Assembly (NCBI RefSeq): GCF_003268675.1
Contig: NZ_CP029378.1
Location: 4,898,001-4,962,000 of the forward strand
Direction: 5' to 3'
Origin: Streptomyces bacillaris
GTDB lineage: Bacteria > Actinomycetota > Actinomycetes > Streptomycetales > Streptomycetaceae
DNA length: 64,000 nucleotides
Each line of letters starts with the position of its first letter. Position 1 is the stretch's first letter. Of this stretch, positions 1 to 64,000 are shown one piece after another. The notes beneath the pieces were generated by a model that saw nothing but the letters and a program-made list of their open reading frames with translations, was not told the origin of the DNA and made no database searches. Position numbers and translations under genes: made by a program.

Positions 1-1
1 G

Positions 2-658
2 GAGAACCCCGGCGACGACCTGATCTCCGGGCTGATCCGGGCCAGCGACCACGGCGAGCACCTCACCGAGAACGAGGCCGCGGCGATGGCGTTCATCCTG
101 CTCTTCGCCGGGTTCGAGACGACGGTCAATCTGATCGGGAACGGTACGTACGCCCTGCTCCGCCACCCCGAACAGCGCGCCCGGCTCGAAGAGTCGCTGG
201 CAGCCGGTGAGAGTGCGCTGCTGGCCACCGGGATCGAGGAGCTGCTCCGGTTCGACGGGCCGGTGGAGCTGGCGACCTGGCGGTACGCCACCGAGGCGCT
301 GACGCTCGGCGGGCAGGAGATCGCGGCCGGGGATCCGGTGCTTGTGGTGCTGGCGGCGGCGGACCGGGACCCGGAGCGGTTCGCGGATCCGGACACGCTC
401 GACCTGTCACGGAGTGACAATCAGCATCTCGGCTACGGTCACGGAATCCACTACTGCCTGGGAGCGCCGCTGGCCCGGCTGGAGGGGCAGGCGGCGGTCG
501 CGACGCTGCTGAAACGCCTTCCTGGCCTGCGACTTGCGGCAGAACCTGCCGATTTGCGCTGGCGCGGCGGGCTCATCATGCGTGGACTGCGCACGCTGCC
601 GGTGGAGTTCGAGCCGGGGTGCCGGCTCGCAGAAGGTGACACGCTGTCACCTCTGTGA
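2..658 (+). CDS. cytochrome P450, 3' part (5' end outside window)
   Basis: This is the C-terminal half of a bacterial soluble P450 monooxygenase; the reading frame is open from base 2. The I-helix oxygen-activation motif AGFETT lies near the window start, the K-helix ExxR is EELLR, and the heme-ligand loop is GYGHGIHYCLG with the axial Cys. The usual Phe of the FGxGxHxCxG signature is Tyr here. Being next to rpf genes matches the SCO3099 (CYP107U1) position in S. coelicolor, which has been linked to sporulation; that orthology is from memory. Electrons would come from a ferredoxin encoded elsewhere. Substrate cannot be read from this fragment. Confidence 0.93.
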   Translation, partial: ENPGDDLISGLIRASDHGEHLTENEAAAMAFILLFAGFETTVNLIGNGTYALLRHPEQRARLEESLAAGESALLATGIEELLRFDGPVELATWRYATEALTLGGQEIAAGDPVLVVLAAADRDPERFADPDTLDLSRSDNQHLGYGHGIHYCLGAPLARLEGQAAVATLLKRLPGLRLAAEPADLRWRGGLIMRGLRTLPVEFEPGCRLAEGDTLSPL

Positions 659-685
659 CTTTCACGTGATCTGCGCTGCATCGAC

Positions 686-715
686 TTGTGACATGCGTTC
701 GAGTCCCGCTAGGTT
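686..715 (+). promoter_or_regulatory. predicted promoter of the first rpf gene
   Basis: The -35 element TTGTGA (686-691) and -10 element TAGGTT (710-715) are 18 bp apart. Transcription would start near 722, giving a leader of about 145 nt before the ATG at 867. The leader does not contain the conserved ydaO riboswitch blocks that precede the second rpf gene. Confidence 0.45.
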
Positions 716-866
716 CACGGTTCGACGCGTCGGCCGGTCGTTCACCGTTGGCCCGTCCGTCACTTGCGCAACCTGCGTCACGCGCACGCGCAACGGCTTC
801 ATGCCCACGCGCATCAGCTTCACGCTCCTCAGTTCCTGCTTGTCAGTCGCACGGAAGGCAAACTCC

Positions 867-1943
867 ATGGGCTCCGCGAACGGCAGACACCGCCGCCCTC
901 GTCAGGCACCCGCCATCGTCGTCGCCGCAGGGGTGACCGGATCGGCCATCGCTCTTCCGCTCCTCGGCGCGACCGGTGCACACGCGGCCGACGCCACCAC
1001 CTGGGACCGGGTCGCGGAGTGCGAGAGCGGCGGCATGTGGAGTGCCGACCTGGGCAACGGCTACTACGGCGGGCTCCAGTTCTCGCAGGAGACCTGGTCG
1101 GCGTACGGCGGTACCGCCTACGCGGACCGGGCCGACCTCGCCAGCCGCTCGCAGCAGATAGCCGTCGCGGAGAAGGTCCTGGCCGACAAGGGCCCGCAGG
1201 CGTGGCCGAGCTGCGCGGTGATCTCGGGCCTCGCGGTGGACGGCAGCCTGCCCGGCGTCGACCCCGGTACGGCACCCTCCGCCGACCCCACCCAGGACCC
1301 GACGACCGCCCCGGCGGACGAAGCGGACGAAAAGGGTGAAGGGGAGGAGTTTGGTAATAAGGGCTCAGCTGGTGCGGGTGACAAGCCCGGCAGCACCGGT
1401 ACGGGCGAGAAGGGTGACGAGGCGGGCGGCGGCAGCGACGCGCTCGACCCCTCCGGTGAGCCCTCCGCCCCGCCCGCCACCGGGAAGGCCGGGAAGACCG
1501 GGGAGGCGGCCGGAGAGAACGGCACCCCCGACGCTTCCCAGCCCTCCACCCCTGACCGCTCCGGCGGCGGCAAGCACCGGGGCGCCCCGGCCCCCGAGGA
1601 GACCGGTGCGGTGGGCGAGGACGGCCCCCGTGAGTCCGGCAGGCACGCCTCGCGGGGCGAGGGCGACGGGCGGGACGGCGGCGCGGTCGCCGGGGGCGGG
1701 TACACCGTGCAGCCCGGCGACAACCTCTGGGCCATCGCTGACGCACAGGAACTTCCCCAGGGCTGGACCGGTCTGTACGAGGCCAACAAGGACATTCTGG
1801 GCTCCGACCCGGACCTGATCCTGCCTGGCCAGAGCCTGGACCTGGGGCTGGGCAAGGATGCTGCCGAGGGTGCCGGGGAGGCGGCCGACGAGACCGCCGA
1901 CGAGACTGCCCGGCAGGGTGCCGAGGCGCCTGCCGCCAACTGA
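867..1943 (+). CDS. rpfC: resuscitation-promoting factor with C-terminal LysM (RpfC-like)
   Basis: This secreted cell-wall-lytic enzyme is predicted to cleave peptidoglycan during spore germination and regrowth. After a basic start and signal peptide ending near GAHAA, the Rpf lysozyme-like domain runs from about residue 38 to 115 and carries the ECESGG catalytic Glu region and the [10 protein letters not shown] core. A long Gly/Glu/Pro-rich linker (about 125-270) leads to a LysM domain (GGGYTVQPGDNLWAIA to PGQSLDLG) that binds glycan. At 358 aa it is longer than its neighbour because of the linker. ATG 867 is chosen because GGAAGG lies 9-10 nt upstream; the frame stays open further upstream but without signal-peptide logic. 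The symbol follows the S. coelicolor order rpfC-rpfA and is inferred. Confidence 0.88.
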   Translation: MGSANGRHRRPRQAPAIVVAAGVTGSAIALPLLGATGAHAADATTWDRVAECESGGMWSADLGNGYYGGLQFSQETWSAYGGTAYADRADLASRSQQIAVAEKVLADKGPQAWPSCAVISGLAVDGSLPGVDPGTAPSADPTQDPTTAPADEADEKGEGEEFGNKGSAGAGDKPGSTGTGEKGDEAGGGSDALDPSGEPSAPPATGKAGKTGEAAGENGTPDASQPSTPDRSGGGKHRGAPAPEETGAVGEDGPRESGRHASRGEGDGRDGGAVAGGGYTVQPGDNLWAIADAQELPQGWTGLYEANKDILGSDPDLILPGQSLDLGLGKDAAEGAGEAADETADETARQGAEAPAAN

Positions 1944-1989
1944 TCGAACACGGCAAAACACCTCAAAATCGAGGGCAGTTCAGAGGCCT

Positions 1990-2016
1990 ATGTCCACTTA
2001 TGCGTAAGTGAGACAT
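1990..2016 (+). terminator. 11-bp inverted repeat after rpfC
   Basis: The arms at 1990-2000 and 2005-2016 pair over 11 bp with one bulged A, around a TGCG loop. A moderately T-rich stretch follows (TCTCTTTGCTT). It most likely ends rpfC transcription. Because it lies upstream of rpfA it could instead be an operator. Confidence 0.5.
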
Positions 2017-2201
2017 GGGTCTCTTTGCTTCAACTGGCGCGTTACGGCCGCCTGCTCGGCGAAGATCCCCTCCGACCTGCGGAAACGGCCCGTCAGAGCC
2101 AGGCGGTAAGCCTCGATTGAGGCACTATGTCCGTCTTTGAATGTCGGGGTTGCCTGTGTTTACGGTCGGAACCGCTCGCACCGCGGGCCCCGTCGACCGT
2201 C

Positions 2202-3156
<955 letters not shown>

Positions 3157-3212
3157 CCGCCGCGTCTCCTCCCGGAGGGAGGGGGTCCGGCGGCACCCTC
3201 CCTCGCACGGCT

Positions 3213-3255
3213 CCCCGGCCCGGCGCGCTACTCCCCCGTGCGCGCCGGGCCGGGG
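3213..3255 (+). terminator. rpfA terminator, perfect 16-bp stem
   Basis: CCCCGGCCCGGCGCGC (3213-3228) and its exact complement (3240-3255) flank an 11-nt loop. There is no T-tract, as is common in Streptomyces. Confidence 0.8.
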
Positions 3256-3267
3256 CATGTCTGTGTA

Positions 3268-4892
<1,625 letters not shown>

Positions 4893-4982
4893 GTAGCCGT
4901 AAGACGGTAGCCTCCGTCCGTCCCCGTACCCGGTCCCGTACCGTGTGCGGGGACGGACGTGCGTAACGGGGAGGCGGGAGAC

Positions 4983-5462
4983 ATGGCCGGGAAGGACCGC
5001 GACCGGTTCTCCACCTCGACCAGGCTGCGGCTGCTCGGCGAGCAGACCGCCGCCCGCGTCTACCGCTCCCAGAACCGCCGCCAGGCCCGCCGCTCCCGGC
5101 TGACCGGCCGGGCCGCCTTCCTGGCGCTGGTGGTCTGCTCCCTGGTGGTCGCGCTCGCCTACCCGATGCGCCAGTACGTCTCCCAGCGCGACGAGATCGC
5201 TGAGCAGGAGCGGCTCGCGCAGGAGGCGCAGGCGCGCACCGAGGAACTGCGGGACGAGAAGGCGCGGCTCCAGGACGATGCGTACATCGTGCGGCTGGCC
5301 CGCCAGCACCTCCATTACGTCCTCCCCGGGGAGACCGGCTTCACGGTGGCCGACCCCGACGCGGCCGAGGACCGCCGGGGGGAGCCGGGCGCCGGCCACC
5401 GCCCCTGGCACTCCAACCTCTGGGACGGCGTGGACAACGCCGACCGTGAGGACGGCGACTGA
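4983..5462 (+). CDS. divIC: septum formation initiator DivIC/FtsB family
   Basis: This is a bitopic cell-division protein that works with FtsL and DivIB/FtsQ at the septum. The 159-aa product has a basic cytoplasmic N-terminus, one transmembrane helix (AFLALVVCSLVVALAYPM, about residues 44-61) and an extracytoplasmic heptad-rich coiled coil (RDEIAEQERLAQEAQARTEE onward). The C-terminal motif LARQHLHYVLPGETGF is typical of the family. ATG 4983 has GGGAG just upstream; the GTG at 4959 is an alternative. It sits between enolase and a DUF501 gene, the standard actinobacterial arrangement. Confidence 0.9.
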   Translation: MAGKDRDRFSTSTRLRLLGEQTAARVYRSQNRRQARRSRLTGRAAFLALVVCSLVVALAYPMRQYVSQRDEIAEQERLAQEAQARTEELRDEKARLQDDAYIVRLARQHLHYVLPGETGFTVADPDAAEDRRGEPGAGHRPWHSNLWDGVDNADREDGD

Positions 5463-5536
5463 CCCGCACCGACGCACGCTCCCCTCTGTTCCACTCCCAC
5501 CCCTCCGACGAGCTTCCGAGCAGAACCAAGGCAGGC

Positions 5537-6079
5537 ATGGAAACGCCCCCTCCGCAGACCGAGTCCACCAAGCCCACCGACGCGGACATCGCCGCGTTCG
5601 AGCAGCAGCTCGGCCGCCCGCCGCGCGGCCTGCGCGCCATCGCGCACCGCTGCCCGTGCGGCAACCCGGACGTGGTGGAGACCCAGCCCCGTCTGGAGGA
5701 CGGCACGCCGTTCCCGACGACGTACTACCTGACCTGCCCCCGGGCGGCCTCGGCGATCGGCACGCTGGAGGCGAACGGGGTCATGAAGGAGATGACGGCC
5801 CGTCTGGAGACCGACCCGGAGCTGGCCGACGCCTACCGGGCCGCGCACGAGGACTACATCACCCGCCGCGACGCCATCGAGGTGCTGGAGGGCTTCCCGA
5901 GCGCGGGCGGCATGCCGGACCGGGTGAAGTGCCTGCACGTCCTGGTCGGCCACTCGCTGGCCGCCGGGCCCGGGGTGAACCCGCTGGGCGACGAGGCCAT
6001 CGCGATGCTGCCGGAGTGGTGGGCCAAGGGCCCGTGCGTCGCGCCGTGCGCGGAGAGCTTCGAGGAGCAGGGCGCATGA
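5537..6079 (+). CDS. DUF501 family protein
   Basis: This is a conserved actinobacterial protein of 180 aa without assigned function. It has the family hallmarks: an N-terminal LGRPPRGL, a Cys-containing RCPCGNPDVVET, PFPTTYYLTCPRA, and the C-terminal segment GMPDRVKCLHVLVGHSLA. The conserved Cys/His residues suggest metal binding, an inference. Its stop overlaps the ppx start in an ATGA arrangement, so the two genes are translationally coupled. Confidence 0.9.
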   Translation: METPPPQTESTKPTDADIAAFEQQLGRPPRGLRAIAHRCPCGNPDVVETQPRLEDGTPFPTTYYLTCPRAASAIGTLEANGVMKEMTARLETDPELADAYRAAHEDYITRRDAIEVLEGFPSAGGMPDRVKCLHVLVGHSLAAGPGVNPLGDEAIAMLPEWWAKGPCVAPCAESFEEQGA

Positions 6080-7020
6080 CCCGGGTCGCCGCCGTCGACT
6101 GCGGTACGAACTCGATCCGGCTCCTCGTCGCCGACGCGGACCCCGCCACCGGCTCCTTCACCGAGCTGGACCGGCGGATGACGATCGTCCGCCTCGGCCA
6201 GGGCGTCGACCGGACCGGCCGGCTCGCCCCCGAGGCGCTGGAGCGCACGTTCGCGGCCTGCCGCGAGTACGCCGCCGTGATCGGGGAACTGGGCGCCGAA
6301 CGCGTCCGCTTCGTCGCCACCTCCGCCTCCCGCGACGCCGAGAACAGCGCCGACTTCGTGGCCGGGGTCCGGGACATCCTGGGCGTCGAGCCCGAGGTGA
6401 TCACCGGCGACCAGGAGGCACAGCTCTCCTTCGACGGCGCCACCAAGGAGCTGACCGGCGGCGACCACCTGGCGAAGCCGTACCTGGTCGTCGACATCGG
6501 CGGTGGCTCCACCGAGTTCGTGCTCGGCTCGGACGAGGTGGCGGCGGCGCGGTCCGTCGACATCGGCTGCGTACGGATGACCGAGCGCCACCTCACCGTC
6601 GACGGCACCGTCGTGGACCCGCCCACCCACGACCGGGTCGCCGCCATCCGCAAGGACATCGAAGCCGCCCTGGACATGGCCGCCGCGACCGTGCCCCTGA
6701 CCGAGGCGGCCACGCTCGTCGGCCTGGCGGGCACGGTCACCACGATCGCCGGGATCGCCCTGGAGCTGACGGCGTACGACTCCGAGGCCATCCACCACTC
6801 CCGCGTCACCCGCGGCCAGGTCCGCGCGATCACCGAGCGTCTTCTGCAGTCCACCCACGAGGAACGCGCCGCGATCCCCGTCATGCACCCCGGCCGCGTC
6901 GACGTGATCGCCGCGGGCGCCCTCGTCCTGCTCGCCGTGATGGAACGGACGGGCGCCCACGAGGTCGTCGTCAGCGAGCACGACATCCTGGACGGGATCG
7001 CCTGGAGCGCCGCGGCGTAA
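6076..7020 (+). CDS. ppx: Ppx/GppA family exopolyphosphatase
   Basis: It is predicted to remove phosphate from polyphosphate or the 5' phosphate of pppGpp. The 314-aa product has the ASKHA-fold phosphate loop VDCGTNSIRLLV at the N-terminus, the second loop VDIGGGSTEFVLG (about 139-151) with the preceding TSASRDAENS region, and GLAGTVTTIA. It is the short, single-module actinobacterial form. The start is the ATGA overlap with the DUF501 gene. Its last 18 codons are duplicated 670 bp downstream (7632-7684), flanking a toxin-antitoxin module; this copy is intact. Confidence 0.94.
   Translation: MTRVAAVDCGTNSIRLLVADADPATGSFTELDRRMTIVRLGQGVDRTGRLAPEALERTFAACREYAAVIGELGAERVRFVATSASRDAENSADFVAGVRDILGVEPEVITGDQEAQLSFDGATKELTGGDHLAKPYLVVDIGGGSTEFVLGSDEVAAARSVDIGCVRMTERHLTVDGTVVDPPTHDRVAAIRKDIEAALDMAAATVPLTEAATLVGLAGTVTTIAGIALELTAYDSEAIHHSRVTRGQVRAITERLLQSTHEERAAIPVMHPGRVDVIAAGALVLLAVMERTGAHEVVVSEHDILDGIAWSAAA
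6962..7014 (+). repeat. 53-bp direct repeat, left copy (ppx 3' end)
   Basis: Identical to 7632-7684 over 53 bases. The left copy continues with GCG TAA and the right copy directly with TAA, so both encode the end of Ppx followed by a stop. The 670-bp unit between equivalent positions carries a terminator and a toxin-antitoxin pair. Confidence 0.97.
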
Positions 7021-7026
7021 GGGGAC

Positions 7027-7060
7027 AGCGGGCGGCCCCTGGGCCCATGAGCCGCCCGCT
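7027..7060. terminator. bidirectional terminator between ppx and the toxin gene
   Basis: AGCGGGCGGC (7027-7036) pairs exactly with GCCGCCCGCT (7051-7060), whose last base is in the toxin stop codon. The two genes converge here. Confidence 0.7.
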
Positions 7061-7329
7061 CAGAGCGACCGGTAGACGTCCCGTCGGTTGCCGACCTTGA
7101 CGACGAGGATGATCAGCTCGCCGTCCTCCACCCGGTAGGCAACCCGGTAGCTGCCCACCCGGAGGCGGTAGAGCCCTGACGGACCGGTGAGCTTCTTGAT
7201 GTCGGCGTCCTCGCGGTACGGATCGTCGCCGAGCGCCGTCAGCGCGGCGAGGATACGCATGGCGGCGGGCCGGTCGATGGCCCGGAGCTGCCGCTGCGCA
7301 GCCGCGGTGAACCGGAACGCGTATTTCAC
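7060..7329 (-). CDS. RelE/ParE family toxin
   Basis: The 89-aa product matches the RelE fold: KYAFRFTAAAQRQLRAIDRPAAMRIL, then DPYREDADIKKLTG, and the C-terminal core YRLRVGSYRVAYRVEDGELIILVVKVGNRRDVY with the Arg/Tyr residues used for ribosome-dependent mRNA cleavage in RelE. The start is GTG 7329, overlapping the antitoxin stop as GTGA. The module lies on the minus strand between two copies of the ppx 3' end. RelE rather than ParE activity is likely from the terminal motif but not certain. Confidence 0.92.
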   Translation of the reverse strand: MKYAFRFTAAAQRQLRAIDRPAAMRILAALTALGDDPYREDADIKKLTGPSGLYRLRVGSYRVAYRVEDGELIILVVKVGNRRDVYRSL

Positions 7330-7598
7330 GCCGCGCCTTCGGTGCGCTCGGCGAACAGGTCCGCCAGCAGCTCCGCCATCGTCACGGTCGGGCCACCCTC
7401 GGCCAGGACCGCTTCCGCTTCCCGGGCGAGCAGTACGTCGGCCGCCTCCTCCAGCGCGTCGAAGTCCGCGATCGGCACCAGCGCGGCGACGGGCTCGCCG
7501 TTGCGGGTGATCACTGTGGGTGTCCCCTTCTCGGCGGAGTTGATGTGGTCCGCCAGGTGCGCGCGGGCTTCCCGTACAGTCACAGTGCTCTCGGCCAT
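7326..7598 (-). CDS. Phd/YefM family antitoxin
   Basis: The 90-aa product has the N-terminal Phd/YefM DNA-binding fold: MAESTVTVREARAHLADHIN, then GTPTVITRNGEPVAALVPIADFDALEE. The C-terminal half is acidic (MAELLADLFAERTE) and is expected to wrap the RelE toxin. ATG 7598 is preferred over a start 33 bases upstream because it matches the family N-terminus and lies 6 nt after a -10-like TACACT (complement of 7605-7610), suggesting a leaderless transcript. It should repress its own promoter through the palindrome at 7606-7627. Confidence 0.93.
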   Translation of the reverse strand: MAESTVTVREARAHLADHINSAEKGTPTVITRNGEPVAALVPIADFDALEEAADVLLAREAEAVLAEGGPTVTMAELLADLFAERTEGAA

Positions 7599-7604
7599 GC
7601 AAGC

Positions 7605-7627
7605 AGTGTACGCGCATACGTGTACAC
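7605..7627 (-). promoter_or_regulatory. antitoxin promoter and operator palindrome
   Basis: GTGTAC (7606-7611) and GTACAC (7622-7627) form a near-palindrome in which 9 of 11 base pairs are symmetric. On the minus strand TACACT (complement of 7605-7610) is a plausible -10 element ending 6 nt before the antitoxin ATG. An overlap of promoter and operator fits autoregulation of TA modules. Confidence 0.55.
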
Positions 7628-7631
7628 GCAC

Positions 7632-7684
7632 AGGTCGTCGTCAGCGAGCACGACATCCTGGACGGGATCGCCTGGAGCGCCGCG
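7632..7684 (+). repeat. 53-bp direct repeat, right copy
   Basis: Exact copy of 6962-7014, in the ppx frame and followed by TAA. It has no start of its own and looks like the far junction of the inserted TA module. Confidence 0.97.
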
Positions 7685-7744
7685 TAACAGCCCGGCAGAG
7701 GCGGAAGCAGGGGCGGGCGCGGGAGCAGGGGAGGGGCGTGCGAC

Positions 7745-8731
7745 ATGGGGGACGGTGTGCCGCGCGGGGTCGTGGAGCGGATGGAACACCATCAGGTGGC
7801 CGTCTATCTCGCCGCGATGGCCCTCGGCGCCCTGCTCGGCCTCGCGGCACCTTCTTCCGGGCCGGGTCTTGAGCGGCTGATCAACCCCGTCCTCGGGGCG
7901 CTGCTGTTCGTGACCTTCCTTCAGGTCCCGGCGGCCGAGCTGCTGCGGTCGTTGCGGGACGGGCGGTTCCTCTCCGCCGCGCTGGTGGTGAACTTCCTCG
8001 TGGTGCCGCTCGTGGTCGCCGCGATGTTCACGTTCCTGCCCGCCGACCGGGCGGTGCGGCTCGGGGTGCTGCTCGTGCTGCTCTGCCCGTGTGTCGACTA
8101 CGTGATCGTCTTCAGCGGTCTCGCCGGAGGGTCGGCCCGCCGGCTGCTCGCCGCGACCCCGCTGCTGCTGGTCGCGCAGATGGTGCTGCTGCCGGTGTTC
8201 CTGTACGCGTTCTTCGGGTCGGGGCTGGGCGACATCGTGGAGGCGGGGCCGTTCCTGGAGGCGTTCGCCGTCCTCATCGTCATCCCGCTCGCACTGGCCT
8301 GGGGGCTCCAGGCCTGGGCGGGGCGCCGGCAGAGCGGGCGGCGGGTGTCGGACGCGGCCACCACGACGATGGTCCCGCTGATGGCCGCGACCCTGCTGGT
8401 GGTCGTCGCCTCCCAGGTGCCGAAGCTGGGCGGGAACCTCGCCGATGTCGCCGCCGTCATCCCCTTCTGCGCTGCCTTCCTGGTGGTGTTGGCCTTCGCC
8501 GGGAAGGCGGTGGCCCGGGCCTTCCGGCTGGACGTGCCCGGGGAGCGGGCGGTGGTCTTCAGCGGGGCGACGCGCAACTCCCTCGTGGTGCTGCCCCTCG
8601 CGCTCTCCCTGCCCGACGCCTATGCCATCGCCGCCGTCGTCGTGGTCACGCAGACCCTCGTCGAGGTCGTCGGCATGGTGGTCTACGTGCGGGCCGTGCC
8701 CCGGCTGCTGCCGTCCGCTCCGGGAGCCTGA
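7745..8731 (+). CDS. bile acid:sodium symporter (BASS/ACR3-like) family transporter
   Basis: This is a 328-aa integral membrane protein with about ten hydrophobic helices. The motif LCPCVDYVIVFSGLAGGS resembles the conserved Cys-containing helix of ACR3 arsenite carriers and related BASS proteins, and GATRNSLVVLPLALSLP resembles the helix-9 signature. Substrate is open: arsenite efflux is possible, but there is no arsR or arsC nearby. ATG 7745 has GGGGAGGGG about 9 nt upstream; a second ATG at 7781 with GGAG upstream is an alternative. Confidence 0.8.
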   Translation: MGDGVPRGVVERMEHHQVAVYLAAMALGALLGLAAPSSGPGLERLINPVLGALLFVTFLQVPAAELLRSLRDGRFLSAALVVNFLVVPLVVAAMFTFLPADRAVRLGVLLVLLCPCVDYVIVFSGLAGGSARRLLAATPLLLVAQMVLLPVFLYAFFGSGLGDIVEAGPFLEAFAVLIVIPLALAWGLQAWAGRRQSGRRVSDAATTTMVPLMAATLLVVVASQVPKLGGNLADVAAVIPFCAAFLVVLAFAGKAVARAFRLDVPGERAVVFSGATRNSLVVLPLALSLPDAYAIAAVVVVTQTLVEVVGMVVYVRAVPRLLPSAPGA

Positions 8732-8832
8732 GCCCCGCTGTCGGCAGGCTGCTCAGAAGCGTCCCCGACCGCACCTTTGAGCTGGGGAAAGGCCTCCGGG
8801 AGGGGGCTTTCGGCAGCACGCCGCGCCGAAGT

Positions 8833-8850
8833 TCGTGAACTTCTTCACAA
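8833..8850. promoter_or_regulatory. Rex operator-like site 1 upstream of ndh
   Basis: TCGTGAACTTCTTCACAA matches the Streptomyces Rex (NADH-sensing repressor) consensus TTGTGAA-N4-TTCACAA at 13 of 14 defined positions. It lies about 310 bp before the ndh start. Confidence 0.65.
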
Positions 8851-8976
8851 GGAATTCGGCCCTCTTGGGCGCACTTCTGACGCGCAAGGGCCGTCCGGGC
8901 CATACGAAGGGCCCTGCGGCAGGCGTACGGGCGCGTTCCAGGGGTGTTGCGCGGGTGTGAAGAGGGGTGGGTGTAC

Positions 8977-8993
8977 GGCCCTCCCGGAGGGCC
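8977..8993. terminator. GGCCCTCC hairpin in the BASS-ndh gap
   Basis: GGCCCTCC (8977-8984) and GGAGGGCC (8986-8993) form a compact hairpin with a one-base centre. It is a possible terminator for the upstream transporter gene, with no T-tract. Confidence 0.35.
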
Positions 8994-9105
8994 AAGGGCC
9001 AGCTCACAGGCGGTCAGGAACGATTCCCGGGCCGTTGCGGTTCCCTTTCCGGCCCATGACCTGGGTCACGCGGGCGGCGAAGTGTAGCAGAGGGTGGCTC
9101 AATCC

Positions 9106-9123
9106 TTGTGAAGGGGCTCACGA
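9106..9123. promoter_or_regulatory. Rex operator-like site 2, overlapping the ndh promoter
   Basis: TTGTGAAGGGGCTCACGA matches the Rex consensus at 12 of 14 defined positions. A -10-like GATACT (9145-9150) follows, 7 nt before the ATG, so bound Rex would cover the -35 region. Repression at low NADH/NAD+ is the expected effect. Confidence 0.6.
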
Positions 9124-9157
9124 GCACCCCCCTGGGGCGGGGTGGATACTCGATGGC

Positions 9158-10549
9158 ATGAGCACCACGGAGCGTCCCAGGATCCTCGTTGTAGGCGGTG
9201 GGTACGTAGGCCTGTACGCAGCTCGTCGCATTCTGAAGAAGATGCGGTACGGGGAGGCGACCGTCACGGTCGTCGACCCGCGGTCGTACATGACGTACCA
9301 GCCCTTCCTCCCCGAAGCTGCCGCAGGCAGCATCTCGCCTCGGCATGTCGTCGTCCCGCTGCGACGAGTGCTGCCCAAGGCTGAGGTTCTCACCGGTCGT
9401 GTCACGACCATCGACCAGGACCGCAAGGTCGCCACGGTCGCGCCGCTCGTCGGCGAGGCCTACGAGCTGCCCTTCGACTACCTGGTCATCGCGATGGGCG
9501 CGGTCTCCCGTACCTTCCCGATCCCCGGCCTCGCCGAGCAGGGCATCGGCATGAAGGGCATCGAGGAGGCCATCGGCCTGCGCAACCACGTCCTGGAGCA
9601 GCTGGACAAGGCTGACTCCACGACCGACGAGGACGTCCGCCGCAAGGCGCTGACGTTCGTCTTCGTGGGCGGCGGCTTCGCCGGCGCGGAGACCATCGGC
9701 GAGGTCGAGGACATGGCCCGCGACGCGGCGAAGTACTACACCAACGTGAAGCGCGAGGACATGCGCTTCATCCTGGTCGACGCCGCCGACAAGATCCTTC
9801 CCGAGGTCGGCCCGAAGCTGGGCTCCTACGGCAAGGAGCACCTGGAGAGCCGCGGTGTGGAGATCTACCTCTCCACCTCCATGGACTCCTGCGTCGACGG
9901 CCACGTGGTGCTCAAGAACGGTCTGGAGGTCGACTCCAACACCATCGTGTGGACCGCCGGTGTGAAGCCGAACCCGGCGCTCGCCCGCTTCGGTCTGCCG
10001 CTCGGCCCCCGCGGCCACGTGGACACCACCGAGAAGCTCCAGGTGCAGGGCACCGACTACATCTGGGCCGCGGGCGACAACGCCCAGGTGCCGGACATGG
10101 TCGGCCGCCGCGCGGGCAACCCGAACGCCTGGTGCCCGCCCAACGCCCAGCACGCGCTGCGGCAGGCGAAGGTCCTCGGCGACAACGTGATCTCCGGCAT
10201 GCGGGGCTTCCCGCAGAAGGAGTACAGCCACGCCAACAAGGGTGCGGTCGCCGGTCTCGGCCTGCACAAGGGCGTCGCGATGATCGTCATGGGCAAGATC
10301 AAGATCAAGCTCAAGGGCCGTCTCGCCTGGTACATGCACCGCGGCTACCACGGTCTGGCCATGCCGACCTGGAACCGTAAGATCCGGATCTTCGCCGACT
10401 GGACGCTGGCGGTGTTCCTCAAGCGCGAGGTCGTCTCGCTCGGCGCCATGGAGACGCCGCGCGAGGAGTTCTACGAGGCCGCCAAGCCGGCCCCGGCTCC
10501 GGCCGCCGCCGCTGCCAAGCCCGAGGGCGAGAAGGCCAAGGCCTCCTGA
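9158..10549 (+). CDS. ndh: type II NADH dehydrogenase (NDH-2)
   Basis: This single-subunit flavoprotein passes electrons from NADH to menaquinone at the inner face of the membrane without pumping protons. The 463-aa product has an N-terminal FAD-binding GGGYVGLYAARR, a second dinucleotide motif VGGGFAGAE (NADH), the FAD ribityl region IWAAGDNAQVP and the quinone-proximal segment PPNAQHALRQAK. A basic, amphipathic C-terminal half (IKIKLKGRLAWYMHRGYHG) probably holds it to the membrane. The tail is Ala/Pro/Lys-rich. ATG 9158 follows GATACT by 7 nt, so the message may be leaderless. Two Rex-like sites lie upstream. Confidence 0.94.
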   Translation: MSTTERPRILVVGGGYVGLYAARRILKKMRYGEATVTVVDPRSYMTYQPFLPEAAAGSISPRHVVVPLRRVLPKAEVLTGRVTTIDQDRKVATVAPLVGEAYELPFDYLVIAMGAVSRTFPIPGLAEQGIGMKGIEEAIGLRNHVLEQLDKADSTTDEDVRRKALTFVFVGGGFAGAETIGEVEDMARDAAKYYTNVKREDMRFILVDAADKILPEVGPKLGSYGKEHLESRGVEIYLSTSMDSCVDGHVVLKNGLEVDSNTIVWTAGVKPNPALARFGLPLGPRGHVDTTEKLQVQGTDYIWAAGDNAQVPDMVGRRAGNPNAWCPPNAQHALRQAKVLGDNVISGMRGFPQKEYSHANKGAVAGLGLHKGVAMIVMGKIKIKLKGRLAWYMHRGYHGLAMPTWNRKIRIFADWTLAVFLKREVVSLGAMETPREEFYEAAKPAPAPAAAAAKPEGEKAKAS

Positions 10550-10594
10550 CCCCCGGGTGACCGCTCCGCGAGGAGCGCGCCCGAACGACGCCCG

Positions 10595-10630
10595 AGGGGC
10601 CGTCCGCCATCCGTGGTGCGGACGGCCCCT
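10595..10630 (+). terminator. ndh terminator, 13-bp stem
   Basis: AGGGGCCGTCCGC (10595-10607) and its exact complement (10618-10630) around a 10-nt loop. Confidence 0.8.
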
Positions 10631-10828
10631 TCGGCGTGTCCATCGCCCTGTCTGTCGCGGGTTTTGCCCTTTCGTTGCCCGGTGGCGGGATGACGGAGCG
10701 TGGCGGGAGAGTTGACGGAGAAGTACGGCGTACTGGCACCGCGGCACGTGACGGCGAACCATGAGTACGTACGTACGCAGTGAGCTCGTTGTGTTTGTCG
10801 GGGAAACACCACCACGGAGGTGTGCGTC

Positions 10829-12145
10829 ATGGCACGCGCCGCATCGCGGCTGACCGCTCTCGCCGAAGAGTTGCTCTCGGAACCCCTACCGGTCCGCATC
10901 AGGGCCTGGGACGGCAGCGAATCGGGTCCGCCCGGCGCCCCCGTTCTCGTGATCCGCCACCGCCGTGCCCTGCGCAGACTCCTGTGGAAGCCGGGCGAGC
11001 TGGGCCTGGCCCGCGCCTGGGTGGCCGGGGAGATCGACGTCGAGGGCGATCTGTACGAACTCCTCGACCGGGTGGCCGGGCTCCTGTGGGAGCGGGGAGC
11101 CGATGCCAAGGACGCCGTCCACCCGGTCCGCGACCCCGCCGTACGCGCCTTCGCCGCCGGCCTCCTCAAGCTGGCCGGACCCTGGCCGCCGCCCGCCCCG
11201 CCCGTCGAGGAGGTCCGCCGCCGCACCGGGCCGCTGCACACCAGGCGGCGCGACAAGGAGGCCATCAGCCACCACTACGACGTGGGCAACGACTTCTACG
11301 CCCTCGTCCTCGGCCCCTCCATGGTCTACTCCTGCGCCTACTGGGAGGACGGCGGCACCCTGGAGGAGGCCCAGCGCGACAAGCTCGACCTGGTCTGCCG
11401 CAAGCTCGCCCTGAAGGAGGGCGACCGCCTCCTGGACGTCGGCTGCGGCTGGGGCTCGATGGCCATCCACGCCGCCCGCGAGTACGGGGCGCGGGTCACC
11501 GGCATCACCCTCTCCCGGGAGCAGGCCGCCCACGCCCGCAAGCGCATCGCGGAGGAGGGGCTCACCGACCGGATCGAGATCCGCGTCCAGGACTACCGGG
11601 ACGTCGCCGACGGACCGTACGACGCGATCTCCTCGATCGGGATGGCCGAACACGTCGGCTCGGTCCGCTACCGCGAGTACGCCGACGTCCTCTTCGCCCT
11701 CCTCAAGCCCGGCGGACGGCTGCTCAACCACCAGATCGCCCGCCGCCCGGAGAAGGACGAGGACGCCTACCGCATCGACGAGTTCATCGACTCCTACGTC
11801 TTCCCCGACGGCGAACTCGCCCCGGTCGGCCGCACCCTCTCCCTCCTGGAGGAGGCCGGGTTCGAGGCCCGGGACGTCCAGGCGCTGCGCGAGCACTACG
11901 CGCTGACCCTGCGCCACTGGGTGGCCAACCTGGAGCGCCACTGGGAGGAGGCCGTACGGGCCACCTCGCCGGGCCGGGCCAGGGTCTGGCGGCTCTACAT
12001 GGCCGCCTCCGCGCTCTCCTTCGAGCGCAACAGGATCGGCGTCAACCAGATCCTCGCGGTGCGCCCGCAGGACGGCGGCTCCGCCCGCCTGCCGCTGCGC
12101 TCCCGGGCCTGGACGGAGAAGCCGGGGGCCGACCCGTACGCCTGA
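10829..12145 (+). CDS. cfa: cyclopropane-fatty-acyl-phospholipid synthase family methyltransferase
   Basis: It transfers a methylene group from S-adenosylmethionine to unsaturated acyl chains of membrane phospholipids. The 438-aa product has an N-terminal lipid-binding region, the linker HHYDVGNDFYALVLGPSMVYSCAYW, the SAM motif LDVGCGWGSMAIHAA (about 209-223), GITLSREQ and the bicarbonate-site region SIGMAEHVG. The C-terminus FERNRIGVNQIL is typical. ATG 10829 has GGAGG 8 nt upstream. The gene stands alone between two strong terminators. Confidence 0.94.
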   Translation: MARAASRLTALAEELLSEPLPVRIRAWDGSESGPPGAPVLVIRHRRALRRLLWKPGELGLARAWVAGEIDVEGDLYELLDRVAGLLWERGADAKDAVHPVRDPAVRAFAAGLLKLAGPWPPPAPPVEEVRRRTGPLHTRRRDKEAISHHYDVGNDFYALVLGPSMVYSCAYWEDGGTLEEAQRDKLDLVCRKLALKEGDRLLDVGCGWGSMAIHAAREYGARVTGITLSREQAAHARKRIAEEGLTDRIEIRVQDYRDVADGPYDAISSIGMAEHVGSVRYREYADVLFALLKPGGRLLNHQIARRPEKDEDAYRIDEFIDSYVFPDGELAPVGRTLSLLEEAGFEARDVQALREHYALTLRHWVANLERHWEEAVRATSPGRARVWRLYMAASALSFERNRIGVNQILAVRPQDGGSARLPLRSRAWTEKPGADPYA

Positions 12146-12183
12146 CGCGCGCACGGATGACCTGCGTACGCCTCCGGTACGGG

Positions 12184-12227
12184 CGAGGGGCCGGTGCACC
12201 GCTCTCCAGCGGTGCACCGGCCCCTCG
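12184..12227. terminator. bidirectional terminator, 20-bp perfect stem
   Basis: The arms 12184-12203 and 12208-12227 pair without mismatch around a CTCC loop, between the convergent cfa and ABC permease genes. Confidence 0.9.
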
Positions 12228-12260
12228 TCGTCCCTGCGTCCCGGCCTCCCCGGGCCCCGG

Positions 12261-14795
12261 CTACTCCGTCTTGATCGCCGTCAGCATGTTGAGCTTGGCG
12301 GCGCTGCGGGCGGGCCACAGCGAGGCGAGGACGCCCACCAGGCCGGCCAGGGCCAGGAAGACCGCGAGGCGGTCCCACGGGATGACCAGGGCGTAGCCGG
12401 GGATGTCGTCGGCCAGGGTCTGGCCGATCGCCCAGCCGAGGAAGACCCCGAGCCCGACGCCGATCACCGCTCCGAAGACCGAGATGACGACGGCCTCCAG
12501 ACGGATCATCCGCTTCACCCGGCGGCGGTCGAGACCGATCGCCCGCAGCATGCCGATCTCCTGCTGGCGCTCGAACACCGACATCGCGAGGGTGTTGACG
12601 ACCCCGAGGACCGCGATCAGCAGGGCCATGGCGAGCAGCCCGTACATGATGTTCAGCGCGGTGTTGATGAAGCCGCCGAACATGTCACGGATGTCCTGCC
12701 GGTCCATGACGCTCATCGCCGGGTTGTCACCGAGCGCGTCCACGATGGACTGCTCGTTGGCCTTGCTCGCACCGCCGTCGGCCTTGATCCAGATCTCGCG
12801 GATCTCGGGGCGGGAGGAGGCGCTGTGCCGGTCGGCCATCTCCTTGGGGATCACGAAGGTCGACAGGAAGTCGTTCTCCTTGTAGACCGCCCCGATCGTG
12901 ATCTCGCCCTTCTTGTCGTCGTCGAACTTCACCGGGAGGGTGTCGCCGGTCTTCCAGCCGTTCGTCTTCGCGGTCTTGGCGCCGACGGCGACCTGACCGT
13001 CCTTCAGCGAGGCGAGCGAACCGGAGACGGTGTCCAGCGAGAAGACCTTCTCCACATCGCCCGGGTTGACGCCGGAGGCGGACTGGTACTCCCCGTCGAC
13101 CTCGAACCAGGCCGCCTGCTGCGGCGAGATCGCGGAGACGCCGTCGGCCTTCGACAGGGCGGTGAGCGCCGACTCGTCGAGCGAGTCCCCACTGGCCATC
13201 GTGACCATGTAGTCGGCCTTGATGTTGTCCGTGGTCATCTTGTCGATGGCCTGGCCGAGGGTGACACCGAGGACCGAGATGCCGGTGACCAGGGTCAGCC
13301 CGATCGCCAGGGCGGAGGCAGTGGCTCCGGTACGCCGCGGGTTACGGACCGCGTTCTGCGAGGCCAGCTTCCCGGAGACGCCGAACAGCTTCTTCAGCAG
13401 CGGCCGCACCAGGGCGATGACCGGGCGGGAGAGCAGCGGGATCAGGATGATGATGCCGATCAGGGCGAGGAAGGCGCCGGCCGCGACCAGGTAGCGGCCG
13501 TTCGTCCCGCCGGTGCCCGCACCGGCGACGATGCCCACGGCACCGGCCAGGGCGATGAAGCCGCCGATCGAGTTCCGTACGACGAGCGACTTGACGGTGG
13601 CGGTGGCGTGCACGCTGCTCATCGCCGCGACCGGGGCGATCTTCGCGGCCCGGCGGGCGGGCAGCCAGGCGGCCAGGACGGTGATCAGGATGCCGACGGC
13701 GAAGGCGGAGACGACCGCGGTGGTCGAGACGACCAGCGGACCGGCCGGGATCTTGCCGCCGAGGAGCCCCATCGCGGAGCGCAGCCCGGTGGCGAGGCCG
13801 AGGCCGAGGAGGAAGCCGATGACGGAGGCGAGCAGCCCGACGACGGCGGCCTCGATCAGCACGGAGCGCTTGATCTGGCGGCGGGAGGCGCCGATGGCGC
13901 GCATCAGGGCCAGCTCACGGGTGCGCTGGGCGACCAGCATGGTGAAGGTGTTGGCGATGAGGAAGATGCCGACGAAGAGGGCGATGCCCGCGAAGGCCAG
14001 CAGCATGGTGTTGAGGCTGGTGAGCCCGGACTCGATCTGCTTGGCCTGCTCGTCCGCGAGGGCCTTGCCGGTCTGGGCGGTGGCCTCCTCCGGCAGCAGC
14101 GGGGTGATCGCGTCCAGCAGCTTCTGGTCGGAGGCGCCCGCGTCGGCGGCCACGGTGGCGTTCTGGAAGACACCGGGCTTCAGGTAGAGGTTCTGGGCGG
14201 TCGCGGTGTCGAACAGCACCAGGCTGCCGCCCGCGTTGACCGCGCCGTCCTCGGTGGTGAAGACACCGGAGAGGGTGTACTCCTTCACCGGGCCGTTGGT
14301 GGCGACCCGCACCGGGTCGCCCACGCGGTACTTGCCCTTGGCGGCGGTGTCCTGGTCGAGCGCGATCTGACCGGCCTTCACCGGGCCGCCGCCCTGGGTG
14401 AAGTCGTACGCGGAGTCCTTGCCGTCATCGCCGGGGGCGAAGTTGCCGCCGGTGTTGGACCAGCCGTTGCCGATGAGCTTGCCGTCGGGGTCGGCCACGC
14501 CGGCGAAGCCGCTGACCCGGCCGGTGACCGAGGCCACGCCGTCCACGGCGCGGATCTTGTCCAGGGTCGCGGCGTCGAGGCCGGGGGTCTTGTCGTCGCG
14601 CCCGCCGGCGTGGGTCTCCACGGCGACGGCGACGTCGTCGTAGCTCTTGGCGGACTGGTTGCGGAAGGCGTTGCCGAGGGTGTCGGTGAAGACGAGGGTG
14701 CCGGAGACGAACGCTACGCCGAGCATGACGGCGAGCACGGTCATCAGCAGCCTGGCCTTGTGCGCGAGCACATTGCGCAGGGCGGTACGGAACAT
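12261..14795 (-). CDS. ABC transporter permease, MacB/FtsX type
   Basis: This is an 844-aa permease of the exporter class that drives periplasmic-domain movements rather than moving ions. It has an N-terminal helix (RLLMTVLAVMLGVAFVSG), a large extracytoplasmic domain, a first FtsX block around 260-390, a central pair of helices, a second extracytoplasmic domain and a second FtsX block near the C-terminus (ALLIAVLGVVNTLAMSVFERQQEIGMLRAIG). The EIGMLRAIGLDRRRVKRMI segment is the coupling region for the ATPase. The partner ATPase lies 106 bp upstream on the same strand. Substrate unknown; exporters of this type handle peptides, lipids or antibiotics. Confidence 0.9.
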   Translation of the reverse strand: MFRTALRNVLAHKARLLMTVLAVMLGVAFVSGTLVFTDTLGNAFRNQSAKSYDDVAVAVETHAGGRDDKTPGLDAATLDKIRAVDGVASVTGRVSGFAGVADPDGKLIGNGWSNTGGNFAPGDDGKDSAYDFTQGGGPVKAGQIALDQDTAAKGKYRVGDPVRVATNGPVKEYTLSGVFTTEDGAVNAGGSLVLFDTATAQNLYLKPGVFQNATVAADAGASDQKLLDAITPLLPEEATAQTGKALADEQAKQIESGLTSLNTMLLAFAGIALFVGIFLIANTFTMLVAQRTRELALMRAIGASRRQIKRSVLIEAAVVGLLASVIGFLLGLGLATGLRSAMGLLGGKIPAGPLVVSTTAVVSAFAVGILITVLAAWLPARRAAKIAPVAAMSSVHATATVKSLVVRNSIGGFIALAGAVGIVAGAGTGGTNGRYLVAAGAFLALIGIIILIPLLSRPVIALVRPLLKKLFGVSGKLASQNAVRNPRRTGATASALAIGLTLVTGISVLGVTLGQAIDKMTTDNIKADYMVTMASGDSLDESALTALSKADGVSAISPQQAAWFEVDGEYQSASGVNPGDVEKVFSLDTVSGSLASLKDGQVAVGAKTAKTNGWKTGDTLPVKFDDDKKGEITIGAVYKENDFLSTFVIPKEMADRHSASSRPEIREIWIKADGGASKANEQSIVDALGDNPAMSVMDRQDIRDMFGGFINTALNIMYGLLAMALLIAVLGVVNTLAMSVFERQQEIGMLRAIGLDRRRVKRMIRLEAVVISVFGAVIGVGLGVFLGWAIGQTLADDIPGYALVIPWDRLAVFLALAGLVGVLASLWPARSAAKLNMLTAIKTE

Positions 14796-14901
14796 GTCTG
14801 TGTGTCCTGGGATGGGTGCCGGAAGGGGGACGTGGAGCGCGGCGGGCGGGTCTCGGTGCGGCGGGCCGTCGGACGGCGGCCGCTCCGGCCGACCGCGGGG
14901 G

Positions 14902-15672
14902 TCAGCTCGTGCGGCCCTTCGCGTCGAACGCCTTCATCCGGTCGAGGACCCGGTCGGCGGTCGGCTGGATCATCTGGTCGACGACCGCGCCGTCCGCGAG
15001 GAAGATCACCCGGTCCGCGTAGGAGGCGGCCACCGGGTCGTGGGTCACCATCACCACGGTCTGGCCCAGCTCGCGCACGGAGTTGCGCAGGAAGCCCAGG
15101 ACCTCGGCGCCGGAGCGGGAGTCCAGGTTCCCGGTCGGCTCGTCACCGAAGATGATCTCGGGCTGCGAGGCCAGGGCACGGGCCACGGCGACGCGCTGCT
15201 GCTGACCGCCGGAGAGCTCGGTGGGCCGGTGCTTGAGCCGCTCCGAGAGCCCCACCATGTCGATGACCTTCTGGAGCCACGCGGCGTCGGGCTTCCGGCC
15301 CGCGATGTCCATCGGCAGGGTGATGTTCTCCAGCGCGGTCAGCGTCGGCAGCAGGTTGAAGGCCTGGAAGATGAAGCCGATCTTGTCCCGGCGCAACTGC
15401 GTGAGCTGCTTGTCCTTCAGCGTGGACAGCTCGGTCTCGCCGATGCGCACCGAACCGCTGCTGAAGCTGTCGAGACCGGCCACGCAGTGCATCAGCGTCG
15501 ACTTGCCGGAGCCCGAGGGGCCCATGATCGCGGTGAACTCGCCCTGCGGGAAGTCCACGGTCACCCGGTCCAGGGCGACGACCTGGGTCTCACCCTCGCC
15601 GTAGACCTTCGACAGCTCCGTGGCGCGGGCGGCCACCGTGGTGGTGCGGTGAACGGTGGGAGTGGTGGTCAC
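14902..15672 (-). CDS. ABC transporter ATP-binding protein (MacB/LolD type)
   Basis: This 256-aa ATPase energises the permease at 12261-14795. It shows Walker A GPSGSGKST, Q-loop FIFQAFNLLP, signature LSGGQQQRVAVARAL, Walker B IIFGDEPTGNLD with the LDSRSG extension typical of the LolD/MacB group, and the H-loop VTHDPVA. The start is GTG 15672 with AGGAG 8 nt upstream. It is the first gene of a two-gene minus-strand operon; a 106-bp spacer separates it from the permease. Confidence 0.93.
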   Translation of the reverse strand: MTTTPTVHRTTTVAARATELSKVYGEGETQVVALDRVTVDFPQGEFTAIMGPSGSGKSTLMHCVAGLDSFSSGSVRIGETELSTLKDKQLTQLRRDKIGFIFQAFNLLPTLTALENITLPMDIAGRKPDAAWLQKVIDMVGLSERLKHRPTELSGGQQQRVAVARALASQPEIIFGDEPTGNLDSRSGAEVLGFLRNSVRELGQTVVMVTHDPVAASYADRVIFLADGAVVDQMIQPTADRVLDRMKAFDAKGRTS

Positions 15673-16112
15673 AGGGACGCTCCTGGTTCGGGTGATGCGG
15701 ATGCATACGGGGACGCGGCCCGCGCTGACGGCGGTGCCTCGGGGACTACTCCATCGTCACGTCCCGACGGCCCCCGGTCGTCACTCCCTATGCCCGTTCC
15801 CGTGGCCCTCTTGAGTCGCATCACCGGGGTGGAGGGGTCCTCCTCGGGTATGACACCGACCCCGAGGCTTCATCCGAGGGGCGGTCCGATGACTCAGGGT
15901 GATCTCCGCCGGCGGGCCGCGCGGACGCCCGCGGACGCGGAGCGGGCGGTCTCCCGGCCGGGCCGGAACCCGAGGGTGGCGGACCCCCTGGCGAACCATG
16001 GCGCGCACCTGGCGCATTGGGCCGTACGGGTGCGGCGACTTTCCGTCAATCCCGTACAGCCTGTTGCCGACCGGTAACCGGTGTGGGTGCGTGGTGAGAC
16101 CGCGCGTATGTG
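15673..16112. other. intergenic region, no gene recognised
   Basis: I see no convincing coding region or strong hairpin here. It should hold the minus-strand promoter of the ABC operon. Short open frames on both strands have Arg-rich random composition. Confidence 0.6.
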
Positions 16113-16141
16113 CTGACGGTCCCTCAAGCGGTCAATAAAAT
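16113..16141 (+). promoter_or_regulatory. candidate bldA promoter P1
   Basis: CTGACG (16113-16118) and TAAAAT (16136-16141) are 17 bp apart and lie in the most AT-rich patch of this gap. Transcription would start about 75 nt before the tRNA. Confidence 0.45.
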
Positions 16142-16166
16142 AGGACAACATCGCGCCACTGTTCCG

Positions 16167-16194
16167 CTGATCGGGGGACGCCCCCGGATAGGGT
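16167..16194 (+). promoter_or_regulatory. candidate bldA promoter P2 with hairpin in the spacer
   Basis: CTGATC (16167-16172) and TAGGGT (16189-16194) are 16 bp apart. CGGGGG-ACG-CCCCCG (16172-16186) fills most of the spacer and could be an operator or an extruding hairpin. Confidence 0.35.
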
Positions 16195-16222
16195 CAGTTG
16201 CCAACGCGGAGCCGCGCGGCAC

Positions 16223-16308
16223 GCCCGGATGGTGGAACGTAGACACGGCGAGCTTAAACCTCGCTGCCCCTCGGGGGCGTGCCGGTTCGAGTCCGGCTCC
16301 GGGCACCA
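16223..16308 (+). tRNA. bldA: tRNA-Leu, anticodon TAA (reads UUA); bldA
   Basis: The acceptor stem GCCCGGA (16223-16229) pairs with TCCGGGC (16298-16304), followed by discriminator A and encoded CCA (16306-16308). The anticodon stem GCGAG/CTCGC (16248-16252, 16260-16264) encloses the loop CTTAAAC with anticodon TAA at 16255-16257. The long variable arm (CTGCCCCTCGGGGGCG region) and the T arm GCCGGTTCGAGTCCGGC mark it as a type II leucine tRNA. In Streptomyces the UUA-decoding tRNA is bldA, whose loss blocks aerial growth and most antibiotic production while vegetative growth is normal because TTA codons are rare. Confidence 0.96.
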
Positions 16309-16497
16309 CGATTCTCACAGGGTGTGACCAGGTGTGACGGGCCGCGGACGGAGCGGGGTCTCCCGGGCCGGGAACGCGTCCGTACCGCCCCCGGACGGCC
16401 TACCGTGATAAAGATCCTCCCCTGGCACTAGGGTGCTTCTTTTGCCTACCCATTACTCTTGTCGCAAGGCCACGCAGTGTGGCCATGGAGGAGTGAG

Positions 16498-17379
16498 ATG
16501 AGGAGCAGCAACCCGGTCTTCTCGCGACGGGGGTTCAGCCGCGACAACGGCCACGCGAGCTTCAACGCGGCGCCGCAGGCCGGGGCCGCCACGGCGGGGA
16601 CCAACCCGTTCGCGCAGGGCACCGCCGCAAACCCGTACGCCACCAACCCCTACGCCCAGGGCACGCAGCCCGGCGCCCCGGCGCCCGCGCGCACCGACGC
16701 GATGACCATCGACGACGTGGTGACGCGTACGGCGATGACGCTCGGTCTGGTCGTCGTGGCCGCCGCCATCGCCTGGTGGACCATGCCGGTCGACGAGGGC
16801 AACCTCGGCACCGCCTACGGTGTTGCCATCGGCGCCGCGATCATCGGCTTCGTGCTGTCGCTGGTGAACTCGTTCAAGCGCCGGCCCTCGCCGCCGCTGA
16901 TCCTGCTGTACGCCGCCTTCGAGGGTGTCTTCCTCGGCATCGTCAGCAACATCGTCAGCGTCTACGTCGCCCCCGGCGCCGCGATGCAGGCGGTGCTCGG
17001 CACGATGGCGGTCTTCGCCGGTGTGCTGATCGCCTACCGCACCGGTCTGATCCGGGTCACGCGCCGTTTCTACGGCTTCGTGATGGCCGCCGCCATCGGC
17101 TTCATGCTGCTGATGATGGTCAACCTGCTGTTCGCCGTCTTCGGCGGCGGTGACGGCCTCGGCTTCCGCAGCGGCACGCTCGGCATCATCTTCGGCATCG
17201 TCGCCATCGTGATCGGCGCCTGCATCCTCGCCCTCAACTTCAAGCAGGTCGAGGACGGCATCGCGTACGGCGCTCCGCGCGAGGAGGCATGGCTGGCCGC
17301 CTTCGGCCTCACCGTGACCCTGGTGTGGATCTACATCGAGATGCTGCGCCTGGTCGCCATCCTCAGCGGCGACGACTGA
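16498..17379 (+). CDS. Bax inhibitor-1/YccA family membrane protein
   Basis: The 293-aa product has a disordered N-terminus with NPFAQG/NPYAQG repeats (about 35-60), then seven hydrophobic helices characteristic of the BI-1/YccA family (for example LILLYAAFEGVFLGIVSNIV and YGFVMAAAIGFMLLMMVNLLFAVFG). Family members act as calcium leak channels or interact with membrane proteases; the role in actinomycetes is not established. GGAGGAG lies just before ATG 16498. It is transcribed away from bldA, beginning 190 bp downstream of it. Confidence 0.9.
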   Translation: MRSSNPVFSRRGFSRDNGHASFNAAPQAGAATAGTNPFAQGTAANPYATNPYAQGTQPGAPAPARTDAMTIDDVVTRTAMTLGLVVVAAAIAWWTMPVDEGNLGTAYGVAIGAAIIGFVLSLVNSFKRRPSPPLILLYAAFEGVFLGIVSNIVSVYVAPGAAMQAVLGTMAVFAGVLIAYRTGLIRVTRRFYGFVMAAAIGFMLLMMVNLLFAVFGGGDGLGFRSGTLGIIFGIVAIVIGACILALNFKQVEDGIAYGAPREEAWLAAFGLTVTLVWIYIEMLRLVAILSGDD

Positions 17380-17423
17380 CCGGCCGCGCAGGATCCGCAC
17401 CACCCGTAGTACCCGTAGCACCG

Positions 17424-17458
17424 GAAGGGCCCGCAGGCATCGCGCCTGCGGGCCCTTC
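17424..17458 (+). terminator. terminator, 15-bp perfect stem
   Basis: GAAGGGCCCGCAGGC (17424-17438) and its complement (17444-17458) with loop ATCGC, 45 bp after the BI-1-like gene. Confidence 0.85.
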
Positions 17459-17597
17459 GGGGTTGCTGGGGAGCCCGGTGTGCCGGGAGGGGCGCCGGTG
17501 ACCGTTGCTTCCGTCCGGTCTGTTCGCCGCCGCCCGGGCCGTTCCTCCCGCCGGTCCGCCTGGCATCCCGGCGGGAGGGGCGCGTAGGGTCCGGTGC

Positions 17598-17915
17598 GTG
17601 CTCGATACGACGCCTCTCATCCTGGCCGTGGACCGATTCGCCGACCGGCTGCGTTCGGCCCCGCAGAGCCGCCTCCAGCGCGGTGCCGCCGCCGAGGCGC
17701 TGGCCGCCGCCCGCGAACTCGCCGTACGGGCCCAGCGCATCGAGAGCCCCGGTACGGAGCCGCGGGAGCTGCCGGACGCGGGGATGTTCGCCGTGGGCGA
17801 CCAGCTCGCCGTCGCCGGGCGGGATCTGGCGGTGGCACTGGTGACGGCCCCGCCCGGAGAGCTGGACGAGGCCGTGCGATACGTCGAGGGGGCGGCGGCG
17901 CGGGCTTTCGCGTAG
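17598..17915 (+). CDS. conserved hypothetical small protein
   Basis: I do not recognise a domain in this 105-aa, mostly helical product (VLDTTPLILAVDRFADRLRS, then AAAEALAAARELAVRAQRIE). The GTG at 17598 is chosen because a -10-like TAGGGT (17585-17590) lies 7 nt before it, a leaderless pattern. Upstream in-frame sequence is Pro/Ala-rich and unlike coding. No signal peptide or membrane segment is visible. It is isolated: the neighbours converge on it or run away. Confidence 0.7.
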   Translation: MLDTTPLILAVDRFADRLRSAPQSRLQRGAAAEALAAARELAVRAQRIESPGTEPRELPDAGMFAVGDQLAVAGRDLAVALVTAPPGELDEAVRYVEGAAARAFA

Positions 17916-17997
17916 CCGCCGGGTCGGGCGGGCGGGGGCCCGCAGGGTCGCGGGGCCGCGGGGCTGGACGGGTGCCCGCCGGTCGGGCGGGACGGGG

Positions 17998-18909
17998 TCA
18001 GAACGAGGCGATGACGCGGTCCGCGAGGATGTAGACGTTCTCCTCGCCGCAGGAGAAGGTCAGGGCGTAGGCGCCCGAGACGCCCGAACCGCCCAGCAGC
18101 ACCGGCTGCCGGCCCGCCCGCAGCGCGTCCGCGAGCCGCTCGGCCGTCTCACGGTGGCCGGGGGTCATACAGAGCGTGGTGCCGTCGGCGAAGACGTACA
18201 CATCGAGCGTCCCCAGCGGGCCCGGCCGCACATCGGTCAGCTCGGTGGCCAGGTCGGCCAGCTCCTCCAGCCGGCTCACGGTGCGCTCGTGGTCGGTGAC
18301 CACCGGCGTCTGTACGGGGACGAAGTCCGGGTGCGAGGGGTGGCGGCGGCGGGCCGCGGCCAGCTCGGGGGAGTCCTCGGGGTGGTCCGCGATCTCCGGC
18401 AGGTCCGTGAAGTCACCGCCGAACTCGCCCGCGAACTCGCCTGCGATGTCGGCCGTCTCGTGCTCCGCGAGGGTCCGCTCGCTCAGCTCGGCCAGCTCCT
18501 CCATCGCCTCGGCCGCCTCGATGTCCAGCGACTCCAGACCGGCGAAGTCGGACTGGCGCGGGAGGTAGAAGGGGGTCTCCTCACCGAGCACGGGCACCCC
18601 GCCCAGCAGCGAGGGGGCGTCCGCCGCGTCACGGGCCTCCTGGGCGGCCCAGAAGGCGCGCGCCTCGGCCAGCTCGCGCTCGCGCTCCTCGGCCAGCGCC
18701 TCGGCCACGGCCGCGCGTATCTCCTCCGCCGGGGTGGCGGTGTGACGGTTCTGCGGGGGCACCGACGCACCGAGAGCGCGCCCCTCGGCCAGCTCCGTGC
18801 GCAGGCCCGCGACCTGCTTGCGCAGCCCGTGAGCGGCATGCAGCGCGGCGGCGCCGACGGCCGTGGCAGCGGCGGTGGTCAGCAACAGGGCAAATGACAT
18901 GGCGCTCAC
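17998..18909 (-). CDS. hypothetical protein with N-terminal membrane anchor and coiled coil
   Basis: The product (303 aa from GTG 18909) begins with a short hydrophobic helix (FALLLTTAAATAVGAAALHAAHG), followed by a long charged helical stretch (EEIRAAVAEALAEERERELAEARAFWAAQ) that should form a coiled coil, an acidic middle, and a compact C-terminal domain (LDVYVFADGTTLCMTPGHRETAERLADALRAG to FSCGEENVYILADRVIASF). I cannot assign a family. GTG 18909 has GGGAG 6 nt upstream; ATG 18900 is the alternative. It lies downstream of the thiolase, separated by a tandem repeat. Confidence 0.75.
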   Translation of the reverse strand: MSAMSFALLLTTAAATAVGAAALHAAHGLRKQVAGLRTELAEGRALGASVPPQNRHTATPAEEIRAAVAEALAEERERELAEARAFWAAQEARDAADAPSLLGGVPVLGEETPFYLPRQSDFAGLESLDIEAAEAMEELAELSERTLAEHETADIAGEFAGEFGGDFTDLPEIADHPEDSPELAAARRRHPSHPDFVPVQTPVVTDHERTVSRLEELADLATELTDVRPGPLGTLDVYVFADGTTLCMTPGHRETAERLADALRAGRQPVLLGGSGVSGAYALTFSCGEENVYILADRVIASF

Positions 18910-19160
18910 TGACAACTCCCGGTTTCAATCGATACCCCCGACTTCCTACATCAGCTTGGCCTGTACCCGTACCGGCTGTCAGTGCATTACGTCACGAAAT
19001 GGACAGGTCTTTCGGTCCTGGGTTTAGCCCCAAAAGGCCGTGACCTGCGGAAACGACTCTCCCCCGGGACGCAGATCACATCCTGGGGGAGATTCGGTCA
19101 CGGTCGGGGCTCGGCCGGATTCGGACACCCGGTGAGAAGGGAAGCCTGGGGCCGGTACGA

Positions 19161-19174
19161 GCCCCGTACGGGGC
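19161..19174. terminator. GCCCCGTACGGGGC palindrome
   Basis: A perfect 14-bp palindrome just downstream of the repeat that trails the thiolase gene. It may act as a terminator for minus-strand transcription. Confidence 0.35.
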
Positions 19175-19185
19175 CTGGCTCAGTG

Positions 19186-19415
19186 CCCTCCGCTGCGGCT
19201 CAGCTCAGCCGCTCGTGCTGGTGGTCGCGCTGAGCCTCGCCTCCGCTGCGGGCAGGTGCCGCACTCGTACCTCGCACGACCCCTACCCTCCGCTGCGGCT
19301 CAGCTCAGCCGCTCGTGCTGGTGGTCGCGCTGAGCCTCGCCTCCGCTGCGGGCAGGTGCCGCACTCGTACCTCGCACGCCCCCTACCCTCCGCTGCGGCT
19401 CAGCTCAGCCGCTCG
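19186..19415. repeat. 100-bp tandem repeat overlapping the thiolase 3' end
   Basis: Copy 1 is 19186-19285, copy 2 is 19286-19385 and a 30-bp partial third copy is 19386-19415. Copies 1 and 2 differ at one base (19279 A, 19379 C). The partial copy contains the thiolase stop codon and last codons, so the array appears to have grown outward from the gene end. Confidence 0.97.
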
Positions 19416-20620
19416 ATCACCATCGCCATGCCCTGGCCGCCGCCCACGCACATCGTCTCCAGGCCGAACTGCTTGTCGTGGAACTGGAGGCTGTTGATCA
19501 GCGTGCCGGTGATGCGGGCGCCGGTCATGCCGAAGGGGTGGCCGACCGCGATCGCGCCGCCGTTGACGTTGACCTTCTCCAGCGGCAGGCCGAGGTCCCG
19601 GTAGGAGGGGATGACCTGGGCGGCGAACGCCTCGTTGATCTCTGCGAGGTCGATGTCGTCGATCGTCAGACCGGCCCGCTTCAGCGCCTGCTTGCTGGCT
19701 TCGACCGGGCCGTACCCCATGATCTCGGGGGAGAGGCCGGAGACGCCGGTGGAGACGATCCGGGCCAGCGGGGTCAGGCCCAGCTCCCGCGCCTTGGTGT
19801 CGGACATGATCACCAGGGCGGCGGCGCCGTCGTTGAGCGGGCAGCAGTTGCCCGCGGTGACCAGGCCGTCGGGGCGGAAGACCGGCTTCAGGCCCTGCAC
19901 GCCCTCCAGGGTGACGCCCGCGCGCGGGCCGTCGTCCTTGGCGACGACCGTGCCGTCCGGGGTGGTGACGGGGGTGATCTCCCGCTCCCAGAAGCCGTTC
20001 TTCAGGGCCTCCTCGGCGAGGTTCTGCGACCGTACGCCGAACTCGTCCATCTCCTGGCGGCTGACGCCCTTGAACCGGGCCAGGTTCTCCGCCGTCTGCC
20101 CCATCGAGATGTACGCGTCCGGGACGAGGCCGTCCTCACGCGGGTCGTGCCAGCTCGCACCGGACTCCTCGGCGCGGGCGGCGGTGCGGGCCTCGGCGTC
20201 GGCGAAGAGCGGGTTGTGCGTGTCCGGGAGGCTGTCGGAGTTGCCCTTGGTGAAGCGGGACACCATCTCGACGCCCGCCGAGATGAAGACGTCGCCCTCG
20301 CCCGCCTTGATCGCGTGCAGCGCCATCCGGCTGGTCTGCAGCGAGGAGGAGCAGTAGCGGGTGACCGTACAGCCGGGAAGGTGGTCCATCCCCATCTGTA
20401 CGGCGATGATGCGGCCCAGGTTGTTGCCCTGCTCGCCCCCGGGCAGACCGCAGCCCAGCATCAGGTCGTCGATGTCCTTCGGGTCCAGCTCGGGGACCTT
20501 GGCCAGCGCGGTCTGGATGATCGTGGCGGTCAGATCGTCCGCGCGCAGGTCCTTGAGGGACCCCTTGAAGGCGCGGCCGATCGGCGAACGGGCGGCAGAG
20601 ACGATCACGGCTTCGGGCAT
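19400..20620 (-). CDS. acetyl-CoA C-acyltransferase (thiolase)
   Basis: It carries out thiolytic cleavage of 3-ketoacyl-CoA (beta-oxidation) or the reverse condensation. The 406-aa product has the nucleophilic Cys in [18 protein letters not shown] (about residue 89), the substrate-loop motif [10 protein letters not shown], the catalytic His in [16 protein letters not shown] and the second Cys in [17 protein letters not shown] 20620 gives the family N-terminus [20 protein letters not shown]. The stop codon lies inside a 100-bp tandem repeat. An inverted repeat at 20732-20747 upstream may be its operator. Confidence 0.95.
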
Positions 20621-20731
20621 CACGCGGCTCCATGAGGGCTGGAAAGCTGGGTGGACGAGAGAACTCCCCTGGAAGCTACCCGGGCGTATCGCCCGGGTCA
20701 CCCGGCAGGCCGTGTGATGAGTGACTCTTTT

Positions 20732-20747
20732 CTAAGCGCTTGCTCAG
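20732..20747. promoter_or_regulatory. inverted repeat CTAAGC-GCTT-GCTCAG
   Basis: The arms CTAAGC and GCTCAG match at 5 of 6 pairs, and the 8-bp AAGCGCTT inside is a perfect palindrome. It lies 112 bp upstream of the thiolase start in an unusually AT-rich patch. A TetR-type fatty-acid regulator is a reasonable guess. Confidence 0.35.
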
Positions 20748-20836
20748 GGCGGCCTGCCGGGGCTGGGGCTGGGGTCCGGGGCATCCGGCGTGGGCTCGGG
20801 GCGTCCCGTACGGTCCGGGCCGCCGGGCCCCGGCCC

Positions 20837-21859
20837 CTACGTGTGGCCGTGCGCCGCGTCCGGGTGCGAGGACGGTGCCGGTTCCGTCTGGGTGGAGGCG
20901 GGGAGGCGCCGCCGCCTGCGGTGCTTGAGGAGGGCCCAGGGGGCGCGGGCGCCCGTGACCTCCGTACCGGCCTCGCGGGCCGCCTGGGAGGCCGCCTTGG
21001 CCACCGGGAGGATGTCCTCGCGGCGCGCGCCGTCCAGCCGGTCCGACTCCGGCCACAAACCCAGCACCGCGCAGAGCGTCGGCAGCACCGCCATCGACGC
21101 CGTCGCGTACCCCTCGGCGGAGGGGTGGTAGTTGTCCGGCCCGAACAGCTCACGCGGGTTCGCCGCGAACTCCGGGCCCAGCAGGTCGCCCAGCGACACC
21201 GTGCGCCCGCCCTGCTCCACCGTCCCGATCGTCTGCGCGGCTGCCAGCTGCCGGCTCACCCGCCGGGCCAGCCAGCGCAGCGGCTGGTAGACCGGCTCGA
21301 TCGTGCCCAGGTCCGGGCAGGTCCCCACGACCACCTCCGCCCCCGCCGTCCGCAGCCTGCGCACCGCCGTCGTCAGACAGCGCACCGACTGGGTGGCGGG
21401 CATGCGGTGGGTGACGTCGTTCGCACCGATCATGATCACGCAGACGTCCGGGGTGCGGGCCGGGTCCGCCAGCAGCAGCGAGACCTGCCGCTCCAGATCG
21501 TCCGACCTGGCCCCCGGCAGGGCCACGTTCCGCAGGTCCACCGGCCGCTCGGCCACCGCCGCGAGCCCCGAGGCGAGCAGCGCCCCCGGGGTCTGCCCGG
21601 CCCGCCGCACCCCCTGGCCCGCCGCCGTCGAGTCCCCGAGCATCCCGAGCCGCAGCGGATCGTTCGGGCCGGCGAACGCCACCCCGTACCGCCCGTCCGC
21701 GCTCGGCGGAACCGGGGCCGTACCGCCGCCCACCTGCCTCTTCGCGAGCTGGACCTCCGCCAGGAACACGCCGACGGCCGCCGCACCGATCAGTCCGATG
21801 CTCCCACCGCCGTAGGCCGCGCCCGCCGCGATCCGCCGTGCCACCCTTGCTCTCGACAC
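20837..21859 (-). CDS. SGNH/GDSL-type hydrolase, membrane-anchored
   Basis: The 340-aa product starts with a basic segment and one hydrophobic helix (YGGGSIGLIGAAAVGVFLA), placing an esterase domain outside the membrane. Catalytic blocks are GMLGDSTAAGQG (nucleophile Ser), the Gly of NVALPGARS, Asn in IMIGANDVTH and the Asp/His dyad in DNYHPSAEGY. The C-terminal 70 residues are basic and disordered. Its substrate is unknown; cell-envelope acyl groups are plausible. GTG 21859 has GGAGG about 10 nt upstream; GTG 21871 sits too close to that site. Confidence 0.85.
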   Translation of the reverse strand: MSRARVARRIAAGAAYGGGSIGLIGAAAVGVFLAEVQLAKRQVGGGTAPVPPSADGRYGVAFAGPNDPLRLGMLGDSTAAGQGVRRAGQTPGALLASGLAAVAERPVDLRNVALPGARSDDLERQVSLLLADPARTPDVCVIMIGANDVTHRMPATQSVRCLTTAVRRLRTAGAEVVVGTCPDLGTIEPVYQPLRWLARRVSRQLAAAQTIGTVEQGGRTVSLGDLLGPEFAANPRELFGPDNYHPSAEGYATASMAVLPTLCAVLGLWPESDRLDGARREDILPVAKAASQAAREAGTEVTGARAPWALLKHRRRRRLPASTQTEPAPSSHPDAAHGHT

Positions 21860-22076
21860 AGTCCGGTCCACCTCCTCCTCGCCGTACCGCCCTACAACTA
21901 CCTACCTGCCCCGCGAGGGGCGCCGCCCAATCGCACTGTCCGTCCCCGTCTCCGTACGCTCCGTGTCCGGCCTTCCTTTCCGGCCTCCTTTTCCGGGGGT
22001 GGAGGGCTTCCGTGCGCATCGTGCGGCCCGTACGCATACTCTGGGCCGGACCATCTCGGAGATCCCGGAGTACACG

Positions 22077-23483
22077 GTGCAATTCCACGATTCGCTGATC
22101 ACTCTTGTCGGCAACACCCCGCTGGTGAGGCTGCGCAACGTCACGGCAGGCATCCAGGCGACCGTCCTGGCCAAGGTCGAGTACTTCAACCCCGGCGGGT
22201 CGGTGAAGGACCGCATCGCCCTGCGCATGATCGAGGCGGCCGAGCAGAGCGGCGAGCTGCAGCCCGGCGGCACGATCATCGAGCCGACCAGTGGCAACAC
22301 GGGCGTCGGCCTGGCGATCGTCGCCCAGCAGAAGGGCTACAAGTGCATCTTCGTCTGCCCGGACAAGGTGTCCACGGACAAGATCAACGTGCTGCGCGCG
22401 TACGGCGCCGAGGTCGTCGTCTGCCCCAGCGCGGTCGACCCGGAGCACCCGGACTCGTACTACAACGTCTCCGACCGGCTGGTCGCCGAGACGCCGGGCT
22501 CCTGGAAGCCCGACCAGTACTCCAACCCGAACAACCCGCGCTCGCACTACGAGACCACCGGTCCTGAGCTGTGGGAGCAGACGGAGGGGAAGATCACCCA
22601 CTTCGTCGCGGGCGTCGGCACTGGCGGCACGATCACCGGCACCGGGCGCTACCTCAAGGAGGTCAGCAACGGCGCCGTCAAGGTCATCGGCACCGACCCG
22701 GAGGGCTCGGTCTACTCCGGTGGCTCGGGTCGCCCGTATCTGGTCGAGGGCGTCGGTGAGGACTTCTGGCCCTCCGCCTACGACGCCGAGGTCACCGACG
22801 AGATCGTCGCGGTCTCCGACAAGGACACCTTCCAGATGACCCGCCGCCTCGCCAAGGAGGAGGGCCTGCTCGTCGGCGGCTCCTGCGGCATGGCGGTCGT
22901 CGGGGCCCTGGAGGTCGCCAGGCGGCTCGGCCCGGACGACGTGGTCGTGGTGCTGCTGCCCGACAGCGGCCGCGGCTACCTGAGCAAGATCTTCAACGAC
23001 GAGTGGATGGCCGACTACGGCTTCCTGGAGGACACCAGCTCCTCCCCGCAGGTCAGCGCCGTGCTGAACTTCAAGGAGGGCCCGCTGCCCTCCCTCGTCC
23101 ACATGCACCCGGACGAGACGGTCGGCCAGGCGATCGACGTCCTGCGGGAGTACGGCGTCTCCCAGATGCCGATCGTGAAGCCGGGCGCCGGACACCCCGA
23201 CGTGATGGCCGCCGAGGTCATCGGCTCCGTCGTGGAACGGCAGCTGCTGGACGCCCTGTTCACCCAGCGCGCCTCCCTGACCGACCCGCTGGAGAAGCAC
23301 ATGTCGGCCCCGCTGCCGCAGGTCGGCTCCGGCGAGCCGGTCGAGGACCTGATGGCCGCCCTCAGCGGTGCCGATGGTGCCGACGCGGCGATCGTGCTCG
23401 TCGAGGGGAAGCCGAAGGGCGTCGTCAGCCGACAGGACGTGCTCGCGTTCCTCGCGAAGGACGCGGGCGTCGCGAAGGCCTGA
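22077..23483 (+). CDS. cbs: cystathionine beta-synthase
   Basis: It condenses serine and homocysteine to cystathionine (reverse transsulfuration) with PLP. The 468-aa product has the PLP Lys in NPGGSVKDRIALRM, the phosphate-binding PTSGNTGVGLAIVA, the GVGTGGTITGTGRYL loop and a C-terminal pair of CBS domains (about 345-468, for example SQMPIVKPG and PKGVVSRQDVLAFLA) that usually bind an adenosyl nucleotide. GTG 22077 gives the N-terminus QFHDSLITLVGNTPLVRL and has GGAG 6 nt upstream. O-acetylserine sulfhydrylase is less likely given length and CBS domains. Confidence 0.94.
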   Translation: MQFHDSLITLVGNTPLVRLRNVTAGIQATVLAKVEYFNPGGSVKDRIALRMIEAAEQSGELQPGGTIIEPTSGNTGVGLAIVAQQKGYKCIFVCPDKVSTDKINVLRAYGAEVVVCPSAVDPEHPDSYYNVSDRLVAETPGSWKPDQYSNPNNPRSHYETTGPELWEQTEGKITHFVAGVGTGGTITGTGRYLKEVSNGAVKVIGTDPEGSVYSGGSGRPYLVEGVGEDFWPSAYDAEVTDEIVAVSDKDTFQMTRRLAKEEGLLVGGSCGMAVVGALEVARRLGPDDVVVVLLPDSGRGYLSKIFNDEWMADYGFLEDTSSSPQVSAVLNFKEGPLPSLVHMHPDETVGQAIDVLREYGVSQMPIVKPGAGHPDVMAAEVIGSVVERQLLDALFTQRASLTDPLEKHMSAPLPQVGSGEPVEDLMAALSGADGADAAIVLVEGKPKGVVSRQDVLAFLAKDAGVAKA

Positions 23484-23760
23484 CCGGCCGTCGACGTCGA
23501 CGTGCGGGCCCGGTCGGCCCCCGGCTCGCAGCCTGAGCCGCCCTCGGCACGCGGCCCGCGCTGCCACCGGCTCGCGCGCCTGACCGGCCGTCGGCGCTCG
23601 GACCCGTTCGGCCGTCGGTGCGTGGTCCGGACCGGCTGTCGGCTGCGGACCTGACCGGTCGGCCTCCGGCCCCGCAGGTCCGACCGGCCGTCCGTGCCCG
23701 GACCCGTTCGGTCGCCGTCCGGCCCCCGCAGGTCCGACCGGCGCGGCCCGCGCGGACCGG
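23478..23760 (+). repeat. degenerate repeats downstream of cbs
   Basis: GCCTGACCGGCCGTCG occurs at 23478-23493, covering the cbs stop codon, and again exactly 100 bp later at 23578-23593. CGGACCCGTTCGG and CCCGCAGGTCCGACCGG also recur. No open frame here looks coding, and the rest of the gap to 24171 is low-complexity GC-rich DNA in which I see no gene. Confidence 0.75.
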
Positions 23761-24171
23761 GCACCCGCGAAGGGCGGCCCGGGCTTCGCGAAAACGGTAC
23801 GAGCACGTCACGTCGGCGCAGCACCCGCTTAACACGGCTCCGGCAGATTAGTGGGTGTCGGCAGGGAGACCAGCCGGCACCCAGAACGGCGACACCGGAC
23901 TACGGAGCGGCTCCCGGACCTCCACCGTCGCCCGGACGCGGCCACCCGGCCCTGACCCGGACCGCGTCCCTCGCGGGGACCGCCGTCGTCCCGCCCCCCG
24001 GGCCACCGGGGGTGCGGCGGCCCCCGCGACATACCTCACCGTGCGGCCGGACCCCTCGTGGGCCCGGCCGCACGGCCGTTCCCGCCCGCCCGCGCGCCCG
24101 CCCACGGCCCCCGGTGAACCCTCCCGTCCCTGTGGCTCGTTCCCTCCTACCCCTCCACCCCGTACGCCTGC

Positions 24172-24636
24172 TCACTCCTGCCACTCCGGGACCGCACGGC
24201 GCCGCTCCCGCTCCCGCTGCCGGAACAGCCCCCCGGAGTGCGCCGCGTGCACCGCGTTCACCCCCACGATCCCCAGCCAGGCGACCACCAGCCCCTCGAT
24301 GCCCGCGTTGACGACCCCGATCGCGGAGAGCGGCACGGCCAGGACGAGCGAGACGACCGCGAAACCGAATCGCTCCCCGAAACCGGCCGCCGCCGCGCCC
24401 GCCGTCCCCACCCCCGCGGCGGACGGCGGGCGAGCGGCCCCGGGACCCCGGGCGGCCGTCACCTGCTGCTCGGCGAGATGGCGCCGGACCCGGCGGTCCA
24501 TGGTCGAGTCGAGGCGCTGTTCGACCTTCTCCAGGAAGGAGTCGACGAGCGCCGACTCATACTCCGGCCCCAGCTCGCCGCGCGCCTGGAGCGTGGCGGC
24601 CAGCTCCTTCTTCAGCTCGTGGTCCCGTGCTTCCAT
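24172..24636 (-). CDS. small two-helix membrane protein, hypothetical
   Basis: The 154-aa product has an N-terminal charged helix (ELKKELAATLQARGELG, then ALVDSFLEKVEQRLDSTMDRRVRRHLAEQQ), an Ala/Gly-rich linker and two hydrophobic helices (FGFAVVSLVLAVPLSAIGVVNA and IEGLVVAWLGIVGVNAVHAAH), ending in a basic tail. I do not recognise a functional family. On the minus strand a TAACGT (complement of 24644-24649) precedes ATG 24636 by 7 nt, so the transcript is probably leaderless. It is divergent from the RpiR regulator. Confidence 0.78.
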   Translation of the reverse strand: MEARDHELKKELAATLQARGELGPEYESALVDSFLEKVEQRLDSTMDRRVRRHLAEQQVTAARGPGAARPPSAAGVGTAGAAAAGFGERFGFAVVSLVLAVPLSAIGVVNAGIEGLVVAWLGIVGVNAVHAAHSGGLFRQRERERRRAVPEWQE

Positions 24637-24720
24637 ACCCGTTACGTTACGAGCGCCGACGGCCCCGAACACGGGGGCTAACCCCCGTATTTCCCGGGGA
24701 GGAAGCCGCCCCTCCACCCG

Positions 24721-24738
24721 CTGCATATGGACATGCAG
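24721..24738. promoter_or_regulatory. inverted repeat CTGCAT-N6-ATGCAG
   Basis: A perfect 6-bp inverted repeat 120 bp before the RpiR-family gene, in the divergent gap. It is a candidate operator for that regulator. Confidence 0.35.
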
Positions 24739-24857
24739 GAGCCTTCCTGGCTGAATGGATCCGTCGGCGCCGATCAGGGCACGACGGATCCGGCCACGGG
24801 ATTCGGCAACGGACCCTGCGGCGGATCCGGCAGGAGAACGCCCAGCAAGGGGACAGC

Positions 24858-25703
24858 ATGAGTGGGAGCAGCCCCGCCGCGCGGTTGCAGCGGCTCTTCG
24901 AGGGGCACCGGCTCACGCCCACCCAGCGGCGCATCGCGCACTGCATGGTCCGCCGGGCGTCCGACGCGCCGTTCCTCTCCAGCGTCGAGCTGGCCGAGCT
25001 GGCCGGGGTCAGCCAGCCCTCCGTCACTCGCTTCGCCGTCGCCCTCGGCTTCGACGGCTACCCGGCGCTCCGCCGCCACCTGCGCGAGGTCGCCCCCGCG
25101 GACGCGGAGCAGGAGGAGGCGGGGGAGACGTACAACGAGTACCAGCAGGCCGTCCGCGCCGAGATCGAGAACCTCCAGCACCTCTCCGACCTGCTGGCCG
25201 ACCCCGGCCCCGTGGAGCGGGCGGGGCGGCTGCTCGCCGGATCCCGGCCGCTGCCCGTGCTGGGGCTGCGCGCGGCCTCCTCGCAGGCACGCGGCTTCGG
25301 GTACTTCGCCGCCAAGGTCCACCCCGACGTCCGGGTCCTCGACGAGGGCGGCTCCATGCTCCTGGACCGCATCGACTCCGCCCGCCGGGCCGGTGCCACC
25401 GCCCTCATGTGCTTCGCGCTGCCCCGCCACCCCAAGGAGTCCGTGGAGGCGCTGGCGTACGCCGGAGCGCAGGGGCTCACCGTCGTGACCGTTGCCGACT
25501 CCGCCTTCGCCCCGGTCGCCAAACACAGCGACCTCCTCCTCCCGGCGGCCATCGGCTCCGGCCTCTCCTTCGACACCGTCTGCGCCCCGATGCTGCTGGG
25601 CCGGGTGCTGCTGGAGGCGATGTGCGACGAACTCCCCGAGGCCCAGGCGCGGCTGGAGGAGTTCGACGTACGGGCGGCGGCGCGCGGGCTGTTCGTGGAG
25701 TGA
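24858..25703 (+). CDS. MurR/RpiR family transcriptional regulator
   Basis: This 281-aa regulator has an N-terminal HTH_6 domain (LTPTQRRIAHCMV, then SSVELAELAGVSQPSVTRFAVALGFDGYPALRRHLRE, residues about 18-78) and a C-terminal SIS sugar-phosphate-binding domain (about 125-265, with VLGLRAASSQARGFGYFAAK and ALPRHPKESVEALAYA). Such proteins sense phosphosugars or other acidic metabolites. AAGGGGA lies 6 nt before the ATG. The hut genes are 5.5 kb away, so a role in nitrogen catabolism is possible but unproven. Confidence 0.9.
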   Translation: MSGSSPAARLQRLFEGHRLTPTQRRIAHCMVRRASDAPFLSSVELAELAGVSQPSVTRFAVALGFDGYPALRRHLREVAPADAEQEEAGETYNEYQQAVRAEIENLQHLSDLLADPGPVERAGRLLAGSRPLPVLGLRAASSQARGFGYFAAKVHPDVRVLDEGGSMLLDRIDSARRAGATALMCFALPRHPKESVEALAYAGAQGLTVVTVADSAFAPVAKHSDLLLPAAIGSGLSFDTVCAPMLLGRVLLEAMCDELPEAQARLEEFDVRAAARGLFVE

Positions 25704-25904
25704 CCGGACCCCGGTACGGGCGGCGGTGCGGGTTCTGATCCTGGATCGACCGGACTTCCGTACCGGTGGCGGTGGCCCGGCGTCTGTCCTGGACCGGGCC
25801 CCGGGCCACCGGATTCTCACGGGCCCCTCATCTGCGGCCGCTAATCTCCGCGCCCGGAACGGAGACCGGGCCGGAGAGGCCCGTGGTGAGAGAGGGGTGC
25901 GGAC

Positions 25905-26474
25905 GTGGGACGTGGAGGGCAGTCGCTGGCGCGGGTGGCCGTGATCGTACGGGCCGGTGCGGCGCCGCTGTGGTGCGCCGGGCTGGTGGCCGCCGTCGCG
26001 GGGGCGTTCGTCCCGGGGCTGACCGGGCGCCGGATCGGGCTGCTGGCCGGGGCCGCGCTCTTCATCGTCACGGCGGCGGCCGTGGCCCTGGCGCGCGGCG
26101 GGCGGTACGCGGAGCTGGCCCGGGGAGCCGCACGGGCCGGGCGCGGCGACTTCCTCCAGGACCGGGCCGTGACCGTACGGGGGTGGCGGCGCGGGCGCCG
26201 GTGGTGGCTGCTGGGGGCGTTCGTGGTGGCCGTGGCCTCCTCGTTCGCGCTGCCGGGCGCCGGCGGGCTGGTCCTCGCGGGCGCGGGGGCCGGACTCTGG
26301 GCGAAGGCCGTACGGATCGGGCAGCGGGAGCGGCGGGACGACGTCCTGTACTGGGTGCGCACCGACTGGGCCGGGCACGGCAGTCCGGCCGCCAAGGGCG
26401 TGCACGGGCACCGGACGACGGGTCCGGCGGCGGGGGACGCCGCGCCGGGCGGGGCGCGGCGTCGCCGCCGGTGA
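25905..26474 (+). CDS. hypothetical membrane protein
   Basis: The 189-aa product contains four hydrophobic segments in two pairs (APLWCAGLVAAVAGAFVPGL and RIGLLAGAALFIVTAAAVALA; then WWLLGAFVVAVASSFALPGA and LVLAGAGAGLWAKAV) and a very basic C-terminus. No family is recognised. The start is GTG 25905. It converges on the LC7 cluster, its stop lying 17 bp from the end of the last LC7 gene. Confidence 0.72.
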   Translation: MGRGGQSLARVAVIVRAGAAPLWCAGLVAAVAGAFVPGLTGRRIGLLAGAALFIVTAAAVALARGGRYAELARGAARAGRGDFLQDRAVTVRGWRRGRRWWLLGAFVVAVASSFALPGAGGLVLAGAGAGLWAKAVRIGQRERRDDVLYWVRTDWAGHGSPAAKGVHGHRTTGPAAGDAAPGGARRRRR

Positions 26475-26490
26475 GCGGAGCCGGAGGGGC

Positions 26491-26865
26491 TCAGATCTCC
26501 AGCTCGGCCTCGATCTTCTTGAGCTGGTGGCGGGCCATCGCGAGGTTGGCCCGGCTCGCGTCCAGCACCAGGTAGAGGAAGAGGCCGTTGCCGCCACGGG
26601 TCTTGAGCAGCCGGATCAGGTGGTACTGGGTGCCCAGCGTGATGAGGATGTCCTCGATCTCGTCCTTGATGCCCAGGTGCTCCATCGTGCGGAGCTTGGC
26701 CCGGATCACATCGGTGTTGCCCGCGGCGGCGACCTCCAGGTTGAAGTCCTTGCCGCCGCCGAGCGTGCCCAGGGCCATCCCGCTCGTGTAGTCGACGAGG
26801 GCGACACCCGTGGTGCCCTCGATCGAGCTCATCGCATCCTTCAGTGCCGCTTCGGTGTTCGCCAT
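26491..26865 (-). CDS. Roadblock/LC7-like protein, last gene of the cluster
   Basis: This 124-aa small alpha/beta protein resembles Roadblock/LC7 or MglB-type proteins, which as dimers bind small GTPases. The motif GVALVDYTSGMALGTLGGG is followed by a helix, then IEDILITLGTQYHLIRLLK, a strand NGLFLYLVLDASRANLAMARHQLKKIEAELEI. It is clearly paralogous to the gene at 28295-28708, sharing VDxTSGxALGT, EDxxxT, YHxxR and NLAMARxxL. ATG 26865 is set by homology. No GTPase gene lies beside it. It has no TTA codon. Confidence 0.82.
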   Translation of the reverse strand: MANTEAALKDAMSSIEGTTGVALVDYTSGMALGTLGGGKDFNLEVAAAGNTDVIRAKLRTMEHLGIKDEIEDILITLGTQYHLIRLLKTRGGNGLFLYLVLDASRANLAMARHQLKKIEAELEI

Positions 26866-26979
26866 GGAGGCTCGTTTCCTTTCCGTGGCCGGTCGCGGTG
26901 ACCGGGTCCGTTTCCGCGTGAGTGGCATGGGTGTGGTGGGTGGTGGGGGTGCGTGCGTGTGGAGGGAGGGGAGGAGCGG

Positions 26980-27447
26980 TTACGTGGGGCGCTGCGGGAG
27001 CGTGCGGTTCTGGGTGGTGCGCGCCGGGGCGGTACGGGGCATGGGGGGCGTGCGCTCGACGCGTTCCAGGGCGGAGTCGACGAGTTCGCCGATGCGGGCG
27101 CCCGCGCGGCGGCCCTCCAGATGGAGCCGGCCGACGTTGATGCGGTCCTCGGCCAGCAGGGTCAGGACGGCGGAGGAGCCGGCGGCGTAGGTGGCGATGT
27201 AGCCGCTCCCGCCGCGGACCAGGAGTTCCCGGAAGCCGCCGCGGCCGGTGGCCTCCGTCATCCGGATCGAGACGCCGAGCGCGGCGGCGGTGAGGGCGGC
27301 GACGCCCTCGGCCTCGATGCCCGGGGTGTCATGGGCCAGGACCAGGCCGTCGGTGGAGGCGGCCAGCGCTCCGGAGAGGAGGGGCACCCGGGCCCGTAAC
27401 CGCTGCAGCTCGTCGAGGACACTCCGCGTCTCGGCCTCGGGAACCAT
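26980..27447 (-). CDS. Roadblock/LC7 domain protein with a TTA codon
   Basis: The 155-aa product has a Roadblock/LC7 domain (VPLLSGALAASTDGLVLAHDT, then GVAALTAAALGVSIRM, ELLVRGGSGYIATYAAG, SSAVLTLLAEDRINVGRLHLEGRRAGARI), with the C-terminal 35 residues Pro/Thr/Arg-rich. Proteins of this type occur in Streptomyces conservons next to a GTPase and a histidine kinase. Leu17 is encoded by TTA (27397-27399 on the complement), so translation should need bldA. GGGAGGAG is 8 nt upstream of ATG 27447. Confidence 0.88.
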   Translation of the reverse strand: MVPEAETRSVLDELQRLRARVPLLSGALAASTDGLVLAHDTPGIEAEGVAALTAAALGVSIRMTEATGRGGFRELLVRGGSGYIATYAAGSSAVLTLLAEDRINVGRLHLEGRRAGARIGELVDSALERVERTPPMPRTAPARTTQNRTLPQRPT

Positions 27448-27485
27448 CAGCTGTCTCCTCCCGGCACGCTGTCTGAGCGCGCGTA

Positions 27486-28298
27486 TCACAGGGCCTCCAA
27501 TGCGTCTCGGAGCCGGCGCAGCAGGGCGATGTCGGGGTCGGCCGTCACCTCGGGGAGCGTGATCCGGCCGGCCGTCGTGGCGGTGGCGGGCAGCGGCTGC
27601 TCGCGGACCGCCTCCACCAGGCCGGCCGCGGCGAGCCGCCGCAGGTCGACCAGGATGTGGAACGCCGAACGGCCCAGGGCCTGGGCGATGTCGGAGGCCG
27701 TACGGACGCCGTCGGCCAGCTCCAGGACCGCGCGCTGGCGGTACGGTACGGGGCCGGCGCCCGGGTGGGCCGCCCTCCCCAGGACGGGGGCGCTGTCGCA
27801 GGCGGCGTCGGGCCAGATCCGGTCCAGCAGCTCCCGTCGGCGCAGGGTCTCGCGCTGGACGGCGGCCACCGGGACCGGCCGCACCGGCCCGATCCAGTGG
27901 GACACCCCGTAACGGAAGCGGGCGGGGGTGCCGGTCGGGGCGAGGGCGAAGAACGCGGCGTCGTACAGTGCGCCCAGGTGGCACAGCTCCAGCGCGCCGC
28001 CGGGCACATGGCCGCTGTCGACGAGATAGCGGCCGACCCGCTGTCCGGCCCCGGCCTGCGCCACCGCGTCCCACCACCCCTCGTGGCGCAGGGTGCCGCC
28101 GGTGGTGAGGAGCACGTCGATGCCGGGGGTGGCGGGGCTCTCGGCGTGGACCACCTGGCCGTCGGCGAGGTAGAGCGTGCCGCGGTCGCGCATCAGGGCG
28201 CCGGTGGCCCGTTCGGCGGCGAGGCGCTGGAGCATCGGGGAGAGGACCGGGAGCCGGTCCGTCTCGGGGGCGCCGGGGTCGGCGGCTATCGCGCTCAC
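27486..28298 (-). CDS. DUF4388-like protein with winged-helix-like C-terminus
   Basis: The N-terminal 60 residues (LSPMLQRLAAERATGALMRDRGTLYLADGQVVHAES) resemble DUF4388/PATAN-type sensor-output modules. A later segment (RAVLELADGVRTASDIAQALGRSAFHILVDLRRLAAAGLVE, about 175-218) reads like a winged helix. The 270-aa protein starts at GTG 28298, overlapping the preceding LC7 stop as GTGA, so it is coupled to it. This suggests a regulator acting with the LC7 proteins; DNA binding is an inference. Confidence 0.75.
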   Translation of the reverse strand: MSAIAADPGAPETDRLPVLSPMLQRLAAERATGALMRDRGTLYLADGQVVHAESPATPGIDVLLTTGGTLRHEGWWDAVAQAGAGQRVGRYLVDSGHVPGGALELCHLGALYDAAFFALAPTGTPARFRYGVSHWIGPVRPVPVAAVQRETLRRRELLDRIWPDAACDSAPVLGRAAHPGAGPVPYRQRAVLELADGVRTASDIAQALGRSAFHILVDLRRLAAAGLVEAVREQPLPATATTAGRITLPEVTADPDIALLRRLRDALEAL

Positions 28299-28708
28299 GC
28301 CAGCACCAGCCGCTCGGCCAGCTCGCCCAGGCGTAACCGGGCCATCGCGAGATTGCCCTCGGAGCGGCTCAGCCAGAGGTGGAGGAAGACGCTGCTGTCG
28401 AAAGCCGTCTCGACGAAGCGGAGCATGTGGTAACCGTCTTGGGTGGTGACGATGACGTCCTCGACGGCGGTGCCCGGCGCTTCCCCGGAGCGGTCGGCGG
28501 AGTCCCCTGCCACCAGGCGGGCGAAGGCGGGCTGTTCGGCGGTCATCCGGGCGACCTCTGCCGTCTCGGCCGCCGTCGCCTCGTGGTCGCCGTTGGGGGA
28601 TTCGCCGATGGTGCCGAGCGCGAGGCCGCTCGTCCAGTCGACCACCGAGGCGCCACGGGCGCCGGGCAGCCTCATGACTTCGAGCAGGCACTCGTCGATT
28701 CCGGGCAC
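28295..28708 (-). CDS. Roadblock/LC7-like protein, first gene, with a TTA codon
   Basis: This 137-aa paralogue of the gene at 26491-26865 shows GASVVDWTSGLALGTIGES, AVEDVIVTTQDGYHMLRFVE and VFLHLWLSRSEGNLAMARLRLGELAERL. Leu125 is encoded by TTA (28334-28336 on the complement), inside the last helix, so without bldA the protein would be truncated near its end. GTG 28708 is chosen because GGGAGGGG lies 9 nt upstream and the N-terminus PGIDECLLEVMR aligns with the paralogue; a longer frame reaches 28804. Confidence 0.8.
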   Translation of the reverse strand: MPGIDECLLEVMRLPGARGASVVDWTSGLALGTIGESPNGDHEATAAETAEVARMTAEQPAFARLVAGDSADRSGEAPGTAVEDVIVTTQDGYHMLRFVETAFDSSVFLHLWLSRSEGNLAMARLRLGELAERLVLA

Positions 28709-28862
28709 GCGGGTTCCCCTCCCGAAGCGGCGTACGGCTGTGACCCTGAGGCTACGCAACGTACTCACGGCAGGTGGAAGTTCTGGCATTTTCCTTTGGT
28801 ACATGCTCCGCAGGGTGTAAAGGAGCGGCCGAAATGCGTTGGCCGGGAAGCGGTGTGACGGA

Positions 28863-30248
28863 TCATCGGTCCGCCGCCGCGCCGGACTTCTCGCGGGCCG
28901 TCATCACCGCCTTGTTCACCGCCCAGAGCCCGATGCCGATCAGCAGCAGGATCCCGGCGCGTACGTAGACGTCCGAGCCCCGGTCCGCGAGCGGGCTCGC
29001 CAGGACGAGCGAGGTGAGCGCGCCGAGGACGGGCAGGGCGGTCGGCGTACGGAAGTGGCGGTGCGCCACGCGGTCTTTGCGCAGGACCAGTACGGCGATG
29101 TTGACCACGCCGAAGACGCAGAGCAGCAGGAACGAGGTGGTGTCCCCGAGCCCCTCGATCTCGCCGGTGGAGACCAGGCCGATCGCCAGCAGGGAGACGA
29201 AGACGATGCCGACCCAGGGGGTGCGCCGGCCCGCCAGGACCTTGCCCATCGTGGGCGGCAGGATGCGTTCGTTGGCCATGCCGTAGCAGAGCCGGGAGGC
29301 CATCATCAGGTTGATCAAGGCCGAGTTGGTGACAGCGAACAGGGCGATCAGGGCGAAGAGTTTCGGCGGAAAATCGACGCCGCCCGCCTTCACCACCTCC
29401 AGGAGCGGACCGCTGGACTCCGCCAGGGTGCGGGAGTCGACCAGGAGGGAGGAGACCAGGGCGACCAGGATGTAGATGGTGCCGGTGACGGCCACGCCGA
29501 TGAAGATGGCCCGGGGGAAGTTGCGGGCGGGGTCCTTGGTCTCCTCCGCCATGTTGACCGAGTCCTCGAAACCCACGAAGGCGAAGAAGCCGAGCGCGGT
29601 GGCGCCGAGCACCCCGGTGAGCAGGGCGTATCCCGTGCCGCCGGTCTCGATCTGGGTCAGCCGGGAGGGCTCCCCGTCCCCGCTCAGCACGGCGTACGCG
29701 CCGATCGCCAGGATCACCGCCAGCCCGCTGACCTCCACCAGGGTCAGGACGACGTTGGCCTTCACCGACTCGGAGACCCCGCGCAGATTGATCGCGGCCA
29801 GCGCGAGGATGAACAGGATCGCGATCAGGGTCGGCGGCACCGCGTCGGTGAACTCGCCCAGGTAGTCGCCGCTGAACGCCCGGGCCGCCGCGCTCGCGGA
29901 GGAGAGGCCCGAGCACATGACCATGAAGGCGACGACGAAGGTGAGGAAGGGGGCCTTGAACGCCTTCTGGGTGTAGAGCGCGGCCCCGGCCGCCTTCGGA
30001 TACTTGCCGACCAGCTCCACGTACGAGGCCGCCGTCAGCAGCGCCACGACGAACCCGATCGCGAACGGCAGCCAGAGCGCACCGCCCACCTTGCCCGCCA
30101 CGTCCCCGGTGGTGGCGTAGATGCCGGTGCCCAGGATGTCCCCGACGACGAAGAGGATCAGCAGCTTGGGGCCGAGCGCCCGCTTGAGGGGCGGTGAGCC
30201 CTCGGGTGCCTCGGGGGAGGGGGTGCCGGGTGTGGCGGGGGTGCTCAT
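28863..30248 (-). CDS. APC family amino-acid permease
   Basis: This 461-aa transporter has about twelve membrane helices. Helix 1 carries the APC glycine-rich motif VVGDILGTGIYATTG, helix 6 has FFAFVGFEDSVNMAEETKDPARNFPRAI, and SRLCYGMANERILPPTMGKV is the conserved cytoplasmic loop. GGAGG sits 7 nt before ATG 30248. It is divergent from hutU and shares its promoter region, so histidine or urocanate uptake is a plausible role, inferred from position only. Confidence 0.9.
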   Translation of the reverse strand: MSTPATPGTPSPEAPEGSPPLKRALGPKLLILFVVGDILGTGIYATTGDVAGKVGGALWLPFAIGFVVALLTAASYVELVGKYPKAAGAALYTQKAFKAPFLTFVVAFMVMCSGLSSASAAARAFSGDYLGEFTDAVPPTLIAILFILALAAINLRGVSESVKANVVLTLVEVSGLAVILAIGAYAVLSGDGEPSRLTQIETGGTGYALLTGVLGATALGFFAFVGFEDSVNMAEETKDPARNFPRAIFIGVAVTGTIYILVALVSSLLVDSRTLAESSGPLLEVVKAGGVDFPPKLFALIALFAVTNSALINLMMASRLCYGMANERILPPTMGKVLAGRRTPWVGIVFVSLLAIGLVSTGEIEGLGDTTSFLLLCVFGVVNIAVLVLRKDRVAHRHFRTPTALPVLGALTSLVLASPLADRGSDVYVRAGILLLIGIGLWAVNKAVMTAREKSGAAADR

Positions 30249-30316
30249 CGGTGCCTCCGGGGCGGGCTGCGACGGGTCGGGAGACGCTTTCCCGGACGCG
30301 GCACGGACCGCACCTG

Positions 30317-30359
30317 TTGACTACGACTATTCAGCGCCTCAGGATGTGAATATCTAGTC
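30317..30359 (+). promoter_or_regulatory. hutU promoter with overlapping interrupted inverted repeat
   Basis: TTGACT (30317-30322) and CAGGAT (30340-30345) are 17 bp apart, a strong vegetative-type promoter. GACTATTCA (30325-30333) is mirrored by TGAATA-TCTA-GTC (30347-30359), an operator-like arrangement interrupted by four bases. The region is conspicuously AT-rich. Confidence 0.5.
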
Positions 30360-30381
30360 ATCGTCGCGAGGAGGCACCGCC

Positions 30382-32040
30382 ATGTCAGGACCCCGCCCCG
30401 TACGAGCACCGCGCGGCAGCGCCCTCAGCGCCCTGGGATGGCAGCAGGAAGCCGCCCTGCGCATGCTCCAGAACAACCTGGACCCCGAGGTCGCCGAGCA
30501 CCCCGACAAGCTCGTCGTCTACGGCGGTACGGGCAAGGCGGCCCGCGACTGGCGCTCGTTCGACGCGATGGTCCGTACGTTGCAGACGCTCAAGCAGGAC
30601 GAGACGATGCTCGTCCAGTCCGGGCGTCCGGTCGGTGTCATGCAGACCCACGAGTGGGCCCCGCGCGTCCTCATCGCCAACTCCAATCTGGTGGGCGACT
30701 GGGCCAACTGGGAGGAGTTCCGTCGCCTGGAGCAGCTGGGCCTGACCATGTACGGCCAGATGACCGCCGGGTCCTGGATCTACATCGGCACCCAGGGCAT
30801 CCTCCAGGGCACCTACGAGACCTTTGCCGCCGTCGCCGCCAAGAAGTTCGGCGGCACGCTGGCCGGGACGATCACCCTGACCGCCGGGCTCGGCGGCATG
30901 GGCGGCGCCCAGCCGCTCGCCGTCACCATGAACGACGGCGTCGCCATCTGTATCGACTGCGATCCGCGCGCCATCGACCGCCGCATCGAACACCGCTACC
31001 TGGACGTGAAGGCCGACAGCCTGGAGCACGCCCTCCAGCTCGCCGTCGAGGCCCGCGACGCCCGCCGCCCCCTCTCCATCGGCCTCCTCGGCAACGCGGC
31101 GGAGCTGCTGCCCCGGATGCTCGTCGAGGGCGCGCCGATCGACATCGTCACCGACCAGACCAGCGCCCACGACCCGCTGGCCTACCTCCCGCTCGGCGTC
31201 GACTTCGACGACATGGCCACCCTCGCCGCCGAGAAGCCCGCCGACTTCACCCAGCGCGCCCGCGAGTCGATGGCCCGTCACGTCGAGGCCATGGTCGGCT
31301 TCATGGACGCCGGGGCCGAGGTCTTCGACTACGGCAACTCCATCCGCGGCGAGGCCCGACTCGCCGGGTACGACCGGGCCTTCGACTTCCCCGGCTTCGT
31401 CCCCGCCTACATCCGCCCCCTCTTCTGCGAGGGCAAGGGCCCCTTCCGCTGGGCCGCCCTCTCCGGCGAGGCGTCCGACATCCACAAGACGGACAAGGCG
31501 ATCCTGGACCTCTTCCCGGAGAACGAGTCCCTGCACCGCTGGATCACGATGGCCGGCGAACGCGTCCACTTCCAGGGCCTGCCCGCCCGCATCTGCTGGC
31601 TCGGCTACGGCGAGCGCGACAAGGCCGGCGAGCGCTTCAACGACATGGTCGCGAGCGGCGAGCTGGCCGCCCCGCTCGCCATCGGCCGCGACCACCTGGA
31701 CTGCGGCTCGGTCGCCTCCCCGTACCGCGAGACCGAGGCCATGCTCGACGGCTCCGACGCCATCGCGGACTGGCCGCTGCTCAACGCCATGGTCAACGTC
31801 GCCTCCGGCGCCTCCTGGGTCTCCCTCCACCACGGCGGCGGCGTCGGCATGGGCCGCTCCATCCACGCGGGCCAGGTCACCGTCGCGGACGGCACGAAGC
31901 TCGCGGGCGAGAAGATCCGCCGCGTCCTGACGAACGACCCCGGCATGGGCGTCATCCGCCATGTCGACGCGGGCTACGACATCGCGGAGTCGGTCGCCGC
32001 GGAGAAGGGCGTACGCGTCCCGATGACGGAGGACCACTGA
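30382..32040 (+). CDS. hutU: urocanate hydratase (urocanase)
   Basis: It converts urocanate to imidazolone propionate in histidine degradation, using tightly bound NAD+. The 552-aa product has the full family length. Visible blocks are the N-terminal [18 protein letters not shown], the substrate region [16 protein letters not shown], the NAD loop [15 protein letters not shown] and the C-terminal [40 protein letters not shown] lies 7 nt upstream of the ATG. It leads the operon hutU-M20-hutF-hutI; no hutH is in the window. Confidence 0.97.
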
Positions 32041-33557
32041 TGCCGACGGGCACACCGGGGGACCTGCCCGGGACCGGCGGTACGCCACGGGGCACGGCGG
32101 GCCCGCCGGACGGCAGGCGCAAGGGCGCGCCCCGGGGCACGGCGCCCGGCGCTCCCGCCTCCCCGGGGGCGCACCCGGGTACGCCGTCGAGCGCTCCCGC
32201 CTCCCCGGGCGCGCGCCCCGGTACGCCGTCGGGTGCCGCCGGGCCCGGCCCGGCGGCGGGCTCACCCCGGGGGGCCGCCGCGCCCTTCGGGGGGCCCGCG
32301 CCCCAGGGGCGTACAAGTGACTGGCGTACCGGCGACTCCTTCCTCTCCATGTGGCGCGAGCTGGCTCCTGTCGGCCGCCACCCCGACAGCGGCGGCTACC
32401 GCCGTTACGCCTGGTCGGCGGCGGACCTGGAGTGCCGGGCCTGGTTCCGGGCGCAGGCCGAGGCGCGCGGGCTCACCTACGAGACCGACCGCAACGGCAA
32501 CCAGTGGGCCTGGCTCGGTGACCCCCTGGCCGGGAACGCCGTCGTCACCGGCTCGCACCTGGACTCCGTCCCCGACGGCGGCGCCTTCGACGGGCCGCTG
32601 GGCGTGGTCTCCTCCTTCGCCGCGCTCGACGAACTCCGTTCCCGGGGCGTGGCGTTCACCCGCCCCCTCGCCGTCACCAACTTCGGTGACGAGGAGGGCG
32701 CCCGCTTCGGCCTCGCCTGCGTCGGGTCCCGGCTCGCCGCCGGACAGCTCACCGTCGCGGACGCCCACCGCCTCAGGGACGCAGACGGGATCGCCCTGCC
32801 CGCCGCCATGGAGAGCGCCGGATACGACCCCGACACCATCGGCCCCGACCCCGAACGGCTCGCCCGGATCGGCGCGTTCGTCGAACTCCACGTCGAGCAG
32901 GGCCGCGCTCTTGACCTGACCGGCGACCCCGTCGGCATCGCCTCCGCCATCTGGCCGCACGGCCGCTGGCGGTTCGACTTCCGGGGCGAGGCCAACCACG
33001 CGGGCACCACCCGCCTCGTCGACCGCCGCGACCCCATGCTCACGTACGCCGAGACCGTGCTCGCCGCCCGCCGCGAGGCCGAACTCACCGGCGCCCTCGC
33101 CACCTTCGGCAAGATCGCCGTCGAGCCCAACGGCGTCAACGCCATCCCCTCCCTCGTCCGGGGCTGGCTCGACTCCCGCGCCGCCGACCAGGCCACCCTG
33201 GACGCCGTCGTCACCGGCATCGAGCGCGCCGCCCGGGAGTACGCCGACCGGGCCGGGATCGATCTCGACGTCGTACGGGAGTCGTTCACGCCCGTGGTCG
33301 AGTTCGAGCACGCCCTGCGGGACGAACTGGCCAAGATCCTGGAGGGGAGCGGCGACACGGGGCGTCCCGTCCCCGTCCTCGGCACCGGCGCGGGCCACGA
33401 TGCGGGTATTTTGTCCGCCTCGGTGCCCACCGCCATGCTCTTCGTACGGAACCCCACCGGCATCTCGCACTCCCCGGCCGAACACGCCGCCGAGGACGAC
33501 TGCGTGGCCGGGGTGCGGGCACTCGCCGACGTACTGGAAGGTCTCGCGTGCAGCTGA
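32040..33557 (+). CDS. M20 family amidohydrolase (allantoate amidohydrolase-like), candidate N-formylglutamate hydrolase
   Basis: The catalytic part (from about residue 95) matches the allantoate amidohydrolase/carbamoylase group of M20 peptidases: GSHLDSVPDGGAFDGPLGV gives the His and bridging Asp, NFGDEEGARFG the Glu pair, VELHVEQG a His, then the dimerisation-domain HAGTTRLVDRRDP and the final His in ISHSPAEHA. The ATG overlaps the hutU stop (TGATG) and the stop overlaps hutF, so it belongs to the hut operon. Lying between hutU and hutF, it may hydrolyse N-formylglutamate in place of HutG. An odd Pro/Gly/Ala-rich N-terminal tail of about 92 residues precedes the domain (505 aa against about 410 normally). 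Confidence 0.88.
   Translation: MPTGTPGDLPGTGGTPRGTAGPPDGRRKGAPRGTAPGAPASPGAHPGTPSSAPASPGARPGTPSGAAGPGPAAGSPRGAAAPFGGPAPQGRTSDWRTGDSFLSMWRELAPVGRHPDSGGYRRYAWSAADLECRAWFRAQAEARGLTYETDRNGNQWAWLGDPLAGNAVVTGSHLDSVPDGGAFDGPLGVVSSFAALDELRSRGVAFTRPLAVTNFGDEEGARFGLACVGSRLAAGQLTVADAHRLRDADGIALPAAMESAGYDPDTIGPDPERLARIGAFVELHVEQGRALDLTGDPVGIASAIWPHGRWRFDFRGEANHAGTTRLVDRRDPMLTYAETVLAARREAELTGALATFGKIAVEPNGVNAIPSLVRGWLDSRAADQATLDAVVTGIERAAREYADRAGIDLDVVRESFTPVVEFEHALRDELAKILEGSGDTGRPVPVLGTGAGHDAGILSASVPTAMLFVRNPTGISHSPAEHAAEDDCVAGVRALADVLEGLACS
32151..32234 (+). repeat. 42-bp tandem repeat in the M20 gene
   Basis: Two units (32151-32192 and 32193-32234) encode APASPGAHPGTPSS and APASPGARPGTPSG in the N-terminal tail of the amidohydrolase. 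Confidence 0.9.
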
Positions 33558-34987
33558 CGAACCGGACCGCCGAGACGGCACGGGCCGCGGAGAGGGCAGG
33601 GACCGCGCAGGCACCACGGACCGCCGAGACGGCACGGGCGGCGGGCGGGCCCGTCACCGCGACGTACTGGATGGACCACGCCTGGCTCGGGACCCATGTG
33701 GAGCCCGATGTCACCGTGGAGGTCGCCGGGGGCCGGATCGCCGGGGTCAGGACCGGGGTGCAGACGCCCCCGCCCGGCGCCACCGTGCTGCGCGGCCTGA
33801 CCCTCCCCGGCCTCGCCAACACCCACTCCCACGCCTTCCACCGGGCCCTGCGCGCCACCGTCCAGGTGGGCACCGGGACCTTCTGGACCTGGCGCGAGCT
33901 GATGTACCAGGTGGCCTCCCGGCTCACCCCGGACAGCTACTTCGACCTGGCCCGTGCCACGTACGCCGAAATGGCCCTGGCCGGGATCACCGCCGTCGGG
34001 GAGTTCCACTATCTGCACCACGCGCCCGGCGGCACGCCATACGCCGACCCCAACGCCATGGGGGAGGCCCTCATCGCGGCGGCGGCCGAGGCGGGCATCC
34101 GGATCACCCTGCTGGACACCGCCTACCTCGCGGCCGGCTTCGGGGAGCCGCCCAACCGGCACCAGCTCCGCTTCTCCGACACCACCGCCGACGCCTGGGC
34201 CGAGCGCGCCTCCCTCCTCAAGGGCGGTGACCACGCCCTGATCGGCGCCGCCATCCACTCCGTCCGCGCGGTCCCGGCGGACCAACTGGCCACCGTGGCG
34301 CGGTGGGCCGAGGAGCGGGAGGCCCCCCTCCACGTCCACCTCTCCGAACAGCTCGCGGAGAACGACGCCTGCCTGGCCGCCCACGGCCGCACCCCCACCC
34401 GGCTGCTGGCCGACCACGGGGTGCTGGGCCCCCGCACCACGGGCGTCCACAACACGCACCTCACCCAGGAGGACATCGCGCTGCTCGGCTCCTCCTCCAC
34501 CGGCACCTGCATGTGCCCCACCACCGAACGCGACCTGGCGGACGGCATCGGCCCCGCCGTGGCCCTCCAGAAGGCGGGCTCGCCGCTCTCCCTGGGCAGC
34601 GACAGCCACGCCGTCATCGACCTCTTCGAAGAGGCGCGGGCGATGGAGCTGAACGAGCGGCTGCGCACCCACATCCGGGGCCACTGGACGGCCGCCGCCC
34701 TGCTCCGGGCCGCCTCCGCCGACGGGCACGCCGCGCTCGGCCGCCCCGACGCGGGCGTCCTGGAACCGGGTGCCCCCGCCGACCTGACGACCATCACCCT
34801 GGACTCCGTCAGAACGGCGGGACCGGTGCCCCGGCTGGCAGCGGAGACCGCCGTATTCGCCGCCTCCGCCGCCGATGTGCGGCACACGGTCGTGGCAGGG
34901 CGTCATATCGTCCGTGACGGCCGCCACACGCTGGTCGAGGACGTGCCCGGAGCGCTCGCGGCAGCCGTGGCCGCCCTGCACGGCTGA
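33548..34987 (+). CDS. hutF: formimidoylglutamate deiminase
   Basis: It hydrolyses N-formimino-L-glutamate to N-formyl-L-glutamate and ammonia. The 479-aa amidohydrolase-superfamily protein has the metal-binding [25 protein letters not shown], the metal His in HVHLSEQ and the Asp in [16 protein letters not shown]. The GTG start overlaps the preceding stop by 10 bp. About 35 extra N-terminal residues include a duplicated RTAETARAA (bases near 33565 and 33619). HutF presence implies the five-step route through N-formylglutamate. Confidence 0.94.
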
Positions 34988-35049
34988 CCGGCAGCCGTCG
35001 CACGCCCCTCACCCCAGCCCTCCCGGAACGCAAGGAGAACACTCTCCAG

Positions 35050-36222
35050 ATGACGACCACCGCCGTCACCCACATCGCCAGCCTGGTCACCAATGACCCC
35101 TCCCTCGGCAACGGGACCCCCCTGGGCCTGATCCAGGACGCGGCCGTCGTCATCGACGGCGACCGCATCGTCTGGACCGGTGAATCAAGCAAAGCACCCG
35201 CCACTGACAACGTCCTCGACGCGGCGGGCCGGGCCATGATCCCCGGCTTCGTCGACTCCCACTCCCACCTGGTCTTCGCGGGCGACCGCACCCAGGAGTT
35301 CAACGCCCGGATGTCCGGGCAGCCCTACACCGCGGGCGGCATCCGCACCACGGTCGCCGCCACCCGCGAGGCCTCCGACGAGCAGCTCTCCGCCAACGTC
35401 GCCCACTACCTCGCGGAGGCCCTGCGCCAGGGCACCACCACCCTGGAGACCAAGTCCGGCTACGGCCTCACCGTCGAGGACGAGGCCCGCGCCCTGCGCA
35501 TCGCCTCCCGCCACACCGACGAGGTCACCTACCTCGGCGCCCACGTCGTCTCCCCGGACTACGCCGACGACCCGGCGGGCTACGTCGACCTGGTCACCGG
35601 CCCGATGCTGGACGCCTGCGCCCCGCACGCCCGCTGGATCGATGTCTTCTGCGAGCGAGGCGCCTTCGACGGCGACCAGGCCCGCGCCATCCTCACCGCG
35701 GGCCGCGCCAAGGGGCTCCACCCCCGTATCCACGCCAACCAGCTGACGTACGGCCCCGGTGTCCAGCTCGCCGTGGAGCTCGACGCCGCATCCGCCGACC
35801 ACTGCACCCACCTCACCGACGCCGACGTCGACGCGCTCGGCCAGGGCGACACGGTCGCCACGCTCCTCCCCGGCGCCGAGTTCTCCACCCGCGCCACCTG
35901 GCCCGACGCCCGCCGCCTGCTCGACGCGGGGGCCACGGTCGCGCTCTCCACGGACTGCAACCCCGGCTCGTCGTTCACCTCGTCCATGCCGTTCTGCATC
36001 GCCCTGGCCGTACGGGACATGGGGATGACCCCCGACGAGGCCCTCTGGTCCGCCACCGCGGGCGGCGCCGCGGCCCTGCGCCGCACCGACATGGGCCGCA
36101 TCACCCCCGGCGCCCGCGCCGACCTGGTCCTCCTGGACGCCCCCAGCCACGTCCACCTCGCCTACCGCCCGGGCGTCCCGCTGGTCAGCGCGGTGTGGCG
36201 GGGCGGGCAGCGGGTGGAGTAG
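35050..36222 (+). CDS. hutI: imidazolonepropionase
   Basis: It hydrolyses 4-imidazolone-5-propionate to N-formimino-L-glutamate, the step between HutU and HutF. The 390-aa amidohydrolase has the metal motif [12 protein letters not shown], the substrate loop [24 protein letters not shown] and the metal Asp in [22 protein letters not shown] lies about 12 nt before the ATG. It ends the operon at a strong bidirectional terminator. Confidence 0.96.
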
Positions 36223-36241
36223 GCGGAGCAGCCGGTACGCA

Positions 36242-36301
36242 CGGAAGGGCCCGCCCCCGGTACGCCGTCGCGTGACGTGCGTACGGGAGCGGGCCCTTCC
36301 G
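36242..36301. terminator. bidirectional terminator between hutI and sigI
   Basis: GGAAGGGCCCGC (36243-36254) pairs with GCGGGCCCTTCC (36289-36300), with further inner pairing of GTACGC and GCGTAC. Confidence 0.85.
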
Positions 36302-36317
36302 CTGAGAGCGCGGGCCG

Positions 36318-37289
36318 CTACTCCTCCACGGTCAGCCCCTTGCGGAGCTTGATCAGCGTCCGGGAGAGCAGGCGGGACACGTGCATCTGGGAGATGCCCA
36401 GCTCCTCGCCGATCTCCGACTGCGTCATGTTGCTGACGAAGCGGAGCGAGAGGATCATGCGGTCCCGCGAGGGCAGCGCGGCGATCAGCGGCTTCAGGGA
36501 CTCGACGTACTCGATGCCTTCGAGCCCGTGGTCCTCGTAGCCGATGCGGTCCGCGAGGGCGCCCTCGCCGTCGTCCTCCTCGGGCTTGGCGTCCAGCGAG
36601 CTGGCGGTGTACGCGTTGCTCGCGGACATGCCCTCGACGACCTCGTCCGGGGTGATGCCCAGGCGCTCGGACAGCTCCGCCACGGTGGGCGCGCGGTCCA
36701 GCTGCTGGGAGAGTTCGTCCCCCGCCTTGGCCAGGTCGAGCCGGAGTTCCTGGAGCCGGCGCGGGACGCGCACGGACCAGCTGGTGTCGCGGAAGAATCG
36801 TTTGATCTCGCCGACGATGGTCGGCATCGCGAACGTCGGGAACTCGACACCGCGGCTCAGCTCGAACCGGTCGATCGCCTTGATCAGGCCGATGGTGCCG
36901 ACCTGGACGATGTCCTCCATCGGCTCGCTGCGCGAGCGGAACCGGGAGGCGGCGAACTTGACGAGCGCGAGGTTCAGCTCGACGAGGGTGTTGCGGACGT
37001 ACGCGTACTCGTGCGTGCCCTCTTCGAGGGATTCGAGGCGCTCGAAGAGCGTCTTCGACAGGGCCCTGGCGTCCAGGGCCCCCACTTCGGCGTAGGGCGG
37101 GATCTCGGGAAGTCCTTCGAGCCCCGTGAAGCCCTCAAGCCCCTCGCCGTGAGATTCGGGGGTGGTGCTGGTGGTGCCGGCGCGCGGGCCCGGGAGGGCG
37201 CTCGCGGACGGGGAGTCGGAATTGGTCGGTCCCTGAGGACATGCCGACGACGCGTCGCGGGTACGCGCTTCGTCGAGCCGGGGTGACAT
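36318..37289 (-). CDS. sigI: SigB/SigF-family RNA polymerase sigma factor (SigI-like)
   Basis: This 323-aa alternative sigma factor of the stress/sporulation group has a disordered Ser/Pro-rich N-terminus of about 75 residues. Region 2 is MEDIVQVGTIGLIKAIDRFELSRGVEFPTFAMPTIVGEIKRFFRD with SWSVRVPRRLQEL, region 3 is APTVAELSERLGITPDEVVEGM, and region 4 is LPSRDRMILSLRFVSNMTQSEIGEELGISQMHVSRLLSR. GGAGGAG lies 5 nt upstream of ATG 37289. Divergent anti-anti-sigma and anti-sigma genes match the sigI-arsI-prsI locus of S. coelicolor, recalled rather than searched. Confidence 0.9.
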   Translation of the reverse strand: MSPRLDEARTRDASSACPQGPTNSDSPSASALPGPRAGTTSTTPESHGEGLEGFTGLEGLPEIPPYAEVGALDARALSKTLFERLESLEEGTHEYAYVRNTLVELNLALVKFAASRFRSRSEPMEDIVQVGTIGLIKAIDRFELSRGVEFPTFAMPTIVGEIKRFFRDTSWSVRVPRRLQELRLDLAKAGDELSQQLDRAPTVAELSERLGITPDEVVEGMSASNAYTASSLDAKPEEDDGEGALADRIGYEDHGLEGIEYVESLKPLIAALPSRDRMILSLRFVSNMTQSEIGEELGISQMHVSRLLSRTLIKLRKGLTVEE

Positions 37290-37395
37290 GGTTCTCCTCC
37301 ATCGTTCTCGGCATATGGCTGCCGATGCCCATACGTGTTCCTGCGGTGAAGCGGCGCCTCCGAAGCCGGTCGTGATTTCAGGTGTCCCTCTACCA

Positions 37396-37420
37396 TTACC
37401 CGGTTACTGCTGACAGTTAC
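37396..37420 (-). promoter_or_regulatory. possible SigB-type promoter of sigI
   Basis: On the minus strand GTAAC is followed after 14 nt by GGGTAA (complement of 37396-37401), a partial match to the Streptomyces SigB-group promoter (G-T-rich -35, GGGTA -10). It would give a leader of about 100 nt and imply autoregulation. Confidence 0.3.
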
Positions 37421-37576
37421 AAGCGCTAATTAACCGCATATGTCCGGTTTGTTGAGGTCTCCGACTACCGCGTGGCGTACGGAACGCGTACTGTTTTACG
37501 CACGTCGGCGGCAGCTCTGCATACAGCCGCACAGGCAGTGACGCGCACAGTGACGGACGGCGAAGAGGTACTGGGC

Positions 37577-37945
37577 ATGGACCGCGGGACGGTCGGCAGT
37601 GCGAACCGGGGTCGGCTTCAGGTCGAGGCCCGGACCGAGGGGCGCAGCGAGGTCGTGACTCCGGTGGGTGAGCTGGATCACCACACCGCCGATCTGCTGC
37701 GGGAACCCCTGGAGAGCGCGGTCGAGCAAGGGCGATCACGTCTGGTGGTCGACTGCTCACGGCTGGACTTCTGTGACTCCACCGGGCTGAACGTGCTGCT
37801 CGGCGCCCGCCTCAAGGCGGAGGCGGCCGGGGGAGGCGTTCATCTGACCGGCATGCTGCCGGTCGTGGCGAGAGTCTTCGAGATCACCGGCGCCGAGGCG
37901 GTCTTCACCGTCCACGCCACCCTCGAAGACGCTTTGAACACCTAG
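37577..37945 (+). CDS. arsI: anti-anti-sigma factor, STAS domain
   Basis: The 122-aa product is a SpoIIAA/RsbV-like STAS protein: VTPVGELDHHTADLLREPLESAVEQG, then LVVDCSRLDFCDSTGLNVLLGARLKAE with the phosphorylatable Ser in CDSTGL, and VFEITGAEAVF. When dephosphorylated it should bind the anti-sigma kinase and free the sigma factor. ATG 37577 has an AGAGG about 9 nt upstream; GTG 37550 is an alternative. The symbol assumes orthology to the S. coelicolor sigI locus. Confidence 0.88.
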   Translation: MDRGTVGSANRGRLQVEARTEGRSEVVTPVGELDHHTADLLREPLESAVEQGRSRLVVDCSRLDFCDSTGLNVLLGARLKAEAAGGGVHLTGMLPVVARVFEITGAEAVFTVHATLEDALNT

Positions 37946-37978
37946 ATCGGGTGCGGCACGCCCCGCGCTGTGCCCGAT
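37946..37978 (+). terminator. hairpin after the anti-anti-sigma gene
   Basis: ATCGGG (37946-37951) pairs with CCCGAT (37973-37978), with inner GCAC/GTGC pairing. It directly follows the stop codon. Confidence 0.5.
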
Positions 37979-38110
37979 GATGGCGGTGTTACGCGATCGA
38001 CTGCCTGAAGTGGGTGTTGTAGCGGAGCGGCCGGGCAGGAGACACCCCGTCGGCATCCCGTAGGGACCAGGGATCCGGCACACTCGGTAACTGATCATTT
38101 CTGTTCAATG

Positions 38111-38141
38111 CGACATGGCGACATGGCGAACGACATGGCGA
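38111..38141 (+). repeat. three copies of CGACATGGCG before the anti-sigma gene
   Basis: Copies begin at 38111, 38119 and 38131, each containing an ATG, 20-50 bp upstream of the gene start. They may be a protein-binding array or replication slippage. Confidence 0.7.
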
Positions 38142-38161
38142 ATCGGTGAGGTGAAGCGCTG

Positions 38162-38652
38162 ATGAGCACCACCCGGCAGCATCCGCCGGGCGACCTCGGT
38201 CGCGAGCCGGAGGGAGCGGGCGCAGCCTCGCCCGTCCCGGCCGAGCGGCAGTGGCGCACGCTCTCACTCGGGCAGGCCAGCGGGATCGTTCCGTTGGCCC
38301 GTGATTTCGCCCGGCAGGCCCTGCACGACTGGGGGTGGCTCCCGGCGTCCAGCGCCGACCGCCGGGCCGCGGCCGAGGACGTCCTGCTGGTCGTCTCCGA
38401 GCTGGTGACCAACGCCTGTCTGCACGCGGAAGGCCCCGAGGAGCTGCGGATCGGCTGCACGCCCAAGGCGCTGCGCGTCGAGGTCGTCGACCGGGGGCCG
38501 GTCAGCCCGCCCCCCGTACGCCGCACCGCGCCGGCCGCCCCGGCGGGCACGGCATGTTCATCGTGCAGCGCCTCTGCCTGGACTGGGGCGTGCAGCGCAC
38601 GCCGGACCGGCCGGGCAAGACCGTCTGGGCGGAGCTGGCCGCCCCCGCGTGA
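38162..38652 (+). pseudogene. prsI: anti-sigma factor kinase (RsbW/PrsI-like), frameshifted
   Basis: The first part reads as a HATPase_c anti-sigma kinase: PLARDFARQALHDWGW, AEDVLLVVSELVTNACLHAEGPEELRI and LRVEVVDRGPVSPP (N box and G1 box). The C-terminal G2 box GGHGMFIVQRLCLDWGVQRT, ending WAELAAPA at 38652, is in a different frame. Adding one C to the six-C run at 38510-38515 would join the two into a normal 163-aa protein. As written the first frame runs into unrelated sequence to 38818. Either the gene is inactivated (leaving the sigma factor unchecked), or the base is a sequencing error, or slippage at the C-run is used. Confidence 0.78.
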
Positions 38653-38688
38653 CCGCGAAGCCACCCCGTACCACCGCATACGCCGAAG

Positions 38689-38713
38689 AGCGCGCCGATC
38701 CGGCGCGCTTTTT
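38689..38713 (+). terminator. Rho-independent terminator with T-tract
   Basis: AGCGCGCC (38689-38696), loop GATCC, GGCGCGCT (38702-38709), then TTTT. It is the one classical terminator with a run of T that I see in the window. Confidence 0.88.
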
Positions 38714-38830
38714 GTCTTCCCTCCATCAGGCCCCGGGCGTACCTTGAGCGACCGATCTGATGTGCCGTCAGCACAGCGTGCCCGCACCGGCCGTGGCGCG
38801 CGGCGGCGTCCGGCATGAGGGGAACACGAG

Positions 38831-39580
38831 GTGTCGAACCAGAAGCGGACAGCTCTCGCGCTGACGGCCACACTGACGACCGCGCTGGCGGGCTCGGTGG
38901 TCCTGATGGCCGCGCCCGCCGCCCACGCCGAGGTCGTGGACGTCAACTACCAGTGCGAGACGCCCATCGGGTCCAAAGGGGCCGTCTCGCCCATCGATAT
39001 CAAGAGCGTCGCCAGCGGCGGCGGATACAGGCTCACCATGTCCTTCCAGAAGGGCGTCTCCTCCAGCCCGGTCGAACTGGGCAAGGGCGCCATGAACCCG
39101 AGCGCCGTGATCGAGGTGGGCGGCGCGGAGACGGGGAAGGTCCAGGTCTCGGGGCCCGCGAACGCGGAGGCGATTCCGGCCAACACCCCCATCAAGATCA
39201 GTGACTTGTCGGGGACGTACACACCGAGGAAGAGCGGCAAGGTCACCTTCACCGCCGGGGTGCTCACCATCAAGGCGCTCGGCACGGTGACGACCTGTAC
39301 GCCGAAGAACAGCCCCGGGCCCTCCCTGACGCTCGACGTCGAAGGAGCGGGGGGCGGTTCGGGAGGTTCCGGCGGATCGACCGGTTCGGGAGGGTCGGGA
39401 GGTGCGTCGAGCGGAGGCGGAGCGACCGGTTCGGGAGGCGCCACCGGCGGGGGCGAACTGCCGAAGACCGGGCCGCTCGACTCGGTGGCGGCGCTCGGCA
39501 CCCTCGGCGGGACCGTGCTGCTCACCGGGGCGGCCGGGGTGCTCTGGCTGACCCGGCGAGGACAGCGCCCCACGGGCTGA
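38831..39580 (+). CDS. secreted surface protein with LPKTG anchor
   Basis: The 249-aa product has a signal peptide (ALTATLTTALAGSVVLMAAPAAHA), one extracytoplasmic domain (about 36-150, VDVNYQCETPIGSKGAVSPIDIK to VLTIKALGTVTTCTP with two Cys likely disulfide-bonded), a Gly/Ser linker, and a cell-wall sorting signal: LPKTG, a hydrophobic helix and the basic tail RRGQ. The domain is homologous to the second domain of the protein at 41768-43222; its family I cannot name with certainty. It opens a four-gene surface operon. Confidence 0.85.
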   Translation: MSNQKRTALALTATLTTALAGSVVLMAAPAAHAEVVDVNYQCETPIGSKGAVSPIDIKSVASGGGYRLTMSFQKGVSSSPVELGKGAMNPSAVIEVGGAETGKVQVSGPANAEAIPANTPIKISDLSGTYTPRKSGKVTFTAGVLTIKALGTVTTCTPKNSPGPSLTLDVEGAGGGSGGSGGSTGSGGSGGASSGGGATGSGGATGGGELPKTGPLDSVAALGTLGGTVLLTGAAGVLWLTRRGQRPTG

Positions 39581-39612
39581 AGGCCGGACACGCCAGCGCG
39601 AGGGAGCCGCCG

Positions 39613-40692
39613 ATGCCGCCCGTACCGCCTGTTCTTCCTGTTCCTTCCATGCCGTCCATGCCGTCCACGCCGTCCACGCCGTCCACGCCGTTCACACCGT
39701 TCGAACCGGTGCCTGTGCTGTCCGGCCTGTACGGACCGTACGGGCGCGGGGTCGCAGCCGTCCTGACGACGGCCCTCGTCGCCCTCCTGCTGGCGCTGCT
39801 CCCCGCCCCCGCCGCGGCGGCCGAGGGGGGCCCCGGCTGGACGGTCCGGCCCGCGGGCGGCGGGAGCGCCGGGCGGGACGTGCGGCCGTACGCGTATCTG
39901 GAGGGCGTCCCCGACTCGGTCCTCCGGGACCGGATCTCGGTCACCAACCCCGCCCGCACCCCGCTGACCGTACGGCTGCGGGGCGACGGCCGGGCCGGGC
40001 CATGGCTCCGGTTCGCGGCGCGGACGGTCACCGTCCCGGCCCGGACCCGCGCCGACGTGCCGTTCGCCCTCGCCCTGCCGGACAACGCGACCCCGGGTGA
40101 CCTCGCGGGGGAGATCGTGGCGGCGGCGGGCGGGGGTACGGAGAGGCGCGTTCCGGTACGGGTACGGGTCGGCGGCCCCACTCTGGAGGCGCTCACCGTG
40201 GAGGACGTCGAGGTGTCGGGCGGAACCGTCCGGTACGCCCTGGTCAACCGGGGCAACACCCCGCTGCGGCCGCGGCTGGCCGTGCGCGCGGACGGGGTGT
40301 TCGGGGTGCTGCTGGACCGTCCGGAGCGGCCGCTGCCGCTGGAGCTGGCCCCCGGCCACCGGGTGGAGCTGACCGAACCCTGGCCGGACGCCCCGGCGTT
40401 GGACTCCGTCACCGTACGGCTCCGGGTCACCGCGGAGGGCGGGGCGCGGGGCGAGGCGGTGGCCTCGGCGGCGTACGTCCCGGTGGCGCCGGTCGCCGGG
40501 GGCGGGCTGCTGGCGCTCGGCGCGCTGGCGGTGCTCGGCACGGGGGCGTACCGACGGCGCCGCACCCGAGGCGAGCCCCAAGCCTCCACTCTGCCCCCGG
40601 CCTCCGCCATCCCGGCTCCCGCCGTGGTCGCTGAAGACGGCCGATCGCCCCGGCACCCCGGCCCCCTCGCGAGGACAGGAGCGGAATCGTGA
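39613..40692 (+). CDS. membrane-anchored extracytoplasmic protein of the surface operon
   Basis: The 359-aa product begins with MPS/TPS repeats (9-bp DNA repeats at about 39646-39690), then a hydrophobic signal or anchor (VAAVLTTALVALLLALLPAPAAAA), two beta-rich domains of the NEW3/DUF916-like sort (RISVTNPARTPLTVRLRG; VRYALVNRGNTPLRPRLAV), a C-terminal helix (GGGLLALGALAVLGTGAYRRRR) and a disordered tail. It probably faces the cell wall and binds or displays the anchored proteins, an inference from the operon. Confidence 0.8.
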   Translation: MPPVPPVLPVPSMPSMPSTPSTPSTPFTPFEPVPVLSGLYGPYGRGVAAVLTTALVALLLALLPAPAAAAEGGPGWTVRPAGGGSAGRDVRPYAYLEGVPDSVLRDRISVTNPARTPLTVRLRGDGRAGPWLRFAARTVTVPARTRADVPFALALPDNATPGDLAGEIVAAAGGGTERRVPVRVRVGGPTLEALTVEDVEVSGGTVRYALVNRGNTPLRPRLAVRADGVFGVLLDRPERPLPLELAPGHRVELTEPWPDAPALDSVTVRLRVTAEGGARGEAVASAAYVPVAPVAGGGLLALGALAVLGTGAYRRRRTRGEPQASTLPPASAIPAPAVVAEDGRSPRHPGPLARTGAES

Positions 40693-41789
40693 AGCGGCGG
40701 CACCCCCGGGACCGGGCTCCCGCCCGGCGTACCGTAACGGCAACTCTCCTGCTCCTCCTGGCCGTTCTTCTGCCCCTCGTCACCGCCCCGGGCGCCGGCG
40801 CGACCGTGCGTGCGGCCGAGAGCGACCCCGCCGTGACCCTCTCCAAGAAGGAGGCGGGCAAAGGCGGCGAGATCACGGTCAAGGGCACCGGCTGGCGCCC
40901 CGAGGCGCTGCTGATGCTCCTGATCTGCGGCCGGTCCTCCCCGGAGCGGGGCGTGATCGGCGGCACCAACTCCTGCGCCAACGCCGACGGCCGGGCCGTC
41001 ACCACGGACAGGAGGGGGGCGTTCAGCAAGAAGCTGCCGGTGGCCGAGCCGCCCGAACCCTGCCCCTGTGTGGTGCACGTGGCCACGGTGACCGGTGAAC
41101 AGGCAGTGGTCGACGCGGTGTTCACGGTGGCGGGCCACCCCACGGCCGAACTGCCGCCCCCGGCCGACGAAGGGCGGCTCTCGGTGCTGGCCACTCCCCA
41201 CCTGGAGGGCGAGAGCTCGCTGCTCACCTGGTTCGGGGCCCCGCCCGTACGGCAGTTGGTGGTCACCGTCGGCAACCCGGGGACCGCACCTGTGGAGGAC
41301 CCCGTCTTCGAGATCGGCACCGCGCACGGCGTCTTCGCCCCGCAGTGGGAGGAGCGCCAGTGGCGCGGCACGGTCGCCCCCGGCGGCCGGGCCCAGGTCA
41401 GGCTGCCGGTCGAACTCTCCGCCGGCGCCCACGGCGACTACCAGGTCTCCCTGCGGTACGGGACGAAGCTGCTGGCCGAACAGCCGTGGCGGGTGAGCCG
41501 TCCGTGGGGCGTCACCCTCTTCTGGGTGCTGCTCTGCCTGGTCGTCCCGGCCGCCGTCTTCCGGATCGGCATGGCCGTCGTGGACAAGGTCCGCCCCCGC
41601 CCCACCGGCACCGCACCGCGCCACGCCCACCGCACCCCCGCACGGCCCACGGGCACGGGCAGCGGCACGGCCGCCCTGCCGTGGTTCACCCAGGACTCCG
41701 CACCGGCACAGCACCGGCGTTCCGCACCGTCGGAGAAACGACCCCCACCCACGACGAAGGGACACGTGTGGACACGCAACGGAGGATGA
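40689..41789 (+). CDS. secreted Ig-like (neocarzinostatin-fold-like) membrane protein
   Basis: The 366-aa product has a signal peptide (TATLLLLLAVLLPLVTAPGAGA), a domain resembling the neocarzinostatin-like Ig fold (PAVTLSKKEAGKGGEITVKGTGW to CPCVVHVATVTGEQAVVDAVFTV, with Cys pairs), a second beta domain (LVVTVGNPGTAPVEDPVFEIG), a C-terminal transmembrane helix (VTLFWVLLCLVVPAAVFRIGMAVV) and a basic tail. It starts at GTG 40689, overlapping the previous stop as GTGA, so it is coupled to that gene. Confidence 0.8.
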   Translation: MKRRHPRDRAPARRTVTATLLLLLAVLLPLVTAPGAGATVRAAESDPAVTLSKKEAGKGGEITVKGTGWRPEALLMLLICGRSSPERGVIGGTNSCANADGRAVTTDRRGAFSKKLPVAEPPEPCPCVVHVATVTGEQAVVDAVFTVAGHPTAELPPPADEGRLSVLATPHLEGESSLLTWFGAPPVRQLVVTVGNPGTAPVEDPVFEIGTAHGVFAPQWEERQWRGTVAPGGRAQVRLPVELSAGAHGDYQVSLRYGTKLLAEQPWRVSRPWGVTLFWVLLCLVVPAAVFRIGMAVVDKVRPRPTGTAPRHAHRTPARPTGTGSGTAALPWFTQDSAPAQHRRSAPSEKRPPPTTKGHVWTRNGG

Positions 41790-43222
41790 GCGCGGCGGCA
41801 CTCGCGCTGGTGCTCGGCGGCGCGGGCATCGTCCTGGCCGCGAGCCCGGCGCAGGCCGCCGAGGTCAGTTACGCGACGGAGTGCGTTCCGCCGCCCATCT
41901 CGGGACTGCCGCCGGTCCAGGGCACCACCAAGGTGCTGCTGACCGCACCGGCCGAGGCGAAGGTCGGGGACGAGATCGAGGTCGTCTGGAGGACGGTCGA
42001 GGCCGCGTCGAGGAACCCGGACGTGCTGGACCTGGGCAAGGACACGGTGAAGCCCACCGGGACCATCACGCTGGGCGGCGCGGCGAGCGGGGAGCTGAAG
42101 CTGGAGGGGCCCCGGCAGAACCCGCCCATCCCCAAGAACAGCCCCATGCTGCTGCCCGACATGACGGCCAAGTTGACGCTGGAGACGGCCGGGGAGATCA
42201 CGCTGACCCCGGGCGCGTACGCCATCAACGTCTCCAAGCCGATCTCCACCGACACCAAGTGCGCCCCGACGGAGACGGTTCAGCCGGGCGCCACGATCAA
42301 GGTGACGGACGGGGGCTCCGGCACGGGCGGCGCGGACACCGGCGGCAGTACATCCGGAGGTACCGACTCCGGTGGTACGACGACGGGCGGTACGGACGGC
42401 GGCGCCGACGCGGGAGGCACCACGACCTCCGGAGGCAGCGACTCCGGGGGCACCACCGGCGGCAACACATCCGGCGGCAGCACATCAGGCGACACCACCA
42501 CCGGCGGCACGACATCGGGCGGTACGGACTCGGGCGGCGGCACCGGCGGCTCCGGTGGCGACACCGACTTCCCCGGCAAGGAGGTCTCCGTCGCCTACGC
42601 CTGCAAGACCCCCATCGGTGACAAGAACGCCACCTCCCCGGTCCGTATCAGCGCCAGGAAGAACGGCGGCTCGTACGACCTCACGGTGAAGTTCGGCAAG
42701 TCCGTCATGGACAGCCCGATCGACATCCCGGCCGACCAGGTCAAGCCGTCCATGGAGGTCAGGCTCGGCGGGGCGGACCAGGGCACGGTCACGGTCGAGG
42801 GGCCGCTGAACAAGGAGGTCATCAAGACCGGCGCCCCGATCGAGATCCCGGACCTCACCGGCACGTACAAGCCCGGCGCGAGCGGGAAGTCGACGCTCAG
42901 CCCGGGGGTCCTCACGGTGATGGCCGCCGGTACGACGACGACCTGCACCCCGCCCGCCGATGTCGCCGTCTCCCTGGAACTGGACACCTCCGCCCAGCCG
43001 GGCGGCGCGTCCGGCGGCTCGGGCTCCGACGGCGGAGCGGCAGCTTCCGGCGGCGGGACCGGTGGGACAGGCGGTACGGACTCCGGCGGCGGCCTCGCGG
43101 CCACTGGTGCCGAGAACGACGGCGCCCTGCGCGCGCTCGGCCTGGTCGCGGGCACGGCGATCCTGCTGGGCGGCGCGGTCTTCACGTTCACCCCGTGGCG
43201 CAGGCTGCGCGGCACGCGCTGA
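41768..43222 (+). CDS. secreted two-domain surface protein with LAATG anchor
   Basis: The 484-aa product has a signal peptide (LALVLGGAGIVLAASPAQAA), a first domain (EVSYATECVPPPISGLPPV to INVSKPISTDTKCAP), a roughly 95-residue Gly/Thr/Ser linker, a second domain homologous to the one at 38831-39580 (KTPIGDKNATSPVRIS to TTTTCTPP), another Gly/Ser linker, and LAATG plus a hydrophobic helix and basic tail. LAxTG is the motif of class E sortases such as those anchoring long chaplins. GTG 41768 overlaps the preceding gene; ATG 41786 with GGAGG is an alternative. Confidence 0.86.
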   Translation: MDTQRRMSAAALALVLGGAGIVLAASPAQAAEVSYATECVPPPISGLPPVQGTTKVLLTAPAEAKVGDEIEVVWRTVEAASRNPDVLDLGKDTVKPTGTITLGGAASGELKLEGPRQNPPIPKNSPMLLPDMTAKLTLETAGEITLTPGAYAINVSKPISTDTKCAPTETVQPGATIKVTDGGSGTGGADTGGSTSGGTDSGGTTTGGTDGGADAGGTTTSGGSDSGGTTGGNTSGGSTSGDTTTGGTTSGGTDSGGGTGGSGGDTDFPGKEVSVAYACKTPIGDKNATSPVRISARKNGGSYDLTVKFGKSVMDSPIDIPADQVKPSMEVRLGGADQGTVTVEGPLNKEVIKTGAPIEIPDLTGTYKPGASGKSTLSPGVLTVMAAGTTTTCTPPADVAVSLELDTSAQPGGASGGSGSDGGAAASGGGTGGTGGTDSGGGLAATGAENDGALRALGLVAGTAILLGGAVFTFTPWRRLRGTR

Positions 43223-43247
43223 ACACACAGGAGAGGCCCGGCACGTA

Positions 43248-43291
43248 CGAAGGGCCGTCACACCGGAACGTTCCGGTGTGACGGCCCTTCG
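43248..43291. terminator. 44-nt perfect palindrome, bidirectional terminator
   Basis: The sequence is self-complementary from end to end about its centre at 43269/43270. It lies between the convergent surface operon and the peptide transporter. Confidence 0.92.
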
Positions 43292-43324
43292 CCGTACGGT
43301 CCTACGAGGAGGACGTCAGGGACG

Positions 43325-44809
<1,485 letters not shown>

Positions 44810-45157
44810 GGTCGATCCTTGCTGGTCGGGACGCGCTCGCCTCGTGAGCGGTGCGCGCCCGGTGGGGGTAGCCGGCACCGGCGCGGGCACACCCCGTCCC
44901 CACGCCTGAGGAGGACTCGCCCCGGGGCCGGGCTCCGGTCGGAGCGTTCGGCGGCGGGGCGGGGAAGTACCGCGTCGGGATCCACACCCGTCGCGCGTCC
45001 TCACGCTCCGGGCCCGGCTCACAGGTCATTCACTCGATTACGGGCCGGCGCGAACCGGTCCAGCACACAGAAGAGACCCTTGGCGCTCATGGCGGCCCAA
45101 AGGTCCTTGCGTAGTGCATCAGGCGTCGGGACACCATACGACACGACACAGCACCAT
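44810..45157. other. intergenic region upstream of the two-component system
   Basis: It contains the minus-strand promoter region of the peptide transporter and the plus-strand promoter of the regulator. I see no strong hairpin or recognisable operator. Confidence 0.5.
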
Positions 45158-45304
45158 ATGGAAGGACTTGAGACATGGATCACAGGTAAGGCTGGAACCA
45201 GGCTCCCATATTCCAAGGTCCCTGTCCGGATTGTGGCGCTGACCCGCAGGCTCCGGTCCGGGCCTCACCCTGGACGTCCCGGCCGGACTACCATCAGTCC
45301 ATGA
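45158..45304 (+). CDS. possible 48-aa upstream ORF coupled to the response regulator
   Basis: The frame encodes a basic peptide (METWITGK-like start, then RLPYSKVPVRIVALTRRL) and its TGA overlaps the regulator ATG as ATGA. There is no clear ribosome binding site, so it may be a leader peptide, leaderless, or not translated at all. Confidence 0.28.
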   Translation: MEGLETWITGKAGTRLPYSKVPVRIVALTRRLRSGPHPGRPGRTTISP

Positions 45305-45978
45305 CCCGTGTACTGCTCGCCGAGGACGACGCATCCATCTCGGAGCCACTGGCCCGCGCACTGCGTCGGGAGGGTTACGAGGTCGAGGTCCGCCAGGACG
45401 GCCCGACGGCGCTCGACGCCGGACTCCAGGGCGGCATCGACCTCGTGGTCCTCGATCTGGGGCTGCCCGGGATGGACGGCCTCGAAGTCGCCCGCCGCCT
45501 CCGTGCCGACGGTCACACCGTGCCGATCCTGGTGCTGACGGCCCGCGCCGACGAGGTCGACACGGTGGTCGGCCTGGACGCCGGCGCCGACGACTACGTG
45601 ACCAAGCCCTTCCGCCTCGCCGAGCTGCTCGCCCGGGTCCGGGCCCTGCTCCGGCGCGGCGCCGCCGAGCCCGTCGCGCAGCCCGCCACCCACGGCGTCA
45701 GGATCGACGTCGAGTCGCACCGGGCCTGGATGGGAGAGGAGGAACTCCAGCTCACCGCCAAGGAGTTCGACCTGCTGCGGGTCCTCGTCCGGGACGCCGG
45801 CCGGGTCGTCACCCGCGACCAGCTGATGCGCGAGGTCTGGGACACCACCTGGTGGTCCTCGACCAAGACGCTGGACATGCACATCTCCTGGCTCCGCAAG
45901 AAGCTCGGCGACGACGCGGCCAACCCGCGCTACATCGCCACGGTCCGGGGCGTCGGCTTCCGGTTCGAGAAGAGCTGA
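45301..45978 (+). CDS. OmpR-family response regulator
   Basis: The 225-aa product has a receiver domain (acidic pair EDDA, phospho-acceptor Asp in VVLDLGLPGMDG, Thr in LVLTARADE, Lys in VTKPF) and a C-terminal winged helix (ELQLTAKEFDLLRVLVRDAGRVVTRDQLMREVWD, then LDMHISWLRKKLGDD and VRGVGFRFE). Its partner kinase follows 40 bp downstream. The pair sits where SCO3063/SCO3062 lie in S. coelicolor (from memory); the signal is unknown. Confidence 0.95.
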   Translation: MTRVLLAEDDASISEPLARALRREGYEVEVRQDGPTALDAGLQGGIDLVVLDLGLPGMDGLEVARRLRADGHTVPILVLTARADEVDTVVGLDAGADDYVTKPFRLAELLARVRALLRRGAAEPVAQPATHGVRIDVESHRAWMGEEELQLTAKEFDLLRVLVRDAGRVVTRDQLMREVWDTTWWSSTKTLDMHISWLRKKLGDDAANPRYIATVRGVGFRFEKS

Positions 45979-46018
45979 CGTACGAAGCCCTCATGCACCT
46001 CGATGACGCGGGACGACG

Positions 46019-47284
46019 ATGCGCCGCCGGCTGATCAACTCCACGCTCGCCGTGGTCCTCGTGGTCATCGCCGTCTTCGGCGTCTCCCTCGTCATCGTGG
46101 AGACGCGCACCATCAGCGCCAGCGCCCAGGAGAGCGTCGAGTCCGAGGCGCTGCGGCTGATCAGCGTGGTCGACAGCAGGCTACTGGGCGACGAGGTGAT
46201 CAACGCCGGGGTGCTCTCCGAGCAGATCGACCCCACCCGGTTCGCCCTGATCGAGATCCCCGGCCGCGAGCCCATCGCCGTGGGGGAGCGCCCCACCGGC
46301 AGCGTCCTGCGCGCCATCGAGACCGGTGAGCAGGGCGAGAAGGTCACCGTCGAGGAGTCCCGCTCGGCCGTCACCCGCGAGGTCGGCCGCACGCTGCTGA
46401 TCATCGGCGCGGTGGCGCTGCTCGCGATCATCTCGGCCGTGCTCCTCGCCGTACGCCAGGCCAACCGGCTCGCCTCCCCGCTCACCGACCTCGCCGAGAC
46501 CGCCGAACGCCTCGGCTCCGGCGACCCCCGCCCCCGCCACAAGCGGTACGGGGTGCCCGAGCTGGACCGGGTCGCGGACGTCCTGGACTCCTCCGCCGAG
46601 CGGATCGCCCGGATGCTCACCGCCGAGCGGCGGCTCGCGGCGGACGCCTCGCACCAGCTCCGTACGCCGCTCACCGCGCTCTCCATGCGGCTGGAGGAGA
46701 TCTCGGTGACCGACGACCCGGAGACGGTGAAGGAGGAGGCGAACATCGCCCTCACCCAGGTCGAGCGCCTCACCGACGTCGTCGAGCGGCTGCTGACCAA
46801 CTCCCGCGACCCGCGTACGGGCTCCGCCGTCGTCTTCGACCTGGACGAGGTGATCAAGCAGCAGATCGAGGAGTGGCGCCCCGCCTACCGCTCCACCGGC
46901 CGCGCCCTGGTCTGCTCGGGCAAGCACGGGCTGCGGGCGGTCGGCACCCCGGGCGCGGTCGCCCAGGTCCTCGCGGCGCTGATCGAGAACTCGCTCATGC
47001 ACGGCGGCGGCACCGTCGCCCTGCGCACCCGCGTCACGGGCAACCAGGTCGTGATCGAGGTCACCGACGAGGGTCCCGGCGTCCCGGCCGAGCTGGGCGC
47101 CCGGATCTTCGAGCGGACGATCAGCGGCCGCAACTCCACCGGCATCGGCCTGGCCGTCGCCCGGGACCTCGCGGAGGCCGACGGCGGCCGGCTGGAGCTG
47201 CTCCAGCAGCACCCGGCGGTCTTCGCGCTCTTCCTCAGCCGCATCCCGCTGGACCGCAAGGACCCCGAACGCCCGGTGCGCTGA
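46019..47284 (+). CDS. sensor histidine kinase
   Basis: The 421-aa product has an N-terminal helix (STLAVVLVVIAVFGVSLVIV), a short extracytoplasmic sensor region (about 30-122), a second helix (TLLIIGAVALLAIISAVLLAV), a HAMP domain (RLASPLTDLAETAERLGSGD), the H box RRLAADASHQLRTPLTALSM with the phospho-His, and an ATPase domain with N box ALIENSLMHGGG, G1 VTDEGPGVPAE and G2 STGIGLAVARDLAEADGG. It should phosphorylate the regulator at 45301-45978. Confidence 0.95.
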   Translation: MRRRLINSTLAVVLVVIAVFGVSLVIVETRTISASAQESVESEALRLISVVDSRLLGDEVINAGVLSEQIDPTRFALIEIPGREPIAVGERPTGSVLRAIETGEQGEKVTVEESRSAVTREVGRTLLIIGAVALLAIISAVLLAVRQANRLASPLTDLAETAERLGSGDPRPRHKRYGVPELDRVADVLDSSAERIARMLTAERRLAADASHQLRTPLTALSMRLEEISVTDDPETVKEEANIALTQVERLTDVVERLLTNSRDPRTGSAVVFDLDEVIKQQIEEWRPAYRSTGRALVCSGKHGLRAVGTPGAVAQVLAALIENSLMHGGGTVALRTRVTGNQVVIEVTDEGPGVPAELGARIFERTISGRNSTGIGLAVARDLAEADGGRLELLQQHPAVFALFLSRIPLDRKDPERPVR

Positions 47285-47305
47285 GCACCTGCGCGGGCCC
47301 GGGGT

Positions 47306-47839
47306 TCAGTTCCGTACGGGAGCGCGCTCTACCGTCTCCGCCGGCCGCCGCTGCTCCAGAAACCGGTCCGTGCCGGGCACGGCCTCCTCGGCGGACGGGG
47401 GCGGCGCCGGGAGCGCCTTGAAGACCCAGGTCCGGTAGGACCAGAAGCGGAAGAGGGTGGCGATCCCGATGCCGAGGATCTTGAAGAAGTTGCTCTGGAC
47501 CGGGCTGTTCCAGTCGAAGCCGTACGTCGCCAGATACAGCACGCCGTTCTCGATCACCGCACCCGCCGCGCTGAACAGCAGGAACAGCGACAGCTCACGG
47601 GTCCGGCCGGTCTTGTCGCGCTCCCGGTAGGTCCAGTAGCGGAAGCCCACGTAGTTGCAGAGGATCGCGACGAAGGTCGCCAGCACGCTCGCCCGGACGA
47701 CCTGGAGATCGGTGGTGTGCCGGAGCAGGTTGAAGACGGCGATGTTGACCAGCAGCCCCACCGCACCGACCGCGCCGAACTTGGCGACCTCCCGGGCCAG
47801 CAGATCAAGCCGGGTCCGCAGTGCGCCCCGTTCGCTCAT
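47306..47839 (-). CDS. GtrA family membrane protein
   Basis: This 177-aa protein with four helices (FGAVGAVGLLVNIAVFNLL, ASVLATFVAILCNYVGFRYWTY, LSLFLLFSAAGAVIENGVLY, FFKILGIGIATLFRFWSYRTWVFK) has the NYVGFRYWTYR and FRFWSYRTWVF GtrA signatures. GtrA proteins help flip polyprenyl-linked sugars for cell-surface glycosylation. It converges on the histidine kinase gene and is divergent from purK. Confidence 0.92.
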   Translation of the reverse strand: MSERGALRTRLDLLAREVAKFGAVGAVGLLVNIAVFNLLRHTTDLQVVRASVLATFVAILCNYVGFRYWTYRERDKTGRTRELSLFLLFSAAGAVIENGVLYLATYGFDWNSPVQSNFFKILGIGIATLFRFWSYRTWVFKALPAPPPSAEEAVPGTDRFLEQRRPAETVERAPVRN

Positions 47840-48001
47840 GGTGATCGCTCAGTCCGTCCGTTCGATGGCGTCGACGGTTCCGTCAACCCGGCCATGCTAT
47901 CCAGCCCTCCCGGGTGATGGACCGGCGATGCCCGCGAGCCCGCCGGGGACGGCACCCGGACGGCGTCCGGGCGGCCCCGGCGCGCCCGATACCCTGGGGG
48001 T

Positions 48002-49141
48002 GTGACGTTCCCGGTAGTCGGCATGGTCGGCGGCGGTCAGCTCGCCCGCATGACCCACGAGGCGGGTATCCCCCTCGGCCTGAAATTCAAGCTCCTCAGT
48101 GACACGCCCCAGGACTCGGCGGCCCAGGTGGTCAGCGAGGTCGTCATCGGCGACTATCGCGACCTGGACACGCTCCGTGCCTTCGCCCAGGGCTGCGACG
48201 TGATCACCTTCGACCACGAGCACGTGCCCACCGAGCACCTGCGGGCCCTGGAGGCGGACGGCATCCCCGTGCGCCCCGGCCCCGATGCCCTGGTGCACGC
48301 GCAGGACAAGGGGGTGATGCGCGCGAAGCTCACGGAGATCGGCGCGCCCTGCCCCCGTCACCGCATCGTGAGCGACCCGGCCGACGCCGCCGCGTTCGCG
48401 CGGGAGGTCGGGGGCTTCCCCGTCATCCTCAAGACCGTGCGCGGCGGGTACGACGGCAAGGGCGTCTGGGTGGTCCGCTCCGAGGCGGACGCGGCCGACC
48501 CGTTCCGCGCCGGGGTCCCGGTCCTGGCCGAGGAGAAGGTCGACTTCGTACGGGAGCTGGCGGCCAACATCGTCCGCTCGCCGCACGGCCAGGCCGTCGC
48601 CTACCCGGTCGTCGAGTCCATCCAGGTCGACGGGGTCTGCGACACGGTGATCGCCCCCGCCCCCGACCTGGCCGAGGAGCTGGCGGGCGAGGCCCAGCAG
48701 CTGGCGCTCCGCATCGCCGCCGAGCTGGACGTCGTCGGCCACCTCGCCGTCGAGCTGTTCGAGACCCGGGACGGCCGCATCCTGGTCAACGAGCTGGCCA
48801 TGCGCCCGCACAACTCGGGCCACTGGACCCAGGACGGCGCGATCACCTCGCAGTTCGCCAACCACGTCAGGGCGGTCCTCGACCTCCCCCTCGGCGACCC
48901 GCGCCCCCGCGCCCCCTGGACGGTCATGTGCAACGTCCTGGGCGGCGACTACCCGGACATGTACCAGGCGTATCTGCACTGCATGGCCCGCGACCCGCAG
49001 CTCAAGATCCACATGTACGGCAAGGACGTGAAGCCCGGCCGCAAGGTCGGCCACGTCAACACCTACGGCGACGACCTGGCGGACGTGCGGGAGCGCGCCC
49101 GGCATGCGGCCGACTACCTGCGAGGAACGATCACCGAATGA
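48002..49141 (+). CDS. purK: N5-carboxyaminoimidazole ribonucleotide synthase
   Basis: It carboxylates aminoimidazole ribonucleotide with ATP and bicarbonate in purine synthesis. The 379-aa ATP-grasp protein has [16 protein letters not shown] at the N-terminus, the glycine-rich loop [13 protein letters not shown], and the metal-binding [26 protein letters not shown]. The GTG start follows a -10-like TACCCT (47990-47995) by 6 nt, a leaderless arrangement. It overlaps purE by 4 bp. Confidence 0.96.
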
Positions 49142-49680
49142 CTCCCCCCGCCGCCCCGGCCGCCCCCCTCATCGGCATCGTCATGGGCTCCGACTCCGAC
49201 TGGCCCGTCATGGAGGCCGCCGCCAAGGCGCTCGACGAGTTCGAGATCCCGTACGAGGTCGACGTCGTCTCCGCCCACCGCATGCCGCGCGAGATGATCG
49301 CGTACGGCGAGGAGGCGGCGGACCGCGGGCTGAAGGCGATCATCGCGGGCGCGGGCGGCGCCGCCCATCTGCCCGGGATGCTGGCCTCGGTCACCCCGCT
49401 GCCGGTCATCGGCGTCCCGGTCCCGCTGAAGTACCTGGACGGCATGGACAGCCTGCTCTCCATCGTCCAGATGCCTGCCGGGGTGCCCGTCGCCACCGTC
49501 TCGGTCGGCGGCGCGCGCAACGCGGGCCTGCTGGCCGCCCGTATCCTCGCCGCGTCCGATCCGGCGCTCCGGGAGCGGATGGGAGAGTTCCTGCAGGAGC
49601 TGAACGCCCAGGCCACGGAGAAGGGCAAGCGGCTGCGGTCCAAGGTCCAGGGCTCCGACTCCTTCGGCTTCGGAAAGTAG
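49138..49680 (+). CDS. purE: N5-carboxyaminoimidazole ribonucleotide mutase
   Basis: It moves the carboxyl group from N5-CAIR to give CAIR. The 180-aa class I PurE has [13 protein letters not shown] (phosphate loop), [11 protein letters not shown] with the catalytic His, [15 protein letters not shown] and [29 protein letters not shown]. The start overlaps the purK stop (ATGA), indicating coupled synthesis of consecutive enzymes. Confidence 0.96.
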
Positions 49681-49689
49681 GGCGGCCCC

Positions 49690-50886
49690 ATGGACCACCT
49701 CGCCCGCGCCCACGAGCTGCTCGCCGCCCACCCCGTCGTCGACGGCCACAACGACCTCCCCTGGGCCCTGCGCGAGCAGGTCGGCTACGACCTGGACGCC
49801 CGGGACATCGCCGCCGACCAGCGCGGCCTGCTCCACACCGACCTGGCCCGGCTGCGGGCGGGCGGGGTCGGCGGCCAGTTCTGGTCGGTCTACGTGCGCA
49901 CCGACCTGACCGGCGACGCGGCGGTCAGCGCCACGCTGGAACAGATCGACATCGTCGCCGAGCTGATCGCCCGCTACCCGACGCACCTGCGGCGCGCGCT
50001 CACCGCCGACGACCTGGAGAAGGCCCGCGCCGAGGGCCGGATCGCCTCCCTGATGGGCGCCGAGGGCGGCCACTCCATCAACAACTCGCTGGGCACCCTG
50101 CGCGCCCTGTACGAGCTGGGCGTGCGCTACATGACGCTCACCCACAACGACAACATCGACTGGGCCGACAGCGCCACCGACCTGCGCCGCCTCGGCGGGC
50201 TCTCCGCCTTCGGCCACGAGGTCGTCCGTGAGATGAACCGCATCGGGATGCTGGTCGACCTCAGCCACGTGGCGGACGGCGTCATGCGCGACGCGATCGC
50301 CACCAGCACCGCGCCGGTGATCTTCTCGCACTCCTCGGCCCGGGCCGTCTGCGACCACCCGCGCAACATCCCCGACGACGTGCTGGCCGCCCTCCCGGCC
50401 AACGGCGGCGTCGCGATGGCGACCTTCGTGCCGAAGTTCGTGCTGCCCGAGGCGGTCGCCTGGACCCTGGCTGCCGACCGCAACATGCGCGAGCACGGGC
50501 TGCACCACCTGGACACCACCCCGCAGGCGATGCGCATCCACGAGGACTTCGAGGCGGCCCACCCGCGCCCCGAGGCCACGGTCGCCACCATCGCGGACCA
50601 CCTGGACCACATGCGGGCGGTCGCGGGCATCGACCACATCGGCATCGGCGGCGACTACGACGGCACGGCGTTCACCCCGCGCGGCCTGGAGGACGTCTCC
50701 GGCTATCCGAACCTGATCGCGGAGCTGCTGCGGCGCGGCTGGTCCGAGGGCGACCTCGCCAAGCTGACCTGGCAGAACGCCGTACGGGTCCTGCGCGACG
50801 CGGAGGCCGTGGCCCGCGACGAGCAGAGCACGCGGGGCCCCTCGCACGCGACGATCGAGGAGCTGGACGGCGGACGGCTGCGGTAG
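49690..50886 (+). CDS. membrane dipeptidase (M19 renal dipeptidase family)
   Basis: The 398-aa zinc metallopeptidase shows the first metal motif [13 protein letters not shown], the bridging Glu in [15 protein letters not shown], His ligands in [15 protein letters not shown] and [10 protein letters not shown], and the Asp in IGIGGDYDG. It hydrolyses dipeptides, possibly with D-residues at the C-terminus. There is no signal peptide, so it is cytoplasmic. The gene starts 9 bp after purE and probably shares its transcript. Confidence 0.94.
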
Positions 50887-50974
50887 GTCCGCGCCGGACC
50901 CTGCGGGACGTTCCACAGCACTTCCGGCGACACGGTGAATTCGGGCAGTCATCCCCGTATCTGACGCAACCTCA

Positions 50975-51018
50975 TGTTAGGGATAGCTGGCAGGAATCCC
51001 CTCAAGGAATCCCTAACA
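50975..51018 (+). promoter_or_regulatory. leader hairpin abutting the ribosome binding site
   Basis: TGTTAGGGAT (50975-50984) is the exact complement of ATCCCTAACA (51009-51018), and the AGGAGG Shine-Dalgarno starts at the last base of the right arm. GGAATCCC also occurs twice within (50993-51000, 51006-51013), offering a competing partner for the left arm. Confidence 0.55.
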
Positions 51019-51032
51019 GGAGGTACGCAACG

Positions 51033-51419
51033 ATGCGCACGAATCTTCTCCGTGTCACGACCGCGCTCGGTGCCGCGGCCGTCCTCACCCTCGGCGGCGC
51101 GGGCGTGGCCAGCGCCGGTGGCGTGGGCAGCTCGGGCATCGGGAACTCGGGCGTCGGAAGCGCGGGCGCCTTCAACGGCGGCGCAGGCAACGCGGGCATC
51201 GGCAACTGGGGCCTGGGCAACGCGGGCATCCACAACGTGGGCGTCGGCAACGCGGGCGGCTTCAACGGCGGCGTCGGCAACGCCGGTCTCGGCAACTGGG
51301 GTTGGGGCAACGCCGGTATCGGCAACACGGGCGTCGGCAGCCACGGCCACGGCAACTCGGGCCTCGGCAGCTCCGGCATCGGCAACACCGGCGTGGGCAG
51401 CTCCGGCATCGGCAACTGA
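51033..51419 (+). CDS. small secreted protein of Gly-Asn pentapeptide repeats
   Basis: After a signal peptide (TTALGAAAVLTLGGAGVASA), the rest of the 128-aa protein is a run of about 20 degenerate five-residue units of the form GxGNx or GxGSx (GIGNS, GVGSA, GLGNA, GIGNT). This is like the NxGxGNxG repeats of mycobacterial PPE-MPTR proteins, which form a beta-solenoid. AGGAGG lies 10 nt before the ATG. Function unknown; a surface or matrix protein is likely from the export signal. It ends at a perfect 18-bp terminator. Confidence 0.85.
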   Translation: MRTNLLRVTTALGAAAVLTLGGAGVASAGGVGSSGIGNSGVGSAGAFNGGAGNAGIGNWGLGNAGIHNVGVGNAGGFNGGVGNAGLGNWGWGNAGIGNTGVGSHGHGNSGLGSSGIGNTGVGSSGIGN

Positions 51420-51450
51420 ACCGCGCATCGCCCCCGGCCGACGCCGGGCG

Positions 51451-51495
51451 GCACCTGGGCCGGCCACCCGCTCCACCGGTGGCCGGCCCAGGTGC
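51451..51495. terminator. bidirectional terminator, 18-bp perfect stem
   Basis: Arms 51451-51468 and 51478-51495 with a 9-nt loop, after the pentapeptide-repeat gene and facing the convergent SGNH gene. Confidence 0.88.
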
Positions 51496-51609
51496 GTACG
51501 GGCGGGGCAGGCGGGCCGGGCGCCGACGCGCGTACAGGCGCCGGGCGCAGCCTCTACGAGCCGCCCCTCCCGCCTGCGGCAGGCCACCCCCGAGGCAAGG
51601 CGCCCACCC

Positions 51610-52830
51610 CTACGAGCCGCCCCCCGCCGCTGCGAACGGCCCTCCCGGCCCGAAGGCGTACGCCCCGAAGCGCTCGCCCATGCGGCGGTGGGCGGCGGCG
51701 TCCGGGTGGAGCCGGTCGGGCAGCGGCAGCTCCGCGAAGTCGGCCTCGCCGTAGAGCACGCGGCCGTCCAGATAGTGCAGGGCCGGGTCCTCGGCCGCCC
51801 GCTCCGCCACGATCCGGGCCAGCTCCTCCCGGACGACCCGGAGGGTCAGCTTCCCGAGCGCCGTCTCCGCCGGGTCGCCCAGGGCCGTGAACTCCACCTG
51901 CCCGTCCCTGATGTCCGGCGCGGCCGGGCCGGGGGTCTCCTCCTGGGCCGGGCAGAGGATGGGCGAGATCACCAGCAGGGGCGTGGTCGGGTGCCCCTCG
52001 CGGATGGTGTCGAGGAAGCCGTGGACGGCCGGGCCGAAGGCGCGCAGCCGCATCAGGTCGCGGTTGACCACATTGATGCCGAGCTTGACGCTGATCAGCT
52101 CGGCGGGGGTGTCCCGCAGGGTGCGCGCGGTGAACGGATCGAGCAGGGCGCTGCCGCCGAGCCCCAGATTGACCAGCTCCACACCGCCCGCCGCGGCGGC
52201 CAGGGCGGGCCAGGCGGTGGCGGAGCTGTCGGCGGCGGCCCCGTGGCTGATGGAGCTGCCGTGGTGCAGCCACACGCGCCGCCCGTCCGGCTCCACCGCG
52301 GCGACCGGGGCGTCGGTGCGCAGGGCGAACAGCTCGGCGGTCTCGGTGTACGGGAGCCAGATCTCGACGGTCTTCTCCCGCCCGGGCAGCCCGTCGAACC
52401 GGACCCGGCAGACCGGCCCGCGTACGGTCTCCCGGCCCCCCTCCGCCAGATCGACGGTCACCCGGTCGCCCCCGCTCGCGGTGGCCCGCCCGGCCGGCTC
52501 CCCGTCGACATGGAGGTCGTACGCGCCGTCCGGCGGGGCCGGGACGCCCCGGTAGCCGACGACCGTACGCAGCACCGCCAGCTCGACGGCGGTGGCCCGG
52601 GTCCGGAACACCACCCGCACCCCGGCGGGCTGGGACTCGGCCTGCGCCACCTGCTCGTCGCCGCCGGACTGGGCGCGGGCCCGGGCGGGCAGCCGGTGGG
52701 GGAGGAGACCGCCGCGCGCGGTGCGCTCCAGGTCGAGGGCGCCGCGCAGCAGCTCGCCGGTGACGGGCGTGGTGATCCAGCGGGCGGAAGGGGGCGCGGT
52801 GGCGGAATCGGGGCCGTACGAGTCGTCCAT
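51610..52830 (-). CDS. SGNH/GDSL hydrolase with N-terminal beta domain
   Basis: The 406-aa cytoplasmic-looking protein has an N-terminal beta-sandwich-like half (VVFRTRATAVELAVLRTV, DLHVDGEPAGRAT) and a C-terminal SGNH esterase domain: nucleophile region WLHHGSSISHG, Gly in VNLGLGGSALLDP, Asn in VKLGINVVN and the Asp/His dyad in LPDRLHPDAAAHRRM. The arrangement resembles carbohydrate esterase family 2-type enzymes that deacetylate sugars. The start is ATG 52830 with GAGGG upstream. Confidence 0.85.
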   Translation of the reverse strand: MDDSYGPDSATAPPSARWITTPVTGELLRGALDLERTARGGLLPHRLPARARAQSGGDEQVAQAESQPAGVRVVFRTRATAVELAVLRTVVGYRGVPAPPDGAYDLHVDGEPAGRATASGGDRVTVDLAEGGRETVRGPVCRVRFDGLPGREKTVEIWLPYTETAELFALRTDAPVAAVEPDGRRVWLHHGSSISHGAAADSSATAWPALAAAAGGVELVNLGLGGSALLDPFTARTLRDTPAELISVKLGINVVNRDLMRLRAFGPAVHGFLDTIREGHPTTPLLVISPILCPAQEETPGPAAPDIRDGQVEFTALGDPAETALGKLTLRVVREELARIVAERAAEDPALHYLDGRVLYGEADFAELPLPDRLHPDAAAHRRMGERFGAYAFGPGGPFAAAGGGS

Positions 52831-52895
52831 GCCCTCAGCCTGTCCACGGACGCCATGATCACCACGTGTCCGGCGCACCTCCGTGACGGCAGGCC

Positions 52896-53258
52896 TCAGC
52901 AGGCGCAGAGACAGAACGGATGCCCGGCCGGGTCCGCGTAGACCCGGAAGGAGCGCTTCCGGTCCTCCGTGTCCAGCGGTCGGGCCCCCAGCGCCAGTGC
53001 CTCGCGCTCCGCCGCGTCCAGGTCCTCCACGGTCAGGTCCAGGTGGAACTGCTGGGAGCCGTCGGGCCGGGGCCACTGCGGGGGTACGAACCCGGGGGCG
53101 GCCTGGAAGGCGAGCGGGGTGCCCGGGGCCCCGGTGAGGTCGACCCAGCGGCCCCCGTCGTCCTCGACGGTGCCGCCGATCAGGGCGGCGTAGAAGCGGG
53201 CGAGCGCGACGGGGTCGGGGCAGTCCAGGACGACGGCGCCGAGCGTGGCGATGGGCAT
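52896..53258 (-). CDS. VOC (glyoxalase/bleomycin-resistance) family protein
   Basis: The 120-aa product has two beta-alpha-beta-beta-beta modules: MPIATLGAVVLDCPDPVALARFYAALIGG, then WVDLTGAPGTPLAFQAAP, FHLDLTVEDLDAAEREALALGA and FRVYADPAGHPFCLC. His, Glu or Asp residues could bind a metal. GGGAGG lies 6 nt before ATG 53258. Substrate unknown. Confidence 0.92.
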   Translation of the reverse strand: MPIATLGAVVLDCPDPVALARFYAALIGGTVEDDGGRWVDLTGAPGTPLAFQAAPGFVPPQWPRPDGSQQFHLDLTVEDLDAAEREALALGARPLDTEDRKRSFRVYADPAGHPFCLCAC

Positions 53259-53422
53259 GAGGCAGACCTCCCGGTGGGTACCGCCTTGTTGCGGTACGGG
53301 GAGAGGCCTACCCCGTACCGGCGCGGGTGAGTACGGGCACCGGGGCTTTCGGCATTCGGGCCTTCCGGGCCTTCGGGTCCTCCGCCCTTCCGCCCTTCGG
53401 CCCTTTCGGGGTCCTCCGCCGC

Positions 53423-54766
53423 TCAGGCCTTCGGCCGTCCCATCGCCCGGTACGTCCACCCGGCCTCGCGCCACACCGCGCTGTCCAGGGCGTTGCGCCC
53501 GTCCAGGATGATCCGCCGGGAGACCGCCTCGCCCAGCGCCGCCGGGTCCAGCTCGCGGAACTCGCGCCACTCCGTCAGGTGCAGCACCACATCCGCGCCG
53601 CGCACGGCCTCCACCGCGGAGTCGGCGTAGCCGAGCGTCGGGAAGAGGCGGCGGGCGTTGTCCATGCCCTTCGGGTCGAAGACGGTCACCTGGCCGCCCT
53701 GGAGGTGGATCTGCCCGGCGACGTTGAGCGCGGGGGAGTCGCGTACGTCGTCGGAGTCCGGCTTGAAGGCGGCGCCGAGGACGCCCACCCGCTTGCCGAG
53801 GAACGAGCCGCCGCCCACGGCCTCCCGGGCCAGCTCGACCATGTGGCCGCGGCGGCGCATGTTGATGGAGTCGACCTCGCGGAGGAAGGTGAGGGCCTGG
53901 TCGGCCCCCAGCTCACCGGCGCGCGCCATGAAGGCCCGGATGTCCTTGGGCAGACAGCCGCCGCCGAAGCCGATCCCGGCCCGCAGGAACTTCTTCCCGA
54001 TGCGGTCGTCGTGGCCGATGGCCTCAGCCAGCTTCACGACGTCCCCGTCGGCGGCCTCGCAGACCTCGGCCATGGCGTTGATGAAGGAGATCTTGGTGGC
54101 GAGGAAGGAGTTGGCGGAGGTCTTCACCAGCTCGGCGGTGGGGAAGTCGGTGACGACGAAGGGCGAGCCCTCGGCGACCGGCACGGCGTACACCTCGCGC
54201 AGCAGCTTCTCGGCCCGCTCGCTCTCCACGCCGACGACGATCCGGTCCGGGTGCAGGGTGTCGTCGACGGCGAAGCCCTCGCGGAGGAACTCCGGGTTCC
54301 AGGCCAGCTCGGCATCGGCGCCGACGGGAGCCAGCTCCGCGAGGCGGGCGGCGAGGCGGGCGGCGGAGCCGACGGGGACGGTCGACTTGCCGACGACCAG
54401 GGTGGGCCGGGTGAGGTGCGGGGCGAGGGAGGTGAAGGCGCTGTCGACGTAGCTCATGTCACAGGCGTACTCGCCGTGCTTCTGCGGGGTGTTCACACAG
54501 ACGAAGTGCACGTCCCCGAAGTCCGCGACCTCTTCCCAGGAGGTGGTGAAGCGCAGCCGCCCGGTGGAGCCGTCGATCCCGGCGACATGGCGCTGGAGCA
54601 TCTCCTCCAGCCCCGGTTCGTACATCGGCACCCGCCCGGCGGAGAGCAGCTCGATCTTCTCCGGTACGACGTCGAGCCCGAGGACCTCGAACCCCAGCTC
54701 GGCCATGGCCGCGGCATGGGTGGCGCCGAGATAGCCGGTGCCGATCACGGTGATCCTGAGGGCCAT
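53423..54766 (-). CDS. ugd: UDP-glucose 6-dehydrogenase
   Basis: It oxidises UDP-glucose to UDP-glucuronate with two NAD+, supplying uronic acids for surface polymers. The 447-aa product has the NAD fold VIGTGYLGATHAAAMAELG, the substrate-binding ELAWNPEFLREGFAVDD and TSANSFLATKISFINAMAEVCE, the catalytic Cys in IGFGGGCLPKDIRAF, and the C-terminal domain GVLGAAFKPDSDDVRDSPAL. ATG 54766 has AGGAG at 6 nt. It is divergent from the acyl-CoA dehydrogenase. Confidence 0.95.
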   Translation of the reverse strand: MALRITVIGTGYLGATHAAAMAELGFEVLGLDVVPEKIELLSAGRVPMYEPGLEEMLQRHVAGIDGSTGRLRFTTSWEEVADFGDVHFVCVNTPQKHGEYACDMSYVDSAFTSLAPHLTRPTLVVGKSTVPVGSAARLAARLAELAPVGADAELAWNPEFLREGFAVDDTLHPDRIVVGVESERAEKLLREVYAVPVAEGSPFVVTDFPTAELVKTSANSFLATKISFINAMAEVCEAADGDVVKLAEAIGHDDRIGKKFLRAGIGFGGGCLPKDIRAFMARAGELGADQALTFLREVDSINMRRRGHMVELAREAVGGGSFLGKRVGVLGAAFKPDSDDVRDSPALNVAGQIHLQGGQVTVFDPKGMDNARRLFPTLGYADSAVEAVRGADVVLHLTEWREFRELDPAALGEAVSRRIILDGRNALDSAVWREAGWTYRAMGRPKA

Positions 54767-54935
54767 GGGTGCTCCTGGGAGGTACGGAAAGACGTGCGAA
54801 CCGAGCATAGTCGCGGCGGGGAACCCGGAATTTCGCCGCCCGACAAGGGGGCCTATGTCTGTTCTGCCCGACCCCTGTCATCAAGCTCACGTGGCACTCA
54901 CATATGCCGCCCCGGGGCTTCGGCACTAAAATTGA

Positions 54936-54954
54936 GTTACTTAACGGTAGTTAG
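54936..54954. promoter_or_regulatory. AT-rich operator-like element before the acyl-CoA dehydrogenase
   Basis: The stretch GTTACTTAACGGTAGTTAG contains TAAC-GGTA-GTTA and stands out in GC-rich surroundings. It is 20 bp before the start codon and resembles binding sites of TetR-type regulators of acyl-CoA metabolism. Confidence 0.35.
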
Positions 54955-54973
54955 CATCTGGGGAGTGAGCGTC

Positions 54974-56131
54974 TTGGCGGGTTCGACCGATTTCGACCTG
55001 TACCGTCCGGCCGAGGAGCACGACATGCTCCGGGAGACCATCCGTTCCCTGGCCGAGACGAAGATCGCCCCCTTCGCCGCCGCGGTCGACGAGGAGGCCC
55101 GTTTCCCGCAGGAGGCGCTGGACGCCCTGGTCGCCTCGGACCTGCACGCCGTCCACGTCCCGGAGGAGTACGGCGGCGCCGGCGCCGACGCGCTCGCCAC
55201 GGTCATCGTGATCGAGGAGGTGGCCCGCGCCTGCGCCTCCTCCTCCCTGATCCCGGCCGTCAACAAGCTCGGCTCGCTCCCGGTGATCCTCTCCGGCTCC
55301 GAGGAGCTGAAGCACAAGTACCTGGGCCCGCTGGCCAAGGGCGACGCGATGTTCTCGTACGCCCTCTCCGAGCCGGACGCCGGCTCCGACGCGGCGGGCA
55401 TGAAGACGAAGGCCGAGCGCGACGGCGACTTCTGGGTCCTCAACGGCGTGAAGCGCTGGATCACCAACGCGGGCGTCTCCGAGTACTACACGGTCATGGC
55501 CGTCACCGACCCGACCAAGCGCTCCAAGGGCATCTCGGCGTTCGTCGTGGAGAAGTCCGACGAGGGCGTCTCCTTCGGCGCCCCGGAGAAGAAGCTCGGC
55601 ATCAAGGGCTCCCCGACCCGCGAGGTCTACCTCGACAACGTCCGCATCCCCGCCGACCGCATGATCGGTGAGGAGGGTACGGGCTTCGCCACGGCGATGA
55701 AGACCCTGGACCACACCCGCATCACCATCGCGGCCCAGGCCCTCGGCATCGCCCAGGGCGCGCTGGACTACGCCAAGGGGTACGTCCAGGAGCGCAAGCA
55801 GTTCGGCAAGCCGATCGCGGACTTCCAGGGCATCCAGTTCATGCTCGCCGACATGGCGATGAAGCTGGAGGCGGCCCGCCAGCTCACCTACTCGGCCGCC
55901 GCCAAGTCCGAGCGCGTCGACGGCGACCTCACCTTCTTCGGCGCCGCCGCCAAGTGCTTCGCCTCCGACGTGGCCATGGAGGTCACCACGGACGCGGTCC
56001 AGCTCCTCGGCGGCTACGGCTACACGCGGGACTACCCGGTGGAGCGCATGATGCGCGACGCCAAGATCACCCAGATCTACGAGGGCACCAACCAGGTCCA
56101 GCGCATCGTCATGGCGCGCAACCTGCCGTAA
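54974..56131 (+). CDS. acyl-CoA dehydrogenase
   Basis: This FAD-dependent enzyme introduces the alpha-beta double bond in acyl-CoA. The 385-aa product has the FAD/substrate motif MFSYALSEPDAGSDAAGMKTKAE, WITNAGVSEYYTVMAV, LDHTRITIAAQALGIAQGALDYA and RKQFGKPIADFQGIQ; the catalytic Glu is in TQIYEGTNQVQRIV. TTG 54974 is preferred: GGGGAG lies 8 nt upstream and the protein then begins AGSTDFDLYRP; GTG 54965 overlaps that ribosome site. Chain-length preference is not readable. Confidence 0.92.
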   Translation: MAGSTDFDLYRPAEEHDMLRETIRSLAETKIAPFAAAVDEEARFPQEALDALVASDLHAVHVPEEYGGAGADALATVIVIEEVARACASSSLIPAVNKLGSLPVILSGSEELKHKYLGPLAKGDAMFSYALSEPDAGSDAAGMKTKAERDGDFWVLNGVKRWITNAGVSEYYTVMAVTDPTKRSKGISAFVVEKSDEGVSFGAPEKKLGIKGSPTREVYLDNVRIPADRMIGEEGTGFATAMKTLDHTRITIAAQALGIAQGALDYAKGYVQERKQFGKPIADFQGIQFMLADMAMKLEAARQLTYSAAAKSERVDGDLTFFGAAAKCFASDVAMEVTTDAVQLLGGYGYTRDYPVERMMRDAKITQIYEGTNQVQRIVMARNLP

Positions 56132-56144
56132 CGCTTCCTGCTAT

Positions 56145-56181
56145 GGCTGCGGCCCCCGGCGCGATGCTGGGGGCCCCAGCC
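56145..56181. terminator. hairpin between convergent genes
   Basis: GGCT and GGCCCCC (56145-56157) pair with GGGGGCC and AGCC (56169-56181). Confidence 0.7.
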
Positions 56182-56201
56182 GTGTCACCGGCGCCGTCAG
56201 C

Positions 56202-56774
56202 TCAGCGCACCACATCGAACACGTTCTTCTGGATGCCGTTCGCGTACGCCTCGTACTCGACCAGCTTCAGCTTCTGCGTGTCCTTGTCGCTCGTGCTGAA
56301 CAGCCGCTTGCCCGCGCCCAGCAGCAGCGGGAAGACCAGCAGGTGGTAGCGGTCGATCAGGCCCGCGTCGGACAGGCTGCGGTTGAGGGTGGCGCTGCCG
56401 TGGATGATGATCGGGCCGCCGTCGGTCTCCTTCAGCGCGGCCACCTCGTCGGCCGAGCGCAGGATCGTGGTGTCGCCCCAGTCGGAGACCAGGCCGTTCT
56501 CCTGGAGCGTGGTGGAGACGACGTACTTCGGCATCACCTTGTACTCCGCGAACTCCTCCATCCCCGGCCACACCGCGCTGAACGCCTCGTAGCTGGTCCG
56601 GCCCAGCATCAGGGCCGCGGCCTCCTCCTGCTCCCGGCCCTTGATCTCGTACGCCTCCGGCAGGAACTCCACGTCCTTGAAGGTCCACCCCGAGTTCCGG
56701 TAGCCGGGCTCGCCGCCGGGGGCCTCCACGACGCCGTCGAGGGAAACGAACGCGGTGCTGATCAGAGTGCGCAT
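56202..56774 (-). CDS. dihydrofolate reductase-fold (RibD C-terminal) protein
   Basis: The 190-aa product belongs to the RibD C-terminal/DHFR-like group: ISTAFVSLDGVVEAPGGE, LMLGRTSYEAFSAVWPG, KYVVSTTLQ, PIIIHGSATLNRSLSDAGLIDRYHLLVFPLLLGAGKRLF. Such proteins are NADPH-dependent reductases of unknown substrate, not the folate enzyme. ATG 56774 has AGGAG at 7 nt. Confidence 0.92.
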   Translation of the reverse strand: MRTLISTAFVSLDGVVEAPGGEPGYRNSGWTFKDVEFLPEAYEIKGREQEEAAALMLGRTSYEAFSAVWPGMEEFAEYKVMPKYVVSTTLQENGLVSDWGDTTILRSADEVAALKETDGGPIIIHGSATLNRSLSDAGLIDRYHLLVFPLLLGAGKRLFSTSDKDTQKLKLVEYEAYANGIQKNVFDVVR

Positions 56775-56912
56775 CGGTGGCTCCTGGATATCTCGTACGC
56801 GTGCTTCGTGCGGGCATCAACTCTTACGGACGTACTGACCGTGCGCTCCGCCGAAACTCATCGGTCCCGGCAGCCCCATCCGTCCGGCCCACGGCCGGTA
56901 GCCTCCCTCCCC

Positions 56913-57395
56913 ATGACCGGGATGACCGAACTCGACAGGCTCACCGCCCTCTTCCGGGCCCTGGGGGCGGACGGCGACGCCCCGGACTGGGCGGAGTCCG
57001 AGGCCGAGGAGGGGCTCCCGCAGCTCGCCCGCTACCGGTTCCTGCGCACGGTGTGGCAGGACGTCGACGCCTGGGGCACGGAGGCGCCGCGCTGGGTGGC
57101 CTCCTACCGTACGGACGGCGTGGCCGCCGGGGCCGTCGACCGGGCTCTCGCGGCCGGGCTCACCCCCGAGGACCTCGGCGAGCTGGCCCGTGAGGTGGCC
57201 CGGGAGACCGCGTTCGGGGTGCTGCACGCCCTGGCCGATCCGGCGGACGGATCGCTGCCCGCCGAGGTGGAGGAGCGGTTGCCCGGCTGGCGGCTGGCCG
57301 AGCTGGATCCGGCAGGGGAGCCGACGGGCCGCCATCTCGACGCCCTCCACGAGGACTTCGCCGCCCTCGAACCGAAGGGCCCCACCCTGGCGTGA
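56913..57395 (+). CDS. conserved hypothetical protein
   Basis: This 160-aa acidic, helical, soluble protein (RLTALFRALGADGDAPDW, LARYRFLRTVWQDVDAWG, LTPEDLGELAREVARETAFGVLHALAD) is of no family I recognise. A -10-like TAGCCT (56899-56904) is 8 nt before the ATG and there is no ribosome binding site, so the message is probably leaderless. Confidence 0.75.
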   Translation: MTGMTELDRLTALFRALGADGDAPDWAESEAEEGLPQLARYRFLRTVWQDVDAWGTEAPRWVASYRTDGVAAGAVDRALAAGLTPEDLGELAREVARETAFGVLHALADPADGSLPAEVEERLPGWRLAELDPAGEPTGRHLDALHEDFAALEPKGPTLA

Positions 57396-57430
57396 CAGCC
57401 GCCGCCGTGGGGGACGGGACGGCCCGTCGG

Positions 57431-58408
57431 CTACGCCGCCGACAACTGGGCCCGGCAGCCGCGGCAGTGGCCCGGCACCCTCGACCGGTATCCGCGTTCG
57501 CACCCTTCGCAGTTCTGCATGGGGATGACCAGCGTGGGGCGGTCCGGGAGCAGTTCCTCGGTGCCGGGGAGGGGCGGCGGCAGGAGCACGGTGAGGCGGT
57601 GCCTGACGAACTTGGCCGGGTACTTCACCGGCTGGGGGAGGTCGGTGGTGAGCGCCTGGCGGATGGTCTCGGGGCGCGCGTCCCGTTCGAGCCAGGTGGC
57701 TGTGGCGGGGGTGAGGCGTTCGATGTCGGCCTCGGAGAGCACGAGTTCGGGAGCGTGCCGCCGCAGGTCGGCCAGGAGCGTGGAGGCCGTCTGCCGGAGT
57801 TCCGCGGTGAGTTCGCGGGGCTGGGGGAGCAGCCGCGCCGGTGTCTTCCGCGCGGAGCCGGTGGGCGCGGAGGCCGGTGTGGGCGTCTGCGGTACGGGGG
57901 CGGGCTCAGGGGCCGGTACGGGCATGGAGCCCCTGGTGGCCGGAGGGGCGAGAGCAGGGCCGGGTGTCGGAGCAGGAGCAGGAGCGGAAGTCGGTGCCGG
58001 AGCAGAAGCCGGTGTCGGGGGCTCGGGTCGGGGCGCCCCCATCGTCCCCGGCTGGTTGCAGAAGACCGTACGGGTGGTGATCCGGCCGTTCGCCAGCCGT
58101 ACGCGGGTCCGGTGCAGATAGCCGTGGGCCTCCAGCTCGCGCAGGGCGGCGGCGATCCTCGTCTCGCCCTCGGGGAAGCGGGCCGCGAGGGCCTTGATGC
58201 CGATTCTGGAACCGGCGGGCAGCGACTGGATGTGCGTGCCCAGGCCGATCGCGGTGAGCGACAACTCGGCGTGCTGGGCCAGGTGGTTGCCGACGATCGT
58301 GAAGCGGCTGGGGTGCGGGGTGGCGACGTGGATGACGCCGGAGGTCGGGAGGGGCCCGGGAACTTCTGCCAGGGCGTGGGTGAGGGCAGTACCCTGCTGG
58401 GTAGTCAT
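57431..58408 (-). CDS. winged-helix protein with C-terminal zinc-ribbon-like motif
   Basis: The 325-aa product has an N-terminal helix-turn-helix region (LSLTAIGLGTHIQSLPAGSR, IKALAARFPEGETRIAAALRELEAHGYLHRTRV, about 50-105) like Streptomyces replication-initiator-type regulators, a Pro/Ala linker of about 60 residues, a helical domain and a C-terminal four-Cys motif CEGCERGY-C-C (CxxC, then HCRGC) that should bind zinc. Target unknown. A 7-bp inverted repeat at 58548-58563 lies in its upstream region. Confidence 0.78.
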   Translation of the reverse strand: MTTQQGTALTHALAEVPGPLPTSGVIHVATPHPSRFTIVGNHLAQHAELSLTAIGLGTHIQSLPAGSRIGIKALAARFPEGETRIAAALRELEAHGYLHRTRVRLANGRITTRTVFCNQPGTMGAPRPEPPTPASAPAPTSAPAPAPTPGPALAPPATRGSMPVPAPEPAPVPQTPTPASAPTGSARKTPARLLPQPRELTAELRQTASTLLADLRRHAPELVLSEADIERLTPATATWLERDARPETIRQALTTDLPQPVKYPAKFVRHRLTVLLPPPLPGTEELLPDRPTLVIPMQNCEGCERGYRSRVPGHCRGCRAQLSAA

Positions 58409-58547
58409 CGGGAAGCTCTTCTCTTCCTTGGTGGTCAGGCCCTCGTTCGGGATTGCCGTCCCGGCGGGGGCCGTCTCATGTCTGGGTGTTGGTCAGCGTG
58501 AGCATATGCCTGCCAACCCGTGCGAAATCCAGCCCAGTTGGTGAATC

Positions 58548-58563
58548 TCACCCATGTGGGTGA
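58548..58563. promoter_or_regulatory. inverted repeat TCACCCA-TG-TGGGTGA
   Basis: Perfect 7-bp arms with a 2-bp centre in the 374-bp divergent gap between the zinc-ribbon protein and the DUF5954 gene. It is a candidate operator; the rest of the gap shows nothing else definite. Confidence 0.45.
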
Positions 58564-58782
58564 CCTGCCCCTCCCGCGGCTGACCACCGGGGTCGGGTGG
58601 GGTGGGGTTGGGTTATTGCCCTTGGTTCTTTACGTACTTGATGCTGTGGACCGCCGGGTCGCGGTGGGCCGCGATCCGGTCCCCGGCCGGGGCGCGCTTC
58701 CGTGCGTACGGCGGCTTCCCGGCCCGAAGTCTTTGTGGCGGAAGCCCTGACACCGCCCGACCCCCTTCGGCACACTGGGTGC

Positions 58783-59847
58783 ATGGACGATCACCCGGCG
58801 AAGTCGCCCGACCACCTCACCATCCGCGTCACGCGACGCGACGATCCGGTCTCCGAGGTCACCGAGGCGGACGCGTTCGCCTCGGTCCGCAAGTATCCGA
58901 ACATCGTGGTCCGGGGGCCGCTGTTCGGGCTCGCCGAGCAGCGGCGCGGGGAGCGGCCGCGCTGGCGGCTGCTGGGTGAACTCGACACCGGCTTCCCGCA
59001 GATGGCCCGGGACGAGCTGAACTCGTACCTCTGGAACAAGGCCAAGGACGAGGCCGAGGACCGGGCCGAGCGGCGCTCGCTGCTGGAGGCCGTGACCCTG
59101 CTGGAGACCAAGCCGGTCAACGAGGTGACCGCGGCCGGGGTGCGCTACCGCGTCGTGCGGGCCGACGAGTTCGCCCGGATCGGGGGCGGGCGCCTGGAGC
59201 CGCCCCGGGCCACCGACCCGGACGAGGACGGCTGGGACCTGGACGCCCCCGAGGCCTCCCGCACCAAGGGCTTCGTGATCGACCACGCGGCGGCCGTCGG
59301 GCTGACCGAGGGGATGGACCGGGTCGGGCTGCTCCACCTCTCGTACACCGCGAGCCGCTTCCCCGACGACGTACGGGCCGATTCCCAGCGGGCGTTGACC
59401 ACCCACCCGGGCGTCGTGCTCCTCCCGCCGACCTTCCGGGTGGTGGAGCGGAACGAGCAGTCCTGGTCGATGGTGACCGGGCAGCACGCGACCCCGCAGG
59501 GCGCCCGGCGCGCCCTCGTCGACCACCTCACCCGGCCCATGCCGGAGCTGCCGGACCTGCCGGGCATGCCCGAGCTGCCCGAGTGGATGAAGGTGGACGA
59601 GAAGGAGGCCGCCGTCAACGAGCGGGCCGCGAGGAAGTTCACCGCCCGCCGCCGGCCCAACGAACTCGTCGTGCGGGGAAAGCGGTTCGACGTCGTCCGG
59701 GTCGAGCGCGTCATGCGCATCGGGCCGGACGGACCGGAGACACCGCGCCCGTCCGACACGGACGACTACGGCCCCTCCCAGATCCACCCCCGCATGGACG
59801 AGCACGGGACCATCACCTACGGGTCGAGCGCGGAGGCGTCGTCGTAG
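58783..59847 (+). CDS. DUF5954 family protein
   Basis: This 354-aa soluble protein, of a family I associate with Streptomyces (assignment from memory), has no established function. Features are the start SPDHLTIRVTRRDDPVSEVTEADAF, a central GDxDTGxPQxxRD-like ELDTGFPQMARDELNSYLWNKAKDEAED, VRYRVVRADEF, and a repeated later RPNELVVRGKRFDVVRVERVMRIGPDG. A -10-like CACACT (58771-58776) ends 6 nt before the ATG, suggesting a leaderless transcript. Confidence 0.78.
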   Translation: MDDHPAKSPDHLTIRVTRRDDPVSEVTEADAFASVRKYPNIVVRGPLFGLAEQRRGERPRWRLLGELDTGFPQMARDELNSYLWNKAKDEAEDRAERRSLLEAVTLLETKPVNEVTAAGVRYRVVRADEFARIGGGRLEPPRATDPDEDGWDLDAPEASRTKGFVIDHAAAVGLTEGMDRVGLLHLSYTASRFPDDVRADSQRALTTHPGVVLLPPTFRVVERNEQSWSMVTGQHATPQGARRALVDHLTRPMPELPDLPGMPELPEWMKVDEKEAAVNERAARKFTARRRPNELVVRGKRFDVVRVERVMRIGPDGPETPRPSDTDDYGPSQIHPRMDEHGTITYGSSAEASS

Positions 59848-59869
59848 GGGAAGGTCCCGTGTCCCAGGG

Positions 59870-59909
59870 GAAGGTGACGGAGAGTCAGTTGCCCTTGACC
59901 GTCACCTTC
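59870..59909. terminator. terminator overlapping the LCP gene end
   Basis: GAAGGTGACGG (59870-59880) pairs exactly with CCGTCACCTTC (59899-59909), the latter inside the last codons of the LCP gene. Confidence 0.8.
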
Positions 59910-61198
59910 TCGTCGTTCTTCAGCTGCTCCACGAGCTGCTTCACCTTCGCCTTGTCCCAGACCAGATTGCCGCCGTTGCTGCCCGAGATCGGCATGTTCA
60001 TCGACGTACCGTCGCCGCCCGTGACGCCCTTCATCGCGAAGAACATCTGGCTCAGCGACCAGAGCGACATGTCCTTGTCCACGATCAGCGTGTCCAGGCC
60101 CGCGCCCATCGTCGGGTAGAGCTTGAACGGGTTGAGGATCGTGGACGGGGTCGCCGTCTGGCTCGCCAGCGCCGCGAGGAACTTCTGCTGGTTCTTCGTA
60201 CGGTCCAGGTCACTGCCCGCGAAGGCGTACCGGGTGCGGACGAAGGCCAGGGACTGCTCGCCGTTCAGCGTCTGCTTCCCGGCCTGGAAGTCGGCGCCGG
60301 ACTTCTTGTCCTTGAACGCCTTCGGGATGTCCATCTCGACCCCGCCGATCGCGTCCACGATCTGCGCGAAGCCGCCGAAGCCGATCTCGACGTAGTGGTC
60401 GATGCGCAGCCCGGTGTTGAACTCGACCGTACGGACCAGGAGTTCGGGGCCGTCCTCGGCGTACGCGGCGTTCAGCTTCACCTGGCGGCCGGTGCCCTGG
60501 AACATCTTGCCGGACTCGGACCCCTTGAAGGAGGGGATCTCCACCTGGGAGTCGCGCGGCAGGGAGATCAGCGTCGGGCCGCCTGAGCCCCGGTGCAGGA
60601 TCATCATCGAGTCGGTGCGCTTGCCCTCGGCGGAGCCGGTGCGCAGCCGCTTCTTCTCCTCGGCCGACATGCCCTCCCGGCTGTCGGAGCCGACGATCAG
60701 ATAGTTCGTGCCCTCGCCCTCGCTCGGGCGCTCGATGACCTTGGAGAGGTCGACCTCGCGCTTCAGCTTGGAGTCGGCCCAGAAGTACGTGGAGACGGAG
60801 ACCACGAGGAACACGACCACCAGGGTCAGCGCGCCGAGCTTGATCCGGCGGCCCCAGTTCGGCGCCGGGCGGCTCGGCCGGTAACCCCCGTCACCGCCGC
60901 CCCCGCGACCGCCGCCACCGGAGCCCCGGCCTCCGGCCCCGTAGACCTGGCCGGTGTTGTAACCGCTGTCGTAGCCGGAGTCCGGGCTGTGGCCGCCGGA
61001 GCCCGGGTAGCGGTCGTCGTACCCCTGGCCCTGCGGGGGGACGTGAGGCCTCTGCGGCGGTACGGACGGCCTCTGCGGCGGGGCCGGGCGGCGCTGGATG
61101 TGGGGCATCGCCCGGGCGCTCTCGGGCTGGGGGCTCGCGCTGCCCCGGCCGTAGCGCTCATTGGGGTCGCCGGTCCGTCGATCGGGCCAATCGTTCAT
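59885..61198 (-). CDS. LytR-CpsA-Psr (LCP) family glycopolymer transferase
   Basis: It is predicted to attach teichoic acid or another glycopolymer to peptidoglycan from a polyprenyl carrier. The 437-aa product has a disordered Gly/Pro-rich cytoplasmic tail (about 1-115), one membrane helix (IKLGALTLVVVFLVVSVSTYFW) and the LCP domain: YLIVGSDSREG, RTDSMMILHRG, ISLPRDSQVEIP, KLNAAYAEDGPELLVRTVE, HYVEIGFGGFAQIVDAIGGVEMDIP and LAFVRTRYAFAGSDLDRTKNQQKFL. A CACACT (complement of 61205-61210) lies 6 nt before ATG 61198, so it may be leaderless. Confidence 0.93.
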   Translation of the reverse strand: MNDWPDRRTGDPNERYGRGSASPQPESARAMPHIQRRPAPPQRPSVPPQRPHVPPQGQGYDDRYPGSGGHSPDSGYDSGYNTGQVYGAGGRGSGGGGRGGGGDGGYRPSRPAPNWGRRIKLGALTLVVVFLVVSVSTYFWADSKLKREVDLSKVIERPSEGEGTNYLIVGSDSREGMSAEEKKRLRTGSAEGKRTDSMMILHRGSGGPTLISLPRDSQVEIPSFKGSESGKMFQGTGRQVKLNAAYAEDGPELLVRTVEFNTGLRIDHYVEIGFGGFAQIVDAIGGVEMDIPKAFKDKKSGADFQAGKQTLNGEQSLAFVRTRYAFAGSDLDRTKNQQKFLAALASQTATPSTILNPFKLYPTMGAGLDTLIVDKDMSLWSLSQMFFAMKGVTGGDGTSMNMPISGSNGGNLVWDKAKVKQLVEQLKNDEKVTVKGN

Positions 61199-61363
61199 CC
61201 GAACAGTGTGCCGTCCCGGCCCACAGGTATTACAGGGTGTAAGGGAAATCGCACCGGGGCTGTTGCGAAGCTGATGCATTTCGCGCGGTCAGGGGACCGG
61301 CCCCGTGCGGGCCGGGGGCCGCCTGCCGCACGCAGTCGACGGGCCGCGCATAAGGTGGACTGT

Positions 61364-61912
61364 ATGACAGATCAGGCCACCCGCTCGGAGGAAGAGATTC
61401 CGGGCAAGCCCACCGCGGCGTCCCGGACGACCCTCAGCCACATCATGACCGGCAACGACACCAACCTCCTCGGTACGGTGCACGGTGGCGTGATCATGAA
61501 ACTGGTCGACGACGCGGCGGGCGCCGTGGCCGGACGCCACTCCGGCGGGCCCGCGGTGACCGCGTCGATGGACGAGATGGTCTTCCTGGAGCCGGTCCGG
61601 GTCGGTGACCTCGTTCACGTACGCGCCCAGGTGAACTGGACCGGCCGCTCCTCCATGGAGGTCGGCGTCCGCGTGATGGCCGAGCGCTGGAACGAGTCCA
61701 CCCCCGCCCAGCAGGTCGGCAGCGCCTACCTGGTCTTCGCCGCCGTCGACGCGGACGGCAAGCCGCGCCGCGTACCACCGGTGGTCCCCGAGACCGAGCG
61801 CGACAAGCGGCGCTACCAGGAGGCGCAGATCCGGCGCACCCACCGCCTTGCCCGCCGCCGGGCGATCAAGGAGCTGCGCGAGAAGCGCGCGGCCGACGGC
61901 ATCGACGACTGA
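61364..61912 (+). CDS. acyl-CoA thioesterase, hotdog fold
   Basis: The 182-aa product resembles YciA/BACH acyl-CoA hydrolases: LSHIMTGNDTNLLGTVHGGVIMKLVDDAAG, VTASMDEMVFLEPVRVGDLVHVRAQVNWTGRSSMEVGVRV, and the basic C-terminal helix RRYQEAQIRRTHRLARRRAIKELREKR. It would release free fatty acids from CoA in the cytoplasm. TAAGGT (61351-61356) is 7 nt before the ATG without a ribosome site, again leaderless in style. It lies between two LCP genes on the other strand. Confidence 0.92.
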   Translation: MTDQATRSEEEIPGKPTAASRTTLSHIMTGNDTNLLGTVHGGVIMKLVDDAAGAVAGRHSGGPAVTASMDEMVFLEPVRVGDLVHVRAQVNWTGRSSMEVGVRVMAERWNESTPAQQVGSAYLVFAAVDADGKPRRVPPVVPETERDKRRYQEAQIRRTHRLARRRAIKELREKRAADGIDD

Positions 61913-61964
61913 TCCCCCGGGGACGGGCGGGTGACGGGGCCCAGGCCGCGGAGGGCTTGAGGCC

Positions 61965-62060
61965 TCACGGCCCGGCGCCACTCGGCCCTGAGCCTTGCCG
62001 CCTTGCCTTACGGCCCGGTGCCCTTACGGCCCGGCGCCTGCGGCCCGGCCCCGTGACCAC
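61965..62060 (+). repeat. imperfect ACGGCCCGGxGCC repeats
   Basis: Three to four near-copies of ACGGCCCGG followed by CGCC or TGCC lie in the gap between the thioesterase and the second LCP gene. Confidence 0.6.
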
Positions 62061-62086
62061 CGCACGCCCGCGCCGCCCCGCACGCC

Positions 62087-63595
62087 CTACGGGCAGACCG
62101 CCTCGTCCCCCGTCACCGTGGAGAACTGGCCCGACTGCTTGGTCTCCGCCCGGACCGGCCGCACCTTCGTGAAGTCCGAGCCGGCCGTCACCTCCATCAC
62201 CGCGCCCTGCCCCTTCACCGCCTTCAGCTCGCTCCCCGGCAACGCCGTGGCCAGCGACTTCGCCGAGCGGTCCCAGCGCGGGTCGTACGTCACGAGCGTC
62301 CGCTCCAGGTTCCGCAGCTCGCCGTTGAGCGGGGTGCTCGTCGTGTTGAAGCCGGTGGCGCGCAGGCCCGCGTCCACGTCCTTGCCGAGACCGTCCTTCG
62401 GGGTGCCGTTGTAGACCTGCACCCGGATCTCCTCCGGCGCCACCTCCACCAGCGTCGCGGCGGGCGGCTTCGGGGCGCCCGCCGCCGGCTTCGGCTTCAC
62501 CGGGGCCAGCGGCCGGTCCTCGCGCAGCGCCTGGAACAGCTTCTTCGATTTCGCCTCGTCCCACCGGACCGTCGAGCCGATGCCCTTCACCGGGAAGCTC
62601 GGATTCCCGACCGGTACGGAGGTGAACTCCGACGACGCCGGGCTGAAGTCCTTCATCGCCTTGCCGAGCGCCAGCATCTCCTCCGTACCGAACCCCTCGT
62701 CGGCCCGGACCGACCCCAGCACGGATGCCGAGACCTGCTGGAACTTCACCGGGTTCAGCAGCACCCCGTTGCCCGTGGCCTGCTTGATCAGGGCCGCCAT
62801 GAACTTCTGCTGGCGCTGCATCCGGCCCAGGTCGGAGGCGACGTCGACATGGCGGGAGCGGACGTACTGCAGCGCCTGGCCCCCGTCGAGCCGGTGCGTG
62901 CCCGCGGGCAGGTCCAGCCCGGTGTACGAGTCCTTCATCGGGCGGGCCGTACAGATCTGCACCCCGCCCACCGCGTCGACCGTCTTCATGAAGCTGGTGA
63001 AGTCGACCTCCAGATAGTGGTCGATCTTGACGCCCGTCATGTGCTCGACCGTCCGCACGGTCAGCGTCGGCCCGCCCTCCGCATACGCCGCGTTCAGCTT
63101 CACCGGGTGGCTGGAGTGCTTCTCACCGGTCGTACGGTCGGTGTGGGGCGGGATCTCGGCGTAGCTGTCCCGGGGGAGGCTCACGACGCTCGCCCGCTGC
63201 TTGTCGGCCGAGAGGTGCACCAGCATGATCGTGTCGGTGCAGTGGCAGGGCGCACCGCCGAGCTTGTACTTCTGCTTCTCCTCCTTGGTGATGGTGTCCC
63301 GGCCGTCGGTGCCCACCAGCAGCAGATTGGTGCCGCGCCCGGACTGCGGGCGGTTCTTCATGTCCTTGAACGGGTCGACCCGCCCGATCCCGCCCTCCAG
63401 GTTGCTCACCACGGCGTGACCGATCCCGCCCGCGCCCAGCACCAGCACGGAGAGTCCGGTCGCCACCCGCATGCCCCAGCGCGGCCGCTCGTCCTGCTTG
63501 CGGGAGCGGCCCGGCCGCGCACCCTGCGGGGGGCGGCGGCGCGGGGGAGTGGTGCGGGGGCGGGGCGGGCGCTGCGGGGGACGGGGGGCGGTCAC
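62087..63595 (-). CDS. LCP family protein with LytR C-terminal domain
   Basis: A second glycopolymer transferase, 502 aa. It has a basic Pro/Arg-rich cytoplasmic tail, one membrane helix (GMRVATGLSVLVLGAGGIGHAVV), an LCP domain (LLLVGTDGRDT, TDTIMLVHLSADKQRASVVSLPRDSYAEIP, KLNAAYAEGGPTLTVRTVEHMTGVKIDHYLEVDF, LQYVRSRHVDVASDLGRMQRQQKFM) and a LytR_C domain (about 385-490, IRVQVYNGTPKDGLGKDVDAGLRATGF). GTG 63595 is chosen because GGAGG lies about 10 nt upstream. The GGAGACACCTCCG motif there is duplicated 27 bp away. Confidence 0.92.
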   Translation of the reverse strand: MTAPRPPQRPPRPRTTPPRRRPPQGARPGRSRKQDERPRWGMRVATGLSVLVLGAGGIGHAVVSNLEGGIGRVDPFKDMKNRPQSGRGTNLLLVGTDGRDTITKEEKQKYKLGGAPCHCTDTIMLVHLSADKQRASVVSLPRDSYAEIPPHTDRTTGEKHSSHPVKLNAAYAEGGPTLTVRTVEHMTGVKIDHYLEVDFTSFMKTVDAVGGVQICTARPMKDSYTGLDLPAGTHRLDGGQALQYVRSRHVDVASDLGRMQRQQKFMAALIKQATGNGVLLNPVKFQQVSASVLGSVRADEGFGTEEMLALGKAMKDFSPASSEFTSVPVGNPSFPVKGIGSTVRWDEAKSKKLFQALREDRPLAPVKPKPAAGAPKPPAATLVEVAPEEIRVQVYNGTPKDGLGKDVDAGLRATGFNTTSTPLNGELRNLERTLVTYDPRWDRSAKSLATALPGSELKAVKGQGAVMEVTAGSDFTKVRPVRAETKQSGQFSTVTGDEAVCP

Positions 63596-63859
63596 GGGCG
63601 GAGACACCTCCGGGTGGTCACGGCGGGGAGACACCTCCGTGGCGCGAGGGGACCATCGCACGTTAGGCCCATACGATCTCCGCCCCGGCCCGCGACCCGG
63701 CGGCGCGCTCCGGTGTCCCCCGTTCGCGGTAACGCGATGGCCGGAAACCGCCGCCTCCTGGCCTGCCCGCCCCCGTACGCGCCCGGCCGACTACCCGTAC
63801 CAGCCGCGGCCGCTCCCCGTACGCGCCGGGCCTGCGCCCCTTACCCGCTGGGCCCGCTC

Positions 63860-64000
63860 CCCGTACGTACGGTCCGTTGGCGGGTCACCCGGACGTCCGC
63901 CGGCGGGTCTCCGTTCGTACGGTCCGCCGGCGGGTCTCCGTTCGTACGGTCCGCCGGCGGGTCTCCGTCCGTACGGTCCGCCAGCCGGTCACCAGGTGTA
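63860..64000 (+). repeat. 27-bp tandem repeat at the right edge
   Basis: GTACGGTCCG recurs at 63917, 63944 and 63971, a strict 27-bp period containing CCGCCGGCGGGTCTCCG; an older degenerate copy begins near 63867. No open frame here looks coding. The array may continue beyond the window. Confidence 0.9.

Follow-up and report, generated by a model that had tools for sequence, protein, structure and literature searches.

Recurrent TTA codons in a roadblock operon of Streptomyces suggest translation tied to the tRNA BldA

Across the genus Streptomyces, TTA codons have arisen again and again in the first three genes of a four-gene operon that encodes roadblock proteins, and this suggests that evolution keeps the translation of the operon tied to the developmental tRNA BldA, which is the only tRNA that reads UUA. 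Among 185 complete syntenic clusters, 108 carry at least one TTA in robC, the DUF4388 gene or robB (the names robC, robB and robA are coined here). The operon was analysed in a stretch of 64,000 nucleotides from Streptomyces bacillaris (contig NZ_CP029378.1, positions 4,898,001 to 4,962,000), which is referred to below as the window.

Results

A four-gene operon conserved in Streptomycetaceae

The features of the window that concern the operon are as follows.

16223-16308, plus strand: bldA, tRNA-Leu(TAA), called with ARAGORN
26491-26865, minus strand: robA, roadblock-like protein of 124 amino acids, assigned by homology to robC; last gene of the operon
26980-27447, minus strand: robB, Roadblock/LC7 protein of 155 amino acids (PF03259, E 2e-16), with TTA at codon 17
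27397-27399, minus strand: TTA codon 17 of robB
27486-28298, minus strand: DUF4388/PATAN-like gene with a winged-helix-like region, 270 amino acids, without TTA in this genome
28295-28708, minus strand: robC, roadblock-fold protein of 137 amino acids, with TTA at codon 125; first gene of the operon
28334-28336, minus strand: TTA codon 125 of robC, in the last helix
28709-28806, minus strand: conserved upstream block of the operon, seen in an alignment of 43 relatives and by visual comparison across the genus

Transcription on the minus strand runs in the order robC, DUF4388-like gene, robB, robA. As judged from profiles and predicted folds, the operon encodes three roadblock proteins along with a DUF4388/winged-helix protein; robB is assigned to the roadblock family by profile, robC by fold, and robA through homology to robC only (33% identity), with no Pfam match of its own. 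The match of robC to PF03259 is weak (E 0.004), and its AlphaFold2 model (pLDDT 84) has MglB and roadblock proteins as top PDB matches. Residues 64-82 of robC (28463-28519, minus strand) form a hypervariable, disordered loop of low confidence. The DUF4388 gene matches PF14332 with an E value of 1.4e-4 and 22.3 bits, the curated cut-off being 25, and comparison of the structure of its product with the PDB gave no convincing match. Its GTG start overlaps the robC stop codon (GTGA), and 187 of 188 orthologues allow an overlap of this kind, the stop reading ATGA or GTGA. Synteny of the cluster extends over Streptomyces and to other genera of the Streptomycetaceae, and matches to robA were found in 74 of 81 genomes of the family.

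The conserved block upstream of robC is a putative promoter region. At 28785-28806 (minus strand) it contains GCATGTACCAAAGGAAAATGCC, an imperfect inverted repeat that is conserved genus-wide, with a TTCC..GGAA core in most species, and whose sole exact match in this genome is the one upstream of robC; a similar palindromic site with two mismatches, at 6.92 Mb, precedes a glutamate-cysteine-ligase-like gene. Between the inverted repeat and the robC start is CGTTGCGTAGCCT (28749-28761, minus strand), also conserved genus-wide, which could be a BldN-like or HrdB-like -10 region. Assignment to either promoter type was rejected, as an element of the CGTTGCGTA type is conserved but does not discriminate the sigma factor. 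The ribosome-binding site GGGAGGGGA precedes the robC GTG at 28708, and AdpA-type sites upstream of robC were fewer than in shuffled sequences. Several species have a TTA at '-11' of robC; as it precedes the GTG and belongs to the untranslated leader, it was left uncounted.

TTA codons in the window

The initial annotation had placed the only in-frame TTA codons of the window at codon 17 of the gene at 26980-27447 and codon 125 of the gene at 28295-28708, with bldA at 16223-16308. Both codons were located there, the ARAGORN call of bldA agrees, and a recount over 58 called genes (17,030 codons) found these two and no other in-frame TTA. The gene calls and start choices are our own, made from codon usage trained on the window with TTA left unscored. 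Of the 81 TTA triplets counted over both strands, 61 lie between genes, 10 are in the wrong frame, 8 are antisense and 2 are in frame, and a third in-frame TTA is obtained only with unlikely upstream start choices. A short STAS-like gene (37745-37945, plus strand) has in-frame TTA 83 and 105 codons upstream of its called start; a longer start would take in one TTA, but looks unlikely. Two small overlapping genes at 7060-7514 (minus strand) look, by sequence appearance alone, like a RelBE-type toxin-antitoxin pair.

Two of the points made in that annotation carry less weight than it gave them. The absence of TTA from some 55 other genes is ordinary: TTA occurs in 6 of 297 genes of the same chromosome (2.0%) and in 8 of 332 genes from 20 other Streptomyces genomes (2.4%), both baselines being 400 kb samples with simple gene calls, and these rates predict 1.2-1.4 TTA genes among 58. 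The presence of bldA 10.7 kb away, the single full-length copy in the whole genome, carries no weight as to mechanism, since tRNAs act in trans, and proximity was rejected as a mechanism. We estimate the post-hoc chance that both TTA genes fall in one four-gene cluster at about 1/10. The window by itself is thus a weak case, and it is the orthologues that lift the clustering far beyond chance.

TTA codons in orthologous operons

The relatives sampled for the 185 clusters include S. griseus, S. anulatus, S. microflavus and S. californicus; an even draw over the genus gave 122 clusters. TTA was found in robC in 55 of the 185 clusters, in robB in 47, and in 39 DUF4388 orthologues (189 orthologues; 185 complete clusters). 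In the even sample any TTA was present in the first three genes in 73 of 122, with a share of 23-29% per gene, and in the griseus-type clade in 45 of 46. About 40% of species have the operon without any TTA, so dependence on BldA would not be universal. In other genera of the family, 8 of the 20 clusters retrieved have an operon TTA, and in two of these it is once more codon 17 of robB.

The genes around these three behave differently. No TTA was found in 190 orthologues of robA or in 710 genes of 14 further neighbour families; 142 copies of the adjacent rpiR-type regulator and 31 of the permease likewise had none. When 80 loci were surveyed for up to 10 kb on each side, 64 of 231 copies of the three operon genes had TTA vs 0 of 787 for robA and the 14 neighbour families. 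It can be seen from these counts that coincidence, in which two rare codons simply landed in one cluster of this genome, is very improbable: one or two TTA genes are expected in the window and their clustering there is only mildly unusual, but the orthologue survey contradicts a chance origin.

We also looked for compensation between genes, where TTA would be lost from one and kept in another, and none was found. Outside the clade any TTA was observed in 45.3% of clusters vs 44.9% expected by independence, and within it the independence test between genes gave p = 0.37. We conclude that the operon genes acquire TTA independently of one another.

Positions and gains of TTA

The two TTA codons of the window differ in their conservation. 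At robB codon 17, TTA is found in 41 of the 46 genomes of the griseus-type clade, with CTG in the other 5; it stands at 45 of 185 genus-wide, S. griseus NCTC 13033 being one of its carriers, and recurs independently elsewhere, including in two genomes of another genus. At robC codon 125, TTA is common to the closest relatives only and has recurred separately; the codon of other species is mostly ATC, ATA or ATG, and ATA is commoner than TTA. Conservation of both codons, the check proposed with the initial annotation, therefore holds for robB across the griseus group and for robC among near relatives alone. At robC codon 8, CTA and TTA are equally common.

Across species TTA is found at many different places in robC and the DUF4388 gene and turns over quickly, many gains being confined to single species. 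Parsimony on the operon tree gave about 74 gains at the level of sites (robC 38, DUF4388 29, robB 7), numbers that are approximate as the alignment is uncertain in the variable robC loop, compared with 14, 15 and 17 site-level gains of CTA in the same genes. With each gene counted once, 54 gains of TTA were obtained (robC 25, DUF4388 22, robB 7); costing gains above losses lowers the gene-level count and leaves room for an ancient origin. Across orthologues, TTA accounts for 25 of 117 Leu codons (21%) in the disordered loop of robC, where the protein is least constrained, and a Pro codon, CCG or CCC, nearly always comes next.

Explanations for the excess of TTA

The readiest competitor to selection is that expression of the operon is weak, or confined to a late stage with BldA in good supply, and that TTA therefore goes unpurged and accumulates by drift. 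Fast turnover, the many single-species gains and the species without TTA all fit such tolerance, as does codon usage: the first three genes have a GC3 of about 0.90-0.93, and AGA is 3.5-fold and ATA 1.6-fold above genes matched for GC3, which indicates somewhat relaxed usage. However, drift should raise CTA, one step from CTG, more than TTA, which is two steps away, and per codon TTA is 13-fold above the GC3-matched genes when CTA is at only 1.3 (GTA 0.95, TTG 1.0); of genes with matching GC3, just 2-4% have TTA. The ratio of TTA to CTA is 152:58 in the operon genes vs 7:27 in the GC3-matched comparison (Fisher p 1e-8 on occurrences and 3e-5 on gains, the latter being the fairer figure because related species are not independent). 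If the first and third codon bases were independent, the counts of CTA, TTG and CTG would predict 2.6 TTA, and 152 were observed. The corresponding odds ratio, TTA.CTG/(TTG.CTA), is 57.9 in the operon genes, compared with 7.2 for the Arg AGA analogue in the same genes and about 8 for Leu in the genome sample. Persistence of TTA17 through a clade of 46 species also speaks against tolerance, and we regard it as unlikely, though the most serious of the rivals. These sequence statistics show an excess and a recurrence that simple drift in a weakly expressed gene would not predict; since the excess, the odds ratio and the robC loop all go beyond it, selection is favoured.

It is also conceivable that TTA is a by-product of a constraint on DNA or RNA, such as a need for little mRNA structure where genes join, or a binding motif that includes TTAC. 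Many of the codons do lie near gene starts or ends (robC 8 and 125; DUF4388 3-13 and 260-263; robB 17), and the base after TTA is C in 91-98% of cases. But C also tends to come after CTA and ATA, many gains are distant from junctions (robC 66-80; DUF4388 70 and 98), and synonymous sites around robB codon 17 vary (CGG/CGC, CTC/CTG, GTC/GTG/GTT), with no conserved DNA motif seen there when one was looked for. A by-product of this sort is improbable.

Discussion

Selection for BldA-dependent translation

The reading that we prefer, and consider probable, is that there has been repeated selection for TTA, making the translation of robC, the DUF4388 gene and robB dependent on BldA. Selection would repeatedly place TTA in one or more of these genes, and translation of those that bear it would need BldA and be delayed or limited until the tRNA is abundant. 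A stall in robC should also lower the output of DUF4388 through the stop/start overlap, while TTA in robB would gate robB directly. TTA-codon polarity on downstream genes has been suggested for the SCO0381-0401 cluster (PMC2000904). If the proteins act together, in one complex or along one pathway, a TTA in whichever subunit would gate the output, and this would be why the codon wanders between genes. A stronger form, in which selection acts on the BldA dependence of the whole complex and TTA moves freely between subunit genes with gating kept, is more doubtful, and we offer it tentatively. Dependence, coupling, timing and joint function are all proposed here from comparative sequence data. 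Points against dependence are the species without TTA, the lack of compensation between genes, the raised AGA and ATA, the frequency of CTA at robC codon 8 and of ATA at robC codon 125, and the C that nearly always comes after TTA, a context in which UUA is reportedly more easily misread without BldA. The initial annotation had proposed bldA-dependent translation of the whole set; the recurrent excess supports this for robC, the DUF4388 gene and robB, and the proposal fails for robA (0 of 190), which would be exempt from gating.

In the stronger, tentative form, the operon would represent an uncharacterised roadblock signalling system, found throughout the family and provided with a translational switch of its own. 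The recurrent gains also mark this unstudied operon of the Streptomycetaceae as a likely part of the BldA-dependent programme.

Comparison with known systems

The gene hutU (30463-32040, plus strand) lies close to the operon, and its orthologues are without TTA. In S. coelicolor one of two HutU protein spots is absent in a bldA mutant, and HutU there is SCO3073 (PMC2000904), so the orthologous operon should lie close by; a literature search on SCO3074-3078 found no paper on it.

Two published lists were compared, the 29 genes or clusters with frequent TTA in Table 2 of PMC4255298 and the 11 conserved TTA positions given in PMC10327506. The operon is not recognisable in either, though mention of it in other literature is possible. 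Counted as a cluster (108/185), it would belong with the frequent TTA carriers of Table 2, and surveys that require one gene or one conserved position overlook it; a 50% cut-off applied gene by gene would leave it out, as each gene reaches only 23-29% in the even sample. Like the listed clusters SCO2567/2568 and amfC/amfR it has TTA in one or another gene in many species, and like other entries it consists of Streptomycetaceae-wide genes for regulatory-type proteins; unlike them, its TTA wanders over three adjacent genes.

The presence of a roadblock gene recalls the conservons (cvnABCD), also actinobacterial operons, and TTA is frequent in one of their genes, cvnC13 (PMC4255298). A conservon is defined by a cvnA kinase, a cvnC DUF742 protein and a cvnD GTPase beside the roadblock gene (PMC8510531), and these were absent among nine genes scanned with Pfam; we rejected this assignment, as the operon encodes a DUF4388 protein and three of the roadblock type in their place. 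The roadblock fold is also that of MglB, the roadblock GAP of MglA (the top PDB matches of robC, and a weak NCBIfam match of robB), but identity is only about 20%, and no MglA-like GTPase was found in the operon or the adjacent genes scanned.

The textbook bldA target, the Streptomyces regulator adpA, is gated by BldA. Its TTA is present in all streptomycetes analysed (PMC4255298), and the operon resembles it in having a conserved TTA, although here the gene and position vary and robB codon 17 alone is conserved, within a clade. Opinions have differed on whether bldA serves as a genuine regulator or reflects a side effect of a rare codon (PMC3814723), and the recurrent gains in the operon vs none in neighbouring genes provide a natural replicated test. 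We conclude that the operon is a further TTA-bearing cluster of Streptomyces, one in which recurrent gain can be traced with unusual clarity.
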